DNA of 64,000 nucleotides from Pseudomonas oleovorans subsp. oleovorans (GTDB taxonomy: Bacteria > Pseudomonadota > Gammaproteobacteria > Pseudomonadales > Pseudomonadaceae), in the NCBI RefSeq assembly GCF_002197815.1, contig NZ_NIUB01000014.1, positions 1-64,000 of the forward strand, written 5' to 3'. Position 1 is the first letter of the stretch, and every line of letters begins with the position of its first letter. The notes beneath the pieces are model-generated. The model saw only the letters and a program-made list of their open reading frames with translations, made no database searches and was not told where the DNA came from. Position numbers and translations under genes: made by a program. Below are positions 1-64,000 of the stretch, piece by piece.

Positions 1-381
1 CTCCAGAGAGCAAAACACCCCGCGCAAGGTAGGGCGTTCAGTGTTGCAATGGATATCGTGATTCGCGGTGAACGACGGATTACGCTTCGCTAATCCATCC
101 TACGGAGTTGATCCGCCTTACCGGGTTAGACGGCCACGGAAATAGCTCAAGCCCCGGCAACATCAGGTAACCCGTAGGGCGCATTAGCCGCAGGCGTAAT
201 GCGCCGAACGAGAGCCGCACACCACAAACTCCAGAGAGCAAAACACCCCGCGCAAGGTAGGGCGTTCAGTGTTGCAATGGATATCGTGATTCGCGGTGAA
301 CGACGGATTACGCTTCGCTAATCCATCCTACGGAGTTGATCCGCCTTACCGGGTTACGGAGTTGATCCGCCTTACCGGGTT
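1..381. repeat. 128-bp direct repeat plus 26-bp tandem repeat
   Basis: Positions 1-128 are repeated almost exactly at 229-356. The 26 bases at 330-355 (beginning ACGGAGTTGATCC) are immediately repeated in tandem at 356-381. The 100-bp spacer between the long copies carries a 'GGCGCATTAGCCGCAGGCGTAATGCGCC'-type palindrome around 179-205, of the kind dispersed through many Pseudomonas intergenic regions. No gene is supported in 1-637; the short reading frames here look like chance. The repeat probably continues to the left of the window. Confidence 0.85.
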
Positions 382-532
382 GGAGGATATGCGCGAAGCC
401 GTAAGGCTCAGCGCCGGCTGCGCCAAACTCGAAGTCTAAGGCGGCATCAACGACAGCATCTTGCGCGTAATTGCGTAAAAAGGGAGTTGACATAAAAGCC
501 CGATGCGGACGGTTACGCCACAAATCCCCCTT

Positions 533-576
533 TGAAAATAAAAACACCCTACGAGAGCTAGGCTTTCGCAGGGTGT
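533..576 (-). terminator. Rho-independent terminator of pilA
   Basis: The inverted repeat ACACCCT...AGGGTGT (544-550 with 570-576) encloses a second paired segment with a three-base loop. Read on the minus strand, the hairpin is followed by a T-rich tract (TTTTTATTTT). It lies about 60 bases beyond the pilA stop codon and points the right way to end the pilA transcript. Confidence 0.85.
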
Positions 577-637
577 AAGGGCGGACGTTTTATATTGACA
601 ACCAATCAAAGACTGACCGCCCTCCAAGATCGCTAGG

Positions 638-1096
638 TTATGATTTGTCCGGAGCGGCGGAACTAGTGCAAGTCCCAGGCAACCAACTTGCCTTGGCTTT
701 GGCACTAAGCAATGCAGTACAAGTCCACTCAGTTACAACACCTGAAGCTTTGAAGGCAGTGTCGGCAGGAACGACAGTTGGAGTCAATGTCAGTGTGATG
801 CCTGCAACATCACCGGCACTCTCTACAGAAATTGCGCCTGCGGAGGATACGGAAAGAGAAGCTGCATACTTAGTTGCTTTGAAATCAGTACCGCAGCCAG
901 CCGGACTAGTACCGAGCTGAGCATGCTCTGATACACAGGTACGTGCCGTACTGGCAGCCAGCATAACTTCACTTGTCTTAGCGCGAGCAGTGTAATCCTG
1001 ATATGCCGGCAACGCGACAGCAGCAAGAATACCAATGATCGCAACCACGATCATCAATTCAATCAGGGTAAAACCCTTTTGCATTTGAGCTTTCAT
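638..1096 (-). CDS. pilA: Type IV pilin (major prepilin PilA)
   Basis: Structural subunit of the type IV pilus, used for twitching, attachment and DNA uptake. The 152-residue protein starts with a short basic leader ending in Gly (MKAQMQKG). The prepilin cleavage site follows ([16 protein letters not shown]), with the conserved Glu5 of the mature pilin and an N-terminal hydrophobic helix. Four cysteines occur: two in the middle (TCVSEHAQ... and GCG) and two near the C-terminus (WTC...LPGTC); the last pair would close the usual D-loop. The gene is divergent from pilBCD, the standard Pseudomonas order, and PilD encoded here would process the leader. It has its own terminator and a putative sigma-54 promoter. 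Pilin C-terminal halves vary strongly between strains, so the function is sure but the allele type is not. Confidence 0.96.
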
Positions 1097-1144
1097 TCTC
1101 TAACTCTCCTAGAAATGGACAGGTCCAACGACCTGGTCACAGCA

Positions 1145-1161
1145 ATGCATTCACCATGCCA
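1145..1161 (-). promoter_or_regulatory. Putative sigma-54 promoter of pilA
   Basis: Read on the minus strand the site is TGGCATGGTGAATGCAT. It has the GG and GC dinucleotides separated by exactly ten bases, as sigma-54 -24/-12 elements require. The expected transcription start is about 35-40 bases upstream of the pilA ATG. pilA of P. aeruginosa is known to be transcribed by RpoN with the PilSR system; that this exact site is used is inferred. Confidence 0.65.
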
Positions 1162-1321
1162 AGTTTACACACCAGCCAAACCCGAATGCTCTGGCAGCCC
1201 CCTCACACAAAGCGACATCGCGCCTGATCACTAACTGACCTTTTTCGTCACTCCATAAAACGTGGTTTGGCACACGTCACCATCTAAGCTATAAGGCAGG
1301 CATTGAGTGTGGAGCCCCCCG

Positions 1322-3025
1322 ATGAACGAAAGCGTATCCCTCTCCGGCCTGGCCAAGCAGATGGTGCTGGCCGAGCTGCTGGACGAAAAAGCCGCTCAAC
1401 AGGCGCAACTGCAGGCCCAGCGCAACAAGCTGTCGCTGGTGACTTACCTGGTGCAGAACAAGCTGGTAAAAAGTCGTGCATTGGCAGAACTAGCCTCGGA
1501 GCAGTTCGGCGTTTCCTTTCTCGACCTCAACAGCCTCGACAAGGAAAGCCAGCCACGTGACCTGATCAGCGAGAAACTGGTACGCCAACATCGCGTGCTG
1601 CCGCTATGGCGTCGAGGTAACAAGCTGTTCGTTGCGCTTTCTGACCCGACCAATCACCAGGCCGTCACCGATGTGCAGTTCAGCACCGGCCTGACCACAG
1701 AAGCCATTTTGGTCGAGGACGACAAACTCGGCGATGCCATCGACAAGTTCTTCGACTCAGCCAACAGTGGTATGGAAGATCTGGCCGATGTCGACCTGGA
1801 CGGCCTGGATGTTCAGGCAGTGGATGACGACAAGCAGATAAATGACGGCAACGCCGATGCTGACGATGCGCCCGTGGTGCGCTTCGTCAACAAGATGCTT
1901 TTGGATGCCATCAAGGGCGGCTCATCGGACCTGCACTTCGAGCCTTACGAAAAAGCCTATCGAGTGCGCTTTCGTACCGACGGTATCCTCCATGAGGTCG
2001 CTCGCCCGCCCATCCAGCTGGCGCCACGGATTTCCGCTCGCCTCAAGGTGATGGCCGCCTTGGATATTTCCGAGCGGCGCAAGCCGCAGGACGGCCGGAT
2101 CAAGATGAAGATTTCCAAGACCAAGGCCATCGACTTTCGCGTCAACACCCTGCCCACCTTATGGGGCGAGAAGATCGTGATGCGGATTCTCGACCCTACT
2201 AGCGCGCAAATGGGCATCGATGCACTGGGTTATGAGGAAGAACAGAAAGAGCTGTATATGAACGCCCTGAAGCAGCCCCAGGGCATGATTCTGGTCACCG
2301 GCCCCACTGGCTCGGGAAAGACGGTATCGCTCTATACCGGCCTGAACATCCTCAACACACCAGATGTGAATATTTCCACCGCCGAAGACCCGGTGGAGAT
2401 CAACCTGGAGGGCATCAACCAGGTCAACGTCAACCCCAAGCAGGGCATGGACTTTACCCAGGCGCTGCGCGCCTTTCTGCGCCAAGACCCGGACATCATC
2501 ATGGTCGGGGAAATCCGCGATCTGGACACCGCCTCCATTGCCGTCAAGGCCGCACAGACCGGGCATATGGTGATGTCCACCCTGCACACCAACAGCGCTG
2601 CGGAAACCCTGACCCGCCTGCGTAATATGGGCGTACCCTCCTTCAACATCGCCACCTCGGTCAACCTGATCATCGCCCAGCGCCTGGCACGCAAGCTGTG
2701 CAATAGCTGCAAGAAGGAAGTGGACGTACCGCGCGAGACGCTACTGGCCGAAGGCTTCCCCGAGGACAAGATCGGCAGCTTCAAGATTTATGGCCCGGTG
2801 GGCTGTGAAAACTGCAAGGGCGGTTACAAAGGGCGTGTCGGTATTTATGAAGTGGTTAAAAACACGCCCAACCTGCAGCGGATTATCATGGAGGAAGGCA
2901 ACTCCATCGATATTGCCGCGCAGATGCGTAAAGACGGCTTTAATGACCTACGCACCTCCGCTTTGCTCAAGGCCATGCAAGGGGTCACCAGCCTTGAGGA
3001 AGTCAACCGCGTAACCAAGGATTAA
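1322..3025 (+). CDS. pilB: Type IV pilus extension ATPase PilB
   Basis: Cytoplasmic hexameric ATPase that drives pilus polymerisation. The 567-residue protein has an N-terminal MshEN/GspE-N region (c-di-GMP binding in some homologues) and a C-terminal secretion ATPase. Visible motifs are Walker A GPTGSGKT, the Asp box with Walker B (IIMVGEIRDLDTA), a His box (STLHTNSA) and a tetracysteine zinc site (CNSC...CENC). An in-frame GTG lies at 1307, but the ATG at 1322 is chosen because GGAG sits seven bases before it and the product then begins MNESVSLSGLAKQ, like P. aeruginosa PilB. It is first in a tight pilBCD operon, with only two bases before pilC. Confidence 0.97.
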   Translation: MNESVSLSGLAKQMVLAELLDEKAAQQAQLQAQRNKLSLVTYLVQNKLVKSRALAELASEQFGVSFLDLNSLDKESQPRDLISEKLVRQHRVLPLWRRGNKLFVALSDPTNHQAVTDVQFSTGLTTEAILVEDDKLGDAIDKFFDSANSGMEDLADVDLDGLDVQAVDDDKQINDGNADADDAPVVRFVNKMLLDAIKGGSSDLHFEPYEKAYRVRFRTDGILHEVARPPIQLAPRISARLKVMAALDISERRKPQDGRIKMKISKTKAIDFRVNTLPTLWGEKIVMRILDPTSAQMGIDALGYEEEQKELYMNALKQPQGMILVTGPTGSGKTVSLYTGLNILNTPDVNISTAEDPVEINLEGINQVNVNPKQGMDFTQALRAFLRQDPDIIMVGEIRDLDTASIAVKAAQTGHMVMSTLHTNSAAETLTRLRNMGVPSFNIATSVNLIIAQRLARKLCNSCKKEVDVPRETLLAEGFPEDKIGSFKIYGPVGCENCKGGYKGRVGIYEVVKNTPNLQRIIMEEGNSIDIAAQMRKDGFNDLRTSALLKAMQGVTSLEEVNRVTKD

Positions 3026-3027
3026 CC

Positions 3028-4245
3028 ATGGCGGAAAAAGCTCTAAAAACCAGTGTGTTCACCTGGGAAGGCAAGAACAAAAGCGGTGCCGTCGTCAAGG
3101 GGGAGCTCAGCGGGCAGAACCCGTCCTTGGTCAAGGCGCAACTGCGCAAACAGGGGATCAATCCGACCAAAGTACGCAAAAAGGGGGTGTCGCTCTTCAG
3201 CGCAGGCAAGAAGATCAAACCCATGGATATCGCCCTGTTTACCCGGCAGATGGCGACCATGATGAAAGCTGGCGTGCCACTGCTGCAGTCCTTCGACATC
3301 ATCTCAGAGGGCTTCGACAACCCCAACATGCGCAAGCTGGTCGACGAGGTGAAGCAGGAGGTGGCTGCTGGTAACAGTTTTGCCGCCTCGCTGCGCAAGA
3401 AACCACAGTACTTCGATGAACTGTATTGCAACCTGGTTGAGTCTGGCGAACAGGCCGGTGCCCTGGAAAACCTGCTGGACCGAATTGCCACCTACAAAGA
3501 AAAGACCGAAGCGCTGAAGGCTAAGATCAAGAAGGCGATGAACTATCCAATCGCTGTTGTGGTGGTCGCCATCATCGTCTCAGCCATTTTGCTCATTAAA
3601 GTTGTACCGCAATTCGAGGAAGTTTTCGCCAACTTCGGCGCTGAACTACCTGCCTTTACGCTGATGGTAATAGGCATATCGCAATTTCTTCAGGAGTGGT
3701 GGTTCATTTTTCTGATTGCAATCATCGCCGCTGCCTTTGCATTCAAAGAAGCGATGAAGCGCTCGCAGAAACTGCGCGACTCGGTTGACCGTGGCGTACT
3801 GAAACTGCCAATCGTCGGCGACATTCTTTACAAATCTGCGGTAGCCCGCTTCGCACGCACACTATCAACGACTTTTGCCGCTGGCGTGCCACTGGTCGAT
3901 GCGCTGGATTCGGTCTCCGGCGCCACCGGTAATGTGGTGTTTAAGAATGCGACCAACAAGATCAAAGCAGATGTATCTACCGGCATGCAGCTTAACTTCT
4001 CAATGCGCACCACCGGCACCTTCCCCTCCATGGCCGTGCAGATGACCGCTATTGGCGAAGAGTCTGGCTCGCTGGATGAGATGCTCGATAAGGTAGCGAG
4101 CTTCTATGAAGCAGAAGTGGACAACATGGTTGACGGCCTGACCAGCCTGATGGAACCCATCATCATGTCCGTACTGGGCGTACTGATCGGCGGCCTAATC
4201 ATCGCCATGTACCTACCTATCTTCCAGCTGGGCGCCGTGGTTTAA
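3028..4245 (+). CDS. pilC: Type IV pilus inner-membrane platform protein PilC
   Basis: Polytopic platform protein that couples the PilB/PilT motors to pilin insertion. The 405 residues match the family length. Two GspF/PilC repeats are visible, each followed by hydrophobic segments (for example around residues 173-195, 210-240 and a C-terminal segment near 375-400). Typical family sequences are FTRQMATMMKAGVPLLQ and FARTLSTTFAAGVPLVDALD, one per repeat. The gene starts two bases after the pilB stop and its own stop abuts the pilD start, so translation of the three is probably coupled. Confidence 0.97.
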   Translation: MAEKALKTSVFTWEGKNKSGAVVKGELSGQNPSLVKAQLRKQGINPTKVRKKGVSLFSAGKKIKPMDIALFTRQMATMMKAGVPLLQSFDIISEGFDNPNMRKLVDEVKQEVAAGNSFAASLRKKPQYFDELYCNLVESGEQAGALENLLDRIATYKEKTEALKAKIKKAMNYPIAVVVVAIIVSAILLIKVVPQFEEVFANFGAELPAFTLMVIGISQFLQEWWFIFLIAIIAAAFAFKEAMKRSQKLRDSVDRGVLKLPIVGDILYKSAVARFARTLSTTFAAGVPLVDALDSVSGATGNVVFKNATNKIKADVSTGMQLNFSMRTTGTFPSMAVQMTAIGEESGSLDEMLDKVASFYEAEVDNMVDGLTSLMEPIIMSVLGVLIGGLIIAMYLPIFQLGAVV

Positions 4246-5115
4246 ATGCTTGCTATCGACTTTCTGGCCAGCCATGCGCTGGCCTTTGTTTTGTGTGCTC
4301 TGCTACTGGGCCTGCTGATTGGCAGCTTCCTCAATGTAGTGATCTATCGCCTACCGTTGATGCTGCAACGTGATTGGCAGAGTCAGGCGCGCGAGGTGCT
4401 GGAATTGCCGCCGGCACCAACCGCTCAGACCTTCAACCTGATCCTGCCCAATTCCTGCTGCCCACAATGCGGCCATGAGATCCGCCCCTGGGAGAACATC
4501 CCGGTCATTAGCTATCTGTTCCTGCGCGGCAAGTGTACGAACTGCAAAATCCCGATCAGCAAGCGTTACCCCATCGTTGAACTGGCCTGCGGGCTGCTTT
4601 CCGCTTACGTCGCCTGGCATTTCGGTTTCACCTGGCAGGCCGGAGCGATGCTGGTGCTGGCCTGGGGGCTGCTGGCGATGAGTCTGATCGATGCCGATCA
4701 CCAGATTCTGCCGGATGTACTGGTGCTGCCGTTGCTGTGGCTGGGCTTGATCGTCAATTACTTCGGACTGTTCACCAGCCTTGAAGACGCCCTGTGGGGG
4801 GCGATTGCCGGTTATCTGAGCCTGTGGTCGGTGTACTGGCTGTTCAAGCTGATCACCGGCAAGGAAGGTATGGGTTACGGTGACTTCAAGCTGCTGGCGA
4901 TGCTCGGGGCCTGGGGTGGCTGGCAGGTTCTGCCGCTGACCATTCTGCTGTCGTCGCTGGTCGGCGCGGTGCTAGGTGTGATTCTGCTGCGCATGCGTGG
5001 CAGCGATTCCGGCACGCCGATTCCCTTCGGCCCCTATCTGGCGATTGCCGGGTGGATCGCTCTGCTGTGGGGCGATGTGATTACCGGCAGTTATCTGAAG
5101 TTCGCTGGGTTTTGA
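4246..5115 (+). CDS. pilD: Prepilin leader peptidase / N-methyltransferase PilD
   Basis: Bifunctional inner-membrane aspartic protease that cleaves prepilins and type II secretion pseudopilins after the leader Gly and N-methylates the new Phe1. The 289-residue protein has an N-terminal domain with two CxxC pairs (CPQC and CTNC) that form the zinc site, followed by multiple membrane helices. The two catalytic Asp motifs are visible as DADHQILPD and the GxGD-type GYGDFKLLA. The ATG directly follows the pilC TAA. Its substrate pilA lies on the other side of the cluster. Confidence 0.97.
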   Translation: MLAIDFLASHALAFVLCALLLGLLIGSFLNVVIYRLPLMLQRDWQSQAREVLELPPAPTAQTFNLILPNSCCPQCGHEIRPWENIPVISYLFLRGKCTNCKIPISKRYPIVELACGLLSAYVAWHFGFTWQAGAMLVLAWGLLAMSLIDADHQILPDVLVLPLLWLGLIVNYFGLFTSLEDALWGAIAGYLSLWSVYWLFKLITGKEGMGYGDFKLLAMLGAWGGWQVLPLTILLSSLVGAVLGVILLRMRGSDSGTPIPFGPYLAIAGWIALLWGDVITGSYLKFAGF

Positions 5116-5140
5116 GTCAAACAGCCATAGTTGCCCAAGT

Positions 5141-5222
5141 TGTAGGAGCCCCGCCCCGGGGCGAAGCTTTTGAATTTAGCGCTGCCCCTCAGCACCATTC
5201 GCCGCGGGGCGCGGCTCCTACA
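5141..5222. repeat. REP-type palindrome (GTAGGAGC...GCTCCTAC)
   Basis: Imperfect inverted repeat that begins TGTAGGAGCCCCGCCCCGGG and ends GCGGCTCCTACA. Same family as those at 6294, 10544, 14153, 14275, 16430 and 23901, and as the hairpins inside the two miniature elements. No REP-associated transposase is present in this window. Confidence 0.85.
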
Positions 5223-5248
5223 GGGTTTGAGCTAACCCAGCGACACTC

Positions 5249-5324
5249 GTCATTCCTGCGAAAGCGGGAGTCCAGGAGTTATCCTGACTCCACGAGCTGG
5301 GTCCCCGCCTTCGCGGGGATGACG
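5249..5324. repeat. GTCATTCC palindrome
   Basis: Inverted repeat from GTCATTCCTGCGAAAGCGGGA to TCGCGGGGATGAC, a dispersed palindrome distinct from the REP family. A second copy in better condition lies at 61208-61274. Together with the REP upstream it fills the 290-bp gap between pilD and coaE, where no gene is seen. Confidence 0.8.
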
Positions 5325-5407
5325 GATCGCGGTACACGCGGTTCGCATCATCCAGCAATCCCCCCTACAATCGCGGCCTTGAGCAGTAACGAGACCGCAT
5401 TGGCGTT

Positions 5408-6016
5408 ATGAAACCCTGGATACTCGGCCTGACTGGTGGCATTGGCAGCGGCAAGAGCGCGGTGGCGCAAGGCTTTATCGAACGTGGCGTGCACGTGGTG
5501 GACGCCGATCATGCGGCGCGCTGGGTGGTCGAGCCAGGGCGTCCGGCGCTGGCCAGGATCGTCGAGCATTTCGGCGCGGGCGTACTGCAAGCCAATGGCG
5601 AGTTGGACCGCGCCGCACTGCGCAAGCTGATATTTGCCGACCCCGAGCAGCGCCGCTGGCTGGAAAGTCTGCTGCACCCGCTGATCGGTCAGGAGATCGT
5701 TCAGGTGCTGGCGCGCGCAGAATCGCCCTATGCCATTCTGGTGTCGCCACTACTGGTCGAGTCCGGCCAGCGGCAGATGACCCAACGCATATTGGTCGTC
5801 GACACGCCTGCCGAGTTGCAGGTGCAACGCACCATCGCGCGCGACCAGAGTTCGGAAGAACAGGTTCGCGCCATCATGCAGGCCCAGGCCAGCCGCGAAG
5901 AGCGCCTGCGCCATGCTCACGACGTGCTGGTCAATGATCGTGATATGGCCTGGCTGGACGCGGAGGTCGAGCGCCTGCACAACTTCTATCTGACCCTGCG
6001 TGGAGGCCAGCCATGA
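5408..6016 (+). CDS. coaE: Dephospho-CoA kinase
   Basis: Catalyses the last step of coenzyme A synthesis, ATP-dependent phosphorylation of the ribose 3'-hydroxyl of dephospho-CoA, in the cytoplasm. The 202 residues match the family. The P-loop [14 protein letters not shown] lies at the N-terminus and VVDADHAAR follows, as in CoaE. Its stop overlaps the start of yacG, and the pilD-coaE-yacG order is conserved in Pseudomonas. Confidence 0.96.
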
Positions 6017-6207
6017 CCATTACCGTTCAATGCCCAACCTGTAGCGCACCCGTCGAGTGGAAAGCCGAAAACACCTACCGCCCCTTCTGCTGCGAGCGCT
6101 GCAAGCTGATCGATCTGGGCGCCTGGGCCGCTGAAGAGCATGCGATTCCCGGCAATGACCTGGAAGACGAGATGTTCAGCGGCGACCTGCCGACACGGCC
6201 ACATTGA
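6013..6207 (+). CDS. yacG: DNA gyrase inhibitor / zinc-binding protein YacG
   Basis: Small zinc protein of 64 residues that in E. coli binds GyrB and inhibits gyrase. The zinc knuckle is [10 protein letters not shown] followed by FCCERCK, giving the four-cysteine pattern CxxC...CxxxC. The acidic tail is typical. It overlaps coaE by four bases (ATGA), which indicates translational coupling. Confidence 0.93.
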
Positions 6208-6293
6208 TTACAGGCCTGGAAAGAGCCGATTGGCTCGTCTCTCGCTACCACTCTTGGCGACGAGGAAAGCATCGTGACTAGCGCAGCTTGTCC

Positions 6294-6354
6294 GTAGGAG
6301 CCCGCTTGCGGGCGATCAAGTACAAGAGCATCGCCAGCAAGCCGGCTCCTACAG
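6294..6354. repeat. REP-type palindrome
   Basis: Inverted repeat CGTAGGAGCCCGCTTGCGGG ... GCCGGCTCCTACAG between yacG and the convergent small gene. It may also help transcripts from both sides end; no separate terminator is obvious. Confidence 0.8.
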
Positions 6355-6370
6355 GTTGCTATGCAGCTTT

Positions 6371-6586
6371 CTATGGCCGCATAAAAGCGTAGTCGCGGTC
6401 ATCGTCGAGGTTGTCGGCGAGAAACTGCAGTTCGTGCGCCAACTCCCGGGGATCACGCAGCGCCCTGCTCCGCTGTACGACCTCCGACAGCAGCGCACGC
6501 AGTGCCACAACAGGCTCATGACCCTGCACTTCGGCGTCATGCAAATCGTCCTGAACAGCGTTTCTTGCCCAGCTGTGAATACTCAT
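6371..6586 (-). CDS. Small conserved hypothetical protein
   Basis: Acidic cytoplasmic protein of 71 residues starting MSIHSWARNAVQDD and rich in charged helices. I do not recognise a domain. The ATG at 6586 is preferred over a TTG two codons upstream. It lies downstream of the permease-like gene on the same strand. I recall small genes of this kind between yacG and a membrane protein gene in Pseudomonas, but no function is known to me. Confidence 0.65.
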   Translation of the reverse strand: MSIHSWARNAVQDDLHDAEVQGHEPVVALRALLSEVVQRSRALRDPRELAHELQFLADNLDDDRDYAFMRP

Positions 6587-6693
6587 GTTCAAGTCTCTCG
6601 GAGGCGTTTCTCACAGCATGGCGGCAGGCCCGTTTCAGATATTGACGGGGATCAATCCGCTCGCCGCCATTCAATCAGGCAATAAAGCGTCAT

Positions 6694-7383
6694 TCACTCG
6701 CCGTGATCACCCTCCTTCCAGGGCGCCTGCAGATAGCGGCTGCGGTTGAAGGTTTCCAGCCAGTCCGGGTAGAACACCACCAACGCGGTGACGATGGTGC
6801 CGTTGATAAAGGCCTCGGGGAACGCCACCAGCCACAGGTAGCCGGCAAAGTCGTCCAGCCAGGGCGGCATGGGGAACAGCCCGTCCATCCACAACAGCGC
6901 GAGGCCACCGAGCAGCGTCATCAGCGTAGCCAGCGCTGCCGGGAAGAAACCGCAGAAGAAGATGTAGACGAACAGGTTACGCGGCTGCGCGCGCTCGACA
7001 CGGATTGCGCACAGCTCGGTGACCAGCACCGGAATCAGCACCAGCAGCACGCCGTTGATGCCGAGCGAGGCCAGGTCCATGCGACCGATAGCCAGCAGAC
7101 CAAGCTGCGCAGCCAGGCCCGCCAGCACGGCAAGTGGCCAGTCGAGCAGCAGGGTTACGGCGGTCATACCGATGAAGTGGTAGGAAAGCCCGGAGTCGAA
7201 ATCGCGGCGCACCAGCCACAGCAGAAACAGCGCGAGCATGGTGCCGAACAGCAGATGCTGGCGGCGCAGGTCACTGAACAGTTCGACCCAGGGCGCCCGT
7301 GTTATCGCCCAGAGCAGCGCCAGCCCGTAGACCAGCCAGCCGCCCAGCAAGGTGGAGAACGCCAGCAGGTTGGAAGCGATCAT
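6694..7383 (-). CDS. Membrane protein, energy-coupling-factor permease-like
   Basis: Inner-membrane protein of 229 residues with about six to seven hydrophobic segments, starting MIASNLLAFSTLLGGW. The sequence (LSYHFIGMTAVTLLLDWPLAVLAG, then PEAFINGTIVTALVVFYP) resembles CbiM-like energy-coupling-factor permeases, the group often annotated as COG3235. No partner ATPase or EcfT-like gene is adjacent, so a substrate cannot be named. Transport of a metal or vitamin is only an inference from the family. Confidence 0.7.
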   Translation of the reverse strand: MIASNLLAFSTLLGGWLVYGLALLWAITRAPWVELFSDLRRQHLLFGTMLALFLLWLVRRDFDSGLSYHFIGMTAVTLLLDWPLAVLAGLAAQLGLLAIGRMDLASLGINGVLLVLIPVLVTELCAIRVERAQPRNLFVYIFFCGFFPAALATLMTLLGGLALLWMDGLFPMPPWLDDFAGYLWLVAFPEAFINGTIVTALVVFYPDWLETFNRSRYLQAPWKEGDHGE

Positions 7384-7581
7384 GCGCGCACACCCTCTCC
7401 TTCATTTATTGCCATGCCCGGCAGTCTACACCGGTACTCGGATTTGATTTTGCCGGCAGAGCAGCTGCCCTGCCATTGATCGACAACAGCCAAAAAAACC
7501 CTGCTGGATTTCCGCGCTCACCGGAACGACCGAGGCTGCAGGCACTGGCATGCGGGTAAGCGCTGCGGCTAAGCTTCAGAC

Positions 7582-8211
7582 ATGGACGATTCCGATTATC
7601 TGCGCTTACTTACGCACCAGGCCGAACAGGCCAATGCCTTCCTCTCCAACGCGAAGAAATGGGAGCGTGAGCGTTGGGTCTGTCAACGCCTGCTGCAAGC
7701 GCTGAACGTGCGCCATCACAGCGATGACTTCACGCCCAGTGGCCAGGAGCCGCCGGACGTACTGTTTCGCGATGCCAATTTCGAAGTGTTCTTCGTTCTC
7801 GATGAGGGCCGGCGCCTCAATGACGAGTGGCGCGCCGAGCTGGAGCGTCGCCGCAGCGCCTTTTCCCTCAGCCAACTGGTCAGGCGCGAAGCGCGCCCCA
7901 AACGTATTCCAGCCAGCGAGATGCAGGCGCGTCTGGCGCCGACCTTGCGCAAGAAGGCGCATAACTATCACGAGCGTGGCATCGACCTCGGCGAACTCGA
8001 TCTGGTCGCCTTCGTCAGCCTCAAGCGCGCTGTGCTCGACTGCAACAGCCACTTCCCGCCGCCCACCGAATATCTGCGCCAGGGCTGGCGCTCGCTGTCG
8101 CTGGTTGGCCCGCGCTTCGCCCGCGTGCTGTTCGCTCACCCGGATGCTCCGGATTTTCTGCGGCAGAACCTCGGGCGCAGCCTGCTGTTCGATATTGGTA
8201 TCGGCCTGTGA
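7582..8211 (+). CDS. DUF1780 family protein
   Basis: Soluble protein of 209 residues beginning MDDSDYLRLLTHQAEQANAFLSNAKKWERERW, which I recognise as the Pseudomonas-centred DUF1780 family. It is rich in Arg and Glu, with a hydrophobic central segment (NFEVFFVLDEGRRLNDEW). The last four bases overlap the following MOSC gene, so the two are probably co-translated. Function unknown. Confidence 0.8.
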   Translation: MDDSDYLRLLTHQAEQANAFLSNAKKWERERWVCQRLLQALNVRHHSDDFTPSGQEPPDVLFRDANFEVFFVLDEGRRLNDEWRAELERRRSAFSLSQLVRREARPKRIPASEMQARLAPTLRKKAHNYHERGIDLGELDLVAFVSLKRAVLDCNSHFPPPTEYLRQGWRSLSLVGPRFARVLFAHPDAPDFLRQNLGRSLLFDIGIGL

Positions 8212-8762
8212 GCCCATTGCAGGAATTGCTCGCCGACGTACCGCAAGTCGGTCAGGTGCGCTGGCTGGGTGTACGCCCCAGACCACGTGAGGCGATGCTC
8301 GAAGTCGAGGCCGTGGAAGCCCGCCGCGACGCCGGCCTGACCGGCGATCACAGCCGCCCCGGGCCACGCAATGCACGCCAGGTCACGCTGATTCAGTGGG
8401 AGCACCTGGCCGTGGTTGCCGCCTTGCTCGGCCGCGATGCGCCCATGCAGCCCAGCGAGCTGCGCCGCAATATCGCGGTCGCCGGCATCAATCTGTTCAG
8501 CCTCAAGGGCCGGCGCTTTCGCATCGGCCAGGCGCTGCTGGAAACCACCGGCTGGTGCCAACCCTGCGCCCGCCTGGAGGAACGTCTCGGTCGCGGCACC
8601 TTCCAGGCCATGCGCGGCCATGGCGGCATTACCGCTCGTGTGATCGAGGGCGGCATCATCCGCCTGGAGGACGCCGTAAGCGCGGAATCCCTCGAAACGA
8701 TATCTGACCCGCTGGACAACGACGCTCGCCAAGGCTGGCGGGCACGCCTAGCAGGCCGTTGA
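8208..8762 (+). CDS. MOSC domain protein
   Basis: Protein of 184 residues with MOSC (molybdenum cofactor sulfurase C-terminal) features. It has the basic segment GDHSRPGPRNARQVTLIQWEH, a GINLFSLKGRRFRIG strand and a cysteine in TTGWCQPCARLEE. Such proteins bind sulfur or molybdenum cofactor ligands; the substrate is unknown here. The GTG start overlaps the DUF1780 stop. Its last codons (LAGR and TGA) are read from the left arm of the repeat element at 8749, so the original C-terminus may have differed. Confidence 0.85.
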   Translation: MSPLQELLADVPQVGQVRWLGVRPRPREAMLEVEAVEARRDAGLTGDHSRPGPRNARQVTLIQWEHLAVVAALLGRDAPMQPSELRRNIAVAGINLFSLKGRRFRIGQALLETTGWCQPCARLEERLGRGTFQAMRGHGGITARVIEGGIIRLEDAVSAESLETISDPLDNDARQGWRARLAGR

Positions 8763-8956
8763 AAAACGTAGGCGACGACTGCATGGATGCAGGAGGTAGA
8801 GCGAAGCAGGAAGCCCGAGCCGAGGCAGCCAATGCAAGGCAAAAAAAGGCGAAAAACGGTCGGAGTCGCGCTCGACTTTACGAGCTGTAAATGAGCATTT
8901 TGAGCCTGTTTTTAACGCAGCAGTGGCAACGCAGATAGTTTTTCAACAGCCTGCTA
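8749..8956 (+). repeat. Palindromic-arm element, copy A
   Basis: About 208 bp bounded by near-identical inverted arms: TAGCAGGCCGTTGAAAAAC at the left, and GTTTTTCAACAGCCTGCTA at the right. Inside is the core shared by copies A-E (GGTCGGAGTCGCGCTCGAC, then TTTACGAGCTGTAAATGAGC). No reading frame of note. The left arm overlaps the end of the MOSC gene and the right arm ends 29 bases before the DUF3094 gene. Confidence 0.85.
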
Positions 8957-8985
8957 AGATAGCCGCATTCAAGCAGAGGCCCCCC

Positions 8986-9159
8986 ATGACCAGTCGCCTG
9001 AGCCCCGAAGACCAACAGAAAGTCGACCAATACCTGAGCGCACCGCAGCATCAGGTTGAACGTCAGCCGTTTCGCGTTTGGCGTCTGCTGGCGCTGGTCG
9101 TGGTCGTGACCATTGGCCTGGGCCTGCTGAGCCGCTTGCTGAGTCGACTGGTGCTATGA
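8986..9159 (+). CDS. DUF3094 family small membrane protein
   Basis: 57 residues starting MTSRLSPEDQQKVDQYLSAP, with a hydrophilic N-terminal half and one C-terminal membrane segment (LLALVVVVTIGLGLLSRLL). This matches the DUF3094 family, which I recall just upstream of ndh in Pseudomonas. The in-frame start at 8923 is rejected because it lies inside repeat copy A. The inserted repeat may have changed the promoter of this gene. Confidence 0.8.
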   Translation: MTSRLSPEDQQKVDQYLSAPQHQVERQPFRVWRLLALVVVVTIGLGLLSRLLSRLVL

Positions 9160-9222
9160 GCTGCCTTGCGCTCGCCCTCTCGCACTCACACCGTCTTTTT
9201 CAAAGCCTTGTGAGCAATATCC

Positions 9223-10524
9223 ATGTCCCATCGCATCGTGATTGTCGGCGGCGGCGCCGGCGGTTTGGAGCTGGCCACCCGCCTTGGTAGAAAACTGGGC
9301 AAGAGTGGCGCTGCCCGGATCATTCTGGTCGACGCCAACCTCACCCACATCTGGAAGCCCCTGCTGCACGAAGTGGCCGCCGGCTCGTTGAACTCCTCGG
9401 AAGACGAACTGAACTACGTGGCCCAGGCCAAGTGGAACCATTTCGAGTTCCAGCTCGGGCGCATGTCCGGCCTCGACCGTACCAGCAAGAGCATCACCCT
9501 GGCACCGACGCTGGATGACGATGGCCAGGTACTGATGCCTGAACGCCGCATCACCTACGACAGCCTGGTCATTGCCGTTGGCAGCACCACCAATGACTTC
9601 GGCACGCCTGGTGCCGCCGAGCACTGCATTTTCCTCGACACCCGCGCGCAGGCCGAGCGCTTCCATCGCCGCATGCTCAGCCACTACCTGCGTGCACATG
9701 CCAGCGAGAACGAATACGGTTCGAAGATCGATATCGCCATCGTCGGCGCCGGTGCCACCGGGGTCGAGCTGGCAGCAGAACTGCACCACGCGGCCAAGCA
9801 GTTGGTCGCCTATGGCCTAGACCGCATTCGCCCCGAAGACATGCGCATCACCCTGATCGAGGCCGGGCCGCGTGTGCTGCCTGCTCTGCCCGAGCGCATC
9901 GCACGGCCGGTGCATCAGACCCTGGAGAAGCTCGGCGTCACCGTGCTGACCGGTGCGGCTGTCAGCGAAGTGACTGCCGACGGCCTGAAAACCGCCGACG
10001 GCAACTTCATCCCGGCCAGCCTGAAAGTCTGGGCTGCCGGCATTCGCGCCCCCGGTTTTCTCAAGGATCTCGACGGCCTGGAGAGCAACCGCATCAACCA
10101 GCTGCAGGTTCGTCCGACCCTGCAAACGACGCTCGATGACGACGTATTCGCCTTCGGCGACTGCGCAGCCTGTCCGCAGCCAGGCACTGAGGGCCGCAAC
10201 GTGCCGCCACGCGCCCAGGCAGCGCATCAGCAGGCATCGCTGCTGGCCAAGTCACTACGCTTGAAGATCAGCGCCCAGCCACTGCCGGAATACCGCTATC
10301 GCGATTACGGCTCGCTGATCTCGCTGTCGAGCTTCTCCGCGGTGGGTAACCTGATGGGCAACCTGACCGGCAGCGTCATGCTCGAAGGCTGGCTGGCACG
10401 GGTGTTCTACGTGTCGCTGTATCGCATGCACCAGATGGCCCTGTATGGCGTACCACGCACCTTGCTGCTGATGCTCAGCGACCGTATCGGGCGCAGCACC
10501 GAGCCACGCCTGAAGCTGCACTAG
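9223..10524 (+). CDS. ndh: Type II NADH:quinone oxidoreductase
   Basis: Single-subunit, non-proton-pumping NADH dehydrogenase that passes electrons to ubiquinone at the inner face of the membrane. 433 residues. Two Rossmann folds are visible: FAD-binding IVIVGGGAGGLELATRLG at the N-terminus and NADH-binding IAIVGAGATGVELAAEL in the middle. The FAD-contacting DDVFAFGDCAACPQ follows near residue 305. A C-terminal amphipathic region would anchor the protein to the membrane. An ATG follows a weak ribosome site at the head of the gene. Confidence 0.96.
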   Translation: MSHRIVIVGGGAGGLELATRLGRKLGKSGAARIILVDANLTHIWKPLLHEVAAGSLNSSEDELNYVAQAKWNHFEFQLGRMSGLDRTSKSITLAPTLDDDGQVLMPERRITYDSLVIAVGSTTNDFGTPGAAEHCIFLDTRAQAERFHRRMLSHYLRAHASENEYGSKIDIAIVGAGATGVELAAELHHAAKQLVAYGLDRIRPEDMRITLIEAGPRVLPALPERIARPVHQTLEKLGVTVLTGAAVSEVTADGLKTADGNFIPASLKVWAAGIRAPGFLKDLDGLESNRINQLQVRPTLQTTLDDDVFAFGDCAACPQPGTEGRNVPPRAQAAHQQASLLAKSLRLKISAQPLPEYRYRDYGSLISLSSFSAVGNLMGNLTGSVMLEGWLARVFYVSLYRMHQMALYGVPRTLLLMLSDRIGRSTEPRLKLH

Positions 10525-10543
10525 AAGCGACCCAATAGGTAAC

Positions 10544-10616
10544 TGTAGGAGCGGCGACCCGCCGCGAACCTGGGCGGCGCGGCTGGAAAAGCTTCGCCCC
10601 GAGGCGGGGCTCCTAC
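10544..10616. repeat. REP-type palindrome
   Basis: Inverted repeat TGTAGGAGCGGCGACCCGCC ... GGCGGGGCTCCTACG directly downstream of ndh. The whole 450-bp gap 10525-10974 holds this, two further palindromes and a tRNA terminator, with no gene. Confidence 0.8.
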
Positions 10617-10654
10617 GAAAGGCTGTTCGCATCAGCCACCCAAGGCCTGCCGAT

Positions 10655-10793
10655 CCCCCTCTCCCCCGGCCCCTCTCCCGCAAGCGGGAGAGGGGAGACA
10701 AGCACGCAGCGCAATTCCAGTCTTGTAGGGTGGGCCGGGCGGCGATCCGCTTCAGCCCACGTCGACCGCTGGTGGGCTAAAGCCCACCCTACG
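10655..10793. repeat. Two dispersed palindromes (CCCTCTCCC type and GTAGGGTGGGC type)
   Basis: 10655-10696 is the CCCTCTCCCGC/GCGGGAGAGGG palindrome, also found at 43198, 43643, 43763 and about 53505. 10725-10793 is a GTAGGGTGGGC...GCCCACCCTAC palindrome. Both are intergenic, without coding potential. Confidence 0.8.
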
Positions 10794-10935
10794 AGCTGAA
10801 GCGCCCGTAGGAAAAAATGTTGGCATTCCCCTTTGCGAGACAGCCGATCGCCCGTGGTGCGTATGACGCACCTGTGCGAACCGGCCAGCGTGGCCGGGAC
10901 AATGCGAGACGGCCCAGACGCGCGTGAGGCGCAGA

Positions 10936-10970
10936 AACGAACAAGCCCGCACTAGGCGGGCTTGTTCGTT
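10936..10970 (-). terminator. Terminator of the tRNA operon
   Basis: Perfect 15-bp stem AACGAACAAGCCCGC / GCGGGCTTGTTCGTT with the five-base loop ACTAG, followed on the minus strand by a short T-run. It lies five bases beyond the tRNA-Lys CCA end. Confidence 0.85.
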
Positions 10971-10974
10971 GTAG

Positions 10975-11050
10975 TGGTGGGTCGTGTAGGATTCGAACCT
11001 ACGACCAATTGGTTAAAAGCCAACTGCTCTACCAACTGAGCTAACGACCC
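10975..11050 (-). tRNA. tRNA-Lys (anticodon TTT)
   Basis: 76-nt cloverleaf on the minus strand with acceptor GGGTCGT/ACGACCC, TTCGAAT T-loop, anticodon loop CTTTTAA and an encoded CCA end. Nearly identical to E. coli tRNA-Lys. Last of three tRNAs in one operon. Confidence 0.97.
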
Positions 11051-11055
11051 AAATA

Positions 11056-11132
11056 TGGTCGGGGTAGGGGGATTCGAACTCCCGACATCTTGCTCCCAAA
11101 GCAAGCGCGCTACCGGACTGCGCTATACCCCG
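11056..11132 (-). tRNA. tRNA-Pro (anticodon TGG)
   Basis: 77-nt cloverleaf with acceptor CGGGGTA/TACCCCG, anticodon loop TTTGGGA, T-loop TTCGAAT and encoded CCA. Lies five bases after tRNA-Lys in map order and belongs to the same minus-strand transcript. Confidence 0.97.
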
Positions 11133-11141
11133 ATTGGAAGT

Positions 11142-11217
11142 TGGCTCCGCGACCTGGACTCGAACCAGGGACCCAATGATTAACAGTCATTTGCTCTACC
11201 GACTGAGCTATCGCGGA
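11142..11217 (-). tRNA. tRNA-Asn (anticodon GTT)
   Basis: 76-nt cloverleaf with acceptor TCCGCGA/TCGCGGA, anticodon loop CTGTTAA, T-loop TTCGAGT and encoded CCA. First gene of the tRNA operon, about 60 bases below its promoter. Confidence 0.97.
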
Positions 11218-11277
11218 ACTTCGGTCTTCCAGCTCTGCTGCGCTTTGGCTTTCGCTTTACCGCTTCAGAGGCGCGCC

Positions 11278-11305
11278 ATTTTACGTAGCAAAATTTCCCT
11301 GTCAA
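11278..11305 (-). promoter_or_regulatory. Sigma-70 promoter of the tRNA operon
   Basis: On the minus strand: TTGACA (11300-11305), 16 bases, TAAAAT (11278-11283), then the GC-rich stretch GGCGCGCC. A consensus -35, near-consensus -10 and GC-rich discriminator are the signature of stringently controlled stable-RNA promoters. Confidence 0.8.
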
Positions 11306-11423
11306 CCCCTGCAAACTGCTTTTACGACAATGCTTTGCAGACAAGCCATGGACTACTATATGTTTCATCGAACTGTGGCACGACGCAGGACGCGCCAGCC
11401 GAAGACGCCAGCCAGGACAGTCC

Positions 11424-13745
11424 ATGAGCAACCAGGACAAGCCCCCCATTCATCCCAAGGTGGTTAGCCTCGCCAGCCGCGGTATACAGCCGCGTTTCAG
11501 CGATCTGGTACAAGCCTGCCGTAAGCTGGTGATGAATCGCCTGGCGGAGCATTTGAGCGGTGTATTCGGCCAAGTCGATGACACCCTGTTCGAGTGCGCC
11601 GAGAAAGCCGAGAACAACAAGGTGCAGACGTTGTTCTTCGACAACATGCGCGAGATCCGCCGCCAGCGTCCACAGATCGAGCGCAGCTACCACCAGGCCA
11701 TCGCCAACAATTTTTCCGATTTCCTCGACGGCAAGCTGCAGGATCAGACACCGGCCGAAATGGACCCCGAGCAATTGGCCCTGGTGCAGAACGAGGATTA
11801 CGAAGAAACCCTACAAGTCACCAATATGGTCAGCCGGGTCAAGGCACGCTGCACCCAGCCGCTATTCGCTCTGGAGCAACGCCTGGCGCTGCTCAACAAT
11901 GGTCAGAAGCTCGGCGAGGACAGCAACCCCTTCGGCCCACAGGCCATTGCCCAGGCGTTTCGCGATGCGCTGGCGCCCTGCCCCTTCCCACTGCAGATCA
12001 AGACCATCCTCTACATGCTCTTCGATCGCCATGTGATGCAGAGCCTCGATTCACTCTATGGCGCACTCAACCAGCGCCTGATCGATGCCGGCGTGCTGCC
12101 CAACCTCAAGTACAGCGCACAGATCAATCAAAGCGTCAGCCGCCCCGATGCGCCAGCGCCAGAAGCCCCGACGCCCCAACAAGCAGCGGGCAGACCGGGC
12201 ACGACGCCAGCGCCCGTAGAACCGGCGCTGTTCGATCTGGATCTCAGCGCACCGCCGCCGAGCGATCCGGGCGCGCTGTTCAGCGGCCTGTCCAGCCTGC
12301 TCGGCGAGCACCGCCAGAGCCACCCGGACGCCCCGCTGCTGGGCGGTACACGGAGCATCGTCAGCTTCTCTCCGCGCGAGGCCAGCCGCACCTACAGCGC
12401 CAGCGAGTTACTCGCTGCGCTCAACCGCATGCAACAGCAGTCAGCCCACGAACTGACCCAGCGCCTGCATCAACCGCAGGCCGTTGAAGGCCTCAAGGCC
12501 GACCTGCAGCAGCAACTGGAATCGCACAGCAGCCTGCCGGGCGACAGCAAGGTGTCCGATCAGGAAGCCGACGTGATCGACCTGGTTGGCATGCTGTTCG
12601 ACTTCATCCTCGATGACGAGAACCTGCCGGACGCCTGCAAGACAGCGCTGTCGCACCTGCATACGCCCTATCTGAAAATCGCGCTGCAGGACAAGGCGCT
12701 GTTCACCCAGCACCACCATCCGGCGCGGCGCCTGCTCAACACCATGGCCCAGGCCGGTGTGCTGTACGGCAACGAGGGCGACGAACGCGGCCTGCTGGCC
12801 AAGATGCAGTGGGTGGTCGAACGGGTGATTCACGGTTTCAGCGGTGATCTGGGGCTGTTCGACAGCCTGATCGAGGAGTTCAACGAATACGTCGAAACCC
12901 TGCGCCACAAGGTCGAGCTGCGCGAACGCCGCGCAGTCGAGGCAGCCAAGGGCCGTGATCGCCTACTGGGGGCTCGCGAGCAGGCACTCGAGGTGATTCA
13001 GCGATGCATCGGGCAGCGCAATCTACCGACAATCATCCGCAACTTCCTCGAGCTGACCTGGGCCGATGTACTGGTTTTCGTCCTGCTGCGCCATGGCGAG
13101 CAAAGCTCGGAATGGAAGCGCTCCTGCGAAGTGGCCGAGCAGCTGGCCTGGAGCGGCACGCCGCTGAACGAGGCCGAGGCGTTGCAATTGCAGGAGCAGC
13201 GCGTGCCGATGCTCAGCGACCTGCGCAAGGGCCTGGAATTGCTCGGCGGCTATCACGAAGACGGCATCCGTCGCCTGCTGCAGGACCTAGTGGCCTGCCA
13301 GCATGCGGTGCAAGCCAAACAACCACAGTTGGCCGCACAGCTCAAACCCACCCTGCCAGAAAGCCCCTTGGGCGCAATGCTCGGCGAGGATGCCGATCTG
13401 GCTCGCCAGGCACCTTCGCGCAGCAAGCTATCGGCACGCGCACAAGCCCTGGCCAAGGAGTTGGCCAGCGTCGAGTTCGGCACCTGGTTCGAGTTCGTCG
13501 AGGGCGGCAAGAGCCGCGCGCTCAAGCTTTCCTGGTTCAGCCCGACCACGCACAACTACATGTTCGTCGACCACAGTGGCCAGCGCGTGGCGATCAAGCC
13601 GCTGACCCTGCTGGCCAGCGAGATGGAAAAGGGCCTGGCCCGCATCGTGACACCCGAACGCGCGGCGCCCCTGGTGGATCGCGCGCTGACTGCCATTTAC
13701 CGTGTGCTGCAGCGTTTCACCGGGCGCACGGCCGAACCCCGCTGA
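11424..13745 (+). CDS. DUF1631 family protein
   Basis: Large soluble protein of 773 residues starting MSNQDKPPIHPKVVSLASRGIQPRFSDLVQACRKLV. The N-terminal ~230 and C-terminal ~400 residues are mostly helical. They are joined by a low-complexity linker rich in Pro, Ala and Gln (about residues 235-295). The C-terminal part (FGTWFEFVEGGKSRALKLSWFSPTTHNYMFVDHSGQRVA) looks like a PilZ-like barrel, as in other DUF1631 proteins. The next gene is a true PilZ protein nine bases downstream. Function unknown; c-di-GMP-related signalling is an inference. Confidence 0.85.
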   Translation: MSNQDKPPIHPKVVSLASRGIQPRFSDLVQACRKLVMNRLAEHLSGVFGQVDDTLFECAEKAENNKVQTLFFDNMREIRRQRPQIERSYHQAIANNFSDFLDGKLQDQTPAEMDPEQLALVQNEDYEETLQVTNMVSRVKARCTQPLFALEQRLALLNNGQKLGEDSNPFGPQAIAQAFRDALAPCPFPLQIKTILYMLFDRHVMQSLDSLYGALNQRLIDAGVLPNLKYSAQINQSVSRPDAPAPEAPTPQQAAGRPGTTPAPVEPALFDLDLSAPPPSDPGALFSGLSSLLGEHRQSHPDAPLLGGTRSIVSFSPREASRTYSASELLAALNRMQQQSAHELTQRLHQPQAVEGLKADLQQQLESHSSLPGDSKVSDQEADVIDLVGMLFDFILDDENLPDACKTALSHLHTPYLKIALQDKALFTQHHHPARRLLNTMAQAGVLYGNEGDERGLLAKMQWVVERVIHGFSGDLGLFDSLIEEFNEYVETLRHKVELRERRAVEAAKGRDRLLGAREQALEVIQRCIGQRNLPTIIRNFLELTWADVLVFVLLRHGEQSSEWKRSCEVAEQLAWSGTPLNEAEALQLQEQRVPMLSDLRKGLELLGGYHEDGIRRLLQDLVACQHAVQAKQPQLAAQLKPTLPESPLGAMLGEDADLARQAPSRSKLSARAQALAKELASVEFGTWFEFVEGGKSRALKLSWFSPTTHNYMFVDHSGQRVAIKPLTLLASEMEKGLARIVTPERAAPLVDRALTAIYRVLQRFTGRTAEPR

Positions 13746-13754
13746 GGACTTTCC

Positions 13755-14087
13755 ATGGAAGAGCGTCGCCTACACAGCCGCCATGGCACCGAAATGCAGC
13801 TGGAGGTCTTCGACCTCAACAGCGGCCAGCGCCTGGGCCGGATAGTCGACCTGTCTGCCGATGGCTTCATGCTGTTCAGCGACACCCCCCATACCGCCGA
13901 CGCGGTGCTGGAATGCCGCCTGGTGTGCACCTCAGGTAGCGATGCGGTACAGGAAGTGCGTCTGGGCGCCGATTGCCTGTGGAGCCGCCCCGGCGCCGAC
14001 GGCCAGCATTGTTGGGCCGGCTTTCACATCATCGATCTGGCCGAGGATCAGGCCAAAGCGCTGGAGAGCCTGCTGGCCAGGCTTTGA
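13755..14087 (+). CDS. PilZ domain protein
   Basis: 110-residue single-domain c-di-GMP receptor candidate. The start MEERRLHSRHG gives the RxxxR ligand arm, and VDLSADGFML gives the D/NxSxxG motif, so both c-di-GMP-binding elements are present. It is probably cotranscribed with the DUF1631 gene nine bases upstream. Target unknown. Confidence 0.88.
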   Translation: MEERRLHSRHGTEMQLEVFDLNSGQRLGRIVDLSADGFMLFSDTPHTADAVLECRLVCTSGSDAVQEVRLGADCLWSRPGADGQHCWAGFHIIDLAEDQAKALESLLARL

Positions 14088-14152
14088 GGGCACCAAACCT
14101 ACACCAACGAAAAAGCTGATGCCAATCAGATAAGCACTATAAGGCGGTCTTG

Positions 14153-14233
14153 CGTGGGAGCCCCGCCCCGGGGCGAAGCTTGTGGATTTGTGCTGAACGC
14201 ATGATCGATTCGCCGCGAGGCGCGGCGCCTACA
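14153..14233. repeat. REP-type palindrome
   Basis: CGTGGGAGCCCCGCCCCGGG ... CGCGGCGCCTACAG. The gap 14088-14653 is gene-free and packed with palindromes and one miniature element. Just upstream, 14116-14132 (GATGCCAATCAGATAAG) resembles the end of that miniature element and may be a remnant. Confidence 0.75.
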
Positions 14234-14274
14234 GATACGTAGTGCTCTTTCGAGCGACACACACGCCGAACGGA

Positions 14275-14340
14275 TAGGCGTTCCGCCCCGGGGCGAAGCT
14301 TTTCGTGTCCCCCGGTTCGCGGCGGGGCGCCGCTCCTACA
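14275..14340. repeat. REP-type palindrome
   Basis: TAGGCGTTCCGCCCCGGGGC ... GGGGCGCCGCTCCTACA. Second REP of the same orientation downstream of the PilZ gene, ending 20 bases before the interrupted terminator. Confidence 0.75.
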
Positions 14341-14360
14341 GAGAGCCTGTACCCGCAACG

Positions 14361-14561
14361 AAAAACGGAGCCCGCAGGCTAATGCTGATCAGATAAGTTC
14401 GTCACCATCCCCTCCTACTTGCAGTAGAGGGGGCGCTTTTCGTAGGAGCCAGCTTGCTGGCGATGCTTTTTATGGCGGATCGCCGGCAAGCCGGCTCCTA
14501 CAAAAATCGAGTGCAACGGCTTAACTGACTGGCATTAGCCCGCAGGCTCCGTTTTTTCATC
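14361..14561. terminator. Terminator hairpin split by a mobile element
   Basis: Left half AAAAACGGAGCCCGCAGGCT (14361-14380) and right half AGCCCGCAGGCTCCGTTTTTT (14537-14557) flank the miniature element. If the element and one 12-base duplication are removed, the site reads as a stem AAAAACGGAGCC / GGCTCCGTTTTT with loop CGCA: a perfect bidirectional terminator. It would have served the PilZ gene and ettA. With the insert, the two halves are about 155 bases apart. Confidence 0.75.
14381..14536. mobile_element. Miniature inverted-repeat element (MITE-like), copy 1
   Basis: 156 bp with terminal inverted repeats AATGCTGATCAGATAAG (left) and AATGCCAGTCAGTTAAG (right end read inversely). The insert is flanked by the 12-base direct duplication AGCCCGCAGGCT (14369-14380 and 14537-14548). 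It encloses a short palindrome and a full REP-type hairpin (about 14441-14502). It encodes no protein. Copy 2 at 25923 differs by three substitutions and one deletion. Confidence 0.85.
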
Positions 14562-14653
14562 CCGGCGTAACACCGGGATATCGCATGGTGGGTTACGCGG
14601 CGCACTCTGCTCGTGCAACCAGCCAATTACGTGCCTGGCGCCGCTAACCCACC

Positions 14654-16318
<1,665 letters not shown>

Positions 16319-16429
16319 GGAGAACCTGACTGGTGAGAATTGGGAGCTGGAAACGGCGCGCCATGCAGGTCGCGTGAAAACATGATGAATGCGTTGAGGG
16401 GCTATGTTCGCGTTAGCTGTTGTACACCC

Positions 16430-16478
16430 TGTAGGAGCGGATTTATCCGCGAAATTCGCGGCTGAAGCCGCTCCTACC
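16430..16478. repeat. REP-type palindrome
   Basis: GTAGGAGCGGATTTATCCGC ... GAAGCCGCTCCTAC between ettA and morA. The rest of 16319-16769 holds no supported gene; it must contain promoters for both divergent genes, but I see no convincing -35/-10 pair. Confidence 0.8.
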
Positions 16479-16769
16479 GAAAAGCCAGGGTCGTTAACGT
16501 GCGCTAGCCATCAGTTTTCACACCACTTACGTGTACGCAATGTGCAGAGACCTTAGCCCCTGCGGTGGCGAACGCCAAGTACCGCGCGGACAGTTCACGC
16601 GCGCGGCGCAAAACTACCGGAATGTGCGTGACAGGGCAAACCTACGTTCGTCGGCGCAGCTGGCACTTGGCCACGTTTGCAGGCATTCTAGCCGGCTCGC
16701 GCGAGCGCAGGCATGCCCGCGCGTCTCAACGCTTAAAATAGCCCAGCACTGGCTGCAGGTTCACAGAAC

Positions 16770-19700
16770 GTGTCGACTCCCTCATCCCTGCCTTCCTCCT
16801 CCCCGGGCGAGTCGCGCGCAGCATTGCGCCGTGCACTGGTGGTGCTGGTGCTGGCGATGCTGGGATTGCTGGCCTGGCAGCTGACCCAGGAATACCGCCA
16901 GTTGCTCGATAGTCAGAAGCAACTGAGCCAGGGTTACAGCGCCCAACTGGCCAAGCACCTGAGTCTGAACATGCGCCTCAAGGCGCAGGCGGGCCAGGCG
17001 ATGCTGCAAAGCAGCCCTGCGCGCGCTGGCGACGGCAGCGAATTGGTCACGGCATTGCGCAGCATCTTCCCGACCGTCAACAGTGTGGCCTGGCTCGATG
17101 CCAACGGGCAGTTGCTGGCCGACAGCGCCAGCGAGTCGCGCGACCTCAGCTTCATTCGCAACCAGCAGCAACGCAGCGGCGCGGCGCCCTATCACTTCGC
17201 CTTCAGCGCACTGGACGGCGGCGCGCTCTACCTGCTGCTGCGTCAGCCTGACGACAGTCACCGAGTATTGCGCATGCGCACCAGTGCGTTGCGCGGCTGG
17301 CTGCGCGAGCAGCACCAGAGCGAGCACGACTGGTTGCTCGAAGATCTGCTCAGTCACCGCGTGATAGCACGTGCCGATGACCTGCAACAGGCTGGCGGTA
17401 TCATCGCGCCGGTTACTGCGGCAGAACAGGCACAAAGCCTGGAACTGATCGCCCTGCCCGGCAGCGACTGGCAACTGCGCGCCCTGTTCGATGCAGAACG
17501 CGCCGGCAACGAGCTGATGCCGACCCTGGCCGGCAAGTTCCTGCTGTTCGCGCTGTGCAGCCTGCTTACCCTGCTGGCCCTGTACGGCCTGCAACGCGAG
17601 CAGCGCAGCCTGCAGCGCCTGAATAGCGAAACACGCCGCTCGCTGCGCCAGGCCGCCAGCGCGCTCGGTGCCGTCGAAGAACGCATTCTGGTGACCCAGG
17701 CCGATGGCAAGGTGCGCTACCTGAACCCGCAGGCCGAAGCGCTGTTCGGGGTTCCCAGCAACGTGGCCGGGGAACTCCATCTGCTTGATCTGCTGCCCGA
17801 TCTCGACCCGCTGCTGCTCAACAGTCCACAACTGAGCAGCGATCTGGGACCGGAGCTGATCAGAGTCGAAAGCGAGGGGCGCGAGCGACTGTTCGCCGTG
17901 ACCCGTAGCGATATCAGCGAGGTCGGGCGCCATGCCGGTTACGTCTGGGTGCTGCGCGATGTGACCGATGAACAGCAGGCCATGCGCGTACTGCAGGAAA
18001 CCCGCAGGCGCTATCAGGATATCTTCGAGGGCACCGGCGTGGCCCTGTGCGTCCTCGATCTCTCCGGCATGCGCAGCCTGCTGCTGCAGCACAAGCTGCG
18101 TGACGAAGCCGGCCTGCAGCGCTGGCTGCGTGCCGATAGCGCACACCAGGAGCAGCTGATCGAGCACCTGCACCTCACCGAAGCCAATCAGGTGGCGCTC
18201 AACCTGCTCGGGGTGAAGAGTACCGAGCAGGCCTGGCAGCAACTGATCGACAACGGCCCGGTGCAGCTCGACGATCTGCGTTACCGCCTGGCCGTGGCCG
18301 TGCTCGAAGGCCCCAACCTGATGGAGCTGGAAACCCAGCTGGTCACCGCACAAGGCTTGCAGCGCCACGTCTGGCTGGTGCTACGCCTGCCGGAAATGCT
18401 CCAGGACTATCAGGCCGTCACCCTGAGCATCAGCGACATCACCAGCCGCAAGCGCATCGAGCTGTCGCTGATCGAGCGTGAGCGCTTCTGGTCCGAGGTG
18501 GTTCGCTCGGTCCCCGACCTGCTCTACGTGCATGACATGCAGAACCGGCAGGTGCTGTTCAGCAACCACAGCCTCGGATTGCAGCTGGGCTATAGCGTCA
18601 GCGAGCTCAAGGCGATGGCCGGCGACTTCTGGGAGCAGGTACTGCACCCGGACGACAGCGAATACTACTGGCGCATTCGCAACCTGCAGAAAGTGGTCGG
18701 CAACGGCCTGCTGCTGGAATCGGTGCTGCGCTGGCGTCACCGCGACGGTCAGTGGCGCTGGTTCAGCATCCGTGAGCAGGCGCTGGCGCGCGATGATCGC
18801 GGGCGCGTCAGCCGCCTGATCGGCTTGGCCAAGGACATTACCGAGCAAATCGAGCGCAACCAATCGCTGCGTGACAGCGAGCAACGCTACCGTCTGCTGG
18901 CGGAAAGCATCAGCGACGTGATCGTCTCCACCGATGACAGCCTGAACCTGAACTACGTCAGCCCGTCGGTGGAAGCCATGCTCGGTTACGACGCCGAATG
19001 GGTGACAACCAACGGCCTGCAAGGCCTCGCGGCCAACCCGCAGCAGCTCGCCAGCCTCTACCAGCTGCTCGAGCGGATTCGCGATTCGCTCGGCGAGCGT
19101 GACCGCCTCGAGCGTCTGCGCGAGGAGCTGCCAGATCAGCTGTTCGTCTTCGACTGCCTGCGCGCCGACGGCCACAAGATCCCGGTGGAGCTGCGCCTGG
19201 TGCTGATGTGGGACGAGAACGGTCGCTTCGGAGGCATCCTCGGCGTTGGCCGCGACATCAGCCAGCAACGCCGCGCGGAAAAAGACCTGCGCATGGCCGC
19301 CACGGTATTCGAGCACTCCACCGCAGCGATTCTGGTGACCGACCCGGCCGGTTACATCGTTCAGGTCAACAAGGCCTTCAGCCGCGTCAGTGGTTATTCC
19401 GCCGGCCAGGTGCTCGACCAGCTTCCCGGCATGCTCACCGCCGACCGCCAGCAGGCGGCGCACCTGCAGTACATCCTCGGCCAGCTCAATCAGCGCGGCA
19501 GCTGGGAGGGCGAGGTGTGGCTCAAACGCAAGGGTGGCGAAAACTTCCCGGCCTGGGTCGGCATCACCGCGGTGCATGACGAGGAAGGCGACCTGGTCAG
19601 CTACGTGTGCTTCTTCAGCGACATCAGCGAACGCAAGGCCAGCGAACAGCGCATCCATCGCCTGGCTTACTACGACGCCCTGACCCATCTGCCCAACCGC

Positions 19701-20975
19701 ACCCTGTTCCAGGATCGTCTGCACAGCGCCCTGCAGCATGCCGAACGGCATGACGAATGGGTGGTGCTGATGTTCCTCGACCTCGACCGCTTCAAGCCGA
19801 TCAACGACTCCCTCGGTCACGCCGCCGGCGACCGCATGCTCAAGGACGTGGCCGTGCGCCTGTCGGCCTGCGTCGACGGCGACGACACCGTGGCACGCAT
19901 GGGCGGCGACGAGTTCACCCTGCTGTTGCAGCCGCGTGCCACCCGTGAGGGCGCGTTGAATCGCGCCATTCATGTCGCCGAGCAGATTCTCTCCAGCCTG
20001 GCGCGCCCTTTTGTCCTCGAAGGACGCGAATTCTTCGTCACCGCCAGTATCGGTATCGCCCTCGCCCCGCAGGACGGTAACGAGCTGAGCCAACTGATGA
20101 AGAACGCCGACACTGCGATGTATCACGCCAAGGAACGCGGCAAGAACAACTTCCAGTTCTACCAGGCCGACATGAACGCCAGCGCCCTGGAACGCCTGGA
20201 ACTGGAAAGCGACCTGCGCCACGCCCAGGAGCAGGGCCAGTTCGTGCTGTACTACCAGCCGCAATTTTCCGGCGACGGCTGCCGCCTGACCGGCGTCGAG
20301 GCACTGCTGCGCTGGAGTCACCCGATACGCGGCCTGGTACCGCCGGATGAATTCATCCCGGTGCTGGAGGAGCTCGGTCTGGTGGTGCAGGTCGGTGAGT
20401 GGGTACTGGAGGAAGCATGCCGGCAGCTCAAGGCCTGGCATGAGGAAAAGATCCGCATCCCCAAGATCTCGGTCAACCTGTCGGCCCGGCAGTTCGCCGA
20501 AGGCGATCTGACGACGCGCATCGCCGCCATTCTGACCAGAACCGAGGTGCCTCCGGCCTGCCTGGAAGTGGAGCTGACCGAAAGCATCCTGATGCGCGAC
20601 GTGGACAGCGCAATGCAGACCCTCAGCGAACTCAAGCACCTGGGCCTGTGCATCGCCGTGGATGATTTCGGCACCGGTTACTCGTCGCTGAACTACCTCA
20701 AGCAGTTCCCTATCGACGTCTTGAAGATCGACCGCAGCTTCGTCGACGGTCTGCCGGACGGCGAACAGGATGCGCAGATCGCCCGCGCCATCATCGCCAT
20801 GGCACACAGCCTGAACATGATGGTGATCGCCGAAGGCGTGGAAAGCCATGCGCAGCTGGACTTCCTGCGCGAACACGGCTGTGACGAGGTACAGGGCTAC
20901 CTACTGGGCAGGCCCATGCCTGCACGTCAGCTCACGGCCCAGTTCAGCGGCGCAGCGCTGTTCATCCTCAGTTGA
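16770..20975 (+). CDS. morA: MorA: membrane PAS-GGDEF-EAL c-di-GMP enzyme
   Basis: Large c-di-GMP turnover protein that controls motility and biofilm in Pseudomonas. 1401 residues from a GTG start. A membrane segment lies near residues 21-40, then a periplasmic sensor (~40-250), a second membrane segment near 253-275, several PAS/PAC modules between ~300 and 955, GGDEF (~965-1130) and EAL (~1145-1390). The cyclase signature is intact (MGGDEF near 1045). The I-site is not: DGDD stands where RxxD is expected, so product inhibition is unlikely. The phosphodiesterase signature GVEALLR and the loop DDFGTGYSS are present, suggesting both activities are possible. morA next to glyA matches the order I recall from P. 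aeruginosa. Confidence 0.93.
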   Translation: MSTPSSLPSSSPGESRAALRRALVVLVLAMLGLLAWQLTQEYRQLLDSQKQLSQGYSAQLAKHLSLNMRLKAQAGQAMLQSSPARAGDGSELVTALRSIFPTVNSVAWLDANGQLLADSASESRDLSFIRNQQQRSGAAPYHFAFSALDGGALYLLLRQPDDSHRVLRMRTSALRGWLREQHQSEHDWLLEDLLSHRVIARADDLQQAGGIIAPVTAAEQAQSLELIALPGSDWQLRALFDAERAGNELMPTLAGKFLLFALCSLLTLLALYGLQREQRSLQRLNSETRRSLRQAASALGAVEERILVTQADGKVRYLNPQAEALFGVPSNVAGELHLLDLLPDLDPLLLNSPQLSSDLGPELIRVESEGRERLFAVTRSDISEVGRHAGYVWVLRDVTDEQQAMRVLQETRRRYQDIFEGTGVALCVLDLSGMRSLLLQHKLRDEAGLQRWLRADSAHQEQLIEHLHLTEANQVALNLLGVKSTEQAWQQLIDNGPVQLDDLRYRLAVAVLEGPNLMELETQLVTAQGLQRHVWLVLRLPEMLQDYQAVTLSISDITSRKRIELSLIERERFWSEVVRSVPDLLYVHDMQNRQVLFSNHSLGLQLGYSVSELKAMAGDFWEQVLHPDDSEYYWRIRNLQKVVGNGLLLESVLRWRHRDGQWRWFSIREQALARDDRGRVSRLIGLAKDITEQIERNQSLRDSEQRYRLLAESISDVIVSTDDSLNLNYVSPSVEAMLGYDAEWVTTNGLQGLAANPQQLASLYQLLERIRDSLGERDRLERLREELPDQLFVFDCLRADGHKIPVELRLVLMWDENGRFGGILGVGRDISQQRRAEKDLRMAATVFEHSTAAILVTDPAGYIVQVNKAFSRVSGYSAGQVLDQLPGMLTADRQQAAHLQYILGQLNQRGSWEGEVWLKRKGGENFPAWVGITAVHDEEGDLVSYVCFFSDISERKASEQRIHRLAYYDALTHLPNRTLFQDRLHSALQHAERHDEWVVLMFLDLDRFKPINDSLGHAAGDRMLKDVAVRLSACVDGDDTVARMGGDEFTLLLQPRATREGALNRAIHVAEQILSSLARPFVLEGREFFVTASIGIALAPQDGNELSQLMKNADTAMYHAKERGKNNFQFYQADMNASALERLELESDLRHAQEQGQFVLYYQPQFSGDGCRLTGVEALLRWSHPIRGLVPPDEFIPVLEELGLVVQVGEWVLEEACRQLKAWHEEKIRIPKISVNLSARQFAEGDLTTRIAAILTRTEVPPACLEVELTESILMRDVDSAMQTLSELKHLGLCIAVDDFGTGYSSLNYLKQFPIDVLKIDRSFVDGLPDGEQDAQIARAIIAMAHSLNMMVIAEGVESHAQLDFLREHGCDEVQGYLLGRPMPARQLTAQFSGAALFILS

Positions 20976-21110
20976 CGGGCGAGCCCTGGGCCCAACTCAG
21001 CATGAAGGCCATTTGTCAGGCCCATGACCGACCTTCATATGCCTGAATGCGACCTTTGCGGTAGAATCCGCCCCCTCTTTCTACCGCCCAGCTGATTTCA
21101 GGGGACCGCC

Positions 21111-22364
<1,254 letters not shown>

Positions 22365-22380
22365 TACGCTGTCTGAAATG

Positions 22381-22412
22381 AACAAGCCCGCCAAATTGGC
22401 GGGCTTGTTTTT
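22381..22412 (+). terminator. Terminator of glyA
   Basis: Perfect 12-bp stem AACAAGCCCGCC / GGCGGGCTTGTT, loop AAATT, followed by T's on the plus strand. The stem also resembles the tRNA terminator at 10936. It sits between convergent glyA and the DUF3015 gene and may serve both. Confidence 0.9.
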
Positions 22413-22426
22413 GCCGGGGATTAATC

Positions 22427-22933
22427 TCAGGCCGGCTGTTTCACGTAGCGCGCCAGTTGCGCGTCACGGCTCATCACCTCGAGCGTGGCTGCCAGCACCT
22501 GCTCACTGGTGGCGTCGGCTTTGCTGAAGATGCTGCCGAAGTTGTCGTGAGTGACCTTGGCGAAGTGCGCACGATCCTGAGCCTCCACGCCCAGCAAGGT
22601 AGCGTAGGCGTCCAGCGCTTCGCCCTGGCCCATGGCCATGTCTTCGGCAATCGAATCGAGCATGCCATTCATTGCCAGCATGGAGCGACCGTTGTAACCC
22701 AGCGCGCCGCTGGTATCGCAGCCGTTGGTACCGGAAGTCATGCCGAAGGTGGCATTACCCGAGGTGCCGTTGGTAGTGGTGGCCAGGAAGTGCGGGGCCA
22801 TGCCGCGCTGCCCTTCGAACAGCATGTTGCCCCAGCCGCAGCCATTACCGCCCGCAGCATCGGCAAACGCACCAACACTGGCCATGCTCAACAGACCGAA
22901 GACCAAACCTTTACCCAGCAGTCGCTTGCTCAT
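22427..22933 (-). CDS. DUF3015 family secreted protein
   Basis: 168-residue exported protein. Starting at the ATG at 22933, which has GGAG a few bases upstream, it begins MSKRLLGKGLVFGLLSMASVGAFADAAGG. That is a standard Sec signal peptide with probable cleavage after AFA. The mature part has Gly/Asn-rich segments (NGCGWGNMLFEGQRG, TTTNGTSGNATFGMTSGTNGC) and two cysteines, typical of DUF3015. Likely periplasmic or cell-envelope; function unknown. Confidence 0.85.
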   Translation of the reverse strand: MSKRLLGKGLVFGLLSMASVGAFADAAGGNGCGWGNMLFEGQRGMAPHFLATTTNGTSGNATFGMTSGTNGCDTSGALGYNGRSMLAMNGMLDSIAEDMAMGQGEALDAYATLLGVEAQDRAHFAKVTHDNFGSIFSKADATSEQVLAATLEVMSRDAQLARYVKQPA

Positions 22934-23098
22934 ATGTGTCGCTCCGCAATATTGAGTAATAAAAACTACACAAGGAGCTTTGGCGAAACTTGGCCACCTG
23001 TCAAACTGGTGTGTCTCAGCTGTGCGCTGCGACACAGCGGCAAAGCACGGGGCCGTCAGCCTTGGCTATAGTGATGTAAATCCTTCAGGAGTATGGGC

Positions 23099-23470
23099 AT
23101 GAGTGAATCAGCCAACGAGCGTCGGCGCTTTCAGCGCATCGCCTTCGACGCCCCCACCGTCATCGCTCAGGGTGAGCGACAATGGTCGGCAGCTCTGCAC
23201 GATATCTCTCTCAAGGGCCTGCTGATCAAGACCCCGCGCGACTGGAACGGGGACCCGAACCAGCCCTTCGAAGCCCTTATCGAACTGGGGGACGAAGCCA
23301 AGGTGAAGATGGAAGTGGTACTGACGCGCACCCAGCCGCAGTCGCTCGGCTTCGTCTGTCGGCATATCGACCTGGAATCGATCAGCCACCTGCGCCGCCT
23401 GATCGAGCTCAATCTTGGTGATGAGCAACTGCTGGAACGTGAACTGGCGGCATTGGGCGAAGACGACTAG
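23099..23470 (+). CDS. mapZ: PilZ-type c-di-GMP receptor MapZ
   Basis: 123-residue PilZ protein closely resembling P. aeruginosa PA4608/MapZ, which when bound to c-di-GMP inhibits the chemotaxis methyltransferase CheR1. It has RRRFQR (RxxxR arm) and HDISLKGLL (DxSxxG), and the conserved C-terminal helix [28 protein letters not shown]. The ATG at 23099 is chosen over 23093 because AGGAG then has a seven-base spacing. Its TAG stop codon is also the first three bases of repeat copy C. Position before radA is conserved. Confidence 0.9.
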
Positions 23471-23612
23471 GTTCTATACGAAAAGTCGTCGAGCGAAGGT
23501 CAGGCGAGGCAAAAACCGGTGAGGAAGCGCAGTTTACGAGTGGTAAATGAGCATTCCGAACCGGTTTTTAACGAAGCATCACCGAGCGCAGGCACTTTTC
23601 GTACAGAGCCTA
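23468..23612 (+). repeat. Palindromic-arm element, copy C
   Basis: 145 bp with arms TAGGTTCTATACGAAAAGT and, at the other end, ACTTTTCGTACAGAGCCTA. Two arm positions differ, both changes compatible with G-U pairing in RNA. The core AGTTTACGAGTGGTAAATGA matches copies A, B and E, but the arms do not match theirs. It starts exactly on the mapZ stop codon. Confidence 0.85.
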
Positions 23613-23616
23613 GCAG

Positions 23617-23763
23617 TCAGTGGCGCAAGCAGGCAGCCTCTGCCTGTTCACGACGCTGGCGACGCGCCTGAATACGCTGCGCCTGACGACGCGCATCGCG
23701 CGACTCAATGGCCTTGGCGTCGAAGTTGAAAGCCCGGGAAAAGAAATCGAAGAACAGGAACAT
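23617..23763 (-). CDS. Small basic protein, 48 residues, unrecognised
   Basis: A short frame beginning MFLFFDFFSRAFNFDAKAIE and ending in an Arg/Gln-rich amphipathic tail (SRDARRQAQRIQARRQRREQ). It has a strong ribosome site: AGGAG eight bases before the ATG on the minus strand. The aromatic N-terminus followed by a highly basic helix could bind membrane or nucleic acid; this is speculation. It lies convergent to mapZ, next to repeat copy C. Supported by ribosome site and composition only. Confidence 0.55.
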   Translation of the reverse strand: MFLFFDFFSRAFNFDAKAIESRDARRQAQRIQARRQRREQAEAACLRH

Positions 23764-23900
23764 GATGGCGTCTCCTTCAGTGGATACGCCTTCATGCTGC
23801 GCGTCGATAGCCTGCTACTTATTGACCTCGGTCAATTTTCGACCCGCCCCACTCGCGGCAGAACGCCGCAGCCGATACAAAGACGTAGCTCGGATGGACC

Positions 23901-23962
23901 TGTAGGAGCCGGCTTGCCGGCGATGCTTTTATCGATGATCGCCCGCAAGCGGGCTCCTACAG
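23901..23962. repeat. REP-type palindrome
   Basis: TGTAGGAGCCGGCTTGCCGG ... GCGGGCTCCTACAG, in the 250-bp gap between the 48-residue ORF and the end of radA. Nothing else is seen there. Confidence 0.8.
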
Positions 23963-24010
23963 TTGGTACATGTGCAGGTACAGCAGGAAGGGTTTTAGCC
24001 GCGACTTTAG

Positions 24011-25369
<1,359 letters not shown>

Positions 25370-25461
25370 TGCGATCAATCCTGCCGCTGAACGAAGGCTG
25401 GAACGATACCGAACAACTGGATAAATTTACAGATCACAGCCACTCTGCCCGGAATGCCCAT

Positions 25462-25938
25462 ATGCAGATCCAACTGCTCCCCACCAGCGCCGAACAGCTG
25501 CCGCTACTGGCCAACCTCTACCAGTTCTACGCCTACGAAAGCTCGGACTGGGAGCAGGAAGACGTGGAGACGGACGGTCGCTTCTACATCCACCACCCCC
25601 ACCTGCAGCGCTATTGGCAGGAGCCGGGCTGGAGCGCGCAACTGATACTGGTCGACGCCTTCATTGCCGGTTTCCTGCTGATCGAACAGAGCGAGTTACC
25701 CGGTCTTGATGTGCCGGAGTTCGCCGATCTGTTCATCCTGAAAAAGTATCGTCGCCAAGGCATCGGTCGCGCCCTGGTACAGCAGGTAATGGGCGATGGC
25801 AGGCCCTGGCTGCTGCGTTTCTACCGCCAGGATGAGTTGGCCTGCGCGTTCTGGCAGCAGCTGTTGAGCGAATGGCCCAGACCGGCGCGCGAAGTGTGGA
25901 CGGAAGAAGAGGCGGACGGGCTAATGCTGATCAGATAA
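25462..25938 (+). CDS. GNAT acetyltransferase with its C-terminus replaced by a mobile element
   Basis: 158-residue GNAT-fold acetyltransferase of unknown substrate. The acetyl-CoA loop is visible in FADLFILKKYRRQGIGRALVQQVM (RxxGxG/A). The last five codons (LMLIR and stop) belong to the miniature element inserted at 25923. Beyond the element, after a 13-base duplication, the frame resumes as LLTYLINPPVH and TGA (26089-26124). That is almost certainly the original tail. The protein lost 11 residues and gained five, and the catalytic core is intact, so it may still work. The ATG at 25462 fits the start of the GNAT fold. Confidence 0.85.
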   Translation: MQIQLLPTSAEQLPLLANLYQFYAYESSDWEQEDVETDGRFYIHHPHLQRYWQEPGWSAQLILVDAFIAGFLLIEQSELPGLDVPEFADLFILKKYRRQGIGRALVQQVMGDGRPWLLRFYRQDELACAFWQQLLSEWPRPAREVWTEEEADGLMLIR

Positions 25939-26077
25939 GTTCGTCACCACCCCCTCCTACTTGCAGTAGAGGGGCGTTTTTCGTAGGAGCCAGCTTGCTG
26001 GCGATGCTTTTTATGGCGGATCGCCGGCAAGCCGGCTCCTACAAAGATCGAGTGCAACGGCTTAACTGACTGGCATT
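25923..26077. mobile_element. Miniature inverted-repeat element (MITE-like), copy 2
   Basis: 155 bp, about 97% identical to copy 1 at 14381. Same terminal inverted repeats and internal REP-type hairpin (25981-26042). It is flanked by a perfect 13-base direct repeat AGGCGGACGGGCT (25910-25922 and 26078-26090). It lies within the 3' end of the GNAT gene and provides a new stop codon. If the ends are set one or two bases further out, the duplication shortens to 11 bases. Confidence 0.88.
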
Positions 26078-26088
26078 AGGCGGACGGG

Positions 26089-26124
26089 CTGCTCACTTAT
26101 CTGATCAACCCGCCCGTACATTGA
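26089..26124 (+). pseudogene. Displaced 3' end of the GNAT gene
   Basis: Eleven codons plus stop (LLTYLINPPVH, TGA) that would continue the GNAT frame if the element and one copy of the 13-base duplication were removed. Now untranslated. Confidence 0.8.
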
Positions 26125-26134
26125 AAACGTCTGA

Positions 26135-26198
26135 TCGCAGGGGCCCACTTGTGGGCGATCAGCCTTTCACCAACACGCCGGCAAACCGGCTTCTACGA
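26135..26198. repeat. Degenerate REP-type palindrome
   Basis: GCAGGGGCCCACTTGTGGGC ... GCCGGCAAACCGGCTTCTACG, a weathered copy of the REP family just downstream of the original end of the GNAT gene. Confidence 0.6.
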
Positions 26199-26199
26199 C

Positions 26200-26478
26200 T
26201 CAGCCCTTGCAGCCATTGCCACAACCGCAGCACTGCCCCGCAGCGCGTTTGAGCTGGCGCGCCAGCTCGTCCTTCATTGCCACGCGGTTGAGTTTCAACG
26301 CGCTGAGGGCGACGTCATCGAGCAACTCGATACCGTCCTCGATACGGCAGATGCGCTTGTCCAGTGCTTCGTATTCTTCGGCCAGGCGCGAGAACTGTTC
26401 ATCGCTCTGGCGCAGGCGCTGCAGTTCGTTGCGCAGTTCGGGGAAATCATGAACCAGCGGATGATGGTCGACGTGCAT
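26200..26478 (-). CDS. YdcH/DUF465 family protein with Cys-rich tail
   Basis: 92-residue soluble helical hairpin protein: MHVDHHPLVHDFPELRNELQ, then FSRLAEEYEALDKRICRIE and LSALKLNRVAMKDELARQL, the DUF465 pattern. Unusually, it ends CCGCGNGCKG, with four cysteines in ten residues, which could bind a metal. A paralogue lies immediately upstream (26547), 69 bases away. Function of the family is unknown. Confidence 0.8.
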   Translation of the reverse strand: MHVDHHPLVHDFPELRNELQRLRQSDEQFSRLAEEYEALDKRICRIEDGIELLDDVALSALKLNRVAMKDELARQLKRAAGQCCGCGNGCKG

Positions 26479-26546
26479 GGTGGAGCCTCTGACAGGAAAG
26501 ATGGCTCCAGCCTAGCGTCACAGACACCCCGCTCACTTGATCAGGA

Positions 26547-26795
26547 TCAAGCACTGCCCGCCTTGCGCAACAGTTCGGCGATCTCGTCCTTGAGCGCCAC
26601 CCGCTGCAACTTCAGGCCCTGCAGGATCAGATCATCCGCAGCCTCACGCCCCGCCTCGATGGCGTAGATACGCCTGTCCAGTGCTTCATAGTCACTGGCC
26701 AAACGTGGAAAGTGCGGGTCGCTGTGCAGCAACGTGCGCAAGGCATCGTGCTGCTGCGGAAACTCTCGACTAAGCGGATGATGTTCGAGCGGCAT
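26547..26795 (-). CDS. YdcH/DUF465 family protein
   Basis: 82-residue paralogue of the next gene: MPLEHHPLSREFPQQHDALR, FPRLASDYEALDRRIYAIE, LQGLKLQRVALKDEIAELL. It lacks the cysteine tail. The tandem arrangement suggests local duplication; one promoter may serve both. Confidence 0.8.
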   Translation of the reverse strand: MPLEHHPLSREFPQQHDALRTLLHSDPHFPRLASDYEALDRRIYAIEAGREAADDLILQGLKLQRVALKDEIAELLRKAGSA

Positions 26796-26821
26796 GGAGG
26801 ATTCTCCGGAAAGGGTTTCCT

Positions 26822-26881
26822 TAGGGTCTGTTGCCGTTTCGACGCGAGCCGCGTTGCTGCGCGAAACGGCAACAGACCCTA
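26822..26881. repeat. Short palindrome, possible solo form of the palindromic-arm family (F)
   Basis: Perfect 20-bp arms TAGGGTCTGTTGCCGTTTCG and its complement around a 20-base loop. Arm length and the TAG start match copies A-E, but the core is missing. It lies just upstream of the YdcH pair. It could also be an operator or a terminator. Confidence 0.65.
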
Positions 26882-27035
26882 GCCTAGTCGAAGCTGCGCC
26901 GAATGCTGCAGCGCAAGGAGTTACAAGCCCTTGCGTACCTGCGCAGCCCTCTGAAACAAAATGTTGCAGCCTTGCTGCAATATCACCTGTCCTTTTGCGT
27001 TAATTTTATCGGCCGTTCGTCACTAGCCCACCTAC

Positions 27036-28061
27036 ATGACACTCCTGATAGCGTTCGCTGTCCTCTCCATCCTGGTTTCGTTCATCTGCTCCATCCTCGA
27101 AGCCGCCCTGCTTTCCCTCACGCCCAGTTACATCGCACAGCAGAAGGCCGACAAACCGCAGCTGTACGAAAGGCTGAAAGAGCTCAAAGACAAGATCGAC
27201 CAGCCGCTGGCGGCCATCCTGACCCTCAACACCGTGGCACACACCGTTGGCGCGACCGGCGTTGGTGCGCAGGTGGCAATCGTCTTCGGCGACGGTTACC
27301 TGGGTATCGCCTCGGCGGTCATGACCCTGCTGATCCTGGTGCTTTCGGAAATTCTGCCGAAGACCATCGGTGCCCGTTACTGGCGCGTCCTGGCGCCCGT
27401 TCTGCCGGGCATGCTGCGGGCGATGATCCTGCTGCTCAAGCCGTTCATCGTGCTCTCCGATCTGATCATGCGCCTGTTCGGCGGCAAGGAGCCGGAACAT
27501 GATATTCGCCAGGAAATCAAGGCACTGACCCTGCTCGGCCGCGAAGTGGGCAAGCTCGACGAAGACGAACATCGAGTGATCAGCAACATCCTCGACCTGC
27601 ACGAGATTCGCCTGCGCGACATCATGACGCCGCGCATCGTCTGTGAGTCCGCCGCGCCGGATGAGTCCATAGCCGCGTTCAAGGCCCGCGCCCGCGAAAG
27701 CCAATTCTCTCGCTACCCGGTGATCGGCGAGGACGAGTCGCCGCTGGGCGTGGTGTTCCGCTATGACGCCCTGGCGGCCGAGAACGATGCCGAGCCAATC
27801 ACCCGCATCATGAAGCCGCTCAAGGTCGTGCCGGAAAGCATGAACGTGGAGAACCTGATGACCCTGATGATGCAGGAACATCAGCATATGTGCCTGGTGT
27901 ACGACGAGTTCGGTAGCTGGCGCGGCCTGGTGACCCTGGAGGACATCATGGAAACCATCATCGGCAAACCAATTCTCGACGAGACCGACGACATTCCCAA
28001 TATGCGCCGCTTCGCCAAGCGCCGCTGGGAGCACCGCATCAAGGCCATCCGCGAGGACTGA
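27036..28061 (+). CDS. CNNM/CBS domain membrane protein (HlyC/CorC type)
   Basis: 341-residue inner-membrane protein. The N-terminal DUF21/CNNM region (~1-150) contains about four hydrophobic segments and the typical LVLSEILPKTIGARY. A CBS pair (~200-315) follows, including VPESMNVENLMTLMMQEHQHMCLVYDEFGSWRGLVTLEDIMETIIG. The C-terminal CorC/HlyC domain is absent; the protein ends soon after the CBS pair. Related proteins are proposed Mg2+/Co2+ exporters; the substrate here is inferred only. Confidence 0.88.
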   Translation: MTLLIAFAVLSILVSFICSILEAALLSLTPSYIAQQKADKPQLYERLKELKDKIDQPLAAILTLNTVAHTVGATGVGAQVAIVFGDGYLGIASAVMTLLILVLSEILPKTIGARYWRVLAPVLPGMLRAMILLLKPFIVLSDLIMRLFGGKEPEHDIRQEIKALTLLGREVGKLDEDEHRVISNILDLHEIRLRDIMTPRIVCESAAPDESIAAFKARARESQFSRYPVIGEDESPLGVVFRYDALAAENDAEPITRIMKPLKVVPESMNVENLMTLMMQEHQHMCLVYDEFGSWRGLVTLEDIMETIIGKPILDETDDIPNMRRFAKRRWEHRIKAIRED

Positions 28062-28838
28062 TCACCAGTAGTTCTCCACCGCCACCTGGCCCGGCCTGCG
28101 GGTCAGGCTCAGGTTGAGGCCGCGCGCTTTCAGACGCTGGCGAATGTCATCGATCATCTGCGGGTTGCCGCAGATCATCACCCGAGAATGCTCGGGCGTC
28201 AGTTCCAGCCCGGCAGCGCGCTCCAGCTCGCCGCTGTCGAGCAGGTCGGTGATCCGCGCATGCAGGCAGCCCGGCGCCTGTTCACGGGTAACCACCGGCA
28301 AATAGGTGAGCTTGTGCGCGAACTCGGCCAAATGCTCCAGTTCAGCGAAGCTTCTGATCAGCGGCTGATAGGCCAGCTCGGCGCTGGTGCGCGCGCTGTA
28401 CACCAGCACGATGCGCGCGAAGCGCTGCCACACCTCGAAGTCCTGCAGGATCGACAAAAATGGCGCGATGCCAGTGCCGCTGCCCAACAGCCACAGATCG
28501 CGGCCATCGACGAAGCGATCCAGGGTCAGGTAGCCGGTGGCCATCTTCTCCACCAGCAGGCTGTCGCCAACCCGCAGGCGGCTCAACTCGCTGGTAAATT
28601 CGCCGCCCGGCACCACGATGGAGAAGAACTCGAGAAACTCGTCATGTGGCGCGGACACCAGCGAATAGGCGCGCCAAACCACAGTGCCATCGGTTTTCTC
28701 CACGCCCAGGCGCACGAACTGCCCGGCGCGGAAACGAAAGCCCGGGTCACGGGTAGTGCGCAGGGTGAACAGACTCTGCGTCAAGCTGCGTACCTCGAGC
28801 AGCGTCTGACGGGTGAACTTGTCTTCGCTGACGGTCAT
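28062..28838 (-). CDS. fpr: Ferredoxin/flavodoxin-NADP+ reductase
   Basis: FAD enzyme exchanging electrons between NADPH and ferredoxin or flavodoxin. 258 residues from the ATG at 28838. Visible: the FAD motif RAYSLVSAPHDEFLEFFSIVV, the NADPH region LLGSGTGIAPFLSIL, and the C-terminal CGNPQMIDDIRQRL...VENYW. Pseudomonas carries two types; this locus probably corresponds to FprB, but I use the general symbol. Confidence 0.92.
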   Translation of the reverse strand: MTVSEDKFTRQTLLEVRSLTQSLFTLRTTRDPGFRFRAGQFVRLGVEKTDGTVVWRAYSLVSAPHDEFLEFFSIVVPGGEFTSELSRLRVGDSLLVEKMATGYLTLDRFVDGRDLWLLGSGTGIAPFLSILQDFEVWQRFARIVLVYSARTSAELAYQPLIRSFAELEHLAEFAHKLTYLPVVTREQAPGCLHARITDLLDSGELERAAGLELTPEHSRVMICGNPQMIDDIRQRLKARGLNLSLTRRPGQVAVENYW

Positions 28839-28850
28839 AATCGCCCCTTC

Positions 28851-29020
28851 AGGCACCTCCAAACACTATCTGCGTTGTCATGACTGCGTTAAAAACAAGC
28901 TCGTGCGCGAGTCCGATCAAAATGCTCATTTACAGCTCGTAAAGTCGAGCGCGACTCCGACCGTTTTTAGCTTGTTTTTGCCTTGTGCTGACTGTCTCGC
29001 CTACGTGTTTAGAGGCACCT
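28851..29020 (-). repeat. Palindromic-arm element, copy E
   Basis: About 170 bp in the opposite orientation to A-D. The core is the complement of GGTCGGAGTCGCGCTCGAC...TTTACGAGCTGTAAATGAGC. The arms (AGGCACCTCCAAACAC left, GTGTTTAGAGGCACCT right) again pair with each other but differ from those of the other copies. It occupies the divergent promoter region of fpr and rlmG. Confidence 0.8.
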
Positions 29021-29080
29021 CTTCATTGAATACCTGTCCAGTCTGGCGCAATCGGCCAGCGACAAACACCGAAGGTTTGC

Positions 29081-30205
29081 ATGCCTACTCTCGAAACTCC
29101 CTTCGCCAGCCTAGAACTGCAGCGTCAACCGCACCAGGCGAACGAGCCGCTCCAAGCCTTCGACGCCGCCGACGAATACCTGCTCCATCATCTTCATGAG
29201 CATGGCATCGCACCAAGCAGCCGGGGGCTGCTGCTCAACGACAGCTTCGGCGCCCTCGCCTGCTCGCTGGCCGGACGCTGCCATGTGACCAGCAGCGGTG
29301 ACTCGCACCTAGGCTTTCTCGCCTTGCAGAAGAACCTCGCCAGCAATGGCCTGAGTGGCGATACGGTGACCTTTCTGCCGAGCTGCGAAACGCCGCAAGG
29401 GCCGTTCGACTGGATACTGATCCGCGTGCCGAAGACCCTGGCGTTGCTCGAGGAACAACTGATCCGTCTGCACGGCCAGTTGGCACCGAATGCTCGTGTG
29501 GTGGCTGGGGCAATGATCAAACACCTGCCGCGCGCCGCCGGTGATCTGCTGGAGCAATACATAGGCCCGGTGCAAGCCTCGCTAGCCGTGAAGAAAGCCC
29601 GGCTGCTCGTAGCCACGCCTGAAACCAAGGCGGCGCCGCACTCGCCCTACCCCACTCGCTACCACCTGGATAAACCGGCGCTGGAGTTGATCAACCACGC
29701 CAATGTGTTCTGCCGCGACGGCCTGGATATCGGTACACGCGCCTTTCTTCCGCATCTGCCGCGCCACCTCGGCCGCGTCCGCGTCGCCGATCTAGGCTGT
29801 GGTAACGGCGTACTCGGCATCGCCTATGCCCTGGGCAGCCCACAAGCGGAACTGACGCTGGTGGACGAGTCGTACATGGCCGTGCAATCGGCGCAGGAAA
29901 ACTGGCGCGCGGCACTCGGTGAGCGACCGGTGACCATACGCGCTGGCGATGGCCTGGCCGAACAACCGGCCGATTCGCTGGATCTGGTGCTGTGCAACCC
30001 GCCCTTCCACCAGCAGCAGGTGGTCGGTGATTTTCTCGCCTGGCGCATGTTCCAGCAAGCCCGCGCGGCGCTGGTCGCTGGCGGTGAACTGTGGATCGTC
30101 GGCAACCGCCACCTGGGCTACCACGCCAAGCTGGGGCGCCTGTTCCGTGGCGTCGAGCAGGTGGCGGCCAATCCGAAATTCGTGGTGCTCAAGGCGAGAA
30201 AGTGA
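29081..30205 (+). CDS. rlmG: 23S rRNA (guanine-N2) methyltransferase RlmG
   Basis: SAM-dependent methyltransferase that modifies G1835 (E. coli numbering) of 23S rRNA. 374 residues, family length. It has two Rossmann-like halves; the C-terminal one is catalytic, with motif I VADLGCGNGVLGIAYALG (~235) and the guanine-N2 signature CNPPFHQ (~305). The gene has a free-standing position; its upstream region is largely repeat copy E. Confidence 0.92.
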   Translation: MPTLETPFASLELQRQPHQANEPLQAFDAADEYLLHHLHEHGIAPSSRGLLLNDSFGALACSLAGRCHVTSSGDSHLGFLALQKNLASNGLSGDTVTFLPSCETPQGPFDWILIRVPKTLALLEEQLIRLHGQLAPNARVVAGAMIKHLPRAAGDLLEQYIGPVQASLAVKKARLLVATPETKAAPHSPYPTRYHLDKPALELINHANVFCRDGLDIGTRAFLPHLPRHLGRVRVADLGCGNGVLGIAYALGSPQAELTLVDESYMAVQSAQENWRAALGERPVTIRAGDGLAEQPADSLDLVLCNPPFHQQQVVGDFLAWRMFQQARAALVAGGELWIVGNRHLGYHAKLGRLFRGVEQVAANPKFVVLKARK

Positions 30206-30274
30206 CCCGTTGATTGTAACGGCCGAAAAGTATCACTAAAGTGGCACTTTCATCTGCGCAGCGGGCTGCCGTCC

Positions 30275-30532
30275 ATGAAAGTCGAGTTGGTCACCAACCT
30301 GAAGCGACAGGCCACCAAGATTCTGGCCGACCTTCACGAGTCCAAAGAACCTGTACTGATCACCGAGCATGGAATGCCTTCGGCTTATCTGGTGGATGTC
30401 GATGACTACCAGTTCATGCAGAGGCGTCTTGCCCTTCTGGATGCCCTGGCTCGCGGAGAACGTGCCGTAATCGAGGGCAACACCCAGAACCATGAGCAGG
30501 CCAAGGAACGGCTGAGCAAATGGCTGAAATAG
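30275..30532 (+). CDS. Phd/YefM-type antitoxin
   Basis: 85-residue antitoxin candidate: MKVELVTNLKRQATKILADL then EPVLITEHGMPSAYLVDVDDY, the conserved DNA-binding N-terminal fold of Phd/YefM. A charged C-terminal tail would wrap the toxin. It overlaps the toxin gene by 13 bases. Such pairs repress their own promoter; none is identified here with confidence. Confidence 0.9.
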   Translation: MKVELVTNLKRQATKILADLHESKEPVLITEHGMPSAYLVDVDDYQFMQRRLALLDALARGERAVIEGNTQNHEQAKERLSKWLK

Positions 30533-30816
30533 TCTGGACGAACACCGCCCTCGAGCAGCTCGACGATCTCGCGCACTACATCGCCCTCGACAAACCGGAC
30601 GCCGCGCGAGCGCTGGTCAGGAGGGCCGTTGAAACGGTTTCACGGTTAGCAGACTTTCCCCTGTCGGGCCGCGTTCCGGATGAGCTTCCACACTCGGTGT
30701 ACCGCGAAATCGTCATCCCACCCTGCCGAATTTTCTACCGCTATACAGACACAACGGTTTTCATCATCCACATCATGCGAGAGGAGCGCGTGCTGCGCGC
30801 CCACATGCTCGAATGA
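30520..30816 (+). CDS. RelE/ParE-family toxin
   Basis: 98-residue toxin candidate: MAEIVWTNTALEQLDDLAHYI, then FPLSGRVPDELPHSVYREIVIPPCRIFYRY and a terminal VFIIHIMREERVL. The pattern fits the ParE branch of the superfamily (DNA gyrase poison) rather than mRNA-cutting RelE, but the target cannot be settled from sequence. Cotranslated with the antitoxin; ends four bases before the decayed TldD/PmbA gene on the other strand. Confidence 0.88.
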   Translation: MAEIVWTNTALEQLDDLAHYIALDKPDAARALVRRAVETVSRLADFPLSGRVPDELPHSVYREIVIPPCRIFYRYTDTTVFIIHIMREERVLRAHMLE

Positions 30817-30819
30817 GCG

Positions 30820-32137
30820 TCATAACGTCAGGGTAAAGCGCGACAGCAATGCGCCCGGCAAGGCCATCGAGCCCGTCTGCCTGGCCGCCGTAGGTGCCGC
30901 CTGGCAGCAGCTCGGGTTCGCGGGTCAGAGCCTCGAGTTGCGGGCCGAGAAAATCGAACAGCGAATCATCGAAACGCATGGTATTGACCGGTGCCTGGAT
31001 CTGCCCGTCCTCGACCCAGAAGGTGGCGAAGCGGGTCATGCCGGTCAGGCGTGCCGCGGGCAGGTCGGAGAAATTGCCGTACCACAGGTTGCCGATATAC
31101 AGCCCGGTGCCGAGCCGTTGCAGCACATGCTGCTCATCCAGTTCACCGCCATGCATGTGCAAGGACAACGGGTATTCGCCGCTGCACGCGCCATTGGCGA
31201 TCAGTCCATATTCCGCGGCACTGCGTGAGCTGACCAGGCGCTCACCAGCTCGCCCCTGGCTGATCAGGCGCAACGGCTGGCGTGGCCCTTCGGAGGTGAA
31301 AGCCGGCGCCAGGCCACCCTCGATGCGTTCGTCGATCGTCACCAACGGGCTGAGTTCGGCCTTGCCATTGAACAGACGCTGCAAGGGACTACCGCCCGAC
31401 GCCAGCGCCTGGGCGCCGAAGCCCCAGCAACACAGGCTGATCAGCTCTTCCAGCGCCGCAGGCGCCAGATAGGCGCGATAGGCCCCTGGCTGCAGCGCCT
31501 TGGCCGGGCGCCCGAGAAACCCCAGTTGCTGTCGCGCGCCATCGAGCTTGCGAGCGAACGCCTGGGCGTCCCATCGCTCGCCGGCATAGGCGCTTTTCAC
31601 GGCCTGGCCGTTGCCGTGAAAGAGGCTGAATTCGAAGTTGAAACTGCTCGCGGCATACCAGCCGAAGGCGCCCCAGGAACTGGCGAAGCCCTGATACTGC
31701 GGCCCCACGGCCAGAAAGCCGACCAGATCCAGGCCCGTGGCCGCCGCAACGATCTGCTGCGCCATGGCCGCGCTATCCAGCCGCACCGCTTCGCCCGCCA
31801 ACTCGCTGCGCCAGGCGTCGCGGTTCACGCGCAGATAAGGGTCATCACTCAAGGTTGGCAGCACGCCACGCAGGCGCTGCACTATCTGCTGCAGGCGCAG
31901 CAAATCCTCATCGAGCACGCCACTGAGCGCCAGTTTGCTTTCGGCATGGCGCTGGCCCTGGTACAGCGACAGGGTGACGTAGACCTGCTGCACATCGCCT
32001 GCCTGGCGCACCTGGCCCTGGTTGAAACGGATAAAGCTGGACACCTCGGCGCCGTAGGCCAGGGTGAAACCCTCCTCGCCCACGACCTGTGCCTGCAGGT
32101 GCTCCAGCAACGCGCTGAAATGTTGACGTGCATCCAT
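30820..32137 (-). pseudogene. TldD/PmbA (TldE)-family protein with C-terminal frameshift
   Basis: Member of the TldD/PmbA peptide-maturation family, PmbA-like subunit, starting MDARQHFSALLEHLQAQ. It is intact for about 415 residues. In the frame of the body the end reads on to 30773 with an unfamiliar tail. One base out of phase, near 30885 (an extra C in GGCC on the coding strand), the sequence gives MALPGALLSRFTLTL and a stop at 30820, which looks like the true end. The region is 1318 nt, one more than a multiple of three. It overlaps by one base the stop of the broken partner upstream, as in a coupled operon. Confidence 0.7.
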
Positions 32138-32891
32138 CAGGCGGCCCCTCCAAAAACGTCGATATCGGCGAATACACAGGCCGGCGAGGCATGCCCGACG
32201 CGGATCACCTGATTGGGTTCGCCCTTGCCGCAATAGGGCGTGCCCATCACCTCGAAGGTGCTGGCATCGCCGACCGCCTTGAGGTTGCGCCAGAAGCCCG
32301 AGCTGATGCCGCGATAATTGGGATTCTTCACCACGCCCTTGAGTTCGCCGTTTTCGATCAACTGGCCCCACTCGCAGCCGAACTGAAATTTGTTGCGCGC
32401 ATCGTCGATTGACCAGGAGCGGTTGTTGCTCATCAGGATGCCGCGCTCGATGCCGCCGATCAGCTCGGCCTGGCTCTTGTCACCCGGTTCCAGATTGAGA
32501 TCAGCGCCGACTCCGCCATCAGCAGCTCGAACCAGTGGGCGGCGCCCGCCAGCTGCTGCTGGTAACCCGGCATCACATCGTCGCTTTGCTCAGTCGGGTA
32601 CGACAGGCTGGCGAGATCCAGCAGGTTATGCCCGACCAGAGCACGGGCCATCAGCTCGGCACGCTCCAGCGCGGCCTGCAAACCGCCCTGACTGAGCCGC
32701 ATAGGCTTCGACACCGGCGATACGCACGGTGAGCATGGCGCCGGCATCGTCGACGAAGGACGGCGCCTGCGCCACACGCCGGCGTACCAGTAGGATTCCC
32801 GGCTTTCCTGCACATGGCGCAGCGACCAGAAGTCAGCTGTGGTTTTCAGTGCGGCGAAGCGGCGCTGCAGGGTATCGCTGTGGGCGAACAT
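32137..32891 (-). pseudogene. TldD-like metalloprotease, pseudogene
   Basis: Remnant of the TldD-type partner. Reading from MFAHSDTLQRRFAALKTTADFWSLRHV, the family sequence continues in shifting frames: APSFVDDAGAMLTVRIAGVEAY in a second frame, GGLQAALERAELMARAL back in the first, and GADLNLEPGDKSQAELIGGI in a third to the C-terminus FADIDVFGGAA. Breaks lie near 32775, 32700 and 32515. The total is only 755 nt against roughly 1.4 kb for the family; the missing middle includes the HExxxH zinc site. No function expected. Confidence 0.85.
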
Positions 32892-32961
32892 CGGGCCTCC
32901 TTGGCTAGCGACGAAAGGAGGCCAGCATGGGAACAAGCACGCGCCGGGATCAACCGCGGCC

Positions 32962-33108
32962 TCAGCCCGGCGTCCCCAAACCCGCCGCGCTCATGAACTG
33001 GCGCAACAGCCAGGCCACGATGCCCAGCGCTGTGACGCTGCAGGCCCAGATCAGCACCAGCCAACCCAGACGCTGCCACAGCGGTTTCTTCCCTTCGGTT
33101 TCGGTCAT
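32962..33108 (-). CDS. DUF2474 family miniprotein (oxidase-associated)
   Basis: 48-residue single-span membrane protein: MTETEGKKPLWQRLGWLVLIWACSVTALGIVAWLLRQFM. This matches DUF2474, a family usually encoded right after cyanide-insensitive oxidase genes and thought to be a small oxidase subunit or assembly aid (inference by analogy with CydX). Here it is about 200 bases downstream of cioB on the same strand, with repeat copy D lying between. Confidence 0.8.
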   Translation of the reverse strand: MTETEGKKPLWQRLGWLVLIWACSVTALGIVAWLLRQFMSAAGLGTPG

Positions 33109-33118
33109 GACCGTCTCC

Positions 33119-33307
33119 TAAGAACCTGATTCAAAGCCTCGCGAGCTAGAGCCATGCAAGGCGCAACGTTGGTAACAGCCTCCGGCTGGTCAAAGCAGGC
33201 GAGAACCGGTCGGAGTCGCGTTCGACTGTACAAGTGGTACATGAGCAGGCCGAGCCTGCTTTTAACGCCGCAGGGCCGACGCGCAGCAGGCTTTGGACAG
33301 GTTCTCA
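33119..33307 (+). repeat. Palindromic-arm element, copy D
   Basis: 189 bp with arms TAAGAACCTGATTCAAAGCCT and, at the other end, AGGCTTTGGACAGGTTCTCA (one indel, few mismatches when paired). The core GGTCGGAGTCGCGTTCGAC matches other copies. The outer edge of the right arm is the complement of the cioB stop codon TGA. It separates cioB from its DUF2474 companion. Confidence 0.82.
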
Positions 33308-34312
33308 GTGATAGCCGTCATCCACCGTCACCTTGCCTCTAAACACGTAATAGCTCCAGGCGGTGTACATGAGAATGAAGGGGATGATGAACAGCGCGCC
33401 CACCAGCATGAAGCCCTGGCTCTGCGGCGGCGCGGCGGAGTCCCAGATGCTGATCGACGGCGGGATGACGTTCGGCCACAGGCTGATGCCCAGGCCGCTG
33501 TAACCGAGGAAGATCAACGCCAGGGTGAGCAGGAACGGCGAGTAGTTACGGTTGTTGGCCACCGAACGCAGCAGTGCGTATGTGCACAGCAGCACCAGCA
33601 CGGGCACCGGCATGAACCAGAACAGGTTCGGCAGGCTGAACCAACGCTCGGCGATCGCCGGGTGCTCGAACGGCGTCCACAGACTGACGATGCCGGTCAC
33701 CGCCAGCACCACGAACACCAGCGGGCGCGCCATGTCATGCATCTGCTGTTGCAGGCGACCTTCGGTTTTCATGATCAGCCAGGTGCAGCCAAGCAGCGCA
33801 TAGGCAACGATCAGCGCCAGGCCGCAGAACACCGAGAACGGTGTCAGCCAGTCGAACGCACCGCCGGCGAAACTGCGATTGACCACCTCGAAACCGTCGA
33901 TATAGGCACCTAGTGCCACGCCTTGGAAGAAGGTGGCAGTCAGCGAGCCGCCGATGAAGGCCTTATCCCACAGATGGCGCTTGGCGGCCTTGGCCTTGAA
34001 GCGGAACTCGAAAGCCACCCCCCGGAAGATCAGCCCCAGCAGCATCAGGATCAGCGGCAGGTACAGCGCATCCAGCACCACCGCGTAGGCCAGCGGGAAG
34101 GCGCCGAACAGCGCCGCTCCGCCGAGTACCAGCCAGGTTTCGTTGCCGTCCCAGACCGGCGCCACGGTATTCATCATCACATCGCGCTCGCCGTCGTCAC
34201 GGACGAAGGGAAAGAGGATGCCGATGCCCAGATCGAAACCATCCATCACCACATACATCATCACACCGAAGGCGATGATCACCGCCCAGATCAGCGGAAG
34301 GTCGATACCCAT
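33305..34312 (-). CDS. cioB: Cyanide-insensitive ubiquinol oxidase subunit II
   Basis: Subunit II of the bd-type quinol oxidase. 335 residues, about eight to nine membrane segments, beginning MGIDLPLIWAVIIAFGVMMYVVMDGFDLGIGIL, the hallmark CydB/CioB start. Pairs with cioA two bases upstream. Its TGA coincides with the edge of repeat copy D. Confidence 0.95.
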   Translation of the reverse strand: MGIDLPLIWAVIIAFGVMMYVVMDGFDLGIGILFPFVRDDGERDVMMNTVAPVWDGNETWLVLGGAALFGAFPLAYAVVLDALYLPLILMLLGLIFRGVAFEFRFKAKAAKRHLWDKAFIGGSLTATFFQGVALGAYIDGFEVVNRSFAGGAFDWLTPFSVFCGLALIVAYALLGCTWLIMKTEGRLQQQMHDMARPLVFVVLAVTGIVSLWTPFEHPAIAERWFSLPNLFWFMPVPVLVLLCTYALLRSVANNRNYSPFLLTLALIFLGYSGLGISLWPNVIPPSISIWDSAAPPQSQGFMLVGALFIIPFILMYTAWSYYVFRGKVTVDDGYH

Positions 34313-34314
34313 GT

Positions 34315-35754
34315 TCAGTTCCTCTGCGGCAAGGTGTCGGTTTCGCCATCGTCCAGGCCTTCTTCGGCAGCCGACAACGGCCGTGCCGGCGTACGCGGCT
34401 GACCAGGGCCACCGGACGACACTTCCTTGCCCTCATCGAGCTTCGGCCCCTTGCGCACCAGACGCAGCATGTAGCCGATGCCCGCACCGAACAGGACGAA
34501 ATAGACCACCACGAACAGCACCAGGGTGATGCCCAACTGCGTCGCGCTGTGCCCGGACGAAGCATCGGCGGTGCGCATCAGGCCATGGATGATCCACGGC
34601 TGGCGGCCGATCTCGGTGGTGTACCAGCCGGCGAGGATGGCGATGATCCCGCTCGGCCCCATCCACACCGCCAGGTGCAGGAACGGCCGACAGGTGTACA
34701 GGCGGTCGCCGCGGCGCAGCCAGGTGCCCCACAGGCCGACGAAGATCATCATCAGGCCCATGGCAACCATGATGCGGAAAGTCCAGAAGACGATGGTGGA
34801 GTTAGCGCGGTCTTCCGGCGGGAAGTCCTTCAGCGCCGGCACCTGCTTGTCCAGGCTGTGGGTCAGGATCAGGCTGCCGAGCGCGGGGATTTCCACCTTG
34901 AAGCGGGTTTCCTCGCGCTCCATATCCGGCCAGCCGAAGAGGATCAGCGGGGTCGGCTCGTCGCCGACGTTCTCCCAGTGGCCCTCGATGGCGGCAATCT
35001 TCGCCGGCTGATACTTGAGCGTGTTGAGGCCGTGCAGGTCACCGATGAAGGCCTGCACCGGCGCCACCAGCAGGGCCATCCACAGTGCCATCGAGAGCAT
35101 CTTGCGGATCGCCGGGTTGTCACGCCCGCGCAGCAGGTGCCAGGCCGCCGAGGCGCCAACGAAGAAGGCGGTGGCGAGGAACGCCGCCGTAGCCATATGC
35201 GCCAGGCGATAGGGGAACGACGGGTTGAACACCACGGCGAACCAGTCCACCGGAATCACCCGCCCGTCGATGATCTCGAACCCCTGCGGCGTGTGCATCC
35301 AGCTATTGGAGGCGAGAATCCAGAAAGTCGAGATCAGCGTGCCGATGGCCACCATCACCGTGGAGAAGAAGTGCAGGCCCGGCCCGACGCGATTCCAGCC
35401 GAACAGCATGACGCCGAGGAAGCCCGCTTCGAGGAAGAACGCGGTGAGCACCTCGTAGGTCAGCAGCGGCCCGGTGACCGCCCCGGCAAAATCGGAGAAT
35501 GCGCTCCAGTTGGTGCCGAACTGGTAGGCCATGACCAGACCGGAGACCACGCCCATGCCGAAGTTGACCGCGAAGATCTTCGACCAGAAGTGGTAGAGAT
35601 CGCGGTATAGCGTATTGCCGGTCTTCAGCCACAGACCTTCGAGCACCGCCAGATAACTGGCCAGGCCAATGGTGATGGCCGGGAAGACGATGTGGAAGGA
35701 AATGGTGAAGGCAAACTGGATTCGGGCGAGATCAAGCGCCTCTAGACCGAACAT
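34315..35754 (-). CDS. cioA: Cyanide-insensitive ubiquinol oxidase subunit I
   Basis: Catalytic haem subunit of a bd-type quinol oxidase. 479 residues. It has the N-terminal haem-ligand region ARIQFAFTISFHIVFPAITIG and the conserved TEIGRQPWII. The Q-loop between the middle helices is short (GWPDMEREETRFKVEIPALGSLILTHS), which marks the CioA branch rather than the long-loop E. coli CydA. A hydrophilic C-terminal extension is present. An ANR-type box lies about 145 bases upstream. Confidence 0.95.
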   Translation of the reverse strand: MFGLEALDLARIQFAFTISFHIVFPAITIGLASYLAVLEGLWLKTGNTLYRDLYHFWSKIFAVNFGMGVVSGLVMAYQFGTNWSAFSDFAGAVTGPLLTYEVLTAFFLEAGFLGVMLFGWNRVGPGLHFFSTVMVAIGTLISTFWILASNSWMHTPQGFEIIDGRVIPVDWFAVVFNPSFPYRLAHMATAAFLATAFFVGASAAWHLLRGRDNPAIRKMLSMALWMALLVAPVQAFIGDLHGLNTLKYQPAKIAAIEGHWENVGDEPTPLILFGWPDMEREETRFKVEIPALGSLILTHSLDKQVPALKDFPPEDRANSTIVFWTFRIMVAMGLMMIFVGLWGTWLRRGDRLYTCRPFLHLAVWMGPSGIIAILAGWYTTEIGRQPWIIHGLMRTADASSGHSATQLGITLVLFVVVYFVLFGAGIGYMLRLVRKGPKLDEGKEVSSGGPGQPRTPARPLSAAEEGLDDGETDTLPQRN

Positions 35755-35898
35755 GTGGTGTCCTCATTCAGGGTTATCTTGGCCCCGGCACGCAAAGCCG
35801 AGCCACAGACTCCAGGTGTTGGAGTCACACGAGCTGAAATTGTTCTTATGACATACAGTGCAGCCGAACGTCTGCCAGATGAAGCCCGACGTGCAGTA

Positions 35899-35912
35899 TT
35901 GATTTGAATCAA
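35899..35912. promoter_or_regulatory. ANR/FNR box upstream of cioAB
   Basis: TTGATTTGAATCAA is a perfect match to the TTGAT-N4-ATCAA consensus. It lies 145 bases before the cioA start. In P. aeruginosa ANR represses cioAB under low oxygen, so the same control is likely. The rest of 35755-36221 has no gene I would support. Confidence 0.8.
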
Positions 35913-36221
35913 TTTTGCAATGAAAGACTAGCGGCTAAAGGCGCAACAGGCGCTGTGGTGATTTGCCGCGCGACAGGCCACCACCGCACGGCTCCGACGA
36001 GCAATTGCTGAAGAGGCGTTGCAGCAGACGCCGCCTGCTCAGGCATGCCGGTCATTTGAGCCTCGGTGAGCGAGCGCATGGGCGACATGTCGTCGCTCGG
36101 ATCAGGCATGGCGTCTGTTGTCATTCGTCAACGACGCCCATCCGAAGGACAGGCCAATCAGCTCCTGCTTGCAGCGCACAACGTTCGCGCCGAAGCTATG
36201 CGGCTCGAACGGAGCCACACC

Positions 36222-36527
36222 ATGAACCTCGCTGAACTCACCGCCCGCATGCACGCCATTCGCGATCACAACGATTGGCGCCGTTACCAGAGCCCGAAGA
36301 ACCTGGCCATGGCCGCCAGCGTGGAAATGGCCGAGCTGGTGGAGATCTTCCAGTGGCTGAGCGAAGAGCAGTCGCGCCAGCTGTCTGCCGACCAGCTCGC
36401 CCACGCTGGGCAGGAAGTAGCCGACGTGGTGCTCTATCTGCTGCAACTGTGCAATGAACTGGGCCTCGACATGAACCAGGCGGTGCTAGACAAGCTCGCC
36501 GACAACGAACGGCGCTTCCTCAAATGA
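36222..36527 (+). CDS. MazG-like nucleotide pyrophosphohydrolase
   Basis: 101-residue all-alpha NTP pyrophosphatase of the RS21-C6/dCTPase type, a house-cleaning enzyme for non-canonical dNTPs. It has the metal-binding pattern VEMAELVEIFQW (ExxE) and QEVADVVLYLL (ExxD). The start at MNLAELTARMHAIRDHNDWRRYQSPKNLAM is chosen because the family begins there; 52 extra upstream codons are rejected. It overlaps cmoM by four bases. Confidence 0.88.
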   Translation: MNLAELTARMHAIRDHNDWRRYQSPKNLAMAASVEMAELVEIFQWLSEEQSRQLSADQLAHAGQEVADVVLYLLQLCNELGLDMNQAVLDKLADNERRFLK

Positions 36528-37273
36528 GCGACCGCCACTTCGACGAACTCGCCACCCGTTTCGCCGAAAAGATCTATGGCGGCGCCAAGGGTGCCATCCG
36601 CCTCGCCGCGCTGCAGGCCGACCTCGCTGAAGCGCTGCCGGACCGCCCACTGCGCGTGCTGGATGTCGGTGCAGGGCTTGGCCACATGAGCCTGTGGCTG
36701 GCCCAGCGTGGTCACCAGGTCACCCTGGCCGAGCCGGCCGAGCCCATGCTCGAAGGTGCGCGCCAGCGCTTCGCCGAAGCCGGCCAGAGTGCCACGTTCA
36801 TCCAGGCGCCCTGGCAGGAACTGCTCGGCCAGCTGCAAGAGCCCTTCGATCTGGTGCTGTGCCACGCCGTGCTGGAGTGGCTGGCCGAGCCGGCGGCCAT
36901 CCTGCCAGTGCTGCACCAGCTGACGGCCAAGAACGGTTGGTTGTCGCTGGCCTTCTACAACAAGGACGCGCTGATCTACCGCAACCTGCTCAAGGGGCAT
37001 TTTCGCAAACTGCGCAAGGAACACTTCGCCGGCGAGAAACAGAGCCTGACGCCACAGCAACCGGTCGACCCGCGCGAGCTGGCCACGCAACTCGCCGCCG
37101 ACTGGCAGGTCGAAAGCCGTAGCGGCGTACGCGTTTTCCACGATTACATGCCGCAGCAATTCCAGGCCAAGGCCAAGCTGATCGACCTGCTGGAAATGGA
37201 ACTGGCGCACCGCCGCCACCCCAGCTTCGAGGGGCTCGGCCGCTACCTGCACTGGATCTGCCGACCACGCTGA
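36524..37273 (+). CDS. cmoM: tRNA 5-carboxymethoxyuridine methyltransferase CmoM
   Basis: SAM-dependent methyltransferase that converts cmo5U34 to its methyl ester in wobble tRNAs. 249 residues. The family start MSDRHFDELATRFAEKIYGGAKGAIRL is followed by motif I VLDVGAGLGHMSLWLA and LVLCHAVLEWLAEPAAIL. ATGA overlap with the upstream MazG-like gene suggests coupled translation. Confidence 0.9.
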   Translation: MSDRHFDELATRFAEKIYGGAKGAIRLAALQADLAEALPDRPLRVLDVGAGLGHMSLWLAQRGHQVTLAEPAEPMLEGARQRFAEAGQSATFIQAPWQELLGQLQEPFDLVLCHAVLEWLAEPAAILPVLHQLTAKNGWLSLAFYNKDALIYRNLLKGHFRKLRKEHFAGEKQSLTPQQPVDPRELATQLAADWQVESRSGVRVFHDYMPQQFQAKAKLIDLLEMELAHRRHPSFEGLGRYLHWICRPR

Positions 37274-37360
37274 AGTCGCGGCGCACGTGTTGGACGAAGC
37301 CGACAGTCCGGCGTAGCCTGAAAGCCATCGGGGATGTCGCGCGCGACCACGGAGACAACC

Positions 37361-37942
37361 ATGCGCACCGCCATAGCCATACTCATCCTGCCGCTGCTGG
37401 CCGCCTGCCAGAGCCAGAACCCGTACCAGGCCGAATCACTGCCGATGCCGCCGGCACCGCCTGGTGCAGCGACGACCTTCGATCGCAGCGCCTATCCAGC
37501 GGCGCCACGTGATTACGGCCGCTACCGCAGCTGGAGCTGGCTGGATGACCGTGTGCCTGGCGGCGATCAGCTGGCCGACAGCGTCAGCGCCGGCCTCGAC
37601 CAGTACGGCCTGCGTCCGGCACTCAATGGTCCCGGCGACGTGCTGGTCAACGCCCGTATCAGCCAGGAAACCCGACTACGCCAGTATCAGGACAATGTCG
37701 GTGGCTACTACGGCACCGGCAGCCACTGGGACCGCCGCTACGGTGCCTACGGTAACGTCCCTATCGTGCGCACCTATGAACAGAAAGTAGCGGTAGTGCG
37801 CATCGAACTGATCGACCCAAGCGACCGCCAGGTGGTCTGGTCAGGCAGCGGCGAAGCCCTGGCCGGCAAGGACCAGGCGGCGCAGGCCGACGCCATACGC
37901 GCAGCCATCCGCAGCGCGCTGGACGGCTATCCCCCTTATTGA
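37361..37942 (+). CDS. DUF4136 family lipoprotein
   Basis: 193-residue lipoprotein with the signal [16 protein letters not shown] and lipobox LLAAC at Cys16. The mature part has [33 protein letters not shown] and [22 protein letters not shown], the DUF4136 pattern. Residue +2 is Gln, consistent with outer-membrane sorting. Paralogue of the next gene. Function unknown. Confidence 0.85.
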
Positions 37943-37963
37943 TCGACTGCCCAGGAAAGCATC

Positions 37964-38518
37964 ATGCGTAACCTGTCCTACCTGATCCTGGCCCTGCTGC
38001 TGAGTGGCTGCGCCAGCGTCAGCCTGGAGCGCGACTTCGACCCCAGCCGCGACTTCGGCGCCTACCGCAGTTGGAGCTGGATGGACGCCAGACTCACCTA
38101 CCAGCCCGACGACGCCCGCCTGAAAAGCGACATCACCGAGGCGCGCATCAGCCAGGCCGTCGCCGAGCAGCTCGAGCAACGCGGCCTGCGCCAAGCAGCT
38201 GACGGCAAGGGCGACCTGAAAGTGCAGAGCGTGCTGATCGTCGACGAGCGTCAGGATCAGATCACCACCCAGTACGGTGGTGGCTGGGGTGGTTATTGGG
38301 GTGGCTACTGGGGCGGCCCGGCCTTCACCGAAACTCGCCGCGTGGACTACCAGGTCGCGACCCTGCAGATCGACCTGTACGACGCCAAGGACGGCAAACT
38401 GGTATGGCGCGGCAGCGGTGAGCAGGTGATGCGCAGCCAACCGCCGACACCGGCCGAACGCGAACGAGCGATCCGCGAAACCGTCACCCAGGTGCTCTCG
38501 CAGTATCCACCGCGCTGA
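37964..38518 (+). CDS. DUF4136 family lipoprotein (paralogue)
   Basis: 184-residue lipoprotein with signal MRNLSYLILALLLSGC and +2 Ala (outer membrane). It shares FGAYRSWSWMDARLTY, EARISQAVAEQL and VATLQIDLYDAKDGKLVWRGSG with its neighbour 21 bases upstream. It carries a Gly/Trp/Tyr-rich loop (GGGWGGYWGGYWGG) near residue 106. The pair is probably an operon born of tandem duplication. Confidence 0.85.
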   Translation: MRNLSYLILALLLSGCASVSLERDFDPSRDFGAYRSWSWMDARLTYQPDDARLKSDITEARISQAVAEQLEQRGLRQAADGKGDLKVQSVLIVDERQDQITTQYGGGWGGYWGGYWGGPAFTETRRVDYQVATLQIDLYDAKDGKLVWRGSGEQVMRSQPPTPAERERAIRETVTQVLSQYPPR

Positions 38519-38534
38519 ACAAGGATCACCCGGC

Positions 38535-38882
38535 TTGAACGCATACCTGCAACACCGCCCGGCCACGGCCACCGACCTCGGCGACGTGGTCGGCTTCCCG
38601 CAGAACATCGATGAACTGTTCTTCTGCTACCCTAAGGCCATCTGGCCGCTCAACGTCGGCCAGCTCGCCGCCGCCATCGCCGAGCGGCACGAAAGCACCG
38701 TGGTGGAACTGGATGGGAAAGTCGCCGGTTTCGCAATTTCTACCAATAGCAACACGGCGAGTAACGCTGGCGGCCTGCTGCTCTACACCCGTCTCGACTA
38801 GCAGACCGTCGGCATCGTCGAACGCCGTGCCCCGGACGGCAGCCGCGTGGTACTGGTGCAACTGGAAAAAGCCCTGCCGTAA
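38535..38882 (+). pseudogene. GNAT acetyltransferase, pseudogene
   Basis: From TTG 38535 the frame reads NAYLQHRPATATDLGDVVGF ... VVELDGKVAGFAISTNSN, jumps to the C-terminal segment NAGGLLLYTRLD, and hits TAG at 38799. Beyond it the same frame continues QTVGIVERRAPDGSRVV to TAA at 38880. The family length is about 150 residues; the acetyl-CoA-binding middle (about 45-50 residues) is missing. So there is a deletion plus a premature stop, and no activity is expected. Confidence 0.8.
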
Positions 38883-38920
38883 CGCCTGGCCCCATACTCC
38901 CTTCCTTACTGGAGTTACCC

Positions 38921-39370
38921 ATGAACCATATCAGTGGCTGGCTACTGGCCCTGCCCTTTCTCGCCGGCGCGGTGCTGCCACTGCAGGCCGGCATCAACGG
39001 CCAACTCGCCCGCCAGCTGTCCAGCGTCTTCGCCGCGGCACTGATCTCCTTCGCCGTCGGCAGCCTGGCGTTGTTACTGATGACCCTGAGCCAGCGCGAG
39101 ATGCCCGGGCTTGGTGCACTCAAGGCGCTGACCTGGTGGCACTGGAGCGGTGGCCTGCTCGGCGCCTTCTTCATCGCCACCGCCGCCTTCGCCGGGCCAC
39201 GCGTGGGTGCACTGCTGTTCATGGTGCTGGTGATCGCCGGGCAGTTGGTCATGGCCATCACCCTCGATCATTTCGGCTGGGCAGGCTTTCGTGAATCGCC
39301 GATCACCTTCAGCAAGTTGGCAGGCCTGCTGTTGATCATCGCCGGTATCTGGATGATTCGGCGCGGCTGA
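38921..39370 (+). CDS. DMT-superfamily membrane protein (DUF606/YdcZ type)
   Basis: 149-residue inner-membrane protein with about five hydrophobic segments. It starts MNHISGWLLALPFLAGAVLPLQAGINGQLARQ and includes WWHWSGGLLGAFFIATAAFAGPRVGA, typical of the DUF606 half-size drug/metabolite transporter family. Usually dimeric; substrate unknown. Confidence 0.85.
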   Translation: MNHISGWLLALPFLAGAVLPLQAGINGQLARQLSSVFAAALISFAVGSLALLLMTLSQREMPGLGALKALTWWHWSGGLLGAFFIATAAFAGPRVGALLFMVLVIAGQLVMAITLDHFGWAGFRESPITFSKLAGLLLIIAGIWMIRRG

Positions 39371-39528
39371 CGGGTGGCGGCAAGTACTGGCAAATCGACA
39401 TCCTCGCGTTCACGAAAAGGCGCTATGCTCTGGCAAGCAGTTTCTGTGATCACAAAGCTCCTGGAGAAGGTTCTGACGTCGCCTGCGACGGCCCGGAGGT
39501 GGCTGCCAGCGGTGGCAGGCCGAAAGAG

Positions 39529-40709
39529 ATGACCGACGCCGAAGTGCCGCGCCAACCCAATACCTTCGCCCTGTGACGTGAAGTGGATGACACCCGCATC
39601 CGCACGCGCCTGGGAGGTTTCTTCTACGCCCTCGCCTGGCTGCTGACCTGGGTATTCAGTGCGGCACCGGGCAGCCTGATGGTCAGCGGCGTGCTGGGCT
39701 GTACGGTGTTCGTCGTACTCCTGGCTGCGCGCCTGCTGCACCGCCCCGATGGCCTCGACAGCCCTGAACAGTTGCAGTGCTGGCTGGATCGTCACTGGGG
39801 TCTGATCCTCCTGACTTCGTTGTGCTGGGGCCAGGCCCATGCGCTGGGGTATACAGCGACGCCTACAATGACTCGGAAATGATCGCCACCCTGGCCACGG
39901 TGGCCTTCGCCACGGCAATGACCTTCAACTTCGCCATGCGCCGTGGCCGCGCCCTGCTGGCACTGGCCCTGCTGGCACTGGCCCTGCTCTATCTGCCGGG
40001 CCTGGCGGTGATGGCGCTGAATTGGCAGCAGAAGCATGCGATGCTGATCACCCTGACCTTCTACCTCGGCTATCTGATTCTGGTGCTGGGGCGCAATCAC
40101 CTTGAATACCGCGCCACTCTCGATCTGGAGCTGAAGCTGAAGCTGCTGGAGCAGCAGAGTCAGCTCGATCTGCCCAGCCGCACCGACAGCCTGACCCAAC
40201 TGGGCAACCGCTATCAGTTCAACAACCTGCTCCCCAGCCAGGTGGCCAATGCGGTACGCCAGGGCGAGCCGCTGTCACTGGTGCTGATGGATATCGACTT
40301 CTTCAAGAAGGTCAACGACGAACACGGCCACGCCGGTGGCGATGCCTGCCTGAGCGCCTTCGCCGAACGCATGCGCAAGGTGTTTCGCCGTGATGGCGAC
40401 GCACTGCTACGCCTGGGTGGCGAGGCGTTCGGCGTACTGCTGCCGGGCACCACCCTGGCCCAGGCGTGTGATCTGGCCGAGCACTTTCGCCAGGAACTGG
40501 CAACGGAAGGCCTGCTGCTGGCCGGCCAGCGCCTGGAACTGACCACCAGCCTGGGCGTCGGCTGTTTCAGCAGCAGTCATGACGGCGACGCCGATGCCTT
40601 CTTCAAGCGCGTCGACGGTGCGCTCTACCGAGCCAAACGCGAGAGCCAACTGCCACTGAATACTGCGTTGCCAGAGGCGCATGGAGGCTTCTCCCGGTTG
40701 TTATTTTGA
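39529..40709 (+). pseudogene. Membrane diguanylate cyclase, pseudogene
   Basis: Original start probably ATG 39529 (MTDAEVPRQPNTFAL). An in-frame TGA follows at 39574. The frame then continues REVDDTRIRTRLGGFFYALAW with membrane segments to about 39845. At a G-run (39846-39849) the frame slips by one base, and the rest reads VYSDAYNDSEMIATLATV, further membrane segments and a GGDEF domain to 40709. The catalytic motif is LGGEAF instead of GGEEF, while an I-site RDGD is kept five residues upstream. Three independent defects argue for a dead gene, although a downstream start could yield the GGDEF part. Confidence 0.78.
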
Positions 40710-40871
40710 GCCCAACGAGAAACTGGATACAAAAATGTACACAAATTGCAAATCGGTTACCGTCAGATTTCATATCGGCGGCTCACGACCAGGCTTCATT
40801 CACTACAGGCGGCATTATTTTCAGGGCTCAGGCCAGAGCGGTCGGCGCCCGCACACCGCCAGCGCGTCGCG

Positions 40872-43193
40872 TCACGGCCCGATGCTGAATTCCAGACGAG
40901 CGATCTGGCCACCCTCGTCGAGTACGCTCAGTTGATGCCTGCCGCTGTCGAAGGCATGGTTGAAGGGCGCACCCAGCGCAGTGTCACCCAGCGGTCGGCC
41001 ATCGAGGAACCACCAGCGCCGGCCACTTCCCCCCAGCGCCGAAAGGCTGAGCCGCAGTGGCTCATGATTGCCTTGCGGGCGACGCAGACGATCACCATCG
41101 CGCACGCCGACGATGGACAGCGGCGCCACCTGGCTGCTGCGCGGTGGCGGGCAACTCGGATCGACGCTCGGTAAACGTGCCGTGCGCTGCTCACGGCGTG
41201 GCAGCCAGGGTTCCAATGGCGCCGGCCACAAGGCCAGTTCACGCGCCTCGGCCCCGGCACAACCTGGGCCAACGCGACGCCCATCGGCATTGAGCCAATA
41301 ACGCTCGCGCAGACCACTACCCAATGGCTGATCGGCTGCCAGCAACGTGGGGGGCGTGGTGCCTTCCAGCGTCCAGGCGAAGCGCAGGCGCCGACAGTTG
41401 GGATCGTCCTTGCTCATCGGCTGCCCCAACGGCCAGCAGATGGCGGCCACGCCGACCTCGGCCGGCTGCCGGTCGGCCGGCGCAGCGATGCCGCGCTGGC
41501 TGTCGCGATTGACCAGCAGATCATGCACTTGCAGCAACAGCGGCGCGGCCGAGGCCAGACCGAACTGGCCCGGCACCGGGGTGCCGTCCGGGCGGCCGAT
41601 CCAGATACCGATCAGATGACGCGGGCCAACGCCGATAGCCCAGGCATCGCGAAAGCCGTAGCTGGTGCCGGTCTTCCAGGCCAGGGTCGGGCGCTGCGCC
41701 AGGTAGGCGCGCGGGTCACGATCAGGACGCGCCTGACCGCTGAGAATACGGCGGATGATCCAGGCCGAACCGGGCGACAGCAGACGCCGCTCGCGCAATT
41801 CATCGCCTGGTTGCAGACGCGGCTTGGCCGCCATGCCACCGCGCGCGAAGGCGCTGTAGCCGGTCACCAGCGACTCCAGGCGCGAGCCGCCGCCCCCCAG
41901 AATCAGCGCCAGGTTCGGCTCGGCCAGCGCAGGAAGACGAATCGGCACGCCGGCACTGCGCAGCTCGCCGGCAAAGCGTTTCGGCCCGTAGGCTTCGAGC
42001 AACTGCACGGCGGGCAGGTTGAGCGAGGTGGCCAGCGCTTCGCTGGCCGACACCGGGCCGATGAAGCCGGCGGCGAAGTTGCCGGGGCGGTAGTCGCCGT
42101 AATGCCGCGGCACGTCCTGCAGCAGCGATTCGGAATGGATCAAGCCAGCATCCAGGGCCATGCCGTAGAGGAAGGGTTTCAGCGTCGAACCGGGCGAGCG
42201 CAGGGCGCGGACCATGTCGACATGGCCGAAGCGCGAGGTGTCAGCGATATCCACCGAGCCGAGGTAGGCGCGCACGGCCATGCTTTCGTGCTCCACCACC
42301 AGGATCGCTGCCGAGGTGCGCTCCGGCAGGCGCGCGCGCCAGCCCAGCAGCAGATCCTCCAGGCGCAGCTGCAAGCCGGCATCGAGGGTGGTGCGGATTA
42401 GCGGCGGGCTGCCGGCACGGTTCAGGCGACGCGCCAGCAAGGGCGCCAGGCTTGGCTCACGGCGCGGCGCGAGAAACACCGGTTCTTCCAGCGCTTCATC
42501 CACCTGGGCCTGCGGCCATACCTTAAATTCGCCCAGGCGCCGCAGCACCTTGTCACGTGCGGCCTGGGCGCGCTCGGGATGGCGGTCCGGACGCAAGCGG
42601 CTGGGCGCCTGCGGCAGTACCGCGAGCAACGCGGCGTCGGCACGGGACAGTTGGCTTGGAGGTTTGCCCAGGTAACTCCAGCTCGCCGCCGCGACACCCT
42701 CCAGGGTGCCGCCGAAGGGCGCGCGATTCAGATACAGGGTGAGGATTTCATCCTTGGACAGGTGCCACTCCAGCTGCGCGGTGCGCCACAGCTGCTTGAG
42801 CTTGCCCGGCAGATTGCGCCCGTGCGGATCGAGCAGCCGCGCCACCTGCATCGACAGCGTACTGCCGCCGGACACCACGCGCCCGCCAGTGAGGTTCTGC
42901 CAGGCCGCACGGCCCAGCGCCAGCGGGTTGATGCCGGGGTGCTGGCGGAACCAGCGGTCCTCGTAGGTCAGCAGGGCTTCGAGGTAATAGGGTGAAACTG
43001 CGTCCGGCGTCACCGGATAACGCCATACACCGTCGTGGTCGGCAAAACGCCACAGCGGCGTACCGTCCTCGGCCAGCACCACGCGCGCCAGATCGTCCTC
43101 GGGCAGGGGCAGTGGGAAGAGGTGGTCGGCCAGCCAGAGCAGGGCCAGGGGGAGCAGGAGGATATGGAGCCAGAGGCGAGTTAGGCGGGGCAT
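40872..43193 (-). CDS. pbpC: Penicillin-binding protein 1C
   Basis: Bifunctional-type peptidoglycan synthase, 773 residues. N-terminal membrane anchor (~10-25), then transglycosylase GT51 (ALLTYEDRWFRQHPGINPLALGRA, SGGSTLSMQVARLL), transpeptidase (active-site SPGSTLKPFLYG, KTG box WKTGTSYGFRDAW) and a C-terminal BiPBP_C domain. In E. coli and relatives pbpC directly follows the alpha-2-macroglobulin gene; here a DUF559 gene and palindromes separate them. Confidence 0.95.
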   Translation of the reverse strand: MPRLTRLWLHILLLPLALLWLADHLFPLPLPEDDLARVVLAEDGTPLWRFADHDGVWRYPVTPDAVSPYYLEALLTYEDRWFRQHPGINPLALGRAAWQNLTGGRVVSGGSTLSMQVARLLDPHGRNLPGKLKQLWRTAQLEWHLSKDEILTLYLNRAPFGGTLEGVAAASWSYLGKPPSQLSRADAALLAVLPQAPSRLRPDRHPERAQAARDKVLRRLGEFKVWPQAQVDEALEEPVFLAPRREPSLAPLLARRLNRAGSPPLIRTTLDAGLQLRLEDLLLGWRARLPERTSAAILVVEHESMAVRAYLGSVDIADTSRFGHVDMVRALRSPGSTLKPFLYGMALDAGLIHSESLLQDVPRHYGDYRPGNFAAGFIGPVSASEALATSLNLPAVQLLEAYGPKRFAGELRSAGVPIRLPALAEPNLALILGGGGSRLESLVTGYSAFARGGMAAKPRLQPGDELRERRLLSPGSAWIIRRILSGQARPDRDPRAYLAQRPTLAWKTGTSYGFRDAWAIGVGPRHLIGIWIGRPDGTPVPGQFGLASAAPLLLQVHDLLVNRDSQRGIAAPADRQPAEVGVAAICWPLGQPMSKDDPNCRRLRFAWTLEGTTPPTLLAADQPLGSGLRERYWLNADGRRVGPGCAGAEARELALWPAPLEPWLPRREQRTARLPSVDPSCPPPRSSQVAPLSIVGVRDGDRLRRPQGNHEPLRLSLSALGGSGRRWWFLDGRPLGDTALGAPFNHAFDSGRHQLSVLDEGGQIARLEFSIGP

Positions 43194-43197
43194 GCAA

Positions 43198-43238
43198 AAC
43201 CCTCTCCCCCAACCCCTCTCCCATAAATGGGAGAGGGG
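43198..43238. repeat. CCCTCTCCC palindrome, left of DUF559 gene
   Basis: CCCTCTCCCCCAACCCCTCTCCCATAAATGGGAGAGGGG: tandem CCCTCTCCC blocks, the second closing a hairpin with GGGAGAGGG. Lies five bases upstream of the pbpC start codon. Confidence 0.85.
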
Positions 43239-43274
43239 AGCAGATCAACGTTATGCCAAGGCTCGCGGCGATGC

Positions 43275-43619
43275 TCATAGGCCATCTTGCTCGCCGATTT
43301 CAAGACGAATCTGTTCAAGTACCGCCTTCGTTTCAGCCAGTACCTGATGATTCCAGAAGCGCAGCACACGATAGCCTCGAGTCTCCAGATAACGCTCACG
43401 TTGTTGATCGTATTCCGTCTGCAACTGATGCTGCCCACCGTCCAGCTCGATGACGAGCCAACGTTCAGTGCAGATGAAATCGACGATATAGGGGCCAATG
43501 GGTTTCTGCCGTTTGAACTTCAGGCCTAGGAAGCGGTGAGCACGCAGGTAATACCAGAGCCGTTGCTCGGCATCAGTCATCTCATGACGAAGGCGCTTGG
43601 CGTTGTCGAGTAGTGTCAT
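43275..43619 (-). CDS. DUF559 endonuclease-domain protein
   Basis: 114-residue protein of the Vsr-like/PD-(D/E)xK fold: NAKRLRHEMTDAEQRLWYYLR, FLGLKFKRQKPIGPYIVDFIC, then WLVIELDGGQHQLQTEYDQQR and YRVLRFWNHQVL. The catalytic D...ExD-type residues (VDF, ELDGGQH) are present. Start chosen at MTLLDNAKRLRHEM. It stands between the A2M gene and pbpC, on the same strand as both, with a CCCTCTCCC palindrome on each side and one just upstream of its start. Role unknown; nicking or cutting at hairpins is an inference. Confidence 0.88.
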   Translation of the reverse strand: MTLLDNAKRLRHEMTDAEQRLWYYLRAHRFLGLKFKRQKPIGPYIVDFICTERWLVIELDGGQHQLQTEYDQQRERYLETRGYRVLRFWNHQVLAETKAVLEQIRLEIGEQDGL

Positions 43620-43642
43620 GGTTCCTCCTTGAACCTTTTTTG

Positions 43643-43684
43643 CCCTCTCCCCCAGCCCCTCTCCCGCAAGCGGGAGAGGGGAGC
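43643..43684. repeat. CCCTCTCCC palindrome, upstream of DUF559 start
   Basis: CCCTCTCCCCCAGCCCCTCTCCCGC/GCGGGAGAGGGG, same orientation as the copy at 43198. It is close to the likely promoter of the DUF559 gene. Confidence 0.85.
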
Positions 43685-43762
43685 GATATGAGGTAACCCT
43701 GATACCGAGTGCAGCCTGACTTGCAAGCCGTGTGACGCACATCTGACAGCTGACACGCTCGG

Positions 43763-43801
43763 CCCCCTCTCCCATTCATGGGAGAGGGTTGGGGAGAGGG
43801 T
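43763..43801. repeat. CCCTCTCCC palindrome, right of DUF559 gene, inverted
   Basis: CCCTCTCCCATTCATGGGAGAGGGTTGGGGAGAGGGTC, inverted relative to the copies at 43198 and 43643. It ends five bases before the A2M stop codon. Confidence 0.85.
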
Positions 43802-43806
43802 CGCTT

Positions 43807-46800
43807 TTAGCGCCCCCTCACCACCAGACTCTCCGGCGCACTACCCAGCGCCTGCCAGCTCGGCCGGTACATGGACTCCACCTGCGGTGGCGGTACCCGA
43901 TAGCTGCCCGGCGTCACCGCACGGGCCAGGTAGAGCAGATGGCTGGCGCCGTACTCCTCCACGTCCACCGCTGCCACGTAGCGGTCGCCACGATATTCCT
44001 GGTGCTTGATCCGCGCGTTCTGCATCGACTGACGCCATTCCTTGACGTTGCTGCCGGCGTCATCGAGGCTCGCCGCGCTCTGCGCCAGGTTCTGGTTCTC
44101 CAGCTCCAGGCCAGCCGGCAGCAGGTCGACGACCAGCGCATCCGGTACGCGCTGCTTGGCGCGCACAGCCAGGTGCACCAGCACCAGCTCGCCGCTGTCC
44201 AGGCGCTGCAGATCGAGCGGACGGCCGTCCATGCCCAGGTATTCGCGCTCGATGCTGAGGTTCTCGCCACCGGCGCGCGGGGCCTGACTCGGGTAACCGG
44301 ACAGGGTCAGCTGCTGATACAGCGTGGTGCTGCCGGCATTGCTCACGCTCAGCGGTTCGGCCAGCTCCGCACGCTCCAGCTTGATGCCGGGCTGCTGGTT
44401 GCTCAGTTCGAACTGGAAGGCGCCGCTGGCAAGCGCAGCGCTCCACGCCTGTTCCGGCTTGCCGAGAATGCCGCGACCGGCGAGGAACAGCGAGTTGCGC
44501 TCCTGGGTCGACAACCAGCGCTGACCGGCCAGCTCATCGGCCAGGTTGAACAGCCGCTGCTCGCGCTGGCCGGCAGCCAGGTCGTGCTCTTCCAGCAAGG
44601 CGAGAATCAGCGCCTGGTCGCGCAGCGGGCTGCCGTAATCGGCCATCCAGCGCTCGCCATCGCGCTGCTGGACCAGCCCCTGATTCAACGCCTGCTCGGC
44701 ACGCGGTGCATCGCCCATCAGCTTCAATGCGGCGGCCAGTTGCACCAGCGGCAGACCGGAGCGGGCGTCGTTACGACGGTCGAACAGGCTGCGTAGCGCG
44801 CCCAGCGGCGCCTGCTGGCTACGCGCCAACACGTAGCCGGCGTAGGCCTGCACGGCGAAGCGGGTGTGGGCGAAGTCCTGGCTGTAGCTGGCCTCGATCA
44901 GGCTGCTCTGCTGCAGGTAGCGCAGCAGGCGATCACTGGCCTTCTTCAGTGCTTCCGGCGGTACGCCGAAGCCCTGCTCGCGAGCACGCAGAAGGAAATC
45001 GGTGACGTAGGCGGTGAGCCAGTATTCCTCTTCGCTCTCGGCACTCCACATGCCGAAGCCGCCGCTATGCCGCTGCATACCAAGCAGACGCTCGATGCCC
45101 AGCTCGATGCTTTTGCGTCGCTGCTCGTCAGGTTCACCCTCAAGGCCAAGGCGCTTGAGACTCGCGGCATCGGCGTAGAGCGACGGATAGAGGCCACTGG
45201 TGGTCTGCTCCAGGCAGCCGTAGGGGTAGGCCTTGAGCGCACGAATCTGCTCGCCGAGGTTAAGCGGCGGGCGGCTCGACAGCGCCAACACGGCCTCCAG
45301 CCCGGCCGGTTCGAACTGATTGAGGGTGCCCGCCGGCATGCTCCAGGGCTTGCCCTCACCCAGTACCGCGCGGAAGTGTTGCAACTGCGCCGGGTAGGCC
45401 GGTCGGATGCCCAGTGTCCACTCGCGGCTGAAGTCGCCCAGGGTCTCGTTCGGCAGCGCCAGGCCCTGCACCTCGACATGGATGCGGCCCTGGCCCAGGC
45501 CACCCTCGGCGCGTACCGGAATGCGCAGGGTGGTGCGCTCGCCATCCTTCAGACTGATCGGCGACTCACCCTTGCCGAGCAGGCGCAGCTGGCCCTCGAC
45601 ACCCAGTTGCACATCGAGCTTCTGCTCGCTGCCGGACAGGTTGGTCAGATCCAGCGCCAGGGTGGTTTCGTCACCACCGGCAAGGAAGCGCGGCATCGAC
45701 AGTTCGGCGATCAGCGGCGCGGCCACCACCGTCTTGGCCTCGGCCATGCCGAAGCGCTCGTCGGCCCATGCCTGCGCCATCAGGCGCAGCTCACCGTTGA
45801 AGTCGGGGATATCCAGGCTGACTTCGCCCTCGCCCTTGTCGTTCAGCTTCAGCGCATCGCTCTGCAGCGCGACGATCAACACACTGGTATCCGGACGTTT
45901 GCCACCGGCGGCGAGGCCGGCGTCACCGCCGAAGGCCAGGCTGGCGACACGCCCCTGCGCTTCGATCAGCTGACCGTAAATATCCAGCTGGTCAGCGCCA
46001 TAGGCCTTGCGCCCGAAGAAGTTGGCGAAAGGATCGGGCGTGGCGTAGCTGGTGATGTTGAGGATGCCCACGTCCACCGCAGCGACCAGCACATGCACGG
46101 TATCGGGAATGCTGCCGTCGGCGTTACGTGCACTGACCTTGACCTGCAGCGGTTGCTTGGGACGCATCTTTTCCGGCGCTTCCAGACTCAGCGCCAGCTT
46201 GCGCGGGGCACGTTCCAGCGGCAGGTGCAGCAGGCCGACCGCGCGTTTCGGCGTGACTTGCGCCTTGCGCTCACCCGGGCGAACCACCAGGGCGCTGAGG
46301 TAGAGGTCGTGACGCGCCCATTTCTCGTCGATGGGCAGTTCGAAGGTCTTGCCTTCGGCCGGCACGCTGATCTCCTGCCACCACAGCGGACCGTCGCTGG
46401 ACTCGACCAGCAGGTAGCCGTTGCCGGCAGCCGGCGGGGTGACGGTGATCTTGGCCACGTCGCCCGCGGCGTAGGCAGGCTTGTCCAGCGCCAGCTTGAC
46501 TTGGTCGGGACGCACCGCACCACCGTCGACATTGTCCTGCCAGCGGTAGCCGGCCCAGAAGCGCAGGCTGCTGACCAGGCCGGTCTGGTTGTCCACCACC
46601 TCGACCCGGTACGGGCCCCACTCCACCGGGAAGCTGACCTTGGCGGTGTCGCCCGCGGCGACCTTGAGCGGCTCGTCGCTGAGGGTAAGGAACTTCTCGT
46701 TGTAGTTGTGACGCCAGCCTTCGCCGTCGGAGAAGCTCCAGAAGTAGTCGCGGCGCTCACGCACCAGACGCACGTTGAGGTTGTCAGCCGCCAGCTTGTT

Positions 46801-48705
46801 GCCGGCGGCGTCGGCCACCAGAACCTCGAATTCGGCCAGGCTGTCAGCATCGACCTCCTCGCCGTCGAACAGCCCGCGCACACCCGGCAGACGCTCGGCG
46901 GGCCATACCGGCTGCACGATACGCCGGGTGATCGGCCGGCCGCCGGACTCCTGCAGACTGGCCTGGAGGATCAGACGCAGCGGCGATTTGGCGTCGCCCC
47001 AGCGGTTTTCCGGGCGCAGCACGGCGCGGCCCTGGTCGTCGAGACTGACCTCGTCGAGCTCCTGATCCTGGCTCAGATCAGCCTCGGTGATATCGCCGAA
47101 CTGGTACCCCGGCAGGCTCGCCACCGCCTCACGCAGCAGCCGCACATAAAGCTGTCCGGTCAGGCGATTGCCAGCGGTCGGCGCGCCGTAGAGGTAACGT
47201 CCGGACACCGCGAACTCAGCGCTGTCGCCGGGCGCGTAGGGCTGCTCCTGGCCCTTGAGTTCCAGGGCCATGCGCTCGGGCAGGAAATCCTCGACGAGAA
47301 ATTCATAGAGCTGTGGGCTGCCGTCACCTAGGTCGAGCAATAACTGCCAGCGCCCGGTCGGCGCCTCTTCGGCCAGCGGCAGCTGATACTGATAAAGGCC
47401 GTCATCGCCGGCATTCCAGACGAACTTGCGGCTGATCTGCTCATCCGGGCGGCGTACCTCGACACTGACCGGCTGCGCCTTGACCGGGCGACCATCGGCA
47501 TCACGCAGCAGACCATTGAGCAGCACGGTCTCGCCGGGGCGATACAGATCACGCGGGCCGAATACGAAGAACTGCAGGGCGTGTGCTTTCGGGCCGGTGA
47601 TGTCGAATTCGGCCAGGTCCAGCGCCGGTGCGTTCAGGCGCAGCAGGCTGGTCTGCTCGTCCTGCCTGGCCACCAGCACCTGGGCCTTGGCCGGCAGCGG
47701 CAACTGCGCATGGCCCGCCGAGTCGGTCTTGCCCTCGGCAAGCAGCGCACCGTCGCCGTCGAGCAGTTCCAGCTGCACCCCGGACTGCGCCTTACCGCCT
47801 TCCAGCGCCTGGGTGAACACATCCAGGCGGTCACGATAGCGATGGGCGGAGAGGCCGATATCACTCAGGGAAAACAGCGTCGCTGGCTGCGAGTAGCTAT
47901 AGCTGCCAGCCTCACGCATCACCGCCAGGTACACGCCCGGCTGCTTGAACGGGTCCAGGCCGGCGATGGGCAGCAGCAGGGTTTCACGGGTATTGCGCGC
48001 AGGGTTGAGGTCGAAGCGCCCGCCGTAGACCAGATCGGCCATCGGCAGCAGTTCGCGGGCTTCCCAGGTATCCAGGTTGCTGGCCCGGCCCCAGCGCGAC
48101 AGGAAGCGCGGCAGCGCCTCGGGCTTGATGCGGAAGAACTCGACATTGACCTTGTCGACGTTCAGCGCGATCACCGGCAGGCCTTCGGCCAGACGGGTCG
48201 GCAGCAGCGAACCGCGGCTGGCGAAACCGACGCTGGCCTGCAGGTCGCGGGTTTCGAAACGGCTGACATGCTCTTTGGCCAGCTTGCCGCCATTGATCGA
48301 CGTCAGGCCGGCATCGATGGTCAGCACCAGTTTGCGCTGCGGCTCCAGGTGGCGCAGGCGCAACTCGCTGAGGTTGTCGGTCAGCTCCCAGGCGCCGTCG
48401 ACCTTGCCAGCGGTGCTGTCGACCAGGTGCAGGCGCTCGGCGAAGGGCTGGTCGGGGTCCAGCGGGATGAAGAAGGTCACCGACAGCGCACTGGCGCCGT
48501 CGAGTTGCACCTCGGAAACGTCGACCACCTCCAGCTCGCGCCCGGCGTAGCGCTTGGCCAGCGCGTCGCGGTCGACCGCTGGCTTGGGCGCCTGCGGCTG
48601 TTGCGCAGCAGGCGCGCCAGGGGTCACCGTGGCAGGGGGCTGGGAAGAATCACAGGCGCTGAGCAGGCTCAGCAGCATGGCCAGAAGCAGTCCTTTGTTC
48701 GGCAT
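43807..48705 (-). CDS. yfhM: Bacterial alpha-2-macroglobulin lipoprotein
   Basis: Large protease-trapping lipoprotein, 1632 residues, thought to guard the periplasm together with PBP1C. Signal MPNKGLLLAMLLSLLSAC with lipobox LSAC at Cys18; the +2 residue is Asp, the inner-membrane retention signal. Macroglobulin-like domains occupy the first ~900 residues. The thioester motif CLEQ lies at about residues 1164-1167 (YGCLEQTTSGLYPS), within the alpha-helical TED domain, so covalent trapping should be possible. The C-terminus (ARAVTPGSYRVPPPQVESMYRP) is the usual receptor-like end. Confidence 0.94.
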   Translation of the reverse strand: MPNKGLLLAMLLSLLSACDSSQPPATVTPGAPAAQQPQAPKPAVDRDALAKRYAGRELEVVDVSEVQLDGASALSVTFFIPLDPDQPFAERLHLVDSTAGKVDGAWELTDNLSELRLRHLEPQRKLVLTIDAGLTSINGGKLAKEHVSRFETRDLQASVGFASRGSLLPTRLAEGLPVIALNVDKVNVEFFRIKPEALPRFLSRWGRASNLDTWEARELLPMADLVYGGRFDLNPARNTRETLLLPIAGLDPFKQPGVYLAVMREAGSYSYSQPATLFSLSDIGLSAHRYRDRLDVFTQALEGGKAQSGVQLELLDGDGALLAEGKTDSAGHAQLPLPAKAQVLVARQDEQTSLLRLNAPALDLAEFDITGPKAHALQFFVFGPRDLYRPGETVLLNGLLRDADGRPVKAQPVSVEVRRPDEQISRKFVWNAGDDGLYQYQLPLAEEAPTGRWQLLLDLGDGSPQLYEFLVEDFLPERMALELKGQEQPYAPGDSAEFAVSGRYLYGAPTAGNRLTGQLYVRLLREAVASLPGYQFGDITEADLSQDQELDEVSLDDQGRAVLRPENRWGDAKSPLRLILQASLQESGGRPITRRIVQPVWPAERLPGVRGLFDGEEVDADSLAEFEVLVADAAGNKLAADNLNVRLVRERRDYFWSFSDGEGWRHNYNEKFLTLSDEPLKVAAGDTAKVSFPVEWGPYRVEVVDNQTGLVSSLRFWAGYRWQDNVDGGAVRPDQVKLALDKPAYAAGDVAKITVTPPAAGNGYLLVESSDGPLWWQEISVPAEGKTFELPIDEKWARHDLYLSALVVRPGERKAQVTPKRAVGLLHLPLERAPRKLALSLEAPEKMRPKQPLQVKVSARNADGSIPDTVHVLVAAVDVGILNITSYATPDPFANFFGRKAYGADQLDIYGQLIEAQGRVASLAFGGDAGLAAGGKRPDTSVLIVALQSDALKLNDKGEGEVSLDIPDFNGELRLMAQAWADERFGMAEAKTVVAAPLIAELSMPRFLAGGDETTLALDLTNLSGSEQKLDVQLGVEGQLRLLGKGESPISLKDGERTTLRIPVRAEGGLGQGRIHVEVQGLALPNETLGDFSREWTLGIRPAYPAQLQHFRAVLGEGKPWSMPAGTLNQFEPAGLEAVLALSSRPPLNLGEQIRALKAYPYGCLEQTTSGLYPSLYADAASLKRLGLEGEPDEQRRKSIELGIERLLGMQRHSGGFGMWSAESEEEYWLTAYVTDFLLRAREQGFGVPPEALKKASDRLLRYLQQSSLIEASYSQDFAHTRFAVQAYAGYVLARSQQAPLGALRSLFDRRNDARSGLPLVQLAAALKLMGDAPRAEQALNQGLVQQRDGERWMADYGSPLRDQALILALLEEHDLAAGQREQRLFNLADELAGQRWLSTQERNSLFLAGRGILGKPEQAWSAALASGAFQFELSNQQPGIKLERAELAEPLSVSNAGSTTLYQQLTLSGYPSQAPRAGGENLSIEREYLGMDGRPLDLQRLDSGELVLVHLAVRAKQRVPDALVVDLLPAGLELENQNLAQSAASLDDAGSNVKEWRQSMQNARIKHQEYRGDRYVAAVDVEEYGASHLLYLARAVTPGSYRVPPPQVESMYRPSWQALGSAPESLVVRGR

Positions 48706-48845
48706 TGCGGGCTCCGGAGAGTAGGGGCGCGAAGGCCATCACTATAGCCGAGCGGCCAATGCGCCGACGAGGCAAGGCGACGAAATCCGCCAAGCTGCGC
48801 ACACTCCGCAGGGCGCCTATAATCGGCGTTTTTCTGGAGCCGTCC

Positions 48846-50195
48846 ATGTCCGCTCTGCTCGATGCCTGGCGCCACACCCCGACCCAGCGCAAGGTCTGGG
48901 CGCTGGCGGCACCGATGATTCTCTCCAACCTCTCGGTGCCCATGGTGGCCTTGGTCGACACCGCCGTGGTCGGCCATCTGCCACATGCCCACCAGCTCGC
49001 TGCGGTGGCAGTCGGCAGCAGCCTGTATACCCTGCTGACCTGGGCCATGGGCTTTCTGCGCATGGGCAGCACCGGTTTCGCCGCCCAGGCTGCAGGGCGC
49101 GAGGATGGCGGCGCGTTGCGCCAGGTGCTGGTGCAGGGGCTCGGTCTGGGCGTGTTCATGGCCCTGCTTCTGGGTCTGCTGGCCCTGCCATTCAGCAGTG
49201 CCGCACTGAGCCTGATGCAACCCTCCGCCGAGCTGGATCAGTTGGCGCGCCAGTATTTCCAGATCCGTCTGCTCGGCCTGCCCGCCAGCTTGGCGACCTA
49301 CGCCCTGATCGGCTGGCTGCTGGGCACGCAGAGCGCCCGTGGTCCGCTGGCCATTCTGCTGACAGCCAACCTGATCAACGTAGCGCTCGACCTGCTGTTC
49401 GTGCTCGGCCTGGAATGGGGTGTGGCCGGTGCGGCCTGGGCCTCGGTGATCGCCGAGTGGAGTGGCGCCCTGCTCGGCCTGTGGCTGGCCCGCGGTGCAC
49501 TCGCACACTATCCCGGCCGCCTCGACAGCAGCGCGCTGAAACGCTGGAGCAACTGGCGCCCACTGCTGGCAGTCAACCGCGATATCTTCATCCGCACCCT
49601 GGCGCTGCAGTTGGTGTTCTTCCTGATCACCGTGAAAGGCACGCGCCTCGGCGATGCCACGGTGGCGGCCAACGCGCTGCTGCTCAATGGCCTGACGCTG
49701 ACCGCCTACGCCCTCGACGGCCTGGCCCATGCCGTCGAGGCCCTATGCGGCCACGCGCTGGGCGCGCGTGATCGCGCTGCGCTGCGCCGTTCGCTGCTGG
49801 TAGCCGGTGCCTGGTCGCTGCTGGCCAGCGCCGGCTTCGCCCTGTTCTTCCTGTTCGGCGGGCACTGGTTCGTCGGCCTGCTGACCGATATCGCCGAAGT
49901 CCGCGAACTGGCGCTGACCTTCCTGCCCTACCTGGCCCTGCTGCCGCTGCTGGCTGTGTGGAGCTACCTGCTCGACGGCCTGTTCATCGGCGCCACCCGG
50001 GCCCGCGAGATGCGCGACGCCATGCTCATCGCCCTGGCTTTGGCACTGCCACTGGCCTGGTGGCTGCAAGGCCTGGGCAATCACGGGTTGTGGTTGGCAT
50101 TTCTGGCCTTCATGGGGCTGCGCAGCCTGGTACTGGCTGGCTATGCTTGGCAGCTGTCGCGGCGCGACCTGTGGTTCGCCCGAGCCGGCCGCTAA
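48846..50195 (+). CDS. MATE family efflux transporter (DinF-like)
   Basis: 449-residue inner-membrane transporter with about 12 hydrophobic segments in two MATE repeats: LAAPMILSNLSVPMVALVDTAVVGHL at the start of the first and TVAANALLLNGLTLTAYALDGLAHAVEALCGHALG in the second. Closest in style to DinF. It exports cationic compounds using a Na+ or H+ gradient; the substrate is unknown. Start at MSALLDAWRHTPTQRKVWAL, since earlier codons lie in the divergent promoter region shared with the A2M gene. Confidence 0.9.
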   Translation: MSALLDAWRHTPTQRKVWALAAPMILSNLSVPMVALVDTAVVGHLPHAHQLAAVAVGSSLYTLLTWAMGFLRMGSTGFAAQAAGREDGGALRQVLVQGLGLGVFMALLLGLLALPFSSAALSLMQPSAELDQLARQYFQIRLLGLPASLATYALIGWLLGTQSARGPLAILLTANLINVALDLLFVLGLEWGVAGAAWASVIAEWSGALLGLWLARGALAHYPGRLDSSALKRWSNWRPLLAVNRDIFIRTLALQLVFFLITVKGTRLGDATVAANALLLNGLTLTAYALDGLAHAVEALCGHALGARDRAALRRSLLVAGAWSLLASAGFALFFLFGGHWFVGLLTDIAEVRELALTFLPYLALLPLLAVWSYLLDGLFIGATRAREMRDAMLIALALALPLAWWLQGLGNHGLWLAFLAFMGLRSLVLAGYAWQLSRRDLWFARAGR

Positions 50196-50229
50196 TCCGC
50201 CTTCAGCCCGTCTGCCGCAAGGAGCTCCC

Positions 50230-50685
50230 ATGGCCGCCGCACTCGTCGCCTATCTGCATTTTCTGGCGATCTTCGCCCTGTTCGCCCTGCTTAGCGTCGA
50301 GCATGTACTGTTCAAGGCGCCGCTTGACCTTGCCCGCGCGCGCAGCCTGATGATCACCGACCTGGTCTACGGCATCTGTGCCGGCCTGGTGCTGGCCACC
50401 GGTGTCGCCCGCGTGCTGTGGTTCGGCAAGGGCGCCGCCTACTACATGGGCAACAGCCTGTTCCATGCGAAGTTAGGGCTGCTCATCCTGGTCGGCTTGC
50501 TGTCGATCGTGCCCACGGTGGTGTTCATCAAATGGCGCAAAACCCTGAAGACAGGCCAGGTGCCCGCGCCCAGCGCTCGGCAGGTACGTCTGGTGACCTG
50601 GAGCATTCGCATCGAGCTGCTGCTGTTGCTGGTGATCCCGCTGCTGGCGACGCTAATGGCGCGCGGTCATGGCGTCATTGGCTGA
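50230..50685 (+). CDS. DUF2214 family membrane protein
   Basis: 151-residue inner-membrane protein with four hydrophobic segments: YLHFLAIFALFALLSVEHVLF, ITDLVYGICAGLVLATGVARVLWFGKG, FHAKLGLLILVGLLSIVPTVVFIKW and LLLLLVIPLLATLMARG. This is the DUF2214 pattern. A good ribosome site (AAGGAG) precedes the ATG. Probably cotranscribed with the MATE gene 34 bases upstream. Function unknown. Confidence 0.85.
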   Translation: MAAALVAYLHFLAIFALFALLSVEHVLFKAPLDLARARSLMITDLVYGICAGLVLATGVARVLWFGKGAAYYMGNSLFHAKLGLLILVGLLSIVPTVVFIKWRKTLKTGQVPAPSARQVRLVTWSIRIELLLLLVIPLLATLMARGHGVIG

Positions 50686-50737
50686 ACCGAGAGACACAAA
50701 GCATCGCCGCGAAAGCGCCGCCCACAGAGCAGCACCG

Positions 50738-50803
50738 TAGCCCGTATGCAATCCGGGAACGATGTCTGACGTTGCACCATCCCCGGATTGCATCCGGAGT
50801 TGC
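50738..50803. repeat. Dispersed palindrome (CCCGTATGCAATCCGGG type)
   Basis: CCGTAGCCCGTATGCAATCCGGG ... CCCCGGATTGCATCCGG in the gap between convergent DUF2214 and speA. No gene or other signal seen there. Confidence 0.7.
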
Positions 50804-50813
50804 CGCAGGCGGT

Positions 50814-52727
50814 TTACGACGCCAGGTAGGACGAACGGGTCAGGCCCAGACGCAGAGCGTCGAGGAACTGGGTACGCTCACGGGCGCTGATCTTGGCGCT
50901 GGCCACCTTGTCGCGGTAGTGGGTCATCAGCTCCTCGGGCGACAGGTGCACATAGCGCAGCATGTCCTCGATGGTGTCGTGGGTCTCGATGCCGGCGTGC
51001 ACCACGCTGCCATCGGCGCCCTGATAGATGTTCACCGAGTCGGTATCGCCGAACAGGTTGTGCATGTCGCCAAGGATTTCCTGATAGGCGCCGACCAGGA
51101 AGATGCCCAGCACATAGTCCTCACCCTCGCGAATCTCGTGTACCGGCAGGCTGGTCTCGATCGACTGCTCGTCTACATACTGACGGATCTTGCCGTCGGA
51201 GTCGCAGGTCAGGTCCTGCAGCACGGCGCGGCGCAGCGGCTCTTCGTCCAGACGTGACAGCGGCAGGATCGGCAGAATCTGGCCGATGGCCCAGGTGTCC
51301 GGCAGGCTCTGGAATACCGAGAAGTTGCAGATGTACTTGTCGGCCAACTTGTCGTTGAGCTCGTCGAGCACCGCGCGGTGCGAGCGCTGGCGCGCCTTGA
51401 GCTGGTTGTGCAGGCGACGGCAGATGGCGAAGTAACACTGCTCGGCCAGCGCCTTCTGCGCCAGGCTGAGCTTGCCAGCCGAATACTGCGCGGCCACTTC
51501 CTCGATGTAGTGGGTGGCGCGCCAGTAGGTCTCGGCGACCATTTCCGGGTCGCTGTCTTCCAGTAGTTCGATCAGCACCTGCAACACTTCCGGCTGCTCG
51601 ACGCTGGCATCGATCTCCGGCACCTTGTCGTTGTGGCGCTCGACATCGGTGACCTGCACCAGCAGCACGGCATGGTGCGCGGTCATCGCCCGGCCGCTCT
51701 CGGAGAAGATGTGCGGATGGGGGATTTCCTGGCGGTCGCAGAACTCCTTGAGCATGTCGACCACGGCATCGGCGTAGTCCTGCATGTCGTAGTTGATCGA
51801 GCTGGCATTGCGCGAATGGGTACCGTCGTAGTCCACACCGAGACCGCCGCCGACGTCGATGTGATCGACCGGCAGACCCATGGCGCGCAATTCGCCGTAA
51901 TAGCGGATGGCCTCGCGGAAGCCCTTGCGGTAGTCGGCGATGTTGGCGATCTGCGAGCCCATGTGAAAGTGCAGCAGGCGGATGCCCTGATCCAGCCCGG
52001 CAGCGCGGAAGCGCTCGACCACCGAGAGAATCTGCGCGGCGGACAGACCGAACTTGGACTTCTCGCCACCGGTGTCGGCCCACTTGGAGGATGCCAGCGA
52101 GGACAGGCGCACGCGCAGGCCGATCTGCGGCGCGACCTTGAGGTCAGCGGCCTCCTCGATCACCAGGGCGACTTCCGACTCTTTCTCGATGACGATGAAC
52201 ACGTTGTGGCCGAGCTTCTGCCCCATCAGCGCCAGGCGGATGAACTCGCGGTCCTTGTAACCGTTGCAGACGATGGTGCCGCCCTTCGGCGCCAGCGCCA
52301 GCACGGCCAACAGCTCGGGCTTGGAGCCGGCCTCGAGGCCGATGGAGACGTTCTGCGTGGCGATGATGTTCTCGATCACCGCCTCCTGCTGGTTGACCTT
52401 GATCGGGTACAGCGCGGTGTAGCGGTTCTGGTATTCCAGGCGCTCGATGCTGGCGTCGAAGGCACCGGTCAGGCGGCGCACGCGGTCCTGCAGAATGTCC
52501 GGGAAGCGCACCAGTAGCGGCAGGGACAGGCCGCTCTGACGCAGTTCGTCGACCTGCTGATAGAGATCGATGGGTTGGCTGTCCGGCCCGTTGGGACGCA
52601 CCTCGATACGCCCGGCGTCGTTGATCGAGAAATAGCCGGCGCCCCAGTGGCGAATGCCGTAGACACTGCGGCTATCGGCTACGGTCCATTGGCTGCCGTC
52701 GTCTTTGCGGGTGCGTCGTGCGGACAT
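50814..52727 (-). CDS. speA: Biosynthetic arginine decarboxylase
   Basis: PLP enzyme converting arginine to agmatine, the first step of the agmatine route to putrescine. 637 residues, full length for the SpeA family. PLP-lysine motif [15 protein letters not shown] near residue 110; glycine-rich [19 protein letters not shown] for the phosphate; C-terminal active-site region [23 protein letters not shown]. No neighbour completes the agmatine pathway within this window. Confidence 0.96.
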
Positions 52728-52848
52728 CGGGTTCTCCCATGAGAAAAGCCTGACCTTACTGGCGGCCAGTTTAAAAATTAAGGAAGCAAGATGACGTTTG
52801 CTCGGCGGTTGACCGTACGAGCGTCATCGAAGTTTAGAAAAGGGCGCT

Positions 52849-53220
52849 TCAGCCGCCGGACTTCTTCGCGGTAAAACCGCGTTTGCTCAGCTCGGCCAAC
52901 AACAGATCGACATGGTCGCCCTGGATCTCGATCACGCCATCCTTGAGCGCACCACCGGTGCCGCAGCGCTTCTTCAGCGCACTGGCCAGCTCCTTGAGCG
53001 GCTCCTCGGCCAGCGGCACGCCGCTGACGGTGGTGACGGTCTTGCCGCCACGGCCCTTGGTCTCACGGCGCACACGGGCAATACCGTCGCCATCGAGAAT
53101 GCGTGTCTGTTTGCAGATGCAGGCATCCACCGCCTGGTTGCAATCCGGGCAATGGCGACCGCCATCGGTGGAATAGACGAGACCGCTCAGGGCGGCAAAT
53201 GAAGAGGCTTTCTTGACCAC
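52849..53220 (-). CDS. SUI1/YciH translation initiation factor-like protein
   Basis: 123-residue homologue of eIF1/SUI1 that in E. coli (YciH) affects start-codon fidelity. An N-terminal zinc-finger-like CPDCNQAVDACIC is followed by the SUI1 domain (VSGVPLAEEPLKELASALKKRCGTGGALKDGVIEIQGDHVDLLLAEL). The GTG at 53220 is chosen: GAGGA lies eight bases upstream, and the product then starts at KKASSFAALSGLVYSTDGGRHC, where the family begins. Order next to speA is conserved. Confidence 0.9.
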   Translation of the reverse strand: MVKKASSFAALSGLVYSTDGGRHCPDCNQAVDACICKQTRILDGDGIARVRRETKGRGGKTVTTVSGVPLAEEPLKELASALKKRCGTGGALKDGVIEIQGDHVDLLLAELSKRGFTAKKSGG

Positions 53221-53417
53221 CGGCTTGTCCTCGTAGGGGTCAGGATAGGCGAAGCCCTTCTGCCAGGGGCAGCGCAAGCGGACAGACGTCCGCCGAAAAG
53301 GCCGCGCAGTGTAACGGCAAAGGCCAGACTTGCTAAGACCAAATTTGCGTCATTGTGCGGCACTTTGGCGACGCCGTTCGCCATCGCGCACGGCGCGCTC
53401 GGATTCCGCGACGCCGT

Positions 53418-53547
53418 AGGGTGCGCTGTGTGTACCAGGCCCCGCATCCGAGGTAAGGGCGGTGCGCACAGCGCACCCTATGCGCAGGAGCTAACACAAC
53501 CACCCTCTCCCGCCCTTCGGGCACCCTCTCCCGCAAGCGGGAGAGGG
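53418..53547. repeat. Two dispersed palindromes
   Basis: 53418-53481 is TAGGGTGCGCTGTG...CGCACAGCGCACCCTA. About 53503-53547 holds two tandem CCCTCTCCCGC-type units closed by GCGGGAGAGGG, the same family that surrounds the DUF559 gene. They fill the 330-bp gap 53221-53550 together with the SUI1 upstream region; no gene is seen. Confidence 0.75.
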
Positions 53548-53550
53548 TCA

Positions 53551-54099
53551 TCAGCCGGCCGCAAGCGACCTGTTTATGTAGCGCTCCAGCGCCGCCAGCG
53601 AATCGGGGCAATAGGGCAGACGACGGGTTTCTTCCAGCGCCTGCTCGACGCTGATAAAGCGCGCTTCCAGTACTTCTTCCGGCTGCAACACCAGCGGCGC
53701 ATCGGATACCGCCGAATAGGTCATGCACCACAGGCGACTTTCCGGAGCGTCATAGAGAAAGTGCGCATGCTCGACCAGGTCGGCATCGACGATGCCCAGT
53801 TCCTCGGCCAACTCTCGCTCGGCCGAAAGGCGGTAGTCCTCGCCTTCGAGCACCATGCCGCCGGCCGCCACGTCCCAGTAACCGGGATATAGCGCCTTGC
53901 TCAGGGTGCGCCGATGCACACACAGCAGACCGGCCGTATTGAATAGAAGAATGTATGTGCCGCGCCCGATCAGCCGGCGCTCGCGCATTTCGGCCCGGGA
54001 AACGCCACCCAGTAGCCGATCACGCTCGTCAACCCAGGCCACCTGCTCGCGGTCGGAGGCAGCACGATGCGCAGCCTCCGCTGCCGAAATGGCGACCAT
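53551..54099 (-). CDS. NUDIX hydrolase (YfcD-like)
   Basis: 182-residue NUDIX protein. A perfect NUDIX box is visible: G-x5-E-x7-REL-x-EE-LGI in GMVLEGEDYRLSAERELAEELGI. The start MVAISAAEAAHRAASDREQVAWVDERDRLLGGVSRAEM is the one that overlaps the upstream DUF2333 stop (ATGA). The substrate is unknown; this subgroup resembles isopentenyl-diphosphate isomerase-like NUDIX enzymes. Confidence 0.92.
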   Translation of the reverse strand: MVAISAAEAAHRAASDREQVAWVDERDRLLGGVSRAEMRERRLIGRGTYILLFNTAGLLCVHRRTLSKALYPGYWDVAAGGMVLEGEDYRLSAERELAEELGIVDADLVEHAHFLYDAPESRLWCMTYSAVSDAPLVLQPEEVLEARFISVEQALEETRRLPYCPDSLAALERYINRSLAAG

Positions 54100-55160
54100 C
54101 AACCCTGGCTCAGCAACTGACGCAGATCGATCAGACCCGCATTGGCGCGCGAGATGTAGTTGGCCATCACCAACGAGTGGTTGGCCAGAACACCGTAACC
54201 GCTGCCGTTGAGGATCATCGGGCTCCACAGGGTGGCCTGCGCGGCCTCCAGCTCACGAATGATCTGGCGCACACTGACGGTGGCGTTCTTTTTCGCCAGC
54301 ACGTCGGCGAAGTCCACCTCGATGGCGCGTAGCAGATGAGCCAGCGCCCAGGCCTGGCCGCGAGCCTCGTAGAACACGTTATCGATCTGCAGCCAGGGCG
54401 TCTCGTAAACGCCGCCTTCACCAATCACCCCGGACTCTTCGGCATCGCTGCCCACCTGCAGCTTCTCGTTCAGGCGCACCTGACCAACGCTGGCGGACAG
54501 CCGCTGGGACAGCGAGCCAAGACGTGTGCCGGCATCACCCAGCCAGTTATTGAGATTGTCGGCACGCGCATAGAACTGCGCGTTTCTCTGCGCCGGGTCG
54601 GCCAGACGAGCGAGGTAGCGATCCAGCGACTTGATGCCCTCGCGGTACTCGGACTCGGACGCCGGCAACGCCCAGCTCTTGTTGTCGAAGTGAAAACGCG
54701 GCTCGGCCTTGGCCAGGTCCGGGTCCTCGGTGGACTGCGACTGCGAACGGGCGAAGTCCTTGCGCAGCGCACGCGAGAAATCGCGTACCTGCACCAGCAC
54801 GCCGTATTCCCAGCTCGGCATGTTGTCCAGCCACAGACCGGGTGGCGCAAGATCGTTGGACAGATAGCCGCCCGGCTTGTCGAGCAGCGTGCTGGCGACC
54901 TGCTTGAGGGTTTCCACCGAGGTGTAACCGGTGACCATCTGCCGCTGCGCCTGCTGCGCCGAATTCTGCGCATGCTGCTGGACCTGGAAGGCAGACGGTT
55001 CCTGACTCCAGTACCAGCCGACCACCAGGGCGATCAGCAGATAGACACCGATCAGGCCGCCCAGAGCTCGGGCAATCAGGCTGCCGCCACTGCGACCGCC
55101 CCCTGAGGTCTTGGCGGCGCCGTCTGGCGAGTTCGTCGCACGATTCTTCCAATCCAGCAT
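54099..55160 (-). CDS. DUF2333 family membrane protein
   Basis: 353-residue protein with one membrane segment (ALGGLIGVYLLIALVVGWYW, ~residues 30-52) and a large, mostly helical extracytoplasmic part containing PGGYLSNDLAPPGLWLDNMPSWEYGVLVQVRDFSRALRKDFARSQ. This is DUF2333. It starts at MLDWKNRATNSPDGAAK and overlaps the NUDIX gene by one codon. Function unknown. Confidence 0.87.
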   Translation of the reverse strand: MLDWKNRATNSPDGAAKTSGGGRSGGSLIARALGGLIGVYLLIALVVGWYWSQEPSAFQVQQHAQNSAQQAQRQMVTGYTSVETLKQVASTLLDKPGGYLSNDLAPPGLWLDNMPSWEYGVLVQVRDFSRALRKDFARSQSQSTEDPDLAKAEPRFHFDNKSWALPASESEYREGIKSLDRYLARLADPAQRNAQFYARADNLNNWLGDAGTRLGSLSQRLSASVGQVRLNEKLQVGSDAEESGVIGEGGVYETPWLQIDNVFYEARGQAWALAHLLRAIEVDFADVLAKKNATVSVRQIIRELEAAQATLWSPMILNGSGYGVLANHSLVMANYISRANAGLIDLRQLLSQG

Positions 55161-55274
55161 GGCAGTGTCCTTTTCAAGCGAATTCGAGTGTTCGACCACA
55201 ACCCGACCAACGGGTTGCGACCTGCTACGCACTATAAGGCAAGCCCACAGCAAAACGCAGGGCAGAGGGGCAAA

Positions 55275-55325
55275 CTTACCGCTGGTAAGAGAAAACTACA
55301 TTTCTGTCGCTTATTCGACAGAAAT
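55275..55325. promoter_or_regulatory. Two adjacent palindromes upstream of gcbA
   Basis: CTTACC-GCT-GGTAAG (55275-55289) and, ten bases on, ATTTCTGTCG-CTTATT-CGACAGAAAT (55300-55325, perfect 10-bp arms). They lie about 95-140 bases before the gcbA start, in the divergent region shared with DUF2333. They look like operator sites for dimeric regulators, or a hairpin in the leader; the regulator is unknown. Confidence 0.45.
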
Positions 55326-55417
55326 ACCGACGCCAATTGATCGACGGCAATGTCAGCGCCTCCAGCAGCTGATAGCATAAAGCCACCACTGACTTAACCA
55401 CCTATAGAAGTCGGCCC

Positions 55418-57022
55418 ATGACCGAGCACCCAGATCCCAGTCGCGATCGCCTCAAGCATCACTTCGCCCAGCGCGTGATTCACCAGGCGCGCCAGGTGCT
55501 GGAAGTCTGGCAGCGCCTGCAGCGCAGCGAATGGAACGATGCCGGCATGGCCGAGCTGACCGAGGCCAACCTGCGCCTGCTGCGTTACGCCGAGCGCTTC
55601 GAGCAGATCGAGCACGCGCAACTGGCGCAAAGCATTGGCACCAGCCTCGATGAGGTCGTGGAAAATCGCGGCCGTCTCAACAGTACGCTGATCGCTCGCC
55701 TCAATCAGGCCATGCAACGCCTTTCACGTACCGGCCTGCGCCATAGCGACGCCTTCGAGCAAACCTTCCTGCCACCGCTGCGCAAACCGGTGTATCTCGC
55801 CCTGCAGGACGCCCAACGCGCCGAGCGCCTGGCCCAGCAACTGGAGTTCTTCGGCCTGGCCGCGCAGGCACTGAGCGATGAACGTGCTTTCCGAGCCGCC
55901 ATCACCGAACGCCACCCCGCCGCCATCGTCATGGACGTCGACTTCGCCGGCGCCGGGCTGGAGCTGGCAGGCTCGGTGCAGGAAGGCCTGGAGCAGAAGA
56001 TTCCTCTGCTGTTCTTCAGCCATTGCGACACCGACACCCCGACACGCCTGGCCGCCGTACGCGCCGGCGGCCAGGAGTTTTTCACCGGCTCGCTGGATGC
56101 ATCGAGCCTGCTCGAACGCATCGAAGTGCTGACTCACGTCTCGCAATACGACCCGTACAAGGTGCTGATCGTCGACGACTCCAAAGCCCAGGCGACGCAC
56201 ACCGAGCGCGTACTCAACAGTGCCGGCATTCTCACCCACACCCTTACCGAGCCTATCCTGGCGATGGATGCGCTGGCCGAGTTCCAGCCGGATCTGATCA
56301 TCCTCGACATGTACATGCCCGAGTGCAACGGCACCGAACTGGCCAAGGTGATCCGCCATAACGACCGCTACGTCAGCGTACCGATCATCTATCTGTCGGC
56401 CGAGGACGACCTCGATAAGCAGCTCGATGCCATGAGCGAGGGCGGCGACGACTTCCTCACCAAGCCGATCAAGCCACGCCACCTGATCGCCACCGTACGC
56501 AACCGCGCGGCACGTGCGCGCAACCTCAAGGCGCGCATGGTGCGTGACAGCCTCACCGGCCTGTACAACCACACCCATACCCTGCAACTGCTCGACGACG
56601 CCTGCTACCGCGCACGCCGTGAAGAGCAGCCGCTGGCCTTCGCCATGCTCGACATCGACCACTTCAAGAAGGTCAACGACACCTACGGCCACCCCATGGG
56701 AGACCGGGTGATCAAGAGCCTGGCGCTGTTCCTCAAGCAACGCCTGCGCAAGACCGACCATATCGGCCGTTATGGCGGCGAGGAATTCGCCGTGGTACTG
56801 CCCGACACCGATGAACAATCGGCGCTCAAGGTACTGGAGGAAATTCGCCAGCGCTTCGCCGAAATCCATTACCCAGCCCAGCCGCAGGATCTGTCCTGCA
56901 CCTTCAGTTGCGGCATTGCCATGCTGCAACCAGGCCTGGATGGCAATGCCCTGTCCAAGCGCGCCGACGAAGCACTGTACAAGGCCAAGCATGGCGGGCG
57001 TAATCGGGTCGAGCTGTACTGA
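55418..57022 (+). CDS. gcbA: REC-REC-GGDEF diguanylate cyclase GcbA
   Basis: Response-regulator diguanylate cyclase that promotes attachment and affects dispersal in Pseudomonas. 534 residues. N-terminal helical part (~1-115), a first receiver-like domain that looks degenerate (~120-235, VYLALQDAQRAERLAQQL...AAIVMDVDF), a second receiver (~247-365, KVLIVDDSKAQ, phospho-acceptor LIILDMYMPE), then GGDEF. The signature is RYGGEEF (~453), and an I-site RKTD sits exactly five residues upstream, so it should be active and feedback-inhibited. Position beside ctpL matches the order I recall from P. aeruginosa. Confidence 0.92.
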   Translation: MTEHPDPSRDRLKHHFAQRVIHQARQVLEVWQRLQRSEWNDAGMAELTEANLRLLRYAERFEQIEHAQLAQSIGTSLDEVVENRGRLNSTLIARLNQAMQRLSRTGLRHSDAFEQTFLPPLRKPVYLALQDAQRAERLAQQLEFFGLAAQALSDERAFRAAITERHPAAIVMDVDFAGAGLELAGSVQEGLEQKIPLLFFSHCDTDTPTRLAAVRAGGQEFFTGSLDASSLLERIEVLTHVSQYDPYKVLIVDDSKAQATHTERVLNSAGILTHTLTEPILAMDALAEFQPDLIILDMYMPECNGTELAKVIRHNDRYVSVPIIYLSAEDDLDKQLDAMSEGGDDFLTKPIKPRHLIATVRNRAARARNLKARMVRDSLTGLYNHTHTLQLLDDACYRARREEQPLAFAMLDIDHFKKVNDTYGHPMGDRVIKSLALFLKQRLRKTDHIGRYGGEEFAVVLPDTDEQSALKVLEEIRQRFAEIHYPAQPQDLSCTFSCGIAMLQPGLDGNALSKRADEALYKAKHGGRNRVELY

Positions 57023-57118
57023 TAGCAATCTGATTGCACTTACCCCTGTGCCGTCATAAAACAGCAACCAAACCGCAATAAGCTCGCGACCATCGTCCAG
57101 TCGTCGATCGAGCCCGCC

Positions 57119-59083
57119 ATGCGCCTCAAGCTGCTCACCAACCTCAATACAGCGCTGCTGGTCACTGTCTGCGTCGCGCTGGCGGCCACGCTCTGGTGGT
57201 CGCAGCGCGCCTTGCAACAGCCCATGCAACTGATGGCACGCTACCTGACGCTGTCCCAGCAGTTCCAGAGCCAGGTGGCCGATAACATCCTGGCCTACCT
57301 GGCCAGCGGCAATACCGTGCAGCACAGCACCGCGACCCAGGCCATCGACACCTTCGAGCAAGACCTTGCGCAACTCCCACCGCAACTGATCGTCGAACTG
57401 CGCCCAAGCCTCGAGCAACTGCGCGACTTCAGCGCCAATCAGTTGCTGGCGGCCGGCAAACTGGCCGGCGACCCACAAGGGCTGCTGCTGCAGGCCGAAC
57501 GCGAGATGCTCGCCACGCTGGAACAACTGAGCCAGTACGTCGCAGATGCCAGCAGCCCCGCCGCCGGTGACTACCGCAAACCACTGCAGGAAGCCGGTTC
57601 GCGCCTGCTGAGGCTGGCCCACGCCCGCGAGCGCTTCATCGGCCAGGGTCGTAGTGAGCTACTCGGCGATGTCGAACGCGAACTCAAGGCTCTTGCTCAG
57701 CTGGCAGAGGCGCTGGATAAGTTGCCGCTACTCGGCGTACAGCAGGCCGATAGCTCTGCCAGCGTCGGTTTCGCCGCGCTGCTAGGTCTGGATGAGGCAC
57801 AGCAGGAGCAACAGGCGCAGGACCGTGGCATCGAGCTGAAGCGTGAGTTGAATGCCCTGGTACGTCGCTACCCCGGTGAACTGCAGCGCACCCGTGAGCT
57901 GGTCGAGCAACGTCAGCAACTGGCCGTAACCACCACCGAACGCGTGACCCAGGTGCAACAGGCACTGGCGGCGCTGGAGCCGCTGGTGCAGAACGAATAT
58001 GACCGCATCCAGGGTGAAGTACGCCTGCTCCAGGGCCTGATGATCGGCCTGATCCTGCTGATCGCCCTGCTCATCGACCGCATCCAGCGGCGCCTGTCGC
58101 AGGTGCTGGGCCATCTGGTTCCTGCCCTGTCGCGCTGGGCCAGCGGCGACTTCGCCATGACGATCACGATCGATTCGCGCACCCGCGAATTGCGTGACAT
58201 CGAGGATTCGCTCAACCACCTGCGCCGCTACCTGGTGGAGCTGGTCGCCAGCATCCGCCATCACGCCGAACAGGTTGCCGACTCCAGCCACACGCTGGCC
58301 GACCTCACGGGAGGCCTGCACGCTGGCGCCGAACGCCAGGCCGGCGATACGGCATTGATCCGTGATGCGCTGGGCGAGCTGGAAGCAACCATCGGCCAGG
58401 TCGCCGAGGATGCCAGCCAGACCGCCGACGCCAGCCGCGACGCCGACCGCGCCTTGGTCCAGGGCCAACAGGTCATCGGCCAGAGCCTGGAAGGGCTGTA
58501 TGCCCTGGTCACCGAGGTGCAGGGCAACGCCCAGGCCATCGAGCGCCTGGCCGACGAGACTGCCACCATCGGCAGCGTGCTCACGGTGATTCGCGGCATT
58601 GCCGAACAGACCAACCTGCTCGCCCTCAACGCCGCCATCGAGGCCGCGCGCGCCGGCGAGGCCGGCCGCGGTTTCGCCGTGGTCGCCGACGAGGTGCGCT
58701 CACTGTCACAGCGCACCGGCAGCGCCACCGCGGAAATCCAGGATGTCATCGGCCGCTTGCAACAAGCCGCGCATCAGTCGGTACAGACCATGCGTGCCCA
58801 GGTCGAACACGCCGAAGCGACCGCGGGCAAGGCCGAAGCGGCCGATGGTGCGCTGGACGAGATCGTCAGCGCCATCCGCACCATCGCCAGCATGGCCGGG
58901 CGCATCGCCGAGGCCACTGCCCAGCAGAGCGATGCGGTCAGTGAGATTCGCGAACATGGCGAACGCATCCACCAACTGGGCGACGACAACCTCGGCCTGA
59001 TCGCCAACGGACGCAGCGAGAGTGAACGCCTGCTGCACTTGGGTGGCCAGTTGCACAGCGCCGTACAGGCGTTTCGCGTCTAA
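57119..59083 (+). CDS. ctpL: Methyl-accepting chemotaxis protein, CtpL-like
   Basis: 654-residue transmembrane chemoreceptor. Membrane segments at about 12-30 and 302-322 enclose a ~270-residue, mostly helical periplasmic sensor. HAMP-like sequence follows, then the signalling domain with the conserved hairpin [37 protein letters not shown]. In P. aeruginosa CtpL mediates taxis to low phosphate; assignment here rests on position between gcbA and dsbD and on general architecture. Its TAA stop is the first three bases of repeat copy B. Confidence 0.8.
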
Positions 59084-59241
59084 CAGGCCGTTGAAAAACG
59101 TAGGCGAGGCAGCCAATGCAAGGCAAAAATAGGCGAAAAGCGGAGTTTACGAGCTGTAAATGAGCATTTTGATCGGACTCGCGCACGAGCCTGTTTTTAA
59201 CGCAGCAGTAGCAACGCAGATAGTTTTTCAACAGCCTGCTA
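59081..59241 (+). repeat. Palindromic-arm element, copy B
   Basis: 161 bp. Arms are identical to those of copy A apart from the first bases (TAACAGGCCGTTGAAAAAC; right GTTTTTCAACAGCCTGCTA). The core GAGTTTACGAGCTGTAAATG is shared. It starts on the ctpL stop codon. It lacks about 45 bases of the left half found in copy A. Confidence 0.87.
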
Positions 59242-59409
59242 AGCGCCTGCGACACGGCAGCGCAGGCTTGATCTGCACGGGAACTCGACAAGGCCGGCCT
59301 GCTCCAAGGTTCCGCTCATCCCGGCAATCGACGCCCCGGCGCGGCGACGACGATACGGGTGAGCGCTTTCCGGTATCATGCCGCCACCTTTCGCCGAGAT
59401 ATTCGCCCG

Positions 59410-61194
59410 ATGTCACTGTGTCGACTGCTGCTTCCCCTGCTTCTGCTCTGCCTGAGCCTGCCCGCCAGTGCCAACCTGTTCGACCAGCGCCCTGCTACCT
59501 CGCCGATTGGCGCACCGCTGAACAACAGCAGCGATTTCCTGCCGGTGCGTGAAGCCTTCAAGCTGAGCCTGGTGAGCAGCGACTCACAGGCAGTGACGCT
59601 GCGCTTCGTCGCGGCCGAGGGTTACTACCTCTATCGCCATCGATTCAATTTCAGCGTCGAACCGGCGGACTTGGTGCTCGGCGACGCCCAATTGCCAGCA
59701 GGCGAAGCCAAGCACGATGAATACTTCGGCGATGTCGAGGTGTACTACGGCGTGCTGGATATCCGCGTGCCGCTGGACAACCCGGATAACCGCCCGCTGC
59801 GCCTGCAGGTGGACTATCAGGGCTGCGCCGACAAGGGCCTGTGCTACCCGCCGGAAAGCGAGTTCATCGAGGTCGGTGATATGCCTGCCGCCAACAGCAG
59901 CGATGGGGCATCGATGGCATCCGGCTGGAACTGGAAAGAGCTGGCGCTGTTCTTCCTCGGCGGTCTGGCACTGACCTTCACCCCCTGCGTGCTGCCGATG
60001 CTGCCGATCCTCTCCGGCGTGGTGCTGCGCGGCCAACTGGGCGGCCTGCGCAGCCTGACCCTGTCACTGGCTTATGTCCTGCCGATGGCCGCCTGCTTCG
60101 CCATTCTCGGCACGCTGATGGGGCTGTTCGGCGCGGGCCTCAATCTGCAGGCTCGCCTGCAATCGGCCTGGGTATTGGTGCCTTTCGCCGCCTTCTTCGC
60201 CTTCTTCGCGCTGGCCATGTTCGGCCTGTTCGAGCTGCGCCTGCCTCGTTTCATCAGTGAACCTCTGGATCGCCTGGCAGGCAAAACCCATGGCGGCTCG
60301 CATCTGAATGCAGCCCTGCTCGGCGTACTCTCCAGCCTGCTGGTCAGCCCCTGCGTTTCGGCGCCGCTGGTCGGTGCCCTGCTTTATATCAGCGCCAGTG
60401 GCGATGCCTTGGGCGGCGGCCTGAAGCTACTCGCGCTCGGCCTCGGTATGGGTACGCCGCTGGTGCTGTTCGCCGTTGGCGGAGGTGCGCTGCTGCCGAA
60501 AACCGGCACTTGGATGGTCACGGTGCGCAATGCCTTCGGCGTGCTGCTGCTGGCCGTTTCGGTCTGGCTGCTCGAGCGCGTACTGCCGGGCAGTCTCAGT
60601 CTGGCTCTATGGGGGCTACTGGCTGGCGGTGTGGCGGTATTCCTCGGTGCGCTGGAGTTCGGCCCCAAAACACATCGACAAAAGCTCGGCCAGATCGCCG
60701 GTCTGGCACTGCTGGTCTATGCCCTGGCCGCCTGGGTCGGTGCGCTACAGGGTGCAAGCGACCCGCTCAAGCCACTCGGCCAGCTGGCTGGTGCCGGCCA
60801 AAGCAGCGCCAAGAGCGGTGCCTGGCAAACCCTGAGCAGCCCCGCCGAACTGGACGCCGCACTGGCCGAGGCCAAAGCCGGCGGCCAACCGCTACTGCTG
60901 GACTGGTACGCCGACTGGTGCATCAGCTGCAAGGTCATCGAGCGCGAGGTGTTCGGCAATGCCGAAGTAGGCAGCAAACTGGCCGGCTGGCGCCTGATCC
61001 GCTTCGATATCACCGAAAGCAATGCCGCCCAGCGCGCTCTGCTGGATCGTTACAACCTGTTCGGGCCACCGGCCATCCAGTTGTTCGCCGGCAATGGTGA
61101 CGAATTGCTCGATCTGCGTGTCGTAGGTGAGATCAATGCCGCCACCTTCGCGGGCCGTCTGGATCAGGCAAGTAGCCGCCTAGGAAAACGCTGA
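59410..61194 (+). CDS. dsbD: Thiol:disulfide interchange protein DsbD
   Basis: Carries electrons from cytoplasmic thioredoxin across the inner membrane to periplasmic DsbC/CcmG-type proteins. 594 residues from ATG 59410, starting with signal peptide MSLCRLLLPLLLLCLSLPASA. The alpha domain has the cysteine pair CADKGLC. The eight-helix beta domain has the transmembrane cysteines in TFTPCVLPMLPIL and LVSPCVSAPLVGA. The gamma thioredoxin domain has DWYADWCISCKVIE. All six redox cysteines are present. Confidence 0.96.
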   Translation: MSLCRLLLPLLLLCLSLPASANLFDQRPATSPIGAPLNNSSDFLPVREAFKLSLVSSDSQAVTLRFVAAEGYYLYRHRFNFSVEPADLVLGDAQLPAGEAKHDEYFGDVEVYYGVLDIRVPLDNPDNRPLRLQVDYQGCADKGLCYPPESEFIEVGDMPAANSSDGASMASGWNWKELALFFLGGLALTFTPCVLPMLPILSGVVLRGQLGGLRSLTLSLAYVLPMAACFAILGTLMGLFGAGLNLQARLQSAWVLVPFAAFFAFFALAMFGLFELRLPRFISEPLDRLAGKTHGGSHLNAALLGVLSSLLVSPCVSAPLVGALLYISASGDALGGGLKLLALGLGMGTPLVLFAVGGGALLPKTGTWMVTVRNAFGVLLLAVSVWLLERVLPGSLSLALWGLLAGGVAVFLGALEFGPKTHRQKLGQIAGLALLVYALAAWVGALQGASDPLKPLGQLAGAGQSSAKSGAWQTLSSPAELDAALAEAKAGGQPLLLDWYADWCISCKVIEREVFGNAEVGSKLAGWRLIRFDITESNAAQRALLDRYNLFGPPAIQLFAGNGDELLDLRVVGEINAATFAGRLDQASSRLGKR

Positions 61195-61207
61195 AAAGCC
61201 CCAAACC

Positions 61208-61274
61208 GTCACTCCCGCGAAGGCGGGAGTCCAGGTACTGCGGGGTCTGGATTCCCGCCTTCGCGGGAATGACG
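61208..61274. repeat. GTCATTCCCGC palindrome
   Basis: GTCACTCCCGCGAAGGCGGGAG ... CCCGCCTTCGCGGGAATGAC, second copy of the family at 5249, just after dsbD. The rest of the 265-bp gap before aroQ holds no gene. Confidence 0.85.
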
Positions 61275-61459
61275 ACTATTTCAGACCATCCCCAGGTAGC
61301 TGAACGCCGCCAAGACGATCATCGCTAGCGCCTGGCAACGACCAAAACCAACGCTATAGTCATATTTCTGCCGCAAACAGCAGGCATCGTGTCGACTATT
61401 GCTGACATCGCGCAGCTGCGGCATAGTCCTGCGCAGCCCGAACAACAAGGAACGCGACC

Positions 61460-61906
61460 ATGGCCACCCTACTGGTGCTGCACGGCCCCAACCTCAACCT
61501 GCTGGGCACCCGCGAGCCCGACAAATATGGCGCCACCACCCTGGCCGAGATCAATCAGGATCTGGAGCGCCGCGCCCGCGAGGCTGGCCACCACCTGCTG
61601 CATCTGCAGAGCAATGCCGAATACGAATTGATCGACCGCATTCACGCCGCAAAGGGTGAAGGTGTCGACTTTATCCTGATCAATCCCGCCGCTTTTACCC
61701 ATACCAGCGTCGCATTACGTGACGCATTGCTGGCGGTGAGCATCCCATTCATCGAAGTGCACCTGTCCAACGTGCACAAGCGTGAACCTTTCCGCCATCA
61801 CTCCTATTTTTCCGACGTTGCAGTAGGGGTGATCTGCGGCCTTGGCGCCAGCGGTTATCGGCTGGCCCTGGAAGCGGCACTCGAACAACTGACCGGGCGC
61901 GCCTGA
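61460..61906 (+). CDS. aroQ: 3-Dehydroquinate dehydratase, type II
   Basis: Third step of the shikimate pathway: trans-dehydration of 3-dehydroquinate. 148 residues forming a dodecamer in the family. Visible: [24 protein letters not shown] with the catalytic Tyr in the mobile loop, [17 protein letters not shown], and [18 protein letters not shown]. Ribosome site AAGGAACG precedes the ATG. Position before accB is the classic Pseudomonas and E. coli order. Confidence 0.97.
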
Positions 61907-61956
61907 CGCGACGCTCGGTAGACAAGTCCTACCTCACCTCTGGGAGTTGAACCTTC

Positions 61957-62418
61957 ATGGATATCCGTAAAGTCAAGAAACTGATCGAGCTGCTGGAAGA
62001 GTCCGGTATCGACGAGCTGGAGATCAAAGAGGGCGAAGAGTCCGTACGTATCAGCCGCCACAGCAAGCAGCCGGCCTACGCGCCGCAGCCGGTCTACGCT
62101 CAGGCTCCTGCGCCGGTCGCCGCCCCGGTTGCCGCAGCTGCACCGAGCGCTGACGCTGCCCCGGCCGCCGCACCGAAACTGAACGGTACCGTCGCGCGCT
62201 CGCCGATGGTCGGCACCTTCTACCGCGCGGCTTCGCCGACCTCGGCCAACTTCGTCGAAGTCGGCCAGACCGTGAAGAAAGGCGACATCCTGTGCATCGT
62301 CGAAGCCATGAAGATGATGAACCACATCGAGGCCGAAGCCAGCGGCGTGATCGAGTCCATCCTGGTGGAAAACGGCCAGCCGGTTGAGTACGACCAGCCC
62401 CTGTTCACCATCGTTTGA
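61957..62418 (+). CDS. accB: Biotin carboxyl carrier protein of acetyl-CoA carboxylase
   Basis: Carries biotin between the carboxylase and transferase parts of acetyl-CoA carboxylase. 153 residues: N-terminal helical region [23 protein letters not shown], a Pro/Ala-rich linker (~40-72), and the biotinyl domain with the acceptor lysine in EAMKMMN (~residue 118). Seventeen bases separate it from accC; the two form the accBC operon. Confidence 0.97.
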
Positions 62419-62435
62419 TGCCCGGGGAGCCTGCA

Positions 62436-63791
62436 ATGCAGAAGCTGGAAAAAGTCCTGATCGCCAACCGTGGCGAAATTGCCCTGCGTATCCTGCGTGC
62501 CTGCAAGGAGCTGGGTATCAAGACGGTGGCCGTGCACTCCACCGCCGACCGCGAACTGATGCACCTGAGTCTGGCCGACGAATGCGTCTGCATTGGCCCG
62601 GCTCCTGGCTCGCTGTCGTACCTGAACATCCCGGCGATCATCAGCGCAGCTGAACTGACCGGCGCCACGGGCATCCACCCGGGCTACGGCTTTCTCGCCG
62701 AGAACGCCGACTTCGCCGAACAGGTGGAGAATTCCGGTTTCGCCTTCATCGGCCCTAAAGCCGACACCATTCGCCTGATGGGCGACAAGGTATCGGCCAA
62801 GGAAGCCATGATCAAAACCGGCGTACCGGTAGTTCCCGGCTCCGACGGCCCGCTGCCGGAAGACGAGGAAGAAGCCCTGCGCATCGCCCGTGAAGTGGGC
62901 TACCCGGTGATCATCAAAGCTGCTGGCGGCGGCGGTGGTCGCGGCATGCGCGTGGTGCATAAGGAAGAAGACCTGATCAAGTCGGCCAAACTGACCCGCA
63001 CCGAAGCCGGTGCAGCGTTCGGCAATCCGATGGTCTATCTGGAAAAATTCCTCGGCAACCCGCGCCACGTCGAAGTCCAGGTGCTGTCCGACGGCCAGGG
63101 CAACGCGATTCACCTGTACGACCGCGACTGCTCGCTGCAGCGTCGCCACCAGAAGGTGATCGAAGAGGCTCCGGCCCCACTGATCGACGAGAAGGCCCGC
63201 GCCGAAGTGCTCAAGCGCTGCGTCGATGCCTGTGTCGAGATCGGCTACCGTGGCGCCGGCACCTTCGAGTTCCTCTATGAAGACGGTCGTTTCTACTTCA
63301 TCGAGATGAACACCCGCGTTCAGGTGGAGCACCCGGTCACCGAGATGGTCACTGGTATCGACATCGTCAAGGAGATGCTCAGCATCGCCGCTGGCAACAA
63401 GCTGTCGATCAAGCAGGAAGACGTGAAGATCCTCGGTCACTCGGTCGAGTGCCGGATCAACGCCGAAGACCCGGACAACTTCATGCCCAGCCCAGGCAAG
63501 GTCAAGCATTTCCATGCTCCGGGCGGTAATGGCGTGCGCGTCGATTCACACCTGTACAGCGGCTACAGCGTTCCACCGCACTACGACTCGCTGATCGGCA
63601 AGCTGATCACCTTCGGCAAGGACCGTGACGAAGCCATGGCCCGTATGCGCAATGCCCTGGACGAGATCGTGGTCGATGGCATCAAGACCAACGTGCCGCT
63701 GCACCGCGACCTGACTCGCGACAAGGGTTTCGTCAAAGGTGGCGTTAACATCCATTACCTGGAAAAGAAACTGGGTATGGACAAGCACTGA
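62436..63791 (+). CDS. accC: Biotin carboxylase subunit of acetyl-CoA carboxylase
   Basis: ATP-dependent carboxylation of the biotin on AccB, first half-reaction of malonyl-CoA synthesis. 451 residues from ATG 62436, which has GGGGAG upstream; an ATG at 62415 in the same frame overlaps accB and is rejected. Visible: [27 protein letters not shown], the ATP-grasp glycine loop [44 protein letters not shown]. Intact. Confidence 0.97.
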
Positions 63792-63810
63792 GTCCTGACT
63801 CGCTGCTTCA

Positions 63811-63842
63811 CAGGGGCTGCCTTCGGGCGGCCCCTGTCGTTT
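63811..63842 (+). terminator. Terminator of accBC
   Basis: CAGGGGCTGCC-TTCGG-GCGGCCCCTG hairpin (about 11 bp, one G-U) followed by TCGTTTC. Twenty bases after the accC stop; the T-run is short, so efficiency is uncertain. Confidence 0.7.
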
Positions 63843-63919
63843 CAGCGGTCGAACTGGCAAGCCGCCCGCCCCATCAAGTAAGCTGCGCGGCCAAACGCGC
63901 GCCCTTCACGAGGTTTTCC

Positions 63920-64000
63920 ATGCCCTGGTTACAAGTCCGTCTCGCCATCACTCCTGAGCAGGCAGAAACCTACGAGGATGCGCTGCTGGAAGTGGGCGCC
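63920..64000 (+). CDS. prmA: Ribosomal protein L11 methyltransferase, 5' end only
   Basis: The first 27 codons, [20 protein letters not shown]..., before the window ends. The sequence is typical of PrmA, and accC-prmA is a conserved neighbourhood. The catalytic domain lies outside the window. Confidence 0.85.

Follow-up and report, generated by a model that had tools for sequence, protein, structure and literature searches.

The insert and the interrupted GNAT gene

The window (the whole stretch of DNA that was analyzed, 64,000 nucleotides) contains a gene encoding a GNAT-family acetyltransferase, the end of which is interrupted by a small insert at positions 25922-26078 (157 bp, TAATGC...GCATTA), with boundaries that were set by comparison with other copies and with the flanks. 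A second copy lies farther upstream. The features are as follows.

25462-25938, + strand: gene for a GNAT-family acetyltransferase, in which LMLIR and a stop stand in place of the last 11 codons (Pfam PF00583; relatives)
25911-25921, + strand: left copy of the target duplication, GGCGGACGGGC, 11 bp, or 13 bp with the shared T and A (repeat scan, copy comparison)
25922-26078, + strand: non-autonomous miniature element of the IS4 subgroup, 157 bp, TAATGCTGATCAGATAAGT...CTTAACTGACTGGCATTA (comparison of copies, ends, and duplications)
25922-25940, + strand: left terminal repeat, TAATGCTGATCAGATAAGT (25 exact matches in the genome; reversed control, 0)
25952-25981, + strand: terminator-like stretch, consisting of a hairpin (25952-25974), CG, and a T-run (25977-25981) (folding)
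25983-26042, + strand: REP doublet (REPIN-like hairpin) in the element core (repeat scan; fold of -47.0 kcal/mol; core-only matches elsewhere)
26061-26078, - strand: right terminal repeat, TAATGCCAGTCAGTTAAG on this strand (34 exact matches in the genome; reversed control, 0)
26079-26089, + strand: right copy of the target duplication, GGCGGACGGGC (repeat scan, copy comparison)
26089-26124, + strand: displaced GNAT tail, LLTYLINPPVH and a stop (ORF reading; intact in relatives)
26095-26107, - strand: TGATCAGATAAGT, 13 bases identical to the left end of the element, inside the displaced tail and older than the insertion (motif scan)
14380-14537, + strand: second window copy, 158 bp, 10-bp duplication GCCCGCAGGC; located within a terminator hairpin that has an A-tract and a T-tract (copy comparison, target scan)

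The interrupted protein is 158 aa long and ends in ...EADGLMLIR. An earlier note on this DNA had described the paired ends, a perfect flanking 13-base repeat, a displaced but readable tail, the exchange of the last 11 GNAT codons for LMLIR, and a REP-type hairpin inside the element; all of these were found at the positions it gave, the hairpin being the REP doublet and the intact tail being present in relatives. No transposase ORF was found within the element, in agreement with its view that the element is non-autonomous and that a transposase would have to act in trans. The size that it gave, 155 bp with a 13-base duplication, did not stand. The repeat itself, AGGCGGACGGGCT, is perfect (25910-25922 and 26078-26090), but comparison across the family indicates an element of 157 bp and a duplication of 11 bp. 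The duplication can be read as 13 bp because two bases (T and A) are common to the element and the target, and the shorter element results when both are assigned to the target. According to passages of PMC2266710, the first base of IS4-subgroup ends is relaxed. Boundaries of 159 bp (CTAATG...CATTAG) with a 9-bp duplication were ruled out by comparing ends and duplications across copies.

Inside the element, the terminator-like stretch forms a 10-pair stem with one mismatch, and 46 bases fold at -14.2 kcal/mol. A stricter terminator scan of the element did not list this stretch, and listed instead a REP arm (25989-26002) followed by GATGCTTTTT. The only terminator found in the element is on the + strand, with none in the opposite direction. 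Directly 3' of the GNAT gene is a second REP-like doublet (26138-26197), followed by small reverse-strand ORFs at 26200-26478 and 26547-26795, the latter encoding a DUF465 protein. A palindrome of about 60 bp (26820-26882), with AACGGCAACAGACCCT ending both arms, is probably a dispersed repeat, since similar sequence flanks 193-bp elements at two other loci (L015 and L094). The sole Rfam match at the locus, to a microRNA family (26820-26878), was below threshold (26.9 bits, cut-off 90) and was rejected as an artefact of this palindrome.

A search with the GNAT protein gave matches in 191 of 298 genomes of the genus, and 30 loci were read, namely that of the own genome and the best 29 others. 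The locus was uninterrupted in 28 of the 29 other genomes, many of them with the tail LLTYLINPPVH or close forms, and the insert was present only in the own genome and in G270. The exact 13-base target occurred once in five of the 28 uninterrupted loci and twice in both filled loci. G078 contained an exact empty site with the target once and an identical tail in frame (...EADGLLTYLINPPVH), as the earlier note had expected of sister strains; over 3450 bases, its locus was 99.1% identical to that of the own genome along the first 1961 bases up to the site, and 88-91% identical beyond. The G270 locus with the same insertion was identical at 3426 of 3450 bases, and the insertion is therefore older than the split from this sister genome. 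The insertion, which had been called fresh, thus appears from these comparisons to be recent within the genus, but it predates that split. Real transposition, on the other hand, is borne out by the empty sites in 28 of the 30 loci and by the many copies with duplications; neither of the grounds that had been named against it, the lack of an empty site or of a further duplicated copy, applies.

The element family and its candidate helper

When 231 bases of the region were compared with the own genome (4.85 Mb, 109 contigs; 40 of 168 candidates scored), at least 26 near-full-length copies were identified; apart from the window copy, 24 of them showed 94-100% identity and one 87%. Two partial copies were also present, as well as many matches to the REP core only, which did not reach the element ends. 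The main-family unit TAATGC...GCATTA measured 157-159 bp across these copies, and 21 of the 24 copies of this size were flanked by a 10-11 bp duplication (at most one mismatch), with none in the other three. A search for the termini with up to three mismatches gave 45 (left) and 72 (right) sites in the genome, versus 0 for the reversed patterns. The genome harbored 39 paired-end elements of 146-193 bp with several different cores, and 27 ends were unpaired. Most of the unpaired ends were examined: the one on contig 46 led to an insertion sequence, that on contig 9 to a remnant of the same IS, and a few to further small elements. Unpaired ends on contigs 2, 13, 19, 45, 46, and 63 adjoined group II intron sequence (contig 13 by eye), most of them near contig ends.

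Several copies showed unusual arrangements. Just upstream of the second window copy, positions 14117-14348 contained an apparent relic of a similar element (TGATGCCAATCAGATAAG after an A-tract), followed by REP-like repeats. Three tandem copies with the 10-bp duplication between them occupied one terminator in the own genome (L020, 1166-1994), with two copies in G255 (L217) and one in G270 (L202); the array at L020 reflects either repeated insertion into the regenerated target or slippage. At L007 and at L203 of G270, the left and right flanking repeats were reverse complements of each other in both genomes, as if the hairpin apex had been inverted. Another small element, with ends TAATGCTGTTCACTTAAG and a different core (L111, 739-935), was likewise located in a terminator. 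Group II intron pieces adjoined the terminators of elements or of the IS at six loci (L064, L084, L102, L109, L112, and L113), most near contig ends; Rfam intron matches were obtained in all of these except L064, where an element copy appears by eye to be cut after the REP hairpin by an intron-like start. It seems that the introns use hairpins brought by the elements.

The 159-bp element was 100% identical in five genomes (G255, G270, G078, G202, and G063). Among the 15 relatives searched for the element, five had no match and four had core-only matches; element DNA had no match in plasmids. G270 contained at least 21 copies, and of 20 further copies read there, 18 were at sites that are used in the own genome (15 shared and three half-shared, that is, with one flank differing in register) and two were elsewhere. 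In 28 compared pairs at sites shared between species, the elements matched at 152-157 bases and the flanks were 89-100% identical, except for the right flank of L014 (77% in both its comparisons).

The earlier note had also suggested a search for a larger element that shares these ends and has a transposase; one with ends of the same type was found, namely a 1426-bp insertion sequence of the IS4 subgroup with a 443-aa transposase. In the own assembly, the only full copy of this transposase is at contig 46 (matches to PF13006, PF01609, and NF033592), and the 5' side of its IS is cut by a group II intron. Intact IS copies (1426-1427 bp) were found in G255, a single-contig genome, and related copies in G064; a P. 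mendocina transposase was 98% identical to that of the own genome. The IS carries TAATGCCAGTCAGTTAAG at both ends, in accordance with the rule -AATR--------WTW---- in Table 1 of PMC2266710, which defines the subgroup, and its size is within the 1400-1650 bp of the subgroup. A single ORF encodes the transposase, in which D133, D209, and E314, as well as Y307, R310, E314, and K321, were invariant in nine sequences, with the D(60-110)D(100-150)E and Y(2)R(3)E(6)K spacing given for the subgroup in PMC2266710. Duplications at 10 IS-sized elements of G255 and G064 were 10-11 bp in five cases, 9 bp in one, and 13 bp (with a mismatch) in one, with none found in three, while those of full-size relatives (see below) were 9-14 bp, and 10-13 bp, the range of the subgroup, at 51 of 54 sites. 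The IS10 and IS231 subgroups, which have CT ends with a 9-bp duplication or CAT ends, were rejected, since the element begins with TAATG and has a 10-11 bp duplication.

The window element combines a length of 157 bp, inverted ends, a target duplication, 26 copies in the genome, and the lack of its own transposase gene with the presence of a related autonomous element, of which the transposase is intact in the same genome and the IS is intron-cut; these are the attributes of a miniature inverted-repeat transposable element (MITE). Its right terminal repeat is identical to both ends of the IS. At its left end, 5 of 19 positions differ from both ends of the IS, and the true helper may therefore be another IS4 relative. 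At E <= 1e-20, the transposase had no match in eight of the 10 genomes searched, including G270 and G078, indicating that element copies persist in genomes without a detected helper.

Terminators as targets and as cargo

Most copies have one half of an intrinsic terminator (A-tract, GC-rich dyad, and T-tract) on either side, as exemplified by the second window copy with its flanking halves aaaaacggaGCCCGCAGGCtccgtttttt. An earlier strict score for symmetric stems detected terminators at 20 of 46 own sites and at 3 of 20000 random positions; it was replaced by a classifier with a fixed hairpin-plus-T-run rule because stems that were off by one base had been missed. With this classifier, 19 of the 24 own copies of 157-159 bp were in terminators, compared with 129 of 4000 random window positions. 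The window copy and L004 were among the five misses; the other three are those of the tandem array, whose outer flanks, as judged by eye, form a terminator. Other small own elements were in terminators in 12 of 22 cases (four of nine 146-bp elements and none of three that measured 191-193 bp), and IS-sized elements of G255 and G064 in 9 of 10.

The same preference was observed in full-size relatives. For these, 87 loci were read, namely 80 of 368 from a transposase-alignment scan of species genomes (49-98% identity) and seven plasmid loci, which gave 54 distinct sites with both ends and a duplication; the remaining 33 loci, many of them incomplete, gave no site. Terminators were found at 50 of the 54 sites (177 of 3000 random positions in the same loci), and terminators on both strands at 44 (17 of 3000). 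Moreover, the center of the duplication was within 1 bp of the center of the best hairpin at 45 of the 54 relative sites, at 17 of 21 sites of the own main family, and at 8 of 14 sites of other small own elements, versus 63 of 2000 random positions. Among the bases next to the duplication, A predominated at positions 7 to 5 on its upstream side (frequency 0.93-0.94) and T at positions 5 to 7 on its downstream side (0.85-0.89).

This preference extends to IS4 of Escherichia coli, for which matches occurred at 5360 places in 2659 of 5426 E. coli genomes. Nineteen loci (88.8-100% nucleotide identity) were read, consisting of K-12 and 18 that were hand-picked, and hence non-random, among 80 listed matches, with three plasmid loci among them. 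They represent 11 distinct sites, five loci sharing the K-12/B-type site and three the adhE site; the terminator sequence is nearly identical in L315, L320, and L317. For IS4 and its near relatives, eight of these 11 sites were terminators (3' of adhE, ogrK, typA, glcA, and bamD, between pdeA and nupC, between rraA and zapB, and one plasmid site), and the adhE terminator was entered in both orientations. By the classifier, the K-12/B-type site (5 of the 19 loci), bcsG, and one E. marmotae plasmid site were not terminators.

The full-size elements also carry terminator sequences of their own. An inward terminator was present at the 5' end in all 54 relatives (internal controls, 76 of 1080) and at the 3' end in 53 of 54 (37 of 1080), and in the IS of the helper family the terminal repeat itself forms the 3' hairpin. 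The distance from the end of the 5' hairpin to the next ATG was exactly 3 nt in 43 of 54 elements. To the ATG of an ORF of 400 aa or longer, it was no more than 5 nt, likewise in 43 of 54. In some miniature copies the T-run is degraded. From these arrangements we infer that the full-size relatives would exchange the host terminator for their own.

The target of the window copy, AGGCGGACGGGCT, is not a terminator by the classifier; it is a gene tail with only weak A/T-rich arms and no T-run, and the copy is an off-target exception to the family rule that shows the price of such a landing, a shortened acetyltransferase. The 13-base match to the left end in the displaced tail lies five bases beyond the duplication, and the same bases are present in three empty sites (L023, L024, and L028). 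An exact match this close to the insertion is unlikely by chance, given an expectation of 0.46 in the window for up to two mismatches. As a cause of the off-target landing this pseudo-end is doubtful, since its orientation is unlike that in the tandem arrays and offers no simple mechanism. A survey lists "IS4 - N-acetyltransferase" among the most over-represented IS-gene pairs (PMC9208149).

Interpretation and relation to known systems

These results suggest, with a probability of about 0.85, that the insert is a MITE that was moved in trans by an IS4-subgroup DDE transposase choosing bidirectional intrinsic terminators, and that elements of this family carry terminators of their own. The transposase would recognize a two-fold-symmetric target of A-tract, GC-rich dyad, and T-tract, and, judging from the comparisons, so would those of the subgroup members sampled. 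The duplication (9-14 bp in relatives) would correspond to the hairpin apex, as staggered cuts fall symmetrically about the hairpin center. Insertion would disrupt the host terminator, and a full-size IS would bring one inward-facing terminator per end, the 5' one ending about 3 nt before the transposase start codon. With inward terminators at each end, transcription from neighboring genes should stop again and the transposase should be protected against read-through. One such terminator, together with the REP hairpins, would be retained in the miniature element. The earlier note missed the terminator of the element and, above all, the terminator-centered target preference of the family.

Insertions within genes are mostly lost, and random insertion with survival of only those copies that lie in terminators between genes might also yield the observed distribution. 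Passages of PMC2718517 indeed read the tail-to-tail bias of Pseudomonas repeats as selection. Survival alone is nevertheless insufficient to explain duplications that are centered to the base on hairpins (45 of 54 within 1 bp versus 63 of 2000 random positions) or the entry of the same adhE terminator in both orientations, and this explanation is very improbable. Even less credible is a spread of the element as a REPIN by a REP-associated tyrosine transposase (RAYT), with the outer ends incidental. A REPIN is a mobile unit bounded by the REP doublet itself. Such a doublet does form the element core, and REP-only matches are numerous in the own genome and in relatives, but the conserved units are bounded by IS4-type repeats and flanked by 10-11 bp duplications, the same ends recur in sister elements whose cores differ, and core-only matches stop short of these ends. 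The window element was accordingly not classified as a REPIN, since its unit extends to the outer repeats and has a duplication.

A refinement that is compatible with the target rule, although we regard it as possible rather than probable, is that the transposase reads the A- and T-tract arms (bent DNA) at a fixed spacing, the hairpins being incidental to the arms of terminators. The strong A and T frequencies around duplications would fit such a reading, as would the A-tract that is retained at some exceptional sites and the conservation of target arms published in parts of PMC2266710; the GC-rich dyads that are centered to the base at most sites, and own copies in hairpins with short A/T arms, are against it. 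Returning to the choice of bidirectional terminators, a broader proposal seems fairly probable, namely that the IS4 subgroup, including the textbook IS4, is a terminator-exchanging lineage. Its transposase would read symmetric intrinsic terminators, possibly in extruded hairpin form, as landing sites, one inward terminator per end would replace the broken one, and miniature derivatives would multiply at such sites and then serve as targets of group II introns.

Landing in terminators with terminators of their own may explain why these elements do little harm, and suggests a route by which a common transposon group reaches high copy number. The strong, "spectacular" conservation of target arms in subgroup IS4 was reported in 2008 in passages of PMC2266710, where the word terminator is absent from the main text; a literature search, for which ISfinder and its encyclopaedia were outside the scope, found no paper calling an IS4-type target a terminator. 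The earlier work thus anticipates the pattern, and what is added here is the identity of the target and what the elements carry. This would give the 2008 observation a functional meaning, the landing site being a transcription stop signal, and yields a testable rule of insertion at the center of a bidirectional terminator. Insertion tools might find a class of safe sites in such terminators, and a word of caution applies to intergenic repeats, some of which may have taken the place of gene-end signals.

Among known systems, IS4 of E. coli and its subgroup share with the helper the size class (1426 bp here), -AATR--------WTW ends, 10-13 bp duplications, a single-ORF DDE transposase with YREK, and, as found here for IS4 itself, terminator targets, whereas the window element lacks a transposase and has a REP core and a diverged left end. 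ISVvu2 and ISSba6, IS4-like elements of Vibrio and Shewanella plasmids, respectively, encode transposases that are 58 and 53% identical and have the same end type, terminator targets, and terminators at both ends, but they are full-size and autonomous and occur in other hosts. Class C group II introns insert beside terminators. The intron pieces found here, assigned at the group level only, likewise adjoin element hairpins; such introns are retroelements that go after the hairpin, in contrast to a DDE transposon that cuts through its center. ISRm22 of Sinorhizobium REPs is an IS4-family element with hairpin-type targets, as described in PMC1525189, but it targets REP sequences rather than terminators and is placed in the IS4Sa subgroup in PMC2266710. 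The MITE-like repeats R0 and R2 of P. fluorescens are also small, repeated, intergenic, and palindromic, but the relevant passages of PMC2718517 tie them tentatively to other transposases and read their position bias as selection.
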